Assembly: GCA_003022945.1 (NCBI GenBank)
Contig: PXRZ01000078.1
Location: 1 to 33,157 of the forward strand
DNA length: 33,157 nucleotides
Direction: 5' to 3'
From: Halobacteriales archaeon QS_8_69_73
GTDB lineage: Archaea > Halobacteriota > Halobacteria > Halobacteriales > Haloarculaceae
Part shown: piece by piece, positions 1-33,157 of the stretch
Layout of the letters: every line of letters begins with the position of its first letter
Position numbering within the stretch: the first letter of the stretch is position 1
Notes under the pieces: generated by a model
Database searches by the model: none
The model's input: the letters and a program-made list of their open reading frames with translations, nothing else
What the model was told of the DNA's origin: nothing
Made by a program: the position numbers and the translations under genes

Positions 1-2110
1 CTGGGGCTGATCAGCCAGGACCAGTTCAACACCCGCGAGCTCCACGAGGTGTACGAGATGTGTCTCAACATCGACGAGACCCTCGCGGAGGCGCTGGACA
101 CCTGGGAGACGGTCGGCCAGGCCCGCACGGAGCTGGTCGGTGACCAGCAGTTCGACCCGCTGCTGTTCGGCGTCGTCCCCGAGAGTGCCTTCGACTACGC
201 GACCATCTACGACACCATCGGCTACACCGTCTCCGGCGCGTTCCTCGACTGGATGGCCCACCCCGAGCCGGTCGGGCTGGACATGACGACGCTGGACTTC
301 GAGATGTCGTTCAACCACATCACCGGCGGGAACGTCTACAACCCCGAGCTGTTCGAGCGGGAGGTGACGGGCTACCGGGCGACCATCCGGACCATCGTCG
401 ACTTCGCGGTCAACAACACCGAGACGCCGAACACCTCGGAGAACTTCTTTACCAGCACCGAGGCCGGCGGCGACTCCGTCGCCTACGTTACGACGGGCGC
501 GGTCGGCAGCGGCGACGACGCCCTGCGACGGACCGACGACCAGCTCGACCTCGACGACGGAACGGAGTTCTACGAGACCGAAGAGTCGATGGAGTTGACC
601 GCCGAGGAGACGGCGTACAGCTTCGACGTCGAGCGGACCGACCTCCACAGCATGGGCATCCACCTCCACGGCCAGGGGGTCCTCGCCGACCTCGAGCTCG
701 TCTCGCCGGACGGCGAGGTCGTCCGCTCCTTCGAGGGCGTCACCGAGGAGCGCGTCGGCGGCAAGTGCTGCGGGCTGCCGGAGTTCACCGTCTCCGAGCC
801 CCAGCCCGGCACCTGGACGCTCCGGGCGGACAGCTACGACGACGCAAGCCAGGTCGTCGAGATGCAGCGGTGGACGCTGGCCGCCCAGGGCAGCCCCGAT
901 CCGACGCAGGCCTGGGGCGGCGAGGGCTACGAGCAGGCCGGCTACGACGTGACGCCGTTCGAGTTCTTCCGGGACTACGAGAGCGCCGAGAAGCGCGGCA
1001 ACCTGCGGAACTTCATCGAGAACGGCAGCGTCGACGCCGTCACCGTCGACGACGTGAAGGCCGGCGCTCTCTCCAACTACGAGCACGCCGTCCTCGTCCA
1101 CGACTACGTCTCGCCGACCGAACGCATCTCGGAGGGCGTCACCGACAACCAGAAGGCCGGCGTCACCGGCGGCGTCACCGACGCCGGGTACGTCGGCGCG
1201 CTCGACGACTTCGTCGACGCGGGCGGTAACCTCGTCGTCACCGACACGGGAACGTACGTCCTCTCGGAGATGGACAACGACCTGGTCGACGGGTCGGCCA
1301 TCAGCCGCGAGGACGACATCGAGCGGCAGACCCTCGACGTGGCGCGGTTCACGTCGAAGAACCTCGATCACCCGCTGTTCGACGACAGCGTCCGAGAGAT
1401 CCAAAACCAGCTGTGGAAGGTCCAGCCGCTCGGCTACCAGGTCGACGGCTCGGCGCCGATGGACCTCCTCGACGAGAGCGCCCTCGCGGCGGCGTCCGGC
1501 GACAGCGCCGCCTCCGTCGCCGCCCGGACGGACGGTCGGGTGGCGGCCGCGTCGGTCACGCCCGACGGGACGACCGACACCGGAATCCACTACATCTCCT
1601 CGCTGCTGCCGCCGGCGACGCAGGCCAACCTCCACCCGTTCGGCCTGCAGAACTACACCGTCACGTTCCTGGGCAACATCATGCTCACGTCGGCGCTGGG
1701 GTTCACGCAGGTCCGCGACACCGGCGAGACGACCCACGGTGTTCACCGGCGGCCAGACCAACCGCGTCGAGATCACCGTCTCGGAACTCGGCGGCGACGT
1801 CGAGTCCGACGACGAGGTCGCCATCACCGACGAGATACCGGACGGCTGGAGCGTCGAAGAAAAGTACGGCGACGCCGAAAGCGTCGACGGCACCACGGTC
1901 GACCTCGGCACCGTCACGCCGAGCGAGGTCGACGGCGACGGCACAGTCACCCGCCAGTACTTCGCCGATGCCCCCGAGGGCGCCGGCGAGTCCGGCGATT
2001 ACACCTTCGGGCCGGCGGAGGCGAGCGTCACCATCGACGGCGAGGCGCTGACCGCCGAGGTCGCCGGCACTGAGACGGTCTACGTCGTCGGCGCCAGCAC
2101 CGAACTGTAA
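1..2110 (+). pseudogene. M14 zinc carboxypeptidase, C-terminal part, frameshifted
   Basis: This is the 3' portion of a secreted zinc carboxypeptidase; the reading frame is already open at base 1, so the N-terminus and most zinc ligands lie outside the window. The end of the M14 catalytic fold is visible: YDTIGYTVSG, then FEMSFNH (Glu is the likely general acid) and a GGNVYNPELF segment. A beta-rich region follows, with PDGEVVRSF and PGTWTLRADSY resembling pre-peptidase/P-type accessory domains, then a ThuA-like stretch. The frame changes near 1738-1742: frame 1 reads up to ETTHG and frame 2 continues with FTGGQTNRVEI to the TAA at 2108-2110. This equals one extra base or two missing bases. 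The tail resembles the end of the Tat-secreted protein at 30945-31778. M14 assignment is from family memory of the C-terminal half only. The shift may be a sequencing error. Confidence 0.7.
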
Positions 2111-2128
2111 ACGACTGCGGTCCGCATC

Positions 2129-2134
2129 TTTTTT
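2129..2134 (+). terminator. oligo-T terminator after the carboxypeptidase
   Basis: Six consecutive T residues lie 19 nt after the TAA of the carboxypeptidase, in otherwise GC-rich DNA. Archaeal RNA polymerase terminates at such T runs. The same tract is about 27 nt before the next ATG, so it could also serve as an AT-rich promoter element for the epimerase gene. Confidence 0.4.
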
Positions 2135-2158
2135 CGCCGCACCGTTCCACCGACGGAT

Positions 2159-3154
2159 ATGTCCGATCACGTCTTCGTCGTCGGCGGCACGCGGTTCATC
2201 GGCCGTCACACGGTCGCGGAGTTCCGCGAGGCCGGCTACGACGTGACGATCTTCAACCGCGGCACCCACGACGACCCCTTCGCAGACGACGACGGCGTCG
2301 ACCGTCTTGAGGGCGACCGGACCGTCGAGGCGGACCTCCGGCGGGCGGCGCTGGACGTCGACCCCGACGTCGTCGTCGATTGCGTGGCCTACAAGCCCCG
2401 AGACGTCCACACCGCGACGGATATCTTCGCCGACGTCGACGCCTACGTGTACATCTCTTCGGGGGCGGCCTACGGCGCCGAGCGGATTCCCAAACGGGAG
2501 GACGAGACGCCGCTGTGTGACTGCTCGGCCGAGCAGGCCGTCGACGACTCCCCGGAGACGTACGGTCCGCGGAAGGCCGAGGGTGACCGGGCGGTGTTCG
2601 CCGCCGCCGACCGCGGCGTGAACGCGATGTCGGTCCGGCCGCCGGTCGTCTACGGGCCGCACGACTACACCGAGCGATTCGACTACTGGATCGACCGGGT
2701 CGAGGGCAACGACCGCGTCGTCGTTCCGGGCGACGGGACGAACCTCTGGCACCTCGTCTACGTCGAAGACGTCGCCACGGCCGTCCGGACGGTCGCCGAG
2801 GCGGGCCGACCGGGCGAGGCGTACAACGTCGGCGACGGCCACGCGCCGACGCTCGGCGAGTGGGTCGAACTGCTGGCCGACGCCTGCGGGACGACCGTCG
2901 AGTCGGTGTTCGCCAGCGAGCGGGAGCTGGGCGCCGTCGGCTGCTCCGCCGGGGAGTTCCCGCTGTACCGGGACCCGCCGCACCTGCTGTCGACGGCGAA
3001 GCTGCGGGCGCTGGGATGGGAGCCGACGGACCACGGGACGGCACTGTCGGCGACGGTGGCCGACCACCGCCGCTCCGACCGGACCGGCCGCGAGAACGGC
3101 CCCGACCGCGAGACCGAGCGGCGGCTGCTCGACGTCCTCGACACCGTCGAGTAA
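2159..3154 (+). CDS. NAD-dependent epimerase/dehydratase (extended SDR)
   Basis: A cytoplasmic sugar-nucleotide-type epimerase or reductase of 331 aa, a normal length for atypical or extended short-chain dehydrogenases. The N-terminus VFVVGGTRFIGRHTVAEF carries the glycine-rich NAD(P)-binding motif of a Rossmann fold (GGTRFIG). The active-site region is degenerate: Ser-Ser in YISSGAAYG, and ETYGPRKAEGD supplies the YxxxK pair. PPVVYGPHDYTERFDYW and the later LVYVEDVA and AYNVGDG are typical of this family, which in archaea and plants includes chloroplast-stem-loop-binding-like proteins. The ATG at 2159 directly starts the Rossmann strand, so the start is secure. The substrate cannot be predicted. 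The gene is complete and shows no damage, in contrast to its left neighbour. Confidence 0.85.
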   Translation: MSDHVFVVGGTRFIGRHTVAEFREAGYDVTIFNRGTHDDPFADDDGVDRLEGDRTVEADLRRAALDVDPDVVVDCVAYKPRDVHTATDIFADVDAYVYISSGAAYGAERIPKREDETPLCDCSAEQAVDDSPETYGPRKAEGDRAVFAAADRGVNAMSVRPPVVYGPHDYTERFDYWIDRVEGNDRVVVPGDGTNLWHLVYVEDVATAVRTVAEAGRPGEAYNVGDGHAPTLGEWVELLADACGTTVESVFASERELGAVGCSAGEFPLYRDPPHLLSTAKLRALGWEPTDHGTALSATVADHRRSDRTGRENGPDRETERRLLDVLDTVE

Positions 3155-3230
3155 CGTCGGCCGAGGGACGTGCCGAACTGGGAAAAACCCCCGTTCGACG
3201 TCCGTCGGCGGTCGACGGCTCGTATCTCGG

Positions 3231-3746
3231 TCAGATTTCCCGGCCGGGGGTGTTCTGCCCGTAGACCCGCTCGGCGAACAGCAGTGCCACGAGACCGAAG
3301 ATGATCATCGCGTAGGAGACGGCCGCGTAGAGGGCATCGAGTTCGGTCGAGTACTCGCTGGTTCGGAAGATGATGGCCTTCCGGACCATCGCGATGACGC
3401 CGGTGTAGATGATGAGCCGGACGATGCGGCGCGTCTCGCTTTCCCTGACGTACGCCAGCACGGTCTGGTAGACCTCGATGATGATGAGCAACAGGAGCCC
3501 GGTGTCGATGAACCCGACGACGGTGTTCGGGTCCGTTATCGCCCCGCTTCGAATGGCGAGGGCGATCTGGAGCGACAGGTCGATAACGCCGATGGCAAAC
3601 AGCAGCGCGAACACCGAGGCCGCGGCCAGCTCGACCCCGTGGACGAACCGGTCGGCGAGTCTGGAGTAACGCTCGACGAGCGTCGACGACGAGTCGTTCC
3701 CGGTCGTTGGGGATGCCGGTGGGGTGGTCGAACGGTCTTCGCTCAT
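3231..3746 (-). CDS. PsiE-like phosphate-starvation-inducible membrane protein
   Basis: A 171-aa integral membrane protein with a Ser/Thr-rich N-terminus of about 35 residues, followed by four hydrophobic segments (about residues 37-62, 75-93, 105-120 with interspersed charges, and 138-157). The order and the motifs LLLLIIIEVYQTVLAYV and RLIIYTGVIAMVRKAIIF are typical of the PsiE family, which in enterobacteria is induced by phosphate starvation; the molecular role is unknown. It converges with the epimerase gene, with 76 nt between stops. Its own upstream region, on the opposite strand of the repeat-rich gap, has a strong TATA box and a palindrome (see 3803-3858). Complete, with an ATG start at 3746. 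Confidence 0.75.
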   Translation of the reverse strand: MSEDRSTTPPASPTTGNDSSSTLVERYSRLADRFVHGVELAAASVFALLFAIGVIDLSLQIALAIRSGAITDPNTVVGFIDTGLLLLIIIEVYQTVLAYVRESETRRIVRLIIYTGVIAMVRKAIIFRTSEYSTELDALYAAVSYAMIIFGLVALLFAERVYGQNTPGREI

Positions 3747-3802
3747 CGGTTCGACGGAGCCCGGCCGAGGTCCGCGTGTCTGGCCGTCGCTGGTCGGAGA
3801 CG

Positions 3803-3858
3803 AACGTAATAACGTTGCATTACTCTACGACGGATTACATATCCGAATAGTATAAACC
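3803..3858 (-). promoter_or_regulatory. promoter and candidate operator of the PsiE-like gene
   Basis: Reading on the minus strand, TTTATA (complement of 3851-3856) is a good haloarchaeal TATA box. About 25 nt further down it would place the transcript start near 3828, leaving a leader of roughly 80 nt. In that leader lies AACGT-AATA-ACGTT (3803-3816), an inverted repeat with perfect 5-nt arms, overlapping a second pair GTAAT-N8-ATTAC (3806-3823). A repressor bound just downstream of the start site is plausible but unproven. Confidence 0.4.
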
Positions 3859-4243
3859 TCGGGATACGGGCATCCCCGCGACGCCGTGCGGCTCGGTTAC
3901 GAGGAGGTAGGTGCTTCGACGGCGATGACGGCGTTTTCGACCGCTCCCTCCCGCTTTCGTTCGCACCGCGGCTCCCTGCGGTCACCGGCAGAGCGACGCT
4001 CTGCCGAGCCCTCGCTTCACTCGCGTGTCGTCGCTCCGCCTCGAGGTTTCCTTCCCTCCACTCGTCCGGCCTCGCTGCGCTCGCGTGTCGTCGCTCTCCG
4101 TGTCGCTCCTCCCGCTCGCTTCTTGACGAGGCCTCCTTCGCTCCACTCGTTCGGCCTCGCCCCGCGAGCGGTCGGCCCCATCCGAGGTCCCGCCCGGCGC
4201 CGGCCGACTGGCCGGCTCTCGCTCGAACAGGGCCGCCGCAGGC
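3859..4243. repeat. repeat- and hairpin-rich intergenic patch
   Basis: I find no credible gene in this stretch; the long open frames here are low-complexity Arg/Ser/Pro-rich products of GC bias. It holds a perfect 10-bp hairpin (CGGCAGAGCG-A-CGCTCTGCCG, 3986-4006) and an imperfect CCGC/GCGG hairpin just before it. It also has two copies of CTCGCGTGTCGTCGCTC about 60 nt apart (near 4020 and 4079) and two near-copies of CTCCACTCGTCCGGCCTCGC (near 4056 and 4141). Pyrimidine-rich direct repeats of the 'cttcgctcactcg' kind are common between haloarchaeal genes. The function is unknown. Confidence 0.5.
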
Positions 4244-4244
4244 C

Positions 4245-4254
4245 AAACGTTTAG
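4245..4254 (+). promoter_or_regulatory. putative egsA promoter
   Basis: AAACGTTTAG sits 24-33 nt before the egsA ATG and is the only AT-rich stretch nearby. The spacing fits a TATA box for a leaderless transcript. The core AAACGTTT is itself palindromic. Confidence 0.35.
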
Positions 4255-4277
4255 TCGTCCCCTCGCACAGAGCAGCT

Positions 4278-5202
4278 ATGTTCGGGAAGTCGAAGTGGAT
4301 CCGCCTGCCCCGGAGCGTCGTGCTGGGGCACGGCGTCCTCGACCGGACCGTCGAGGCCGTCGACGAGCTGTATCTCGACGGGCGGCCGCTCATCGTCACC
4401 AGCCCGACGCCGCGGAAGCTGGCCGGCGATCGGCTGGTGGCGGCCTTCGAGGCAGCGGGCGCCGACCCCGCGGTCGTCACCGTCGAGACGGCGACGTTCG
4501 GCGCCGTCGAGGAGGTGCTGGAGACGGCCGCGTCGGTCGACGCCGGCTTCCTCATCGGACTCGGCGGCGGCAAGCCGATCGACATCGCGAAAATGGCCGC
4601 CGACGAGCGCGACTGCGGCTTCGTCTCCGTGCCGACCGCCGCCAGCCACGACGGCATCGTTTCCGGCCGCGGCTCCGTCCCCGACGGCGACACCCGCCAC
4701 TCCGTCGCCGCGGACCCGCCGCTCGCCGTCGTCGCCGACACCGAGCTCATCGCCGCGGCGCCCTGGCGGCTGACGACGGCCGGCTGTGCCGACATCGTCT
4801 CCAACTACACCGCCGTCAAGGACTGGCAGCTGGCCCACCGGCTGAAGAACGTCCGGTACAGCGAGTACGCCGGCGCGCTGTCGCAGATGACCGCCGAGCT
4901 GCTGGTCGACCGCGGACCGAATCGCACCCGGCGAGGCGCTGCACGGCCACCAAGTCGGCGTCGCCGCGGTCGTCACCGAGTACCTCCACACCGGCGAGAG
5001 CGGCGACTGGCGGCGTATCCGGGACGCGCTGGCCGACATCGGCGCCCCGACGACCGCCGCCGAACTCGGGGTCGACGGCGAGCGGTTCGTCGAAGCGATG
5101 ACCTCCGCCCACGAGATCCGGGACCGCTACACCATCCTCGGCGACGGCATCGACGAGTCGGCGGCCGTCGAGGCGGCGACCGTCACCGGCGTCCTCGAGT
5201 GA
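4278..5202 (+). pseudogene. egsA: sn-glycerol-1-phosphate dehydrogenase with internal deletion and frameshift
   Basis: G1P dehydrogenase reduces dihydroxyacetone phosphate with NAD(P)H and makes the stereospecific glycerol backbone of archaeal lipids. Frame 3 encodes the N-terminal Rossmann half: GLGGGKPIDIAK for nucleotide binding and AASHDGI, whose Asp (about residue 125) is a zinc ligand. Near 4908-4925 the homology jumps: the ELLVD segment is joined to (D)RIAPGEALHGHQVGVA in frame 1, which then runs to the TGA at 5200-5202. The joined protein would be about 307 aa against about 350 in the family, so about 40 codons are absent and the frame changes. The lost part should contain the family's VVKALVSSG and SGSEH segments, the latter holding a zinc-binding His; the second His (ALHGH) is present. 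As written, the enzyme would not work. Essentiality makes assembly error or a second copy likely. Confidence 0.8.
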
Positions 5203-5246
5203 CCCGCTCCGTCAGGTCGAAAAGGGCGGCCGCCCTCTCCGCCTGC

Positions 5247-5930
5247 ATGGGAACGGCGCTGGACTCCCGCGAGGCACAGGCCGCCGAGGTGCTGGACCGG
5301 CTGTACGAGACGTACCCCGAACCGGAGATATCGCTGCGCTTCGACTCGCGGCTGGAACTGCTGATCGCCGTCGTACTGTCGGCGCAGTGCACCGACGAGC
5401 GGGTCAACTCCGTGACGGCCGACCTCTTCGAGAAGTACGACGGCGCCGAGGCGTACGCCGCCGCCGACCAGGAGGAGCTGGCCGGCGACATCGACTCCAT
5501 CACCTATTACAACAACAAGGCGAGCTACATCAGGTCGGCCTGCGAGGACATCCTCGAGGAGCACGACGGCGCGGTGCCGGACACGATGTCCGAACTGACG
5601 GGCCTGGCGGGCGTCGGCCGCAAGACCGCCAACGTCGTCCTCCAGCACGGCCACGAGGTCGTCGAAGGGGTCGTCGTCGACACGCACGTCCGGCGCATCT
5701 CCCGCCGGCTCGGGCTGACCGGCGCCGAACGGCCGGAGAACATCGAGCCGGAGCTGATGGAGCTCGTTCCCCGCGAGGACTGGAAGGAGCTGACCCACCT
5801 GTTCATCAGCCACGGTCGGGCGACCTGTACGGCCCGGAACCCCGACTGCGGGGACTGCGTTCTGGAGGACGTCTGTCCGTCCTCGAAGTTGGACGGCGGC
5901 GTCGACCTGGCGGACGGCGGCGAGTGGTGA
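5247..5930 (+). CDS. nth: endonuclease III (DNA glycosylase/AP lyase)
   Basis: A base-excision-repair enzyme that removes oxidised pyrimidines and cleaves the AP site. The 227-aa protein is complete. A helix-hairpin-helix LAGVGRKTANVVL (about residues 117-129) carries the catalytic Lys, and VVVDTHVRRISRRLG has the catalytic Asp. The C-terminal 4Fe-4S loop has the exact spacing C-x6-C-x2-C-x5-C (CTARNPDCGDCVLEDVC). The ATG at 5247 is chosen because it precedes the conserved EVLDRLYETYP; although the frame is open further upstream, that upstream part belongs to the shifted egsA gene and is not a fusion. It follows the egsA stop by 44 nt on the same strand, with a 12-nt palindrome GGGCGGCCGCCC at 5224-5235 between them. 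Confidence 0.93.
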   Translation: MGTALDSREAQAAEVLDRLYETYPEPEISLRFDSRLELLIAVVLSAQCTDERVNSVTADLFEKYDGAEAYAAADQEELAGDIDSITYYNNKASYIRSACEDILEEHDGAVPDTMSELTGLAGVGRKTANVVLQHGHEVVEGVVVDTHVRRISRRLGLTGAERPENIEPELMELVPREDWKELTHLFISHGRATCTARNPDCGDCVLEDVCPSSKLDGGVDLADGGEW

Positions 5931-5940
5931 CCGTCGACCG

Positions 5941-6414
5941 TTACCGGAGCAGCAGCGTTCCGACGGCGACGACGGTCAGCGGCGTCAGCGACAGCGCGAC
6001 GGCGTCGACGGTCGGCGACCGCGGCGCGAGGAACTCTCCCTGCCGGCGGGCGAACCGCGGGCGGGCGGCGATGGCGAGGTCGCCGCTGGAGAGCGACCCC
6101 CAGAACGACAGCGCCAGCAGGACCGGAACGACGAGCGGCGACTCCGGCGGGAGAACGGCGCCGACGGCCCACGCCGCCGCCAGCGCCAGCGCCAGCGGGG
6201 CCACGGCGACGGTCCGGATGACCGGCGTCGGAGTGTCGGCGTCGAGCGTCGCGTTCACCTTGGCCAGCGGCGCCGGGTCGCCGTCCCACGACGGGAGCAG
6301 GGTCACCTCCGTCTCGAGTCGGAACAGCCGCGCGAGCAGAGCGTGACCGAGTTCGTGCGGCAGGACGAGCGCCGCGATTGCCGACCGGACCGCCCGCTCG
6401 CGCGTGCCGACCAT
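5941..6414 (-). CDS. membrane protein with HELGH motif (M50-like)
   Basis: A 157-aa membrane protein starting MVGTRERAVRSAI. An HELGHALLARLF motif lies at about residues 20-31; HExxH in a hydrophobic helix is the zinc-binding signature of site-2-protease-like metalloproteases. Further hydrophobic segments are near residues 70-92, 95-108 and 135-155. The second M50 signature (a later Asp ligand) is not obvious, so it may be a degenerate or non-peptidase member. An upstream GTG at 6475-6477 would extend it by 21 Arg-rich residues and overlap the next gene's stop; I prefer the ATG at 6412-6414 because the added residues look like out-of-frame noise. It converges with nth, with stops only 10 nt apart. 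Confidence 0.65.
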   Translation of the reverse strand: MVGTRERAVRSAIAALVLPHELGHALLARLFRLETEVTLLPSWDGDPAPLAKVNATLDADTPTPVIRTVAVAPLALALAAAWAVGAVLPPESPLVVPVLLALSFWGSLSSGDLAIAARPRFARRQGEFLAPRSPTVDAVALSLTPLTVVAVGTLLLR

Positions 6415-6469
6415 ACCGTCATCTGCGGCCCGAACGGCTTCGACCGCTCGCCGCAGACGCCGGCGTCGG

Positions 6470-6652
6470 TCACCCACCGGGCGTCAGTTCCTCGAGTGTC
6501 ACGGCGGCGGCGCCGGCGGCGAGGGCCGCGACCGACCGGCGGACCGCCGTACGAGGCTCCCGTTCGCGGACGGCGACGACCGCCGCCGTGGCGAGGCCGC
6601 CGGCACAGGCGCCGGCGAGATACGCGGCCGAGCGGAGTGGGTGCAGCGACAT
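6470..6652 (-). CDS. small membrane protein, 60 aa, unknown
   Basis: A short reading frame starting MSLHPLRSAAYLAG with two hydrophobic stretches (about residues 8-25 and 40-52) separated by a charged loop REREPRTAVRRS. It ends ELTPGG. It lies between the HELGH protein and the next membrane-protein gene on the same strand, with 47 nt upstream to that gene's stop and a short distance downstream, so the three may be co-transcribed. I do not recognise a family. Support comes from position, hydrophobic pattern and Ala-rich haloarchaeal composition only. Confidence 0.5.
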   Translation of the reverse strand: MSLHPLRSAAYLAGACAGGLATAAVVAVREREPRTAVRRSVAALAAGAAAVTLEELTPGG

Positions 6653-6699
6653 AGACGGCCGTTCGATGCCCGGACGGATACCGCCGTCGACCGGGGCGT

Positions 6700-7123
6700 T
6701 TAGAGGTACCGTAGGATGTACCGGCTCGCGCCGGTGAGAAAGGCGATCGTCCAGCAGCCGACGTAGCCGAAGACGCCGACGCGGAGCCGGCGGCGCCAGA
6801 ACTGCATGTCGTCGCCGCCGATCTCCTCCAGCAGCACCTCCTCGTCGTACTCGCTGTAGAGGTCGTGTTCGTACTTCGCTCGGAAGATGCGGACGATACC
6901 GGTGAAGCCGAACCCGAGGAAGGCGTACGCCTGCAGGCCGAAGAAGGCGTGGACGGCGGCGAATCCGCCGAGCTGGTCGGACGATGAATCGCAGGTGGTA
7001 GGTGAGGACGCCCCAGGTCACCCGCTCGGCGTCGATCATGATCCAGGCGCCGTACAGAAAGCAGGGGAAGCTGGCGGCCACGGCCACCAGTACGACGGTT
7101 GCGACCTGCGCGTCGGAGACCAT
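6700..7123 (-). pseudogene. membrane protein of the respiratory neighbourhood, internally deleted
   Basis: The first frame, MVSDAQVATVVLVAVAASFPCFLYGAWIMIDAERVTWGVLTYHLRFIV, has one membrane helix and then breaks. From near 6985 toward lower coordinates another frame continues with DQLGGFAAVHAFFGLQAYAFLGFGFTGIVRIF, a charged loop, and GYVGCWTIAFLTGASRYILRYL to a TAA at 6700-6702. The family, which I recall as an uncharacterised haloarchaeal DUF (probably DUF7321) near cytochrome bc genes, normally has a further hydrophobic segment between HLRFI and DQLGGFAA. About 20 residues therefore seem to be missing as well as the frame. It is divergent from the gene at 7212, with 88 nt between starts. 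Function unknown; a small membrane partner of the respiratory chain is a guess from context. Confidence 0.6.
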
Positions 7124-7211
7124 CGCCGGACCGTACGGGGAGGCGCCGCTTCAGTGTGCCGTGTCCGCCCCGTTCAAAAGAGGTAAGCCGCCGACCGTCC
7201 TACGGCCGACG

Positions 7212-8177
7212 ATGGCCGACAGCCGCGGTCCCGAGGGCGACGCCGACCCGTCGGAGACGGCCGAGGCTGACTCCGACTATGGCTCTGACTCTGGCTCCGG
7301 CTCTGGCGCCGAGACCGGGACCGGGACCGGGACCGCCGCCGACGACGGTGACGGGGACGACGGCGAGAAGGAGCTGTCGACGGAGGAGCTACGTGCCCGC
7401 GTCGAGGAGCAGTACGACTTCGAGGAGTTCGGCGCCGCGGAGATGGCCGAGATGTCGGTCGAGGAGTGGGAGGCGGTGTTCGACCCCGACTCGTGGCTCA
7501 CCGGCGGTGGGCTGCTCGACCGCGTCGAGCGGGAGCTGCGGTCGAACGTCCGGCGGCGAGAGGTGTTCGCCGTCGTCGAGCGGGTCGGCGAGGGCGACGC
7601 CGACCGGGTGGTCGCCTACTCCGACGAGGGGTACGCGGTCGTCCGGCCGGACGGCACCGTCCGCGGAACCGGCACGATCCTCCGAGACATCGAGCCGATG
7701 GTCGCGCTCTGCTCGATGGAGTCCTACGACGTCCCGGAGGTCGGCGACGACGCCGGGCTCCCGCACCCCGACAGCGTCGAGTCGGGAAGCGGCGACTTCG
7801 GCAACCGGATGCTGCAGGTCGTCGCCGGCGCGACGGTGCTGTCGGGGGTCGGCTTCGTGTTGGTGTGGCTGGCGAGCGTCGTCGGCGCCGTCGACATCGG
7901 CTTCGCCGGCGCCATCGTCCTGACGCTCGGCTTTCTCTTCGTCGTGATGGGCGGATTCCTCTTTCTAACGGTCGCTAACGCCCGGCTGTCCGACCGGATG
8001 CGCGCCGAGCAGTACCGCGACCGGCTCCGGGCCGTCGGCGCCGGCAGCGACGACCGCCCCGACTTCCTGCCGGACGAGGCCTTCAAGGCCGGCGGCCGGC
8101 GCCTCGAAGAGGCCATGGAGCGGGTCCACCGCGAGGCGCTGGACGACGACGCCGACGAGCTTCCGAGCGACGGATGA
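7212..8177 (+). CDS. membrane-anchored acidic protein of the cytochrome bc cluster (DUF7319-like)
   Basis: A 321-aa protein. Residues 1-60 are very acidic and low-complexity, with Ser-Gly and Gly-Thr dipeptide runs (GSDSGSGSGAETGTGTGT). ELSTEELRARVEEQYDFEEFG begins a soluble domain (about 60-190), then two membrane helices follow (about 205-228, GATVLSGVGFVLVWLASVVG, and 232-255, GAIVLTLGFLFVVMGGFLFL) and a basic C-terminal tail. I recall this as a haloarchaeal family found immediately upstream of the halocyanin/Rieske/cytochrome b genes. The ATG at 7212 is preceded by TTCAAAAGAG about 35 nt upstream. Its stop is 71 nt before the halocyanin ATG. It may help assemble or tune the respiratory complex; there is no catalytic motif. 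Confidence 0.7.
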   Translation: MADSRGPEGDADPSETAEADSDYGSDSGSGSGAETGTGTGTAADDGDGDDGEKELSTEELRARVEEQYDFEEFGAAEMAEMSVEEWEAVFDPDSWLTGGGLLDRVERELRSNVRRREVFAVVERVGEGDADRVVAYSDEGYAVVRPDGTVRGTGTILRDIEPMVALCSMESYDVPEVGDDAGLPHPDSVESGSGDFGNRMLQVVAGATVLSGVGFVLVWLASVVGAVDIGFAGAIVLTLGFLFVVMGGFLFLTVANARLSDRMRAEQYRDRLRAVGAGSDDRPDFLPDEAFKAGGRRLEEAMERVHREALDDDADELPSDG

Positions 8178-8217
8178 CGGCGGCGACGGCGGCGTCCGCA
8201 CGACTGCCACCGCTGGG

Positions 8218-8223
8218 TTTAAA
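8218..8223 (+). promoter_or_regulatory. TATA box of the halocyanin-pet operon
   Basis: TTTAAA lies 26-31 nt before the halocyanin ATG at 8249 in an otherwise GC-rich gap. The spacing predicts transcription starting at or within a base or two of the ATG, giving a leaderless mRNA. Confidence 0.55.
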
Positions 8224-8248
8224 GCCCGACGGCTCCGACTTCCGCTGT

Positions 8249-8725
8249 ATGAAACGTCGGGACTTCGTGCGTGCCGCCGGCGGTGCGACGGCGGCGGGTG
8301 CGGCCGTTGGCGCCGGGCAACCGGCGGCGGCAGCCAGCGGCGAGGAAGGCGGCGGTGGCGGCGGCGAGGGCGAAACCGTCCCCGCGTTCGGGTCCTTCCT
8401 CGACGACGCCAACGGGTACAGCGAGGACGGCATCGTCGATGCCCGCGGCGAGGACGCCGTGACGATCGAGGTCGGCGCCGGCGGGGGATTCGCCTTCGGC
8501 CCGGCGGCGATCTGGATTTCCCCCGGGACGACGGTCACCTGGGAGTGGACCGGCGAGGGCGGCGCCCACAACGTCGTCGCCAACGACGGCCCCGCCGGCC
8601 TCGACAGCGGCGACCCCGTCGAATCGGGCAGCTACGAGTACGAATTCACCGACGACGACGCCGGCATCACCACCTACTACTGCAGTCCTCACCAGAGCCA
8701 AGGCATGAAGGGTGCATCAGCGTGA
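8249..8725 (+). CDS. halocyanin (blue copper protein), copy 1, frame lost before membrane anchor
   Basis: A small exported copper protein that carries electrons on the outer face of the membrane. A Tat signal (MKRRDFVRAAGG) leads into an Ala- and Gly-rich linker. The cupredoxin domain has GGGFAFGPAAIWISPGTTVTW, then the copper ligands His in EGGAHNVVAND, and Cys, His and Met in YYCSPHQSQGMKG. The frame stops at TGA 8723-8725, only four codons after MKG. A membrane helix with the typical C-terminal KYGES lies in the -1 frame directly downstream (8725-8808), so the normal gene should continue to 8808, two nt before the next gene. A linker between cupredoxin and helix also seems absent. The copper site is complete. 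Almost identical to the copy at 15912. Confidence 0.85.
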   Translation: MKRRDFVRAAGGATAAGAAVGAGQPAAAASGEEGGGGGGEGETVPAFGSFLDDANGYSEDGIVDARGEDAVTIEVGAGGGFAFGPAAIWISPGTTVTWEWTGEGGAHNVVANDGPAGLDSGDPVESGSYEYEFTDDDAGITTYYCSPHQSQGMKGASA

Positions 8726-8808
8726 TGCTGATGATGTCGGTGTCGCTCGTGTTCACGTTCTTCACGCTGAAATACGGCGAATCGGCACATTCCAGCGGGG
8801 CTGACTGA
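8725..8808 (+). other. detached C-terminal membrane anchor of halocyanin copy 1
   Basis: In the frame -1 to the halocyanin, MLMMSVSLVFTFFTLKYG followed by a short polar tail forms one membrane helix. It is either the frameshifted end of the halocyanin, reached through the sequence ISVMLMM, or a separate 27-residue peptide: its ATG overlaps the halocyanin stop as TGATG, a classic arrangement for coupled translation. It ends two nt before the next ATG, as expected for the true end of the upstream cistron in this tightly packed operon. Confidence 0.6.
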
Positions 8809-8810
8809 CC

Positions 8811-9206
8811 ATGTCGGACAACAGCTACGGCGCGATCCATCGGTACGAACCGGCGCGGGAGAGCACGGTCGCGGCCATCACGATCGTCATCCTGTCGGTG
8901 GCACAGGTCGTGCTCGTCGGCGTGTTCACCTACGGGCTGACGGCCGGGTGGGCCGTCGGCACCTCCACGGGCTCGGAGGCCGGCAACGTGCTGCTCGGGT
9001 TGCTGCTCGCGGGCGTGTTCATCAACCTCGCGTTCATCCTACTGCTGTACCGCAAGGAGTTCCTCCCGGACGTGATGGTGGTGAAGAAGCGCCGCCGTAA
9101 GTGGGAGGACCTCTACGTCGAGGAAGACGACATGTACGGCGAAGAGATCACGGACGGGGCGGTCGACAAGTTGAAACGAGCCGTCTACCCGTACTACAAG
9201 CGATGA
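8811..9206 (+). CDS. small membrane subunit-like protein upstream of Rieske (DUF7318-like)
   Basis: A 131-aa protein with two membrane helices (about residues 22-43, VAAITIVILSVAQVVLVGVFTYG, and 59-81, VLLGLLLAGVFINLAFILLLY). A basic, then acidic cytoplasmic tail follows (KKRRRKWEDLYVEEDDMYGEE). I recall it as an uncharacterised haloarchaeal family always placed between halocyanin and Rieske genes. Its stop overlaps the Rieske start as ATGA (9203-9206), and it begins two nt after the end of the halocyanin anchor, so it is part of the operon. A structural subunit of the cytochrome bc-type complex is a reasonable inference; no cofactor motif is visible. Confidence 0.75.
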   Translation: MSDNSYGAIHRYEPARESTVAAITIVILSVAQVVLVGVFTYGLTAGWAVGTSTGSEAGNVLLGLLLAGVFINLAFILLLYRKEFLPDVMVVKKRRRKWEDLYVEEDDMYGEEITDGAVDKLKRAVYPYYKR

Positions 9207-10051
9207 GCGGGGACAAGTACCCCAGCGAATCCGGCCGGCGACGGTTCGTGAAGGGCGTCGTCGGGAGCGCGGCGCTGTCCGGCGTCGGCGTCAGCGGCGC
9301 GGCGGCGGTGAACCTGACGACCCAGCCGTCCGGCGGCGGCGGCGGCCCCACCGAGTACGTCGGCCTCACACTCCAGGGCGGCCCCGCGCCCCGCGGGATG
9401 CCGTACATCCCGGTCGAAATCGACGACGCCGGCGACATCCGCGGCGTCTGGCCGGAAGCCGAGGAGGTCACCGAGGGCGGCACCACCTACCAGGTCGCCG
9501 AGACGGAGGTCGGCGGCCGGACCTACTCGACGGAGTGGTTCCAGTACTGCGGCCGCCAGAACGCCGAGGGCGTCCAGCCGGACACCGACGCCGAGAACTA
9601 CTTCAAGTCCGTCGCGCCCGGCGACGCCGACTACGGGTGGCAGGCCGACGCGCTGTCGGAGGGCGACCGGCTCAACGTCGAGGACTTCGCCGACTACGAG
9701 GAGTGGGGCAACGAGGTCGGCTCCGACGGCGTCGGCAAGCCCGCCCAGACTACCTGGCGCTCGGAGGGCATCGACGGCCAGCTGCCGGTGACGGTCATCC
9801 GCAGCACATTGATCGAGGAGAAGGCCCAGCGGGACGACGAGGTCGGCGAGTGGTTCTCCGGGGCCTCCAGTCAGGGCATCATCGCGTATCTGAACGTCTG
9901 TACGCACTTCTGCTGCGTTCCCGGCTACAAGGTCAGCGAGAACGCCGCACAGTACGACATCGAAGACGGCATCTACTGTCAGTGCCACCAGTCGCAGTAC
10001 GACCCGTTCAGCCCGACGTTCGGGACGTTCATCTCCCTTCCCAGACCATAA
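9203..10051 (+). CDS. petA: Rieske iron-sulfur protein of cytochrome bc complex
   Basis: A 282-aa exported 2Fe-2S protein that accepts electrons from menaquinol at cytochrome b and hands them to halocyanin. The N-terminus SGRRRFVKGVVGSAAL is a Tat-type signal that probably remains as the anchor. The cluster-binding motifs are CTHFCC (about residues 233-238) and CQCHQSQYDPF (about 259-269), providing the two Cys and two His ligands. A LPRP ending is typical. The first 230 residues include a long acidic haloarchaeal insertion. The ATG overlaps the preceding stop (ATGA), and the TAA is followed after two bases by the cytochrome b ATG. The start is fixed by the overlap and the twin-arginine motif. 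The gene is complete. Confidence 0.92.
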   Translation: MSGDKYPSESGRRRFVKGVVGSAALSGVGVSGAAAVNLTTQPSGGGGGPTEYVGLTLQGGPAPRGMPYIPVEIDDAGDIRGVWPEAEEVTEGGTTYQVAETEVGGRTYSTEWFQYCGRQNAEGVQPDTDAENYFKSVAPGDADYGWQADALSEGDRLNVEDFADYEEWGNEVGSDGVGKPAQTTWRSEGIDGQLPVTVIRSTLIEEKAQRDDEVGEWFSGASSQGIIAYLNVCTHFCCVPGYKVSENAAQYDIEDGIYCQCHQSQYDPFSPTFGTFISLPRP

Positions 10052-10053
10052 TA

Positions 10054-10863
10054 ATGAGCCTCGAACGCAAAGACGACTACGACCACGGAGCGTGGATGGA
10101 AAGCAAGGACCTCTCGCCGATCGAGGAGGTGTATCTGACGGCGCTCATCTGGCTCGACCGGCGGCTCCGCATCGTCGACTACCTGGAGCTGCTGGAGGAC
10201 ATGTACTACAAGACGAACCTCCAGATGCCGAAGAGCCACACCGAACAGTACAACCTCGACAACAAGTTCTGGTACTGGTATCCCCTGTACGCGCTGGGGT
10301 CGTTCAGTACCATCGCCTACGTCGTCGCCGCGATAAGCGGCGCGCTTTTGGGCTTCTACTACGCCCCGTCGACGCAGACGGTCGGCGGGGAGACCCTCCG
10401 GACGGTCGCGTACTCGAACGTCCTGTTCATCATGGGCGATCTGAACTTCGGACTGTTCCTCCGGAGCCTCCATCGGTGGTCCGCGCAGGTGATGACCGCC
10501 GCCGTGTTCCTGCACATGCTCCGGGTGTACTTCACGGGCGCGTACAAGGAACCGCGGGAGCTGAACTGGATCATCGGTATCGTCCTCATCTCGCTGACGA
10601 TGGTGTTCGGCTACACGGGCTATCTGCTGCCGTGGAGCCAGCTCTCGTACTGGGCGGGCCAGATCGGCGTCGAGATGGCGCTGTCGATCCCGCTGATCGG
10701 CGAGTGGGTCGCCCAGCTCGTCTTCGGCGGCTTCACCCTCGGCGAGGCGACGCTGCAGCGGATGTACATCCTGCACGTCTTCCTGCTACCGTTCGTGGTG
10801 ACCGGCCTCATCGCCGTCCACATCGGCATCGTCTGGATGCAGGGCATCGCGGAACCCCACTAA
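10054..10863 (+). CDS. petB: cytochrome b, N-terminal heme-binding half
   Basis: A 269-aa membrane protein with four main helices, matching the cytochrome b6-type half that carries both b hemes. Heme-ligand histidines are visible as pairs: RSLHRWSAQVMTAAVFLHML and YILHVFLLPFVVTGLIAVH. Between them GYTGYLLPWSQLSYWAG is the conserved Qo-side region. The N-terminal 60 residues are soluble and haloarchaea-specific (DRRLRIVDYLELLEDMYYKTNLQMPKS includes the amphipathic helix). The ATG at 10054 follows the Rieske TAA by two bases, and its own stop is two bases before the petD ATG. Together with petA and petD it forms the quinol-oxidising core. Confidence 0.93.
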   Translation: MSLERKDDYDHGAWMESKDLSPIEEVYLTALIWLDRRLRIVDYLELLEDMYYKTNLQMPKSHTEQYNLDNKFWYWYPLYALGSFSTIAYVVAAISGALLGFYYAPSTQTVGGETLRTVAYSNVLFIMGDLNFGLFLRSLHRWSAQVMTAAVFLHMLRVYFTGAYKEPRELNWIIGIVLISLTMVFGYTGYLLPWSQLSYWAGQIGVEMALSIPLIGEWVAQLVFGGFTLGEATLQRMYILHVFLLPFVVTGLIAVHIGIVWMQGIAEPH

Positions 10864-10865
10864 CG

Positions 10866-11627
10866 ATGAGCGAAAAAGAACCCGACACTGACGACAGTAC
10901 CGAGCCACGGACCGACGGCATCTCCGAGCCGGAGGGCTCGGAGGCTCGTCGGGCCGTGCGAACGGACGGCGGGAGTGATGCACGGCCCGACGGCGGCGGC
11001 ATCGTCCCGCAGGACGACCAGGCGCCGACCTGGTCCGAGCGGAAACAGCGCACCCAGGGGCTGTCGCGGCTCACTTACGAGTACTTCGAGCGCTCCCGCC
11101 GGGAGGACGAGGACCTCCGGCGGGCCTCCGACTACGTCGAACGGGACGTGCTGGCGTTTCCGACGTGGCCCCACGAGATGATCCGCAACCTGGCCATCAC
11201 CTCCTTCTTTATCGGGGCGATGTTCTTCCTGGCGGCGGCGGTGCCGCCGCACCTACCGGGGCCGGCGAACGCCAACTCGACGCCGGCGGTCATCCTGCCG
11301 GACTGGTATCTGTACTGGTCGTTCGGGCTGTTGAAGCTGACGCCGCTCAACCCCGAGAACAAAGGCGCCGCCCGCCGGCCCGTCGAGGAGCCCGGCTGGG
11401 CGGCGCTGGGCGTCGGCGGCGTCGTCTTCGCGTTCACCATCGCGGCGCTGGCGGTCAAAAACCTCATCGCCGCGACCTTCCCCATCGGCAACCACGAACT
11501 GTTCGACGTGACGTTCCTGCTGCCGCTGGTGGCCGCGTTTCTCGCCTACGCGGTGCTGAAGACGATGCGCGAGGGGTACATGTTCGAGCTCAACCGGCGG
11601 TACTTCCGGCTGCGGCCGCCGAAATAA
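10866..11627 (+). CDS. petD: cytochrome b, C-terminal half (subunit IV-like)
   Basis: A 253-aa protein. Residues 1-85 are an acidic, disordered-looking haloarchaeal extension. FPTWPHEMIRNLAITSFFIGAMFFLAAAVPPHL then begins the cytochrome b C-terminal domain, with the conserved quinol-site-region motif PDWYLYWSFGLLKL (the counterpart of PEWY). Two more helices follow (about 178-198 and 215-237). The split of cytochrome b into two genes is standard in haloarchaea. The ATG is two nt after the petB stop. A GC-rich hairpin at 11657-11673 lies downstream. Confidence 0.9.
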   Translation: MSEKEPDTDDSTEPRTDGISEPEGSEARRAVRTDGGSDARPDGGGIVPQDDQAPTWSERKQRTQGLSRLTYEYFERSRREDEDLRRASDYVERDVLAFPTWPHEMIRNLAITSFFIGAMFFLAAAVPPHLPGPANANSTPAVILPDWYLYWSFGLLKLTPLNPENKGAARRPVEEPGWAALGVGGVVFAFTIAALAVKNLIAATFPIGNHELFDVTFLLPLVAAFLAYAVLKTMREGYMFELNRRYFRLRPPK

Positions 11628-11656
11628 CGCCGCCGCTCCCACTTTATCCTGCTCCA

Positions 11657-11673
11657 CCGCGCGCGTCGCGCGG
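11657..11673 (+). terminator. hairpin downstream of petD
   Basis: CCGCGCG-CGT-CGCGCGG forms a 7-bp GC stem 30 nt after the petD stop. No T run follows immediately, so termination is only suggested by position at the end of the operon. Confidence 0.3.
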
Positions 11674-11710
11674 CCGCTCCGTGACGACGACTCTCGCTCG
11701 GTTCCGGCAG

Positions 11711-11716
11711 TTTTAC
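11711..11716 (+). promoter_or_regulatory. TATA-like box of the 11742 gene
   Basis: TTTTAC lies 26-31 nt before the ATG at 11742. The spacing predicts a leaderless transcript, so the two small membrane-protein genes after petD probably have their own promoter. Confidence 0.4.
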
Positions 11717-11741
11717 TCCCGCGGCCCATCTTTCGTCGACA

Positions 11742-12086
11742 ATGAGCGACGAGACGGGCGAGACGCCGGACGGCGGCGACGCGTCGCCGGAAAACGAGGG
11801 CGCGCCGGCGGGTCGGGACATCGTCGTCCCGCTGCGGATGTACAAGACGGTCACGGTGTTCTCGACGCTCATCGCCATCGTCGCCATCCTCGGGGGGTTC
11901 GTCCTGCTGGATCGGGGGACCCAGCGGGCGACCGCCAGCCCCGAGGAGGTGAGTCTCCCGGTCGTCGCGCTGGGACTCGGGCTGATCGTCGGTGGCAGCG
12001 CCGTATACGCCTTTTCGACGCGGTTCCGGACCGCCGAGATGGGAAAGTCTAAAAACGATACGGACGAAAAATCGAACGATGGCTGA
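11742..12086 (+). CDS. small two-helix membrane protein (DUF7315-like)
   Basis: A 114-aa protein with an acidic N-terminus of about 25 residues, helix 1 at about 39-58 (VTVFSTLIAIVAILGGFVLLD), helix 2 at about 72-90 (VVALGLGLIVGGSAVYAFS) and a polar Lys/Asp tail. I recall a haloarchaeal DUF with this pattern beside the bc genes. Its TGA (12084-12086) overlaps the next gene's start region by 8 nt, showing co-expression. No catalytic residues. Function unknown; inferred to be linked to the respiratory complex by conserved neighbourhood. Confidence 0.7.
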   Translation: MSDETGETPDGGDASPENEGAPAGRDIVVPLRMYKTVTVFSTLIAIVAILGGFVLLDRGTQRATASPEEVSLPVVALGLGLIVGGSAVYAFSTRFRTAEMGKSKNDTDEKSNDG

Positions 12087-12324
12087 CGAATTCGCCAAGG
12101 GGTTCGCCATACTCACCGGCGGCGGGATGGTGTGGATGACCATCTCCGCGTGGCTGACGACCGAGAGCTTCGAGGGCACCCAGCTCATCGCACAGCCGCC
12201 GGAAGACCCCGGAACCTACGCCCAGTTCGCGCTGCTGCTGCGCGACGTCACGACGTGGTTCGTCATCTTCGGCGTCTTCGCCTTCTGGATCGGTATCCCC
12301 GTCTTCCGCGAGCTGCGCGCGTAA
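12079..12324 (+). CDS. small two-helix membrane protein (DUF7314-like)
   Basis: An 81-aa protein, MADEFAKGFAILTGGGMVWMTISAWL, with one helix at about residues 9-26 and another at about 54-73 (VTTWFVIFGVFAFWIGIPVF), separated by a polar loop. The ATG at 12079 overlaps the previous gene by 8 nt. The family is an uncharacterised haloarchaeal one next to cytochrome bc genes (probably DUF7314, from memory). The 178 nt after the stop, up to the converging gene at 12503, hold nothing I can recognise. Confidence 0.7.
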   Translation: MADEFAKGFAILTGGGMVWMTISAWLTTESFEGTQLIAQPPEDPGTYAQFALLLRDVTTWFVIFGVFAFWIGIPVFRELRA

Positions 12325-12502
12325 CACGACAACGAGGACACGGCAGAGACAGCACAGGCTACGCGCCGGGCCGCTCGATACGTAGCGGTAACGACTCGAA
12401 GGGACCCGTATGGGGTTGCGGCGATGTTCGGTCCGTCCGTCTCGTCCAGAACAGAAACCGAAAGCCGTCGTCCGGCGTCGGACCGAGGGCGGCCCGCGGC
12501 GG

Positions 12503-12940
12503 TCAGACGACCGCGCTCCAGAACGGCTTGATGAGGAAAAACAGCGTCTGGTAGGCGATGTACAGCAGCGCGACGGTCGAGGCGCCGATGGCGCCCCACG
12601 GGCGCTCGACGTCCCACCCCTGGCGGGCCTCGACCCGGCGGGACTCGAACTCGAAGAAGTCCGTCAGGAAGAGCCCGACGACGAGCAGCGAGACGATCAG
12701 CCCGGCGTGACGCTCGACGGTGAGGTAGTAGAAGCCGCCGACGACGAGCAGGAAGTTCGTCGCGACCCGGAGCGGGTGACGGCTGATGGCGTCGGCGCCC
12801 TGCTCCGCCTGCGCGGCGACGCGGCGGTACTCGAGGCTGCGGCTGGCGACGTTGAGCACGATGAGGCCGAGCATCACGTAGCTGATCACCGGTGCCAGGT
12901 ACGTGTCGACCGGGCCGAACAGCGTCACCGATGGGTCCAT
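12503..12940 (-). CDS. four-helix membrane protein (DUF7313-like)
   Basis: A 145-aa protein with hydrophobic segments at about residues 12-31 (TYLAPVISYVMLGLIVLNVA), 57-73 (VATNFLLVVGGFYYLTV), 79-92 (GLIVSLLVVGLFLT) and 118-138 (IGASTVALLYIAYQTLFFLI). A conserved polar stretch FFEFESRRVEARQGWDVERP links the third and fourth. It is transcribed toward the small genes of the respiratory cluster. I recall it as one of the haloarchaeal DUF families grouped with the bc operon. Complete; ATG at 12940. Function unknown. Confidence 0.7.
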   Translation of the reverse strand: MDPSVTLFGPVDTYLAPVISYVMLGLIVLNVASRSLEYRRVAAQAEQGADAISRHPLRVATNFLLVVGGFYYLTVERHAGLIVSLLVVGLFLTDFFEFESRRVEARQGWDVERPWGAIGASTVALLYIAYQTLFFLIKPFWSAVV

Positions 12941-13063
12941 GCGTGAGAGATCGCCGCGGCGTCCATTAATGTGTTTTCAAATCCGGAGCCCCGGGCTCGT
13001 ACCGACCGTTGCGGTCGTTTTCCTCTCCACGAAGCCGGAACGTACATGCCTCGACGGTCGGCC

Positions 13064-14125
13064 TCAGACCTCCCGCTGGACGACGAAGTCGGCGAAGCCG
13101 GCGAGCTTCTCGGTCGGCTCCGGCGCCAGGTCGAGCTCCGCGAGGTGGGTCTTGGCGCTGGCGGCGAGGTCCTCGGCGGCGCCGCGGGCGTACTCGACGC
13201 TGCCGGCCGACTCGAGGATGGAGATGACCGCCCGAACCTCCGCGTCGGTGTTGTCCTCGGCCCACAGCAGCTCCTCCAGGCGGGCGACGTCGGCCGGCGG
13301 GGCGTGTTCGGCAGCGTGGATGACCATCAGCGTCTTCTTGCCCTCCCGGACGTCGTTGCCGGCGCCCTTGCCGAACGCGCCGCCCTCCTCGGCGGCGTGT
13401 TCGACGTCGAGGACGTCGTCGGCGATCTGGAAGGCGACGGCCATCTCCTCCGCGTAGGCGGCGAGGTCGGCCTCCGCGTCGTCGCTGCCCGTGACGATGG
13501 CCGCCAGCCGGGCGACGATGCGACCAAGACAGCCCGTCTTGCAGGCGCACATTTCCAGGTACTCCGGCTCGGAGACGCCGACCTCCTTGTCGTTATGCCA
13601 GCAGATGTCCATCCCCTGGCCGAGGTGGGTCCGGTTGAGCTCGTGGGTGAGCATCTCGTAGGCAGCCAGCCGGGCCTCGGCCGACAGCCCCGCGGGGTTG
13701 CGGGTGATGATCTTCAGCGGCAGGAAGTACATCGCGTTGCCGGCGTTCAGCGCGACGTCGGTGCCGTGGACGTGGTGCAGCGCGCGGCTCCCCCGGCGGT
13801 GGGTGGCACCGTCCTCGACGTCGTCGACGATGATGGTGCCGTTGTGGAGGATCTCCGGCACCGCGGCGTACTCACGGTAGGCTTCGGGGTCCTCGCCGAG
13901 GGCGTCGACGAGCAGCAGGAACAGCACCGCCCGCCAGCGCTTGCCGCCGCGGTCCAGCAGGTCCCAGATGGGCGCCGAAAGCGCGCTCTCGATGGCCGCC
14001 GAGTCGTAGGCGTAGGTCGCCTCGCCGAAGAACTCCGTGAGATACGCGTCGTCGGCCGCCCGCGGGAGCAGCGACTCGATGGTCTCATCGACCGTCGGTC
14101 GCCACTCTTCGAGTGCCCCGTGCAT
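13064..14125 (-). CDS. idsA: polyprenyl (geranylgeranyl/farnesylgeranyl) diphosphate synthase
   Basis: A 353-aa cytoplasmic prenyltransferase that condenses isopentenyl diphosphate with allylic diphosphates to give the C20/C25 chains of archaeal ether lipids. GGKRWRA binds the IPP diphosphate. The first Asp-rich motif is DDVED in HNGTIIVDDVEDGATHRRG, and the second is DDVLD in VAFQIADDVLDVEHA. GLGQGMD-type chemistry is represented by HLGQGMDICWH. Length and motifs match haloarchaeal IdsA proteins. The ATG at 14125 follows a TTTTTAC box about 25 nt upstream. It shares an intergenic region with the divergent M42 peptidase. Chain length cannot be told from the sequence alone. Undamaged, unlike egsA, whose product acts in the same lipid pathway. 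Confidence 0.92.
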   Translation of the reverse strand: MHGALEEWRPTVDETIESLLPRAADDAYLTEFFGEATYAYDSAAIESALSAPIWDLLDRGGKRWRAVLFLLLVDALGEDPEAYREYAAVPEILHNGTIIVDDVEDGATHRRGSRALHHVHGTDVALNAGNAMYFLPLKIITRNPAGLSAEARLAAYEMLTHELNRTHLGQGMDICWHNDKEVGVSEPEYLEMCACKTGCLGRIVARLAAIVTGSDDAEADLAAYAEEMAVAFQIADDVLDVEHAAEEGGAFGKGAGNDVREGKKTLMVIHAAEHAPPADVARLEELLWAEDNTDAEVRAVISILESAGSVEYARGAAEDLAASAKTHLAELDLAPEPTEKLAGFADFVVQREV

Positions 14126-14241
14126 GTGTCGGACCTCGCGGTGCGGGAGTAAAAACCCTCCCGTGGGGGGCCAGCCCCAGGGCTGGACCGCACGTCCGCG
14201 CGAATCTCACCGCTTATGCTACTGCGGGCCACAGGCGGGGT
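14126..14241. promoter_or_regulatory. divergent promoters of idsA and the M42 peptidase gene
   Basis: On the minus strand GGTTTTTACTCC lies about 25 nt before the idsA ATG. On the plus strand CGCTTATGCTAC lies about 25 nt before the M42 ATG. Both spacings suit leaderless transcripts. Between them is a 7-bp hairpin, CCAGCCC-CA-GGGCTGG, near 14171-14186, which could be an operator shared by both genes. Confidence 0.45.
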
Positions 14242-15294
14242 ATGCGCGACGATCTCGACTACGAGCTACTCGTCTCTCTAACGGAAGAACGGGGGGTCCC
14301 GGGGTACGAGGACCGCGTCCGCGAGCGGGTTCGGAAGGCCATCACACCCCACGTCGATCGCGTCCGGTCGGACGCCATGGGGAACCTCGTCGGCACCGTC
14401 GACGGCGACGCCGACTACGACGTCCTCGTCGCCGCACACGTGGACGAGATCGGCTTCATGATCAGACACGTCGACGACGGCGGCTTCCTGGAGCTGGAGG
14501 CGCTCGGCGGGTGGGACCCGCGGGTGCTGCGCGCCCAGCGGGTGACCGTCCACGCCGACGACGGCGACGTTCCGGGGGTCATCGGGTCGACACCGCCGCA
14601 CACACTCGACGACGACGATCTCGAGGCCGACCCCGCCGTCGAGGACGTCCACGTCGACCTCGGGCTGGACGCCGAGACGGTCGCCGACCGCGTCTCCGTC
14701 GGCGATCTGGTGACGATGGACCAGTCGACCGAACGGGTCGGCGAGTTCGTCACCGGCAAGTCGCTGGACAACCGCGTCTCGGTGTTCGCGATGCTGGCGG
14801 CCGCCCGTCGACTCGATTCCCCGGCGGTCGACATCCACCTCGCGGCGACCACCCAGGAGGAGGTCGGCCTCCGGGGGGCGTCGGCCCTCGGCGTCGACCT
14901 CGACCCCGATCTGGTCGTCGCCGTCGACACCACGGTAGCCAACGACGTCCCCGGGTTCGCCGGCGGCGAGCAGGTGACCGAACTCGGCGAGGGCGCCGGC
15001 ATCAAGCTGAAGGACGGCAGCGTCATCACGAGCCACAAGGTTCACCGCCGGCTCCGGGCGGTCGCCGAGCGGGAGGAAATCGACCACCAGTTCGAGGTGC
15101 TGTCGTCCGGCGGCACCGACACCGGCGGGCTCCAGCGCGGCTCCGGAGCGACGCCGGCCGGCGCCATCTCCGTCCCGACGCGGTACCTCCACACACCGAC
15201 GGAGTGCGTCCACGAGGCCGACGTCGCAGCCGTCGTCGACCTGCTGGTCGGCTTCCTCGAAAGCGAGGACGGCACCTACGACTACACGCTCTGA
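14242..15294 (+). CDS. M42-family metallopeptidase (TET/endoglucanase-type aminopeptidase)
   Basis: A 350-aa cytosolic aminopeptidase with two metal ions; members form large tetrahedral or dodecameric particles that clear oligopeptides. The metal and active-site motifs are AAHVDEIGFM (first His), KSLDNRVS (bridging Asp), TTQEEVGLRGA (catalytic Glu and metal Glu), VVAVDTTV (Asp) and the terminal HTPTECVH (His). The ATG at 14242 sits 25 nt after a TATA-like TTATGC. The length equals the family norm, and the gene is complete. A long, nearly perfect hairpin terminator follows immediately after its stop (15297-15346). Confidence 0.9.
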   Translation: MRDDLDYELLVSLTEERGVPGYEDRVRERVRKAITPHVDRVRSDAMGNLVGTVDGDADYDVLVAAHVDEIGFMIRHVDDGGFLELEALGGWDPRVLRAQRVTVHADDGDVPGVIGSTPPHTLDDDDLEADPAVEDVHVDLGLDAETVADRVSVGDLVTMDQSTERVGEFVTGKSLDNRVSVFAMLAAARRLDSPAVDIHLAATTQEEVGLRGASALGVDLDPDLVVAVDTTVANDVPGFAGGEQVTELGEGAGIKLKDGSVITSHKVHRRLRAVAEREEIDHQFEVLSSGGTDTGGLQRGSGATPAGAISVPTRYLHTPTECVHEADVAAVVDLLVGFLESEDGTYDYTL

Positions 15295-15296
15295 CG

Positions 15297-15346
15297 CCCC
15301 CACTTTTTGCACGGGGCGCCTGCGGCGCCCCGGCAAAAACTTGGGG
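15297..15346 (+). terminator. long hairpin terminator after the M42 gene
   Basis: A stem of about 20 bp starts two nt after the TGA: GGGGCGCC-TGC-GGCGCCCC at the tip, extended by TTTTTGC/GCAAAAA (one A bulged) and CCCC/GGGG at the base. The T and A tracts inside the stem mean it could stop transcription from either side. Confidence 0.65.
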
Positions 15347-15445
15347 AAAATATGCGCGCGTGCTCCTTCCGACGGCCTTCGGCCGCCTCCAATCCGCGCG
15401 CGCTACGGCGACCCGTTCGCTTCGCTCACTCGTCGCCGGGAACCG

Positions 15446-15585
15446 CCTCGGGAGCGCTCTTCGAACGCCCCCTCGGCGGATGCTCGACACATAGATAGGA
15501 CTCTCTTGAGGCGGACGTTCGGCATATCGGTAGAACACCCCCTGACCAGATACTCAACACATCGGTAAAAGCTCTTCAAAAGGGT
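15446..15585. repeat. degenerate tandem repeat, 35-nt period, about four units
   Basis: Units at 15446, 15481, 15516 and 15551 align without gaps. The shared core reads approximately ATCGGTAGAAC: ATAGATAGGAC at 15491, ATCGGTAGAAC at 15526 and ATCGGTAAAAG at 15561, exactly 35 nt apart. It is preceded by TGCTCGACAC, CGTTCGGCAT and TACTCAACAC respectively. The first unit is recognisable only in its second half (TCGAACGCCCCCTCGG). The block is roughly bounded by CGGATGCTCGAC (15477) and its near-complement GTTGAGCATCCG (about 15584-15595). No protein or RNA gene is evident. Confidence 0.45.
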
Positions 15586-15591
15586 TGAGCA

Positions 15592-15691
15592 TCCGCGAGC
15601 GCGCAGCAGGCGCGCGAGCGGTTTGGTTCGAGAGACGCCAGAGGCGTCTCTCGTCATCACGAAAGACGACTTGTGGTCGTCTTTCGAACGA
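15592..15691 (+). repeat. structured multi-hairpin element, copy A
   Basis: The core 15624-15691 reads TGGTTCGA, hairpin 1 (CGAGAGACGCC-AGA-GGCGTCTCTCG, 15629-15653), linker TCGTCATCACGA (15651-15662), hairpin 2 (CGAAAGACGAC-TTGTG-GTCGTCTTTCG, 15660-15686), TCGAACGA. Both stems are perfect 11-bp stems, and GTTCGA/TCGAAC form an outer inverted repeat. A third hairpin (GCGCGC-AGCAG-GCGCGC) lies just upstream at 15599-15615. The same linkers with different stem sequences occur at 25830-25895 inside gltB. I know of no named family for it; it behaves like a REP/MITE-type structured element. Confidence 0.75.
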
Positions 15692-15693
15692 CA

Positions 15694-15854
15694 CCGGCGG
15701 CGAGTGAACGAAGTGAGCGAGCCGCCGGCTTTTTTCATTGACGTTCGGAAGACGCTCCGCGTCTTCCGCAGCCCATCAGAAGCGCAAAGCGCTTCTGAGG
15801 ACGCTTTTTGACTGGGGTCGAGTCGGCGCGCGGAGCGCGCCGGCGAGGCCCCAG
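15694..15854. repeat. array of perfect hairpins before the second halocyanin
   Basis: Four hairpins follow one another. CCGGCGGC...GCCGCCGG (15694-15728) encloses the GAGTGAACGAAGTGAGCGA type repeat and ends in six T's, so it is terminator-like. CGGAAGACGC-TCC-GCGTCTTCCG is at 15746-15768. TCAGAAGCGC-AAA-GCGCTTCTGA is at 15776-15798, followed by a T5 run. A two-level structure, CTGGGG...CCCCAG enclosing CGGCGCGC-GGA-GCGCGCCG, spans 15812-15854. With the terminator, tandem repeat and copy A, this fills the 617-nt gap between the M42 gene and the halocyanin; I see no gene in it. Confidence 0.6.
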
Positions 15855-15911
15855 TTAAAAAAGGTCGCGGTAGATGAACAGATTCAGTACGGGGGAACCG
15901 CGAGTACGAGC

Positions 15912-16388
15912 ATGGACACGAACGACGTGAGCCGCCGCGGGTTCGTGACGGCGGCAGGGGCGACGGCCGCCGCGGCCGCCACGTCGGCGCCGGCCGCCGC
16001 GGCCGAGGAGGAAAGCGGCGGCGACGGTGGTGACGGTGGCAGTGAGACCGTGCCGGCCTTCGGCGCCTTCCTCGGCGACGCCAACGGGTACAGCGAGGAC
16101 GGCATCGTCGATGCCCGCGGCGAGGACGCCGTGACCGTCGAGGTCGGCGCCGGCGGCGGCTTCGCCTTCGGCCCGGCGACGGTATGGGTCTCCCCCGGGA
16201 CGACGGTCACCTGGGAGTGGACCGGCGAGGGCGGCGCCCACAACGTCGTCGCCAACGACGGCCCCGCCGGCCTCGACAGCGGCGATCCCGTCGAATCGGG
16301 CAGCTACGAGTACGAATTCACCGACGACGACGCCGGCATCACCACCTACTACTGCAGTCCTCACCAGAGCCAAGGCATGAAGGGTTGA
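15912..16388 (+). CDS. halocyanin (blue copper protein), copy 2, frame lost before membrane anchor
   Basis: A second exported cupredoxin, closely matching the one at 8249. The N-terminus has a Tat-like motif (SRRGFVTAAGA) and an Ala-rich signal region, then an acidic Gly/Asp linker. The copper domain carries His in EGGAHNVVAND and the Cys, His, Met set in YYCSPHQSQGMKG. The frame ends at TGA 16386-16388, immediately after MKG. A membrane helix ending FFMKYGGDYEQS is in the -1 frame downstream. Over 195 nt (16191-16385 against 8519-8713) the two copies differ at one base only, while the signal peptides and tails are different. It stands alone here, after a hairpin-rich gap and without pet genes, so it may serve another donor or acceptor. 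Confidence 0.82.
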   Translation: MDTNDVSRRGFVTAAGATAAAAATSAPAAAAEEESGGDGGDGGSETVPAFGAFLGDANGYSEDGIVDARGEDAVTVEVGAGGGFAFGPATVWVSPGTTVTWEWTGEGGAHNVVANDGPAGLDSGDPVESGSYEYEFTDDDAGITTYYCSPHQSQGMKG

Positions 16389-16474
16389 CCGTCGCGACGT
16401 TCTTCGCGATGACCAGTACACTCGGACTCGGTTACTTCTTCATGAAGTACGGAGGAGACTACGAACAGTCATAG
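16385..16474 (+). other. detached C-terminal membrane anchor of halocyanin copy 2
   Basis: In the -1 frame directly after MKG, LTVATFFAMTSTLGLGYFF and then MKYGGDYEQS encode a membrane helix and short tail, ending at TAG 16472-16474. The KYG ending parallels the KYGES of copy 1. No ATG precedes the helix in this frame (the first is inside it), so independent translation is less likely than for copy 1. It is best read as the shifted end of the halocyanin gene. Confidence 0.6.
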
Positions 16475-16568
16475 GTACGACAGGCCCGCGAATCGACGCG
16501 GCGAACGGAGTGTCGACATCCCTGGTCCGCGCCGCAGGGTTCTTCGAGCCGGCGCGCCGAGAGCCGGT

Positions 16569-16952
16569 ATGGGCATTCTCGGGCGCATCAGGGACGCGCT
16601 GACCGGCTCGGAGCCGGAGGTCAGGTTCCACCGGGTCCACGTCGCGACCGCCGACGACGACCGGGAGACCATTACCTACCTTACGGGAGCGGTCGTCGAC
16701 GAACCGACGCCGGTGGCCTGTTCGGCCTCGCTTCGGATACCGGAGGGGACGATGCTGGTCGAGGCACCCGAGGAGACGAAAGGCGTCACGGTCAACGACT
16801 ACACCTACCCATTATACCAGTACACGACCGCTTCGCCGACAGCGGCCCCGCCTTCGGCGGAGTCGGTGCCGGAGGCGCTGACGGGCGAGACCCTGCCGGC
16901 ACAGGAGCTCGACGCCGAGGAGGTCGCGGAGCTGGAGGCGCTGCTGCCTTGA
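16569..16952 (+). CDS. hypothetical protein, 127 aa
   Basis: A small soluble acidic protein starting MGILGRIRDALTGSEPEVRF, with a likely N-terminal amphipathic helix and a beta-rich middle (RFHRVHVATADDDRETITYLTGAVVDE). The tail is Pro/Ala/Glu-rich and ends in an acidic helix. No membrane helix, cysteine pair or recognised domain. Codon and residue composition are typical of haloarchaeal genes, which supports it being real. It ends 118 nt before a small zinc-ribbon gene on the same strand. I do not recognise the family. Confidence 0.6.
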   Translation: MGILGRIRDALTGSEPEVRFHRVHVATADDDRETITYLTGAVVDEPTPVACSASLRIPEGTMLVEAPEETKGVTVNDYTYPLYQYTTASPTAAPPSAESVPEALTGETLPAQELDAEEVAELEALLP

Positions 16953-17070
16953 GCGTCGGATGCGGCGGTCGCGGCAATCGCGACGATCGCGGAGGCCGTG
17001 GAGGCGCGGAGTCGGACGACCAGCATGTCCCGGTGGACACGTCTTTGGGCGTCGAGCCCGTCGATACGGT

Positions 17071-17223
17071 ATGCTCGGGCTGCGCTTCTTCGAGTGCCGG
17101 CGCTGTGCGACGGTGTACGCGGGGCCGGATGCCCCGCCGCGGTGCGACGACTGCGCGGGCGGGGAGTTCGTTGAGCTGACGGGCCGGTCACAGGCTGAGG
17201 CGTACTTCGCCGGGCGGCAGTAA
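17071..17223 (+). CDS. small zinc-ribbon protein, 50 aa
   Basis: A 50-residue protein, MLGLRFFECRRCATVYAGPD, with two zinc knuckles CRRC and CDDC about 17 residues apart, the pattern of a rubredoxin-like or zinc-ribbon fold. The frame is open upstream, but that part is Arg-rich and not protein-like, so the ATG at 17071 is chosen. Such small zinc-finger proteins are numerous in haloarchaea and several affect growth or biofilm; no specific role can be assigned. It converges with the SRPBCC gene, with stops 5 nt apart. Confidence 0.65.
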   Translation: MLGLRFFECRRCATVYAGPDAPPRCDDCAGGEFVELTGRSQAEAYFAGRQ

Positions 17224-17228
17224 CGTCG

Positions 17229-17726
17229 TCAGTACGTCTCGATGTCGAGAGAGACGTCGCGGCGCTGGCCCTCGAGGTCGGCGACGATGCGGCGGACGAC
17301 GCGTTCGGCCTCCGCGCGGATCTTCGGCTTCACCTTCTCGACGACCCACTCGAGGGAGACGAACCGCGGCAGATCGAGGGCGTCGGCCTCAGCGGAGCCA
17401 GGGGCGTACTCGACGACCATTCGGACGCGGGTGGTGTCGTCGTCGACCGGCTCGACGTGCCACCGGCCGGCGGCGTCGATGTCCTTGATGATCCGCCAGT
17501 CGATGCGAGCCGGCGGCTCCACGTCGGTGACCCGCGAGCGGGCGGTGTAGGAGAGCTTCCACCACTCGAAGTCTAGCTCGTACTCGGTGTCGGGCGCCCC
17601 GTCGCCGAACTGCCGGACGTCGGTGAGGTGTTCGGAGTACCTGGCGTACCGCGGGAAGTCGAGCAGGAACTCGTAGACCTCCTCCGGCGGGAGATGGACC
17701 TCCGTCGAAACCTCGACAGTATCCAC
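17229..17726 (-). CDS. SRPBCC (START/Bet v1-like) family protein
   Basis: A 165-aa protein with the helix-grip fold signature: MDTVEVSTEVHLPPEEVYEFLLDFPRYARYSEHL at the start, a central beta-sheet (ELDFEWWKLSYTARSRVTDVEPPARIDWRII) and a long C-terminal helix (VEKVKPKIRAEAERVVRRIVADLEG). These resemble polyketide cyclase, START and coenzyme-Q-binding proteins, which enclose a hydrophobic ligand. The start is GTG at 17724-17726; no ATG is available before the first conserved strand. A GCTTAGGA box lies about 25 nt upstream. The ligand is unknown. Confidence 0.8.
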   Translation of the reverse strand: MDTVEVSTEVHLPPEEVYEFLLDFPRYARYSEHLTDVRQFGDGAPDTEYELDFEWWKLSYTARSRVTDVEPPARIDWRIIKDIDAAGRWHVEPVDDDTTRVRMVVEYAPGSAEADALDLPRFVSLEWVVEKVKPKIRAEAERVVRRIVADLEGQRRDVSLDIETY

Positions 17727-17772
17727 GCGGTCGCTTCGGACGGCCCCATCCTAAGCGTTGCGTCGGCGCCGC

Positions 17773-18717
17773 CTACAGGCGGTCGGCGACGGTCTCGACG
17801 GCCGCCAGGCCGTGGACCTCGCCGTGCAGCTGCGGGACGAGCGTCACCGGCAGATCGAACCGCTCGCGGGCCGCCGCGATCTGCTCCTGCTGGCTCTCGT
17901 GGCGGGATTGACAGAGGTCACACGCCGGCTCGGGCTCTTCGATGACCTTGTTGACGACGGCGCGGCCGGCGGGCACGCCGTACGTGTCCAGTTCGGCGAG
18001 CAGCCGCTCGGTCTCCAGCACCGCCATCGTCTCGGGGATGAGCACGACCCGGAACTCGGTGCGGTCGGGGTCCCGGAGGGCGTCGGCGACCCGCTCCATC
18101 CGGTCCTGCAGTGCCTCGAGGTCGACGTCGACATCGGCGTCGCCTTGATCCTCTGCGTCGTCCCCGTCGCCGCCGCCCACGAACGACCGCACCGAATCCG
18201 CCAGCGAGGAGACCTGCGACCGCACGGAGATGAGCTTCCCCATCGCGGAGCTCATCACGTCCGGCAGCTTCAGCAGCCGGAGCGTGTGACCGGTCGGAGC
18301 GGTGTCGAAGACGATGTACTCGAAGCGGGGGTCGTCCATGTAGTCCAAGAAGAGGTCCATGGCGGCGGCCTCGTCGGTCCCCGGGGCGACGCCGGCCTCG
18401 ATGACGTCGTCGACGTCGCCGTCGTCGAGGGAGATACCCAGGCCCTCCAGCTCGTCCAGCGCCGCCGTCACCTGCCCGCGGTACTGGCCGATGCGCTCGC
18501 CGGGGTCGACCTCGACGGCCCAGAGGCCGGACTCGCCGTCGACGCGGGTCGGCTCGGCGCCGACCGTGGCGTCGAAGACGTCCGACAGCGAGTGGGCGGG
18601 GTCCGTCGAGACGACGAGCGTCGGGTCGCCCTCGCGGGCCCGCTTCAGCGCCGTCGCCGCCGCGCAGGTCGTCTTGCCGACACCGCCTTTCCCACCGTAG
18701 AGCACGAACTCGGTCAC
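17773..18717 (-). CDS. ArsA/Get3-family ATPase
   Basis: A 314-aa deviant-Walker ATPase. The P-loop GGKGGVGKTTCAAA is at residues 8-21, with the intradimer signature Lys of the family. STDPAHSLSDVFD is switch-like and FDTAPTGHTLRLLKLP is the A-loop and Walker B region typical of ArsA and Get3/TRC40. CDLCQSRH near residue 272 supplies the CxxC that binds the dimer-bridging zinc in Get3-type members. Arsenite-binding cysteines of true ArsA pumps are not seen and no arsB lies nearby, so tail-anchored-protein targeting or another maturation role is more likely. The start is GTG (18715-18717). An acidic insert sits near residues 190-205. Transcribed from its own promoter in the 74-nt gap after the dehydrogenase gene. 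Confidence 0.85.
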   Translation of the reverse strand: MTEFVLYGGKGGVGKTTCAAATALKRAREGDPTLVVSTDPAHSLSDVFDATVGAEPTRVDGESGLWAVEVDPGERIGQYRGQVTAALDELEGLGISLDDGDVDDVIEAGVAPGTDEAAAMDLFLDYMDDPRFEYIVFDTAPTGHTLRLLKLPDVMSSAMGKLISVRSQVSSLADSVRSFVGGGDGDDAEDQGDADVDVDLEALQDRMERVADALRDPDRTEFRVVLIPETMAVLETERLLAELDTYGVPAGRAVVNKVIEEPEPACDLCQSRHESQQEQIAAARERFDLPVTLVPQLHGEVHGLAAVETVADRL

Positions 18718-18732
18718 GGTCTATATTAGTTC

Positions 18733-18752
18733 CGGACGGCTTAAACCGTCCG
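18733..18752 (-). promoter_or_regulatory. inverted repeat enclosing the ArsA-family TATA box
   Basis: CGGACGG-CTTAAA-CCGTCCG has perfect 7-nt arms around an AT-rich centre. Read on the minus strand the centre is TTTAAG, about 23-28 nt before the GTG start of the ArsA-family gene, the right place for a TATA box. It may be an operator overlapping the promoter. It could instead be a hairpin terminating the upstream dehydrogenase gene, or both. Confidence 0.4.
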
Positions 18753-18791
18753 TGCCGGGCGGAGCGTCGGGGACACTCCCGGCGTCACCGA

Positions 18792-19832
18792 TTACGGCGT
18801 GACGACCGCCCGGCCCTCGATTTCGCCGTTTTCCAGCCGTTCGGCGGCCTCGTTGATCGCTCCGAGGTCGTACCGGCTGGTGCGGAGGTCGACGTCGCCG
18901 CGGTCGACCAGCGCCACGAGTTCCTGGAGCTCGCTGTACTGACCCACCAGCGTCCCGCGGTAGGTGAACTCCCCGGCGACGAACGCCTGGGCGGGCTCGT
19001 GGACGTGGCCGCCGTAGCCGACGACGTGATGTTCGCCGCCGAGGGCGGCGATCTCGGGACCGAGGGCGGTCGTCTCGTCGGCACCGACGAAGTCGAGCAC
19101 CTGCTCGGCGCCGTGGCCGTCGGTACGGGCCTCGATCTCCGCGGGGACATCGGCGCTCTCGGGGTCGAGCGTGGCGTCGGCGCCGCAGTCGGCGGCGAGC
19201 TCCCGGGCCGTCTCCTTGACGTCCAGCGCCACGATGTCGGCGGCGCTCATCGCGTCGAGACACTGCAGGCCGATGTGGCCGAGCCCGCCGACGCCGATGA
19301 CGACGGCGGTGTCGCCCGGCGCGAGTTCGTCGACGGCCTTCTTGACGGCGTGGTAGGCGGTGATGCCGGCGTCGGCGTGGGGAGCGACCTCCGCGGGGTC
19401 GACGCCGTCCGGCAGCGGAATCACCGACCGCTCGCCGGTGCGCATCTCCTCGGCGAAGCCGCCGTCGGTCGTGAGACCGTTGAAGGAGTCGTTCTCGCAG
19501 TACATCGTCTCGCCGCGCCGGCAGGGCCGGCAGGTCCCGCAGGTCTGGACTGGGTGGCAGATGACCTGGTCGCCCTCCGAGACGAGCGTCACCTCCTCGC
19601 CGGTCGCGACGACTGTCCCGGCGTTCTCGTGGCCGAGCGTCATCGGGAGGCGCTGGTCGACGTAGTCGGCCCACTGGCCCTCGATTATGTGGTTGTCCGT
19701 CCGGCACCACCCCGCGCCCTCGATTTCGACGACGACGTCCCGGCTGCCCTTCGGTTGCGGCCGGTCGACCGCCTCGACGGACAGCCCCTCGGACATCTCG
19801 TGGGTGTACTCGTGGAGTCTCGCTGCGCGCAT
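18792..19832 (-). CDS. zinc-dependent alcohol dehydrogenase (MDR family)
   Basis: A 346-aa NAD(P)-dependent dehydrogenase of the medium-chain family. Catalytic zinc ligands are Cys in GAGWCRTDNH, His-Glu in LGHENAGTV and a later residue. The structural zinc site is CGTCRPCRRGETMYC (C-x2-C-x2-C-x7-C). The Rossmann motif is GVGGLGHIGLQCL, with Asp in VALDVKETA favouring NAD. The ATG at 19832 is preferred to the in-frame TTG 12 nt upstream. A GTTTATCAC box lies about 30 nt before it. It is divergent from an amidohydrolase and a DUF59-type gene; a similar trio accompanies bacterial propane-type monooxygenases, suggesting secondary-alcohol or glycol oxidation, but the substrate is not shown by the sequence. 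Confidence 0.88.
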   Translation of the reverse strand: MRAARLHEYTHEMSEGLSVEAVDRPQPKGSRDVVVEIEGAGWCRTDNHIIEGQWADYVDQRLPMTLGHENAGTVVATGEEVTLVSEGDQVICHPVQTCGTCRPCRRGETMYCENDSFNGLTTDGGFAEEMRTGERSVIPLPDGVDPAEVAPHADAGITAYHAVKKAVDELAPGDTAVVIGVGGLGHIGLQCLDAMSAADIVALDVKETARELAADCGADATLDPESADVPAEIEARTDGHGAEQVLDFVGADETTALGPEIAALGGEHHVVGYGGHVHEPAQAFVAGEFTYRGTLVGQYSELQELVALVDRGDVDLRTSRYDLGAINEAAERLENGEIEGRAVVTP

Positions 19833-19861
19833 GGCATCTGTCAATATCCCACACGGAAGTG

Positions 19862-19956
19862 ATAAACGTTCCCACGGGTCCGACCCGGCTCGGCGCTCGC
19901 CGACACGCAGTAAGGCGGTTTACATACGTAAGACACGAACTTTAGTGACGTTTATG
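19862..19956. promoter_or_regulatory. divergent promoters of dehydrogenase and amidohydrolase genes
   Basis: ATAAAC at 19862-19867 is the complement of GTTTAT, the TATA box of the leftward dehydrogenase. TTTACA at 19919-19924 and TTTATG at 19951-19956 are candidate TATA boxes for the rightward amidohydrolase; they would fit starts at ATG 19954 and ATG 19984 respectively. TTAC-ATAC-GTAA (19920-19931) overlaps the first of these as a small palindrome. Confidence 0.4.
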
Positions 19957-19983
19957 TACCATGAGTACACATACCACGATGCG

Positions 19984-21042
19984 ATGTACGAACACGACGG
20001 CGAGGAGATATTTGTCATCGACTCCCACGTCCACCTATGGGACGCCAGCAAGGAGAACGTGAAACACGAAGGCGGCGAGCAGTTCATACAGTGTTTCTAC
20101 GACTACCACACCGGGTTCACCCCGGAGGACAGGCAGTGGTCGATGGACGAGTATCGGCAGTACGACCCCGACCGGATGGCCGAGGACCTCTTCAGCAACG
20201 CGGCCGTCGACATGGGAATCTTCCAGCCGACGTACCTCAACGAGTTCTACCACGAGGGGTTCAACACGGTCGACGACAACGCCAGACTCGCCGACCGGTA
20301 TCCGGAGCGGTTCGTCCTCAACGGCCGGTTCGACCCACGGGAGGGCGAGGCCGGCAAGCGGGAGCTCAGACGGCAGAAGGAAGAACACGACATTCAGGGC
20401 GTCAAGCTATACACCGCCGAGTGGCTGGGCGACTCGAAGGGGTGGCGGCTCGATTCCGAGGAGGCCTTCGAGTTCCTCGAACTGTGTGCCGAGTTGGGCG
20501 TCGAGAACATCCACCCACACAAAGGACCGACGATCCGGCCCCTGAACCGCGACGCCTTCGACGTCGCCGATGTCGACGACGCCGCGAGTTCGTTCCCGGA
20601 GCTCAACTTTGTCGTCGAGCACGTCGGGCTCCCGCGGCTGGACGACTTCTGCTGGATCGCCGCCCAGGAGCCGAACGTCTACGGCGGCCTCGCCGTGGCC
20701 GCGCCGCTCGCGGTCCACCGGCCCCGGAAGTTCGGCGAGATCATGGGCGAACTTCTCTTCTGGCTCGGCGAGGACCGCCTGCTGTTCGGGTCCGACTACG
20801 CGCTGTGGAACCCCGACTGGCTCATCGAGACCGTCATGGACGCAGAGCTGACGGACGAACAGCGGGACGAGTACGGCGTCGAGCTGACGACGGACGTCTG
20901 GAGGAAGATCATGGGCGAGAACGCGGCCGAGCTCTACGACATCGACATCGAGGCGAAGAAGCGGGCGTTCGCCTCCGACGACGTCGCCGAGCGGTTCGGC
21001 CTGCGGGACCACTACGCCGGGGCGGACGTGGCGGCGGACTGA
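19984..21042 (+). CDS. amidohydrolase-2 family metal-dependent hydrolase
   Basis: A 352-aa TIM-barrel hydrolase of the amidohydrolase superfamily. EEIFVIDSHVHLWD near the N-terminus gives the HxH metal-binding pair on strand 1. Other barrel-strand residues are His in NIHPHKGP, His in FVVEHVGLPRL and the terminal Asp in LLFGSDYALWN. These match the ACMSD/2-pyrone-dicarboxylate-lactonase branch, whose members hydrolyse or decarboxylate small ring or acid substrates. I start at ATG 19984 (MYEHDGEEIF); an in-frame ATG at 19954 would add ten residues. The next gene begins inside its stop codon (TGATG), so both products are made together. The nucleotide sequence is intact. Related genes sit beside propane-type diiron monooxygenases in actinobacteria. 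Confidence 0.82.
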   Translation: MYEHDGEEIFVIDSHVHLWDASKENVKHEGGEQFIQCFYDYHTGFTPEDRQWSMDEYRQYDPDRMAEDLFSNAAVDMGIFQPTYLNEFYHEGFNTVDDNARLADRYPERFVLNGRFDPREGEAGKRELRRQKEEHDIQGVKLYTAEWLGDSKGWRLDSEEAFEFLELCAELGVENIHPHKGPTIRPLNRDAFDVADVDDAASSFPELNFVVEHVGLPRLDDFCWIAAQEPNVYGGLAVAAPLAVHRPRKFGEIMGELLFWLGEDRLLFGSDYALWNPDWLIETVMDAELTDEQRDEYGVELTTDVWRKIMGENAAELYDIDIEAKKRAFASDDVAERFGLRDHYAGADVAAD

Positions 21043-21821
21043 TGTCGACGCATACGGACCGCCTCGGGACGTCGGAGCGGGCAGTCAGACGGCGGCTGGA
21101 CCGCGTCACCGACCCGGAGCTCGACGAGTCCATCGTCGCGCTGGACTACGTCGACGAGGTCGCCATCGAGGGTCGACAGGTCCGGGTCGCGTTCACGCTC
21201 CCGACAGCGTGGTGTTCGCCCGCCTTCGCCTGGATGATGGCGACCGACGCGCGCGAGGCGGTCGAAGCGCTACCCGGCGTCGACCGCGCGCGAATCCGGT
21301 TGCGGGAGCACCTGCACGAGGCGGAGATCAACGAGGGCGTCAACGAGGGGCTGGCCTTCGCGGAGGCGTTTCCCGACGCCGACGGCGGGGTCGCCGAGGT
21401 GCGCGCCACCCTCGACGCGAAGGCCCGCCTCGCCCGCCAGTACGACGCCGTCGAGGCCCTGCTCGAGGCGGGGCTCGACCCCCGGCAGGTCGCGACCCTC
21501 GAGTTCACCGACCTGTGGATCGACGACCCCGCGGTCGCGTTCGTCCGCGGGCGGTCGGTCGGCGTGTCGGTCGCGGCCGACCCCATCGAGTCGTACCTCG
21601 AGAAGGCCCGCGAGACGGGGCTGGTGGCCGACGACCACCCGGAGCTGTTCCGGACGCCGGAGGGCGACCCCATCCCGGTCGACCGGTTCGAGCTGATTCA
21701 GCACCGCTGCCGGCTGGCGACCGTCAACATGGGCGGACAGGGGTCGGTCTGTGACGCGCTCAACGAGGCCCGCCGCGCCGAGAACAGACCGCCGCTGAGC
21801 CCCGAGGAGCACATCCCGTAG
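21042..21821 (+). CDS. DUF59/MIP18-type iron-sulfur assembly-like protein
   Basis: A 259-aa protein. The first about 100 residues are a DUF59 (PaaD/SufT/MIP18) domain: RRRLDRVTDPELDESIVALDYVDEVAI has the DPEL motif, and VRVAFTLPTAWCSPAFAWMMATDAREAVEAL has the conserved Cys. The remainder is longer than in ordinary SufT-like proteins and includes CRLATVNMGGQGSVCDALNEAR with two further cysteines. Such proteins help insert Fe-S clusters or iron into specific client enzymes. Its ATG overlaps the amidohydrolase stop by one base, so the two are translationally coupled. The context suggests a dedicated maturation role for a metal enzyme in this pathway; the client is not in the window. Confidence 0.8.
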   Translation: MSTHTDRLGTSERAVRRRLDRVTDPELDESIVALDYVDEVAIEGRQVRVAFTLPTAWCSPAFAWMMATDAREAVEALPGVDRARIRLREHLHEAEINEGVNEGLAFAEAFPDADGGVAEVRATLDAKARLARQYDAVEALLEAGLDPRQVATLEFTDLWIDDPAVAFVRGRSVGVSVAADPIESYLEKARETGLVADDHPELFRTPEGDPIPVDRFELIQHRCRLATVNMGGQGSVCDALNEARRAENRPPLSPEEHIP

Positions 21822-21827
21822 CGCCGA

Positions 21828-22019
21828 TCAGATACGGGTCGCCCCTTCGGGCCCCGGCGGCGGGCCGCCGCCCCCGTCGTCGTCGGGTTCGCCGTGGCCC
21901 GACCGCGCCAGCCCGTGACGGCCCCGCTCGCGGAACTCCTCGGGGTCCCAGCCACAGGCCGGACAGCCGCCGACGTCGTAGTCGAACTCCGTGCCACAGC
22001 CCAGACACTCCCCGTTCAT
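21828..22019 (-). CDS. small zinc-ribbon protein, 63 aa
   Basis: MNGECLGCGTEFDYDVGGCPACGWDPEEF has two CxxC knuckles (CLGC and CPAC) about 15 residues apart, a compact zinc ribbon. The rest is a Gly/Pro/Asp-rich tail ending ATRI. Converges with the DUF59-type gene, with stops 6 nt apart, and follows gltB on the minus strand after the 74-nt gap. The ATG at 22019 directly precedes the first knuckle. Function unknown. Confidence 0.65.
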   Translation of the reverse strand: MNGECLGCGTEFDYDVGGCPACGWDPEEFRERGRHGLARSGHGEPDDDGGGGPPPGPEGATRI

Positions 22020-22093
22020 GTGTACTGGTATCGTACGCCGTGGGCGACTAAATCCTTGCGGACGGGAACGGCGGCCGAGTTGCTGACCCGCCG

Positions 22094-25000
22094 TCAGTCG
22101 TCGCTGGCGACGCCGCCGCCGGCGTCGGAGCCGGGCGACGGCGTCGCGCCCGGCGGCGGCGAGGTCCGGACGTCGGCCGACTCCCGCTCGGCGATGACCT
22201 CGGCGTAGGCGTCGGGCATCACCTTCACCATGTCGTCCAGCGCCGCCTCCCAGTCGTCGAGAACGGCGGCGCCGCGGTCGGAGTCGGTGTAGGCGACGTG
22301 GTTCTCCACCAGCCGGCGGAGCAGGCGGCGATCCTTGGCCTCCAGCTCGTCGGTCGTCGACACCATGCCGTGGTTGACCCGCTTTTCGAAGTCGCCCTCG
22401 CGGTCGAGGACATAGGCGATTCCGCCGGACATGCCGGCGGCGAAGTTCTTGCCCGTCCCGCCCAGACAGACGACGGCGCCGCCGGTCATGTACTCACAGC
22501 CGTGGTCACCGACGGACTCGACGACCGCCCGGACGCCGGAGTTGCGGACCGCGAACCGCTCGCCGGCCTTGCCGTTGATGTAGGCCTCGCCCTGGGTGGC
22601 GCCGTACAGCGCGACGTTGCCGACGAGGATGTTCTCCTCGGGCTCGTAGGGGGCGTCGTTCGGCGTGTTGCAGATGAGCCTGCCGCCGGACAGCCCCTTG
22701 CCGACGTAGTCGTTCGCGGTGCCGGTCAGCTGCATCGTCACGCCGTCCTGCAGGAAGGCGCCGAAGCTCTGGCCGGCGGTGCCGCCGAAGTCGACCCGGA
22801 TGGTGTCGTCCGGCAGCCCCTCGGTGCCGTACGCCCGGGAGATGCGGTTCGACAGCGTGGCGCCGACCGCGCGGTCGACGTTGGAGATCTCGCGGTCGAG
22901 GTGGACCGGCTCGCCGCGCTCGATGGCGGCCTCGGCGTCGTCGATGAGCCCCCAGTCCAGCGATTCGTCGATCTCGTGGGTCTGCGGTTCGGTCTTTCGG
23001 CGTCCGTCGCCGGCCGGCTCCGCCAGTACCGCCGAGAGGTCCAGCTTCCGGGCCTTCTCCTGGTCGACGTCCTCGCGCTGTTTCAGCGCGTCGACGCGGC
23101 CGACCATCTCGTCGACCGAGGTGAAGCCCAGCTCGGCCATGATCTCCCGCAGCTCCTGGGCGATGAACGTCATGTAGTTGATGACGTGCTGTGGTTCGCC
23201 GGGGAACCGGTCGCGGAGCCCCTCGTCCTGGGTGGCGACGCCGACCGGGCAGGTGTTCTGGTGGCACTGCCGGGCCATCACGCAACCGGAGGTGACGAGC
23301 GAGGCGGTGCCGAAGACGTACTCCTCGGCGCCCAGGAGTGCGGCGACGGCGACATCATGGCCGGTCTTCAGCCCGCCGTCGACGGTCATCTTGATGCGGG
23401 AGCGCAGCTCCGTCGACCGGAGCATCTGGTTGGCCTCCGCCACGCCGAGTTCCCACGGCAGGCCGGCGTTTTTGATGGACGTCTTCGGCGAGGCGCCGGT
23501 CCCGCCGGAGTGGCCGGAGATGTGGACCACGTCGGCGTTGGCCTTGGCGACGCCGGCGGCGATGGTGCCGATACCGGCCTCCGACACCAGCTTCACGTTG
23601 ATGTCGGCCTCGGGGTTCGCGGCCTTCAGATCGTGGATGAGCTGTTTGAGGTCCTCGATCGAGTAGATGTCGTGCAGCGGCGGCGGCGAGATGAGCCCCA
23701 CCCCGGGCGTCGAGTAGCGGACGTGGGCGATCATCTCGTTGACCTTCTCGCCGGGCAGGTGGCCGCCCTCGCCGGGCTTCGACCCCTGGGCCATCTTGAT
23801 CTGCAGCGAGTCGGCGTTGGTGAGATACGTCGAGGTGACGCCAAAACGCCCGGAGGCGATCTGCTTGACGTTGCACTCCTTTTCGGTGTCGAACCGCTCC
23901 GGCGGCTCGCCGCCCTCGCCGGTGCCGGACTTTCCCCCGAGTCGGTTCATCGCGATGGCATTGTTCTCGTGGGCCTCCGGCGACAGCGAGCCGAGACTCA
24001 TCGACGCGGTGACGAACCGCTCGACGACGGACTCGACGGGCTCGACCGCCTCGAGATCGACCGGGTCGCGGTCGGAGTCGAACGCCAGCAGCCCGCGGAG
24101 CGTCTGGAGCCGCTCGCTTTGGTCGTTCATCAGCTCGGCGAACTCACGGTACTGGCCGTAGTCGCCCTCCCGGACGGCCTTCTGGAGGGCGCCGACCGAC
24201 TCGGGGTTCCACTCGTGGACCATCCCCGACGACCGGTGTTCGTACTCGCCCTGGTGTTCGAGCTCGGGGTCGTCGCCGAACGCCACCTCGTAGCGCCGCC
24301 GCAGGTCGTCTCCGACGTCGTCGACGTCGATGCCCTCGGTACGGGCGGTCGTCCCCTCGAAGTACTCGGCGACGAACCCCGAGTCCAGCCCCACGGCCTC
24401 GAAGATCTGTGCGCCCTGGTAGGACTCGACGGTCGAGATGCCCATCTTCGCCATCGTCTTCAGCAGGCCGTCCTCGACGGCGTGGATGTACGCCTCGACG
24501 GCCGCCGCCTCGTCGGCGCCGTCCGGCCCGGCCACGAGGTCGGCGATGGACTCGTAGGCGAGGTAGGGGTTGACCGCGCCGGCGCCGTAGCCGATGCAGG
24601 TGGCGACGTGGTGGACCGTCCGGGGGTCGGCCGACTCGACGACGAGCCCGACCCGATTCCGGAGCCCGTTGCGGACGAGATGGTGGTGGACGCCGCCGGT
24701 CGCCAGGAGTACGGGGATGGGGACGGCGTCGGCACCGGCGTCGCGGTCGGAGAGGACGATGATGTCGTGCTCGCGGGCGGCCTCGGTAGCCTCCCGGCGG
24801 ACCGCCTCGACGGCCGCCTCCAGGTCGTCGTCCGGGTCGAAGGTAGTGTCGAGCACGTACGACGACAGCCCGCCGTCGGCCTCGGACCCGTCCAGCCGCC
24901 GGATCGCGGCCGTTTCGGCGTCCCGCAGCACCGGCGAGTCGACGACCAGCTGGCGGGCGTGGGCAGGCGACTCCCCGAGCAGGTTGCGCTGGTTGCCGAG

Positions 25001-26737
25001 CCGGGACTCCAGCGACGTCACCAGCTCCTCGCGGATGTAGTCCAGCGGCGGGTTCGTCACCTGGGCGAACAGCTGCTTGAAGTACGAAAACAGCGGGCGG
25101 TTGAACTGCGACAGCACGCTGAGCGGCGTGTCGTCGCCCATCGAGCCGACGGGGTCCTTCCCGTCGCGGGCCATCGGCTCGATGAGGTGATCCAACTCGT
25201 CGTGGGTGTAGCCGTACAGCGCCTGCCGGGCACGGAGGTCGCGCCCGTCGCCGGCCGGCGTCGCGTCGTCGTCGGCGACGTCGTCGAGACGGACCTGCTC
25301 GTCGTCGACCCACTCGGCGTACCGCTCGTCGATCAGCTCCTCGAAGATCTCGTCGTCCGGTACGACGCGACCCGCCTCGGGGTCGGCGAGGAACAGCTGG
25401 CCGGGCTGGAGCCGGTCGCGGCGCTCGATGTCGCCGAAGTCGGGCTCGAGGGCGCCGGCCTCGCTGGCCATGATGAGGCGGTTGTCGGTCGTCACGTCGT
25501 ACCGGCAGGGCCGCAGGCCGTTGCGGTCCAGCACCGCGCCGACGCGGTCGCCGTCCGTGGCGGCGACCAGCGCCGGCCCGTCCCACGGTTCGACAAGGGA
25601 GGCGTGGTAGTCGTACCACTCGCGGCGCTTCTCGGAGACGCGGTTGGCCTCGCCGCGCCAGGCCTCGGGAATCAGCATCCGGAGGGCGTGCGGCAGGTCG
25701 CGGCCGCCCTGCATCAACAGTTCGAGGGCGTTGTCGACGCTTGCGGTGTCGGACTGCTCGGGGTCGTTGATGATCGGCCGGAGGGTGTCGATGTCTCCTC
25801 GCGGGCGCTGCCCGCTCGAATCCGAGGAGTGGTTCGAAGATGGCCGCTGGCCACCTTCGTCATCACGAGAGACGGCGTCGCCGTCTCTCGAACGATATCC
25901 CTCCTCGCCGCCGTCGCCGAGGGCCGGATGCGCGAGGTCGCTCTCGCGGGCCCGCATCCAGTTGATGTTCCCCTGGATGGTGTTGAACTCGCCGTTGTGG
26001 ATGATCCTGCGGTACGGGTGCGCGAGGTGCCACGCCCCCAGCGTGTTCGTCGAGAAGCGGGCGTGGACCATCGCGAACGTCGAACGCAGCCGGTCGTCGG
26101 TCAGGTCGGGGTAGTACGCCGGCAGCTGCTCGGCGGTGAGCAGCCCTTTGTAGATGACGGTATCACGGTCCAACGAGCAGACGTAGAACCGGCCGTAGCC
26201 GTCGGGCTGGCGCTCCTCGACGGTCGTCTCCAGGTCCCGGCGGGCGACGTACAGCGCCCGATCGAAGTCCTCGGCGCCGGCCGGTCGGATAAAAGGCTGG
26301 ACGACGAGCGGTTCCGAGTCGAGCGCGGTCCGGCCGAGCGAGCCGTCGTCCGTCGGTACCTCCCGCCAGGCGAAGACGTCGAGATCGTGGTCGGCCAGCA
26401 CCGCCTCGGTGAGGTCCTGCAGGCCGGCGGCGGCCTCGCGGTCCTGCGGCATGAACATCGAGCCGACGGCGTAGGCGCCGCGGGCCGGCAGGTCCTCGAC
26501 CTCGTCGGCGAAGAACTCGTGGGGCGTCTGCAGTAAGATACCGGCGCCGTCGCCGGTGTCCGGGTCGGCGCCGGTCGTGCCGCGGTGTTCGAGGTTCGCC
26601 AGCAGCTCGAGCCCGTCGGCGACCGGTCGGTTCGTCCGACCGCCGTCGAGGTCCATCACCACGCCGACCCCACAGCTGGCGCGTGCGTCGTCCGGATCCG
26701 CGAGCCCGACGTTACTCGCGGCTGATTGCTTTCTCAT
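22094..26737 (-). CDS. gltB: glutamate synthase large subunit, with an in-frame repeat-element insert
   Basis: A 1547-aa enzyme that makes two glutamates from glutamine and 2-oxoglutarate. The N-terminal glutaminase domain has the nucleophile Cys22 (ASCGVGVVMDLDGG) and LEHRGTTGADPDTGDGAG; the mature protein should begin at that Cys. A central domain follows, then the FMN/3Fe-4S synthase domain from about residue 860, with GKSGTGEGGEP, AQGSKPGEGGHLPG, SGHSGGTGASP and the cluster loop CVMARQCHQNTCPVG. The C-terminal GXGXG beta-helix starts at about 1290. Residues about 280-318 (GGEEGYRSRDGDAVSRDDEG and on to RPRG) interrupt the otherwise conserved HPALGD-DIDTLRPI run; they are encoded by structured element copy B (25795-25895). 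The start is ATG 26737 rather than an earlier in-frame codon. No small subunit is adjacent, so reductant may come from ferredoxin. Confidence 0.95.
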   Translation of the reverse strand: MRKQSAASNVGLADPDDARASCGVGVVMDLDGGRTNRPVADGLELLANLEHRGTTGADPDTGDGAGILLQTPHEFFADEVEDLPARGAYAVGSMFMPQDREAAAGLQDLTEAVLADHDLDVFAWREVPTDDGSLGRTALDSEPLVVQPFIRPAGAEDFDRALYVARRDLETTVEERQPDGYGRFYVCSLDRDTVIYKGLLTAEQLPAYYPDLTDDRLRSTFAMVHARFSTNTLGAWHLAHPYRRIIHNGEFNTIQGNINWMRARESDLAHPALGDGGEEGYRSRDGDAVSRDDEGGQRPSSNHSSDSSGQRPRGDIDTLRPIINDPEQSDTASVDNALELLMQGGRDLPHALRMLIPEAWRGEANRVSEKRREWYDYHASLVEPWDGPALVAATDGDRVGAVLDRNGLRPCRYDVTTDNRLIMASEAGALEPDFGDIERRDRLQPGQLFLADPEAGRVVPDDEIFEELIDERYAEWVDDEQVRLDDVADDDATPAGDGRDLRARQALYGYTHDELDHLIEPMARDGKDPVGSMGDDTPLSVLSQFNRPLFSYFKQLFAQVTNPPLDYIREELVTSLESRLGNQRNLLGESPAHARQLVVDSPVLRDAETAAIRRLDGSEADGGLSSYVLDTTFDPDDDLEAAVEAVRREATEAAREHDIIVLSDRDAGADAVPIPVLLATGGVHHHLVRNGLRNRVGLVVESADPRTVHHVATCIGYGAGAVNPYLAYESIADLVAGPDGADEAAAVEAYIHAVEDGLLKTMAKMGISTVESYQGAQIFEAVGLDSGFVAEYFEGTTARTEGIDVDDVGDDLRRRYEVAFGDDPELEHQGEYEHRSSGMVHEWNPESVGALQKAVREGDYGQYREFAELMNDQSERLQTLRGLLAFDSDRDPVDLEAVEPVESVVERFVTASMSLGSLSPEAHENNAIAMNRLGGKSGTGEGGEPPERFDTEKECNVKQIASGRFGVTSTYLTNADSLQIKMAQGSKPGEGGHLPGEKVNEMIAHVRYSTPGVGLISPPPLHDIYSIEDLKQLIHDLKAANPEADINVKLVSEAGIGTIAAGVAKANADVVHISGHSGGTGASPKTSIKNAGLPWELGVAEANQMLRSTELRSRIKMTVDGGLKTGHDVAVAALLGAEEYVFGTASLVTSGCVMARQCHQNTCPVGVATQDEGLRDRFPGEPQHVINYMTFIAQELREIMAELGFTSVDEMVGRVDALKQREDVDQEKARKLDLSAVLAEPAGDGRRKTEPQTHEIDESLDWGLIDDAEAAIERGEPVHLDREISNVDRAVGATLSNRISRAYGTEGLPDDTIRVDFGGTAGQSFGAFLQDGVTMQLTGTANDYVGKGLSGGRLICNTPNDAPYEPEENILVGNVALYGATQGEAYINGKAGERFAVRNSGVRAVVESVGDHGCEYMTGGAVVCLGGTGKNFAAGMSGGIAYVLDREGDFEKRVNHGMVSTTDELEAKDRRLLRRLVENHVAYTDSDRGAAVLDDWEAALDDMVKVMPDAYAEVIAERESADVRTSPPPGATPSPGSDAGGGVASDD
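25795..25895 (+). repeat. structured multi-hairpin element, copy B, inside gltB
   Basis: The core 25830-25895 reads TGGTTCGA, hairpin 1 (CGAAGATGGCC-GCT-GGCCACCTTCG, one mismatched pair, 25835-25859), linker TCGTCATCACGA (25857-25868), hairpin 2 (CGAGAGACGGC-GTC-GCCGTCTCTCG, 25866-25890), TCGAACGA. Upstream, CTCCTCG (25795-25801) and CGAGGAG (25823-25829) enclose CGGGC-GCT-GCCCG. The linkers are identical to copy A at 15624-15691, but the stem sequences differ and pairing is kept. It is antisense to gltB and adds about 35-39 codons in frame. Confidence 0.75.
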
Positions 26738-26868
26738 ATTACTATGTGGTGAATACCCGAATAAGAGACTTCCCCTCAAACACTAACGGGTGGTTTACCC
26801 CATACAAGGTCGTATAAGGTATACCAAGAAAGGGCGACCGATCGAGACCGGCACCGGCGCCGGTCCCG

Positions 26869-26925
26869 GCCGCAGGCCGCCCGTCAGGGTGGCCGTCGGG
26901 TCCCTGGTATGCGGCCGGAGGCCGC
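26869..26925 (-). terminator. GC hairpins after proS
   Basis: GCGGCC-GGA-GGCCGC (26911-26925) and CGGCC-GCA-GGCCG (26869-26881) form short stems just after the proS stop in its direction of transcription. T runs are lacking, so the call rests on position. The remainder of the 191-nt gap is AT-richer near 26740-26830 and should hold the gltB promoter, with TTATTCGG about 20 nt before its ATG. Confidence 0.3.
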
Positions 26926-26928
26926 GGT

Positions 26929-28380
26929 TCAGTACGACTTCGCGAAGTACGCGGTCTCGACGGCCTCCTCGCCACAGACGCCGCAGGCCTCGTGGACCGG
27001 CCTCTCGTCTTCGTCGAGCGGTAGCATGACGATTTCGGCGGCGATCTCGTCTTTGATCTCCGCCTCGCAGGCCTCCTCGCCGCACCAGCCGGTCTTGACG
27101 TAGCCGCCGTGGCGACCGAGTGTACCCAGAATCTCGCCGCGACCGTGGGCCTCCCGGATATCGTTCTCGAGGGTCTCCTCGGCGGCGGCGTACAGTTTGG
27201 CGTACACCGCCCCGAGGGCGTCGTCGACGGCTTCGGCGATGGTCTCGCGGTCGGCGACCTCGCTCTCGCCGTCCGGGCGGTGGACCAGCGTCGCCTCGCC
27301 GTTTTCGACCTCGTCGGGACCGATTTCGATGCGCAGCGGAATCCCGTTCAGCTCGTGTTCGTTGAACTTGAAGCCGGGGTTGCGCCCGTCGCGGTCGTCC
27401 AGTTCGACCCGGAACTGCCCGTCCAGTTCGGCCGCGAGGTCGGCGGCGTACTCCCGAACGGCCGCCTCCGTGTCGGCCTGCCAGATGGGGACGACGACGA
27501 CCTGCGTGGGCGCCAGCGCCGGCGGCAGCACCAGCCCCTGGTCGTCGGAGTGGGTCATGATGAGCGCGCCCATCGCCCGCCAGGACAGCCCCCAGGAGGT
27601 GGTGTGGGCGGTCCGTTCGTTTTCGTCCTCGTCGGTGTAGGTGATGTCGAAGGCGTCGGCGAAGGAGGTGCCGAGGTAGTGGGAGGTGCCGGCCTGGACG
27701 GACTTGCCGTCGGGCATCAGCGCCTCGATGGTGGTCGTGGTGTCGGCGCCGGGGAACTTGTCGTGTTCGGGCTTGCGGCCGGTCATCCCCGGGATGGCCA
27801 TCACCTCCTCGTAGAGCCGCTCGTACTGGCCCAGCCGGGTCATCGTCTCGCTCCAGGCGTCCTCCTCGGTGGCGTGAGCGGTATGGCCCTCCTGCCAGAG
27901 GAACTCCTTGGTGCGGAAGAACGGCTTGGTCTCGGTGGCCTCCCACCGGACGACCGAACACCACTGGTTGAGCCGCATTGGGAGGTCCCGGTAGCTGCGG
28001 ACCCACTGTGAGATGAACGGCGCGATGATGGACTCGCTGGTCGGCCGGACCGCAAGCCGCTCGTCGAGTTCGTCGTGGCCGCCGTGGGTCACCCACGCTA
28101 CTTCGGGGTCGAACCCCTCGACGATGTCCTTCTCGCGCTCGAGGTAGCCCTCCGGGATGAACATCGGGAAGTAGGCGTTGTCGACGCCGGTGTTCTTGAA
28201 CCAGCCGTCGAGGTGGGACTTGAGACGCTCCCAGACCGCGTAGCCCCGAGGGCGGGTGACGACGAACCCGCCCATCGGCGCGTAGTCCGCCAGGCCCGCC
28301 TTCTGGACGACCTCGGCGTACCACTCGCCGGGGCTGTGCTCCTTCGACTCGGTGATGCCGAGTTCCTGCTCGCCGCTCAT
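26929..28380 (-). CDS. proS: prolyl-tRNA synthetase (archaeal/eukaryal type)
   Basis: A 483-aa class II aminoacyl-tRNA synthetase that charges tRNA-Pro. Motif 1 lies near PRGYAVWERLKSHLDGWF; motif 2 is VVRWEATETKPFFRTKEFLWQEGHTAHAT; motif 3 is recognisable near TSWGLSWRAMGALIMTHSDDQGLVLPP. The anticodon-binding domain starts at PTQVVVVPIW, and the C-terminal zinc domain has GWCGEEACE and CGVCGEE. The protein ends in the conserved KSY. This arrangement (no bacterial editing insert, C-terminal zinc domain) defines the archaeal type. The ATG is directly preceded by the palindrome ACCGTACGGT (28381-28390), with TTTAATATC about 25 nt upstream. Complete. Confidence 0.95.
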   Translation of the reverse strand: MSGEQELGITESKEHSPGEWYAEVVQKAGLADYAPMGGFVVTRPRGYAVWERLKSHLDGWFKNTGVDNAYFPMFIPEGYLEREKDIVEGFDPEVAWVTHGGHDELDERLAVRPTSESIIAPFISQWVRSYRDLPMRLNQWCSVVRWEATETKPFFRTKEFLWQEGHTAHATEEDAWSETMTRLGQYERLYEEVMAIPGMTGRKPEHDKFPGADTTTTIEALMPDGKSVQAGTSHYLGTSFADAFDITYTDEDENERTAHTTSWGLSWRAMGALIMTHSDDQGLVLPPALAPTQVVVVPIWQADTEAAVREYAADLAAELDGQFRVELDDRDGRNPGFKFNEHELNGIPLRIEIGPDEVENGEATLVHRPDGESEVADRETIAEAVDDALGAVYAKLYAAAEETLENDIREAHGRGEILGTLGRHGGYVKTGWCGEEACEAEIKDEIAAEIVMLPLDEDERPVHEACGVCGEEAVETAYFAKSY

Positions 28381-28455
28381 ACCGTACGGTGCCGTAGCGC
28401 GATATTAAACCCCGCGTATCGTCGGGAACCGTTCACACGCCGGGACAGCATACAT
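28381..28455. promoter_or_regulatory. divergent promoters of proS and the GNAT gene
   Basis: On the minus strand GGGGTTTAATATCG (28402-28415) is a TATA box about 25 nt before the proS ATG, and the 10-nt palindrome ACCGTACGGT (28381-28390) occupies the start-site region. On the plus strand AGCATACATACC (about 28447-28458) lies about 25-30 nt before the GNAT ATG at 28481. Confidence 0.45.
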
Positions 28456-28480
28456 ACCCCGCGACCGCGTCGGAATCACC

Positions 28481-28924
28481 ATGCCGGGTCCGGTCTTCAT
28501 CGAGGGCGACAGCGTCGAACTGTGCACCGTCGAGCGCGAGGACCTCGAGTTCCTCCAGCAGGGGATGAACCACCCGGGCGTGCGTCGGTACGCGGGTGGG
28601 GACCTGCCGTACAACCGCCAGCGCTACGAGGATGAACTGTTCGAGACCATCTCGGGCGGCGACGTGTTCCACGTCCTCGTCCGCGCGGAGGGCCAGCGCG
28701 TCGGTGACGTCTCGCTCGCGCCCATCGACGAGCGGCGCGGGTGGGCGAACCTCGGCTACTGGGTCCACCCGGAGACCATCGTCGCGGACAACGAGGCGTC
28801 GAAACGGGTCGCCGAGAAGCTCGGATTCGTCCACGAAGGGACCAAGCGCGACGACGCCTTCGTCGGCGGCGAGTACGTCGACCGCGAGGTGTACGCCGTC
28901 CTCGCCGACGAGTGGGAGGGCTGA
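28481..28924 (+). CDS. GNAT acetyltransferase (RimJ/RimL-like) lacking the acetyl-CoA motif
   Basis: A 147-aa protein whose ends match haloarchaeal RimJ/RimL-type N-acetyltransferases. The start MPGPVFIEGDSVELCTVEREDLEFL and GDVSLAPIDERRGWANLGYWVHPE are family-like, as is the end VADNEASKRVAEKLGFVHEGTKRDDAFVGGEYVD. Between WVHPE and TIVADNEAS (near 28768-28780) the segment that normally carries the Q/R-x-x-G-x-G/A acetyl-CoA pyrophosphate-binding loop, plus a helix and strand, is missing. That is about 35 residues, and the loss is in frame. As written it should not bind acetyl-CoA. Divergent from proS. The loss resembles those in egsA and azlC. Confidence 0.75.
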   Translation: MPGPVFIEGDSVELCTVEREDLEFLQQGMNHPGVRRYAGGDLPYNRQRYEDELFETISGGDVFHVLVRAEGQRVGDVSLAPIDERRGWANLGYWVHPETIVADNEASKRVAEKLGFVHEGTKRDDAFVGGEYVDREVYAVLADEWEG

Positions 28925-28939
28925 CGGAAGTCAGTAGGC

Positions 28940-29161
28940 TCAGACTCCCCAGTCGACGCGGTCCCAGAGCCGCTCGTAGCCGAGGTATGTCCCCGTCTTC
29001 ACCAGGTTGGCGACGACGCCGATGCCGAGGGCCTGCTCGACGTCTCCCACGACGGCGAGGGCGACGACGACGGTGATACAGACCATCAGCAGGCGGTAGC
29101 CGAGCGTCTTGACGATCGCCCGCGAGAGGTCCTGGTGCGGTCGTCCCCCGATGGAACTCAT
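28940..29161 (-). CDS. DUF2061 family small membrane protein
   Basis: A 73-aa protein starting MSSIGGRPHQDLSRAIVKTLGYRLLMVCITVVVALAVVG, with two hydrophobic segments (about residues 20-40 and 46-62) and the typical ending YERLWDRVDWG. SRAIVKTLGYR and YERLWDRVDWG are hallmarks of DUF2061, a small family of unknown function found with transporters and sulfate-assimilation genes in bacteria. The gene is complete and lies downstream of azlCD on the same strand, with a 70-nt AT-richer gap. Confidence 0.85.
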   Translation of the reverse strand: MSSIGGRPHQDLSRAIVKTLGYRLLMVCITVVVALAVVGDVEQALGIGVVANLVKTGTYLGYERLWDRVDWGV

Positions 29162-29231
29162 ACCCTACGGGAGGAGCGGCTCCGTAGTAACTGTTTTGCG
29201 TTATCTTTCACGTTCGCGTAATCCTTCGTGG

Positions 29232-29561
29232 TTACACGACCAGCCGGAGGCCGAGGAGGACGGCCATTCCGACGGCGATGGTGGCGAGGATGTTCTCGGT
29301 CCGCCAGGCGACGACGGCCGCGGCGCCGGCGGCGAGAAGTCGGCCGTTGTCGAGCGACAGTGCCGGCGACCCGTCGACGACGACGACGGCGGGGACGACG
29401 AGCGCCGACAGCACTGCCGCCGGGACGAGCCGCAGCGCCCGTTCGAGGCCGTCGGGCACCTCCGAGAGGTACTCGAAGAGGTAGATGAACGAAAAGCGGA
29501 TGCAGAAGGTGCCGACGCCGACGGCGACGACGATTGCCCACACCTCGGTCGCGGCGGTCAC
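29232..29561 (-). CDS. azlD: AzlD-family branched-chain amino acid export subunit
   Basis: A 109-aa membrane protein, the small subunit of an AzlCD-type exporter for branched-chain amino acids. It has an N-terminal helix (EVWAIVVAVGVGTFCIRFSFIYLFEYL) followed by hydrophobic segments through VPAAVLSALVVPAVVV and a C-terminal AWRTENILATIAVGMAVLLGLRLV. These fit the usual AzlD length and the TF-x-x-R pattern. The GTG start (29559-29561) overlaps the azlC stop as GTGA, so it is coupled to azlC. Complete, although its partner gene is damaged here. Confidence 0.85.
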   Translation of the reverse strand: MTAATEVWAIVVAVGVGTFCIRFSFIYLFEYLSEVPDGLERALRLVPAAVLSALVVPAVVVVDGSPALSLDNGRLLAAGAAAVVAWRTENILATIAVGMAVLLGLRLVV

Positions 29562-30147
29562 CGGTCACCCCCCGCCTCGACGGCGACGCCGGCGACCACG
29601 CCGGCGACGGCGCCGGCGATGAGCCCGAGATTCAGCGGGAGGTCGGCCCCGAGAACGGCGCCGGCGCCGCCGACGACGGCCGCGACGGCGCCCGCGCGGT
29701 CGGTCACCGCCGGCAGCAGCAGCGCCAGGAACGTCAGCGGGACGGCGAACGAAAGCGGCAGCGACTCCGGCACCCGCGTGCCGACGACGACGCCGGCGAC
29801 GGTGCAGAGCTGCCAGACGATCCATAGCGGCGCCGCCACTCCGAGGTAGTACCAGCGCCGCCGGACCGTTCCGTCGGCGCCGAACCGCGTCACCGACAGG
29901 GCGTACGCCTGATCGGTCAGCAGGTACGCGATTCCGGCCCGCCACCGCGTCGACAGCTCCCGGAGGTACGGGGCGATGGACGCCGAGTACATCAACATCC
30001 GGAGGTTGATGGGCCGACCGCCTGAAGCCCCGAGAGGCCGACGCCGACCGCAGCGGCGCCGGCGACCAGTCCGAACGGGACGACGCCGACGAGCACCGGG
30101 GCGACCGCCCGGAGCCCGTCGAGAAACGACACACGGCGCGAGGGCAT
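29558..30147 (-). pseudogene. azlC: AzlC-family branched-chain amino acid exporter, internally deleted
   Basis: The large AzlC subunit begins at ATG 30147 with MPSRRVSFLDGLRAVAPVLVGVVPFGLVAGAAAV, the typical first helix. After GLSGLQAVG the homology jumps, near 30005-30020, to INLRMLMYSASIAPYLREL in another frame, which runs to the TGA at 29558-29560. The family normally has about 30-35 residues between these points, containing the FAGASQ/A segment and a helix, so both a segment and the frame are lost. The remaining part keeps TDQAYALS and three or four helices. The overlap with azlD is intact. As written there is no functional transporter. Confidence 0.7.
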
Positions 30148-30290
30148 ACCTCGACTACCGGGGGCGGGGATACATGCGTTACCGTTCCGGAGACGTCATC
30201 GCTTCCCGCCGGCGACGGCGAGGTACGCGTCGTCGCATACCTTCAGGTGGCTCCGGCGGCAACGTAGTCCAGTGGCCGTCGTGGACGGCT

Positions 30291-30306
30291 CCGGCTCCGG
30301 AGCCGG
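30291..30306 (-). repeat. 16-nt perfect palindrome downstream of the 30332 gene
   Basis: CCGGCTCCGGAGCCGG is self-complementary and lies 26-41 nt beyond the stop of the minus-strand gene at 30332, followed by related GGCTCC/GGAGCC repeats. A terminator or protein-binding site is possible. Nothing else is recognisable in the 184-nt gap to azlC. Confidence 0.3.
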
Positions 30307-30331
30307 TGCCGGGGCCGGAGCCGGGGGCCGC

Positions 30332-30808
30332 TCAGTCGGGGTCGACACCGAAGGGGCTCTCGGTCTCGGTCCACGCCCAGCCGGGCAGGCGGGTCTGGAA
30401 GCCGGCCGCCAGCGCCGCCAGCCGGTCGTCGTCGCCGGCCGTCTCGGCGTCGACGGTGACGTCCGCGACGTGGAACGTCGACTCCGCCAGCAGCGCCAGC
30501 GGCTGGCCGCCGGCGATCGTCGAGGCCAGCCGCCGGCCGAGGAACTCGTCGACGACGAAGCCGGGGTAGTCGCCGGCGCAGTCGAGCTCCCGGAGCAGCG
30601 CCGACAGCGCGGCGACGTTGACCGCCCGGTCGCCGTCGGCGAACACCGCCTCGACCTCCGCGCGGTACGTCTCGGCGTCGACGGGGTCGACCGTGACGCC
30701 GAACTGCGGTCCGAGCCTCCCCCGAACGTCGTTTATCAGCTCCGGAACCGCCTCGTCGTCGCGGATTCTGTCCCGCTCCTCGGCGACGACGGCGGGCGTT
30801 ACTTCCAT
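30332..30808 (-). CDS. hypothetical protein, 158 aa
   Basis: A soluble, acidic protein starting MEVTPAVVAEERDRIRDDEAVPELINDVRGRLG. It is mainly helical and has no cysteine cluster, membrane helix or signal peptide; a motif-like stretch is FVVDEFLGRRLASTIAGGQPLALL. The frame is open further upstream, but those residues (RSHRYAGTVTSTND and so on) look non-coding, so the ATG at 30806-30808 is chosen. Composition is typically haloarchaeal. I do not recognise the family. It lies between the azlCD pair and a Tat-secreted protein, all on the minus strand, with no shared function evident. Confidence 0.6.
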   Translation of the reverse strand: MEVTPAVVAEERDRIRDDEAVPELINDVRGRLGPQFGVTVDPVDAETYRAEVEAVFADGDRAVNVAALSALLRELDCAGDYPGFVVDEFLGRRLASTIAGGQPLALLAESTFHVADVTVDAETAGDDDRLAALAAGFQTRLPGWAWTETESPFGVDPD

Positions 30809-30944
30809 GCCGGGCGATCGGGCCGGCGTCGCCTCAACCTTCCGCCGGCCCCGCGAGCCGACGTCGTTCGTGCTGGTTACTGTACCCGCGTACCGGTGCG
30901 ACCGCACGCCGTCGTGCGGTTAATACGACGGGCGGTGGTCGGTA

Positions 30945-31778
30945 TCAGGGCTGTTCGGGGCCGACGACCCGCTCGCGGCTGGACGTGTTCGACGCCGCGA
31001 TCCAGCCGCCCGACCTCTCTCGCGGGCGGACCTCGAACGGACCGAAGGCGTACTCCCCGGTCGCCTCCGGGCCGCTCGGGGCCTCGACGTAGTAGGTCGC
31101 CGACCCGTCGTTCGGGGCGAGATAGACGTGTTTGGCGTCGCCGAAGGTCGGCTCGACCGGACCACCGGCTCGCGATCGGTCGAGATCACCGTCCACGACG
31201 GTCCAGGACGCCGGGACGCGATCCCGCACCGCCACGGGCTCGAACGTCCCGGGGACTAGTTCGACCTGCTCGACCTGCCCGCCGGTGAAGACGGAGGCGT
31301 CGCCGCGGCGGGAGCCGGTGATCGGAAACGGCGTGACGTCGTCGGTACCGGAGCGGCCGTGCTGGCGGGTCCGGTCGTTGTCGAACCGGAGTTCGGCCAC
31401 CTCCTCCCCGCCGAGTTCGGCGTCGTCGGTCGGGAACTGCAGGAGGAGGTCCTCGCGGCCGTCGCCGTCGATATCGCGGGCCTCGTGGTAGACCGACCTT
31501 GGCCCCCGACCCTCGGCGACCAACTCGGGCGCCCCGAAGCGATACCGGACGGCCGACGCCGTCGGGTCGAACTCCTCGGTCGCGAGCACGCCGACGGCGG
31601 TGAAGCCCTCGCTGTCGGGGTTGATACGGTTCGGCGTCACGCCGGGTTTGACCTCGATGGTCAACTCCGATGGAAAGTGCGCCGTCGCCGAGCCGGCGAA
31701 TCCGCCGACGACCGCGGTGGCGCCGGCCGCGGCACCGAGCCGTCGCACGACGTCGCGTCTCGAAGGGTGATCGAACAT
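30945..31778 (-). CDS. Tat-secreted protein with VKPG-type and carboxypeptidase-tail-like domains
   Basis: A 277-aa exported protein. The N-terminus has a twin-arginine signal (SRRDVVRRLGAAAGATAVVG) with a probable cleavage after ATAH. Residues about 38-130 (LTIEVKPGVTPNRINPDSEGF, then ARDIDGDGREDLLLQF) match a secreted domain seen in many bacteria and archaea, with an Asp-rich DIDGDGREDL loop that probably binds calcium. The C-terminal part (FTGGQVEQVELV, VPASWTVV, ATGEYAFGPFEVRP) resembles the tail of the M14 carboxypeptidase at 1739-2110 (FTGGQTNRVEI, IPDGWSVE, SGDYTFGPAEA). No catalytic residues are visible, so a surface or adhesive role is possible. A TATA box (ATATTTTATC, complement of about 31804-31813) lies about 28 nt upstream. 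Complete. Confidence 0.7.
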   Translation of the reverse strand: MFDHPSRRDVVRRLGAAAGATAVVGGFAGSATAHFPSELTIEVKPGVTPNRINPDSEGFTAVGVLATEEFDPTASAVRYRFGAPELVAEGRGPRSVYHEARDIDGDGREDLLLQFPTDDAELGGEEVAELRFDNDRTRQHGRSGTDDVTPFPITGSRRGDASVFTGGQVEQVELVPGTFEPVAVRDRVPASWTVVDGDLDRSRAGGPVEPTFGDAKHVYLAPNDGSATYYVEAPSGPEATGEYAFGPFEVRPRERSGGWIAASNTSSRERVVGPEQP

Positions 31779-32106
31779 CGACGTATTCTACAATGGGATT
31801 TCGATAAAATATTCTGGTTCATCTGTCGAATTAAGGCGTTTCAGCGGTGTCAGACACGATATCGTCCGGCAGACCGGGCGACTACGACCCCCGAGTGCAC
31901 GCTGGCCGTTTGCGAAGGATTTTATATGAGTGGTGGGTAACCCCCGGGCACGAGCGGGTTTTCCGGCGTCTCCCGGGGTCGTCGAACGGCGACGGCAGGC
32001 GGTACACCCGGACCAGCGACCCATCCTCACGACGTCGACCGGGCCGTTGGATACCGTCGAAGGCGACCACCGCAGCGCCGGAACGCCCGATTCGAAGATC
32101 TACAGT
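31779..32106. promoter_or_regulatory. intergenic region with promoters of the secreted protein and aCPSF1
   Basis: This 328-nt gap separates divergent genes and is less GC-rich at its left end. ATATTTTATC on the minus strand (about 31804-31813) is the TATA box of the secreted protein. TTTTATATG at 31920-31928 is the best plus-strand TATA box. It would start transcription near 31950 and give the nuclease gene a leader of about 155 nt, unusual for a clade with mostly leaderless mRNAs. I see no tRNA or other RNA gene in it. Confidence 0.4.
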
Positions 32107-33157
32107 ATGAGCGCAGTAGAGCGGCAACTCGAGGATATCAAGGAAACGATCGCCAGCGAAGTGCCGAACGACGTCTCCGTGTCCGACGTGACTTACGAGG
32201 GCCCGGAGCTCGTGGTGTACACCCGCGACCCGAAGAAGTTCGCCGGCGACGGCGACCTCATCCGTCGGCTGGCCTCACAGCTCCGGAAGCGCATCACCGT
32301 CCGGCCGGACCCGGACGTTCTCTCCCGGCCCGGTGAGGCCCGCGACCGGATTCGCGAGATCATCCCCGAGGAGGCCGGCGTCACCGACCTCGACTTCCAC
32401 GCCGACACCGGCGAGGTGGTCATCGAGGCCGAAAAGCCCGGTATGGTCATCGGCCGCCACGGCTCGACGCTCCGGGAGATCACCCAGGCGGTCGGCTGGA
32501 CGCCCGAGGTGGTTCGAACGCCGCCCATCGAGTCCTCGACCGTCTCGAACGTCCGGAACTTCCTCAAGCAGGAGCGCGACGAGCGCCGGGACATCCTCGA
32601 GCGGGTCGGCCGCCAGATCCACCGCGAGGAGATGGCCGACGACGAGTGGGTCCGCATCACGACGCTGGGCTGCTGCCGGGAGGTCGGCCGCGCGTCGTTC
32701 ATCCTCAACACCCCGGAGACGCGCGTGCTCATCGACTGCGGCGACAAACCCGGCGCCGAGGGCGAAGTACCGTACCTCCAGGTGCCGGAGGCGCTGGGCG
32801 GCGGCCCCCAGAACATCGACGCCGTCGTGCTGACCCACGCCCACCTCGATCACTCGGCGCTCATTCCGCTGCTGTTCAAGTACGGCTACGACGGCCCCAT
32901 CTACTGTACGGAGCCGACCCGCGACCTGATGGGGCTGTTGACGCTGGACTACCTCGACGTCGCCGCCAAGGAGGGCCGCGCACCGCCCTACGAGTCCGGG
33001 CAGGTCCGGGAGGCCATCAAACACTGCATCCCGCTGGAGTACGGCGACGTGACCGACATCGCGCCGGACCTGAAGCTGACGTTCCACAACGCCGGCCACA
33101 TCCTCGGGTCGGCGGTGTCGCACTTCCACGTCGGCGACGGCCTCTACAACGTCGCCT
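32107..33157 (+). CDS. beta-CASP ribonuclease aCPSF1 (KH-domain, transcription termination factor), 5' part
   Basis: The first about 350 residues of a metallo-beta-lactamase/beta-CASP nuclease; the reading frame runs off the right edge. In archaea this protein (aCPSF1/FttA) cleaves RNA 3' ends and drives transcription termination. Residues 1-60 plus 60-150 form the two archaeal KH domains: VIGRHGSTLREI has the GxxG loop. From about 185 the nuclease begins: RITTLGCCREVGRASFIL, LIDCGDKPG, and the metal-binding HAHLDHS (HxHxDH). HNAGHILGSAVSHFHVGD supplies a further metal ligand. The ATG at 32107 matches the usual MSAVERQLEDIKE start. No damage is seen in the visible part. Confidence 0.92.
   Translation, partial: MSAVERQLEDIKETIASEVPNDVSVSDVTYEGPELVVYTRDPKKFAGDGDLIRRLASQLRKRITVRPDPDVLSRPGEARDRIREIIPEEAGVTDLDFHADTGEVVIEAEKPGMVIGRHGSTLREITQAVGWTPEVVRTPPIESSTVSNVRNFLKQERDERRDILERVGRQIHREEMADDEWVRITTLGCCREVGRASFILNTPETRVLIDCGDKPGAEGEVPYLQVPEALGGGPQNIDAVVLTHAHLDHSALIPLLFKYGYDGPIYCTEPTRDLMGLLTLDYLDVAAKEGRAPPYESGQVREAIKHCIPLEYGDVTDIAPDLKLTFHNAGHILGSAVSHFHVGDGLYNVA

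Follow-up and report, generated by a model that had tools for sequence, protein, structure and literature searches.

What manner of entity keeps its joints constant while the stems between them change? The question is raised by two short stretches of the DNA analysed here (33,157 nucleotides, hereafter the window), which share three short motifs exactly, in the same order and orientation, around hairpins of differing sequence; an earlier note on this DNA had reported the pair, and it is present motif for motif and position for position. In its general form the unit comprises ~54-68 nt and two hairpins (hp1 and hp2), each a stem and loop opening with CGA and closing with TCG; the hairpins are joined by the linker TCATCA and bounded by TGGTT on the left and AACGA on the right. 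The two halves constitute a near-symmetrical inverted pair, with ends (TGGTT/AACGA) of 5 nt carrying one mismatch.

Copy A occupies 15624..15691 on the forward strand (68 nt; 61.9 bits under a covariance model), with hp1 at 15629..15653 (11 bp, loop AGA), the linker at 15654..15659 and hp2 at 15660..15686 (11 bp, 5-nt loop). Copy B lies on the same strand at 25830..25895 (66 nt; 54.1 bits), with hp1 at 25835..25859 and hp2 at 25866..25890. The claim that the stems keep pairing was borne out by DNA folding: the two 11-bp hairpins of copy A amount to 22 pairs, and copy B has one A.C mismatch in hp1 and a full 11 bp in hp2. Folding z-scores were -7.0 (forward strand) and -7.8 (reverse strand) for copy A and -4.8 and -5.8 for copy B, none of 200 shuffles equalling the native sequence in any case. 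Either strand of both copies folds as DNA into the two hairpins alone.

The unit is not confined to the window. A strict pattern gave 11 matches in the window's own assembly (76% complete), as against none for a reversed control, and was matched in 10 of 20 genomes of the genus, where the control again gave none. Of 292 genomes in the class Halobacteria, 157 gave a match, the largest number of copies in one genome being 21 and the control giving none; 59 of 77 genera were represented. A sample of the phylum yielded matches in 14 of the 19 genomes belonging to the window's order and in none of the 101 others. Because strict matches alone were counted, the class-wide and phylum-sample figures are lower bounds. 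The covariance model R1 matches 18 of the 20 genus genomes; it scores both strands of the near-palindrome, and other hairpin modules besides (124 matches in the window's own assembly), and therefore no copy number is drawn from it. Further copies amount to at least 119 stretches among the matches listed. When plasmid records were searched for distant DNA similarity to copy A, 10 matched, all haloarchaeal, and in none of the 10 did an annotated gene lie under the match, the gene table being incomplete. Plasmid PL131 of Natronomonas pharaonis bears a copy. Viral contigs held no strict match, copy A with its flanks matched nothing among phage records, and the 15 hairpins of at least 7 bp in the Haloquadratum plasmid PL47 included no adjacent pair. 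The earlier note had proposed a search of genomes with a covariance model, and had staked its reading on there being further copies and on stems that covary: many further copies were found, and the stems covary (see below). Our data support the existence of a haloarchaeal element, dispersed and structured, that resembles REPs in architecture, conserves its linkers and changes its stems in a compensatory way.

Evidence that this element is mobile comes firstly from sites that lack it. In a relative (G010) the sequence GCGAGCGGTT|CACCGGCGG runs uninterrupted at the point where the window holds 15624-15691 (L017 versus L286). The target (15619..15696 including the insertion) comprises the halves of a small palindrome, CGGTT (15619-15623) and CACCG (15692-15696), which adjoin each other in the relative, where nothing is inserted. 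The span first listed for the finding, 15592-15691, includes flanking DNA before 15624, as the empty site makes plain. The genes on either side of copy A encode an M42-type peptidase and a copper protein of plastocyanin/azurin type. Some 55 nt past it, at 15746-15798, is another double hairpin, unlike the first (CGGAAGACGC/GCGTCTTCCG and TCAGAAGCGC/GCGCTTCTGA, with linker GCAGCCCA), which is absent from the counterpart in G010.

A search for further empty sites, an 8-base spacing test, covered the fetched loci, using flank anchors 4 bases from the ends and allowing one mismatch per anchor. For 22 of 212 copies (33 of 68 hits) there was an uninterrupted partner at the exact spacing of a clean empty site; every other spacing was represented by four copies at most. 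Partners at precisely the predicted spacing imply that there was no target duplication and no deletion at those sites. Many or most of the 22 counterparts are repeated carrier DNA, and are thus homologous empty sites rather than clearly orthologous ones; the clear cases of a filled and an empty site are copy A and gltB. Copy A, moreover, shares ~117 bp – its flanks and hp1 included – with another locus of its own genome (L019), and the two may therefore be a single insertion copied along with its host. Among 77 copies with nonredundant flanks the preceding base is G in 92% and the following base C in 92%, with C at the fourth base after the unit in 73% and G at the fifth in 79%. Copy A is an exception in being preceded by T, and the C that follows it belongs to the target. 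The target bases are commonly CG|CNNCG, found adjacent elsewhere without the unit, and 74 of 214 copies share one common carrier context, CG|CA(G/A)CG.

The second clear case is copy B, which lies within a coding gene. gltB, encoding the large subunit of glutamate synthase (22094..26779, reverse strand; 1561 aa), remains open throughout an insertion at 25796..25912 (117 nt, 39 codons), delimited by locus comparison, fold and register, that comprises carrier hairpins with copy B nested inside. The carrier consists of a hairpin CGGGC/GCCCG followed by a stem CGAGGAG/CTCCTCG, and it is in the second of these, at register 0/5, that copy B sits, on the strand opposite to gltB. An anchored comparison of all 18 genus loci found 117 extra bases in the window's own genome, 111 (37 codons) in G010 and none in the 16 others (L201-L216). 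The GATase_2 domain match is accordingly split in two with the frame preserved, the better stretch ending at residue 289, precisely where the insertion starts. An in-frame insertion of 39 codons in glutamate synthase means that such units can also alter proteins.

That copy B is nested in a hairpin has parallels elsewhere. Among the 77 copies, stems of at least 5 bp across the target occur in 7 with a left skip of 0 and a right skip of 5 (0.4 expected), and in 8 with skips of 3 and 8 (0.2 expected); these registers, which account for 14 different copies, share a diagonal and were selected from 81 that had been scanned. In a set of 174 copies, stems of at least 7 bp span the target in 20, as against 5.5 expected. 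A perfect stem across the target is absent from most copies; a minority, however, are demonstrably within hairpins of other repeats, as at GCGGGAG|CTTCGCTCCCGC. One host palindrome, CCTCGGGGTCAAG|CCCCGAGG, is recurrent: 11 of 214 strict copies, and more among those found by the model, are placed at its CAAG|CCC. L020 has a relative of this palindrome, lacking the unit, at the 3' end of a tnpB frame, and on account of that position we take the palindrome for an IS605-type right end.

The nesting also runs the other way. Further hairpin modules are found inside the linker of the unit itself, both at an orthologous place in G010 and the window's own genome (L285/L016) and at L119. Likewise L369 (own genome) and L340 (G010) have the same carrier and the same two hairpins, and L369 holds within its linker a further two-hairpin module of ~50 nt. 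A search by a strict definition of interrupted units (gaps below 4 kb, in the loci fetched up to that point) gave 2, compared with 100 full units; both proved to be filled by further hairpins, and the idea that an autonomous form carries a gene where the linker would be was rejected. Further altered linkers exist outside that strict definition.

Several other arrangements of unit and host were seen. A palindromic repeat of ~180 nt (GGGACTCAAAGGGGC.../...GGGGCTTTGG) holds the unit near its tip in L057, L085, L096, L113 and similar loci, and in L123 and L145 the unit is apparently reversed relative to the carrier repeat when compared with other copies. The outer arms around the unit resemble a tRNA T-arm in L160 (AATCGAACC / GGTTCGATT) and are TTTGAAC / TTCAAA-like in L056 and L077; tRNA genes are present in L077 and L160.

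Could the unit have been spread by its hosts alone? In one genome (G005) all four strict copies lie within elements of ~355 bp that are 98-99% identical and have unrelated flanks. These copies are most simply passengers of the elements, which may themselves be PATE-like. If this were general, the unit would have no transposition of its own: palindromic repeats, PATE/IS605-like or other, would carry it, ectopic gene conversion would pass it from carrier to carrier, and the shared context of the 74 copies, together with the flanks common to copy A and L019, would find a ready explanation. The unit is nonetheless found in unrelated hosts that have uninterrupted counterparts, and we consider passenger-only spread an unlikely account of its distribution.

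An improbable alternative is that the unit is a true REPIN, moved in trans by a Y1 (RAYT-type) transposase. The resemblance is considerable: both are miniature non-autonomous DNAs in which two inverted palindromes with short tags form hairpins, as is evident here from near-symmetry and fold, and the conserved outer tags, dispersed copies and lack of target duplication are in keeping. Compensatory changes have been described in REPIN spacers too (PMC3116915). The tags of the unit, however, are TGGTT/TCGTT and not GTAG, and it is the palindromes that vary and the central linker that is fixed. Y1_Tnp (PF01797) has no match in G010, which carries 12 strict copies (88% complete), nor in G022 and G023, which carry 2 and 5 and are both 99% complete; an association with RAYTs is thus unsupported. 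The main text of one account of REP dimers (PMC3733652) contains no word beginning 'halo'.

Covarying stems are usually read as a strong sign of functional RNA, and covariation of the stems is pronounced. In an alignment of 26 gapless units (of 57), ten pairs change on both sides, in 55 cells, a figure reached by none of 500 shuffles; 98% of cells pair, and the covariation score is 0.249, slid controls reaching no more than 0.100. Of the five measures of covariation one was unexceptional, there being 14 further pair types compared with 12.7, a value reached by 107 of 500 shuffles. Over 188 distinct copies, once hairpins with less than 70% Watson-Crick pairs had been excluded, there were 2295 Watson-Crick stem pairs and 56 departures, the latter comprising 15 G.T, 23 A.C and 18 others.

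A structured RNA – a regulatory element or small RNA whose fold is selected – would account for the covariation and for the conserved single-stranded linker and ends, and a three-way junction can be drawn; several lines of evidence nevertheless render it very improbable. Were an RNA selected for its fold, G.U should outnumber A.C on one strand, and no such excess exists (15 versus 23; binomial p 0.26). The loops occur in either orientation. In hp1 they are GAA (48), TTC (21), GGA (21) and TCC (20), and in hp2 TTC (43), TCC (23), GAA (19) and GGA (14), a reversal of sense predicted by the near two-fold symmetry of the unit. They are moreover inverted in place, within unchanged stems, at the homologous-flank loci L129/L147/L168, and the hp2 loop is AAA in L016 and TTT in its G010 counterpart. 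Of 64 comparisons of hairpins at homologous flanks – some of them duplicates (L067, L121 and a double reading in L145) – 19 were the same, 4 inverted and 41 different; the four inversions, spread over three loci, imply no fewer than two events, to which L016/G010 adds a third. The TGGTT/AACGA pairs, which would close the junction, are invariant in alignment A1 through selection and construction, and neither support nor refute a closing stem. A copy lies within a coding gene, gltB, and at the gathering score Rfam recognises nothing in the window and only four tRNAs in 16 loci. The earlier note had supposed that selection or a copying mechanism acts on a folded form of DNA or RNA: the compensatory stems uphold the fold, and the RNA half of the proposal is unsupported. 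The covariation probably reflects upkeep of palindromes at the level of DNA rather than RNA function, and covariation that has no G.U bias and is accompanied by in-place inversion of loops is a caution for covariation-based RNA discovery.

It is scarcely credible that IS605-type TnpB elements include the unit as a constant component, be it omegaRNA or right end. Some copies, strict and model-found, do occupy CAAG|CCC, and the related palindrome lies at the 3' end of tnpB in L020; that host palindrome, however, also exists without the unit (L020, L161), and tnpB, present in 20 of 21 genomes, was encountered in the DNA fetched around just 8 of 152 copies. The tnpB search used a home-made profile from 9 tnpB frames and loci of ~2.3-8 kb, and in 6 of the 8 the copy overlaps the matching tnpB frame, taken from stop to stop; a TnpB/omegaRNA origin as a rule was rejected, copies in other contexts largely refuting it. 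An associated transposase or RAYT-like gene, which the earlier note had suggested seeking, was as a rule not found, and no helper candidate is left standing among Y1 and tnpB.

The reading that we prefer, and consider likely from the sequence comparisons, places the unit among non-autonomous mobile DNAs of minimal build: near-symmetrical, inverted, REP-like halves, each with its hairpin, meet at TCATCA, and TGGTT and AACGA form the outer ends. It is supported by the empty sites, the absence of extra bases at 16 of 18 gltB loci, the hairpin targets, the nesting, the passengers, the covariation, the inverted loops and the unlike stems. Against it stands the fact that no enzyme is linked to the unit. 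So too do the cases in which, between homologous flanks, one hairpin is wholly different and the adjacent one identical or almost identical (L125/L157/L165/L166, and L004/L005, both of the window's own genome): these require many steps or the exchange of cassettes, and count against an account based on mobility and hairpin repair.

How might such a DNA move, and how might its stems stay perfect? What is recognised would be the hairpins as two separate structures, in DNA that is single-stranded or cruciform, and a helper enzyme encoded elsewhere may cut them. Where a hairpin is extruded, one arm can serve as template for the other, as is known for quasi-palindromes in bacteria and phage. Template switching or repair of this kind across the hairpin could keep the stems perfect and also invert the loops; arm copying is the simplest mechanism that both repairs mismatches and inverts loops. 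The variable 5' arm is strongly A-rich, with 734 A-T pairs as against 31 T-A in the 188 copies, whereas other hairpins in the fetched loci have 766 A and 635 T. Hairpin repair alone does not explain this bias, and the purine-rich start of the arm points to an additional constraint.

A further feature concerns the relation of the two hairpins to one another. The first five stem bases of hp1 and hp2 are equal in none of 188 distinct pairs, where 25.5 would be expected, and none of 2000 permutations gave a count as low; since the copies are related by descent this result is no probability, yet the gap is large. Unlike stems may be favoured because equal ones could pair with each other, be deleted or recombine away. 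Most GTAG and CGTC REP dimer families likewise prefer unlike partners (PMC3733652), and the authors of the REPIN work, in a supplementary legend, regard a clover fold rather than a long hairpin as the form likely to be recognised (PMC3116915). By analogy, the double-hairpin unit seems built to permit only the clover fold. Variant copies found by model R1, with TCGTT ends and the fully palindromic linker TGATCA (L342, L355, L372-L375, L377 and L387), look as if the right half had been joined to its own inverted copy, which suggests that the half TCA-hairpin-AACGA may be the basic module.

The nearest known system in behaviour is SMR-A, the type A small mobile repeats of Haloquadratum walsbyi (HqIRS42, HqIRS43, HqIRS55), elements of ~110 bp with prominent terminal inverted repeats that target mainly the near-terminal palindromes of PATEs and IS605-type elements, that commonly exceed 95% identity within a type, and whose movement is described as enigmatic (PMC3119063). 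Like SMR-A, the unit is transposase-free, dispersed and enigmatic in its mobilisation, can occupy PATE/IS605-type palindromes, and inserts with no target duplication (the 22 of 212 copies, and copy A). It differs in its length of ~54-68 nt and its imperfect 5-nt ends, and in within-type identity, its stems varying widely in one genome (the four copies of G005 are identical). The host preference is shared in part: copies at CAAG|CCC are a minority, the hosts being mostly others, and the IS605-type identity of that palindrome comes from L020. Given the misfit of length and identity and the partial host preference, we have not filed the unit under SMR-A, the comparison being one of descriptions. 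PATEs (palindrome-associated transposable elements), for their part, have near-terminal palindromes and are related to IS605-type transposons (PMC3119063); the unit sits inside such palindromes, and some copies probably ride PATE-like elements.

The nearest look-alikes are the double-hairpin elements of mitochondria. These were reportedly first described by Paquin and colleagues. In fungal mitochondria they consist of adjacent hairpins, are mostly intergenic with some in genes, and are thought to be mobile (PMC10085805). Two adjacent hairpins, dispersal and signs of mobility are common to both, but the elements belong to another domain of life and another genome, and are likened here by description. 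Literature searches, mostly of sources other than subscription journals, found no earlier report of the double-hairpin unit, and its 12-base linker was unmatched. We rate the unit as belonging with the miniature palindromic mobile DNA of prokaryotes.

More tentatively, and with appreciable doubt, it is possible that Halobacteria host a whole guild of nested, transposase-less double-hairpin modules that would share hairpin-targeted insertion, DNA-level copying that keeps the arms palindromic, and movement by an undescribed enzyme that reads hairpins where the DNA is single-stranded or cruciform. Were this so, modules would insert precisely at each other's hairpins, at IS605-type ends and even, in frame, into proteins. 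Its exact ends, exact target and wide spread open the movement of SMR-type repeats to direct testing in haloarchaea that can be cultivated. Hairpin pairs of other kinds, with short recurrent linkers (TGCCA/TGGCA, GCCA, TGCAA and others), are numerous in the 119 loci L050-L168, in which close hairpin pairs number 189, compared with 3 after shuffling in three-base blocks; the loci were chosen for the double-hairpin unit, whose linker accounts for 93 of the 189.
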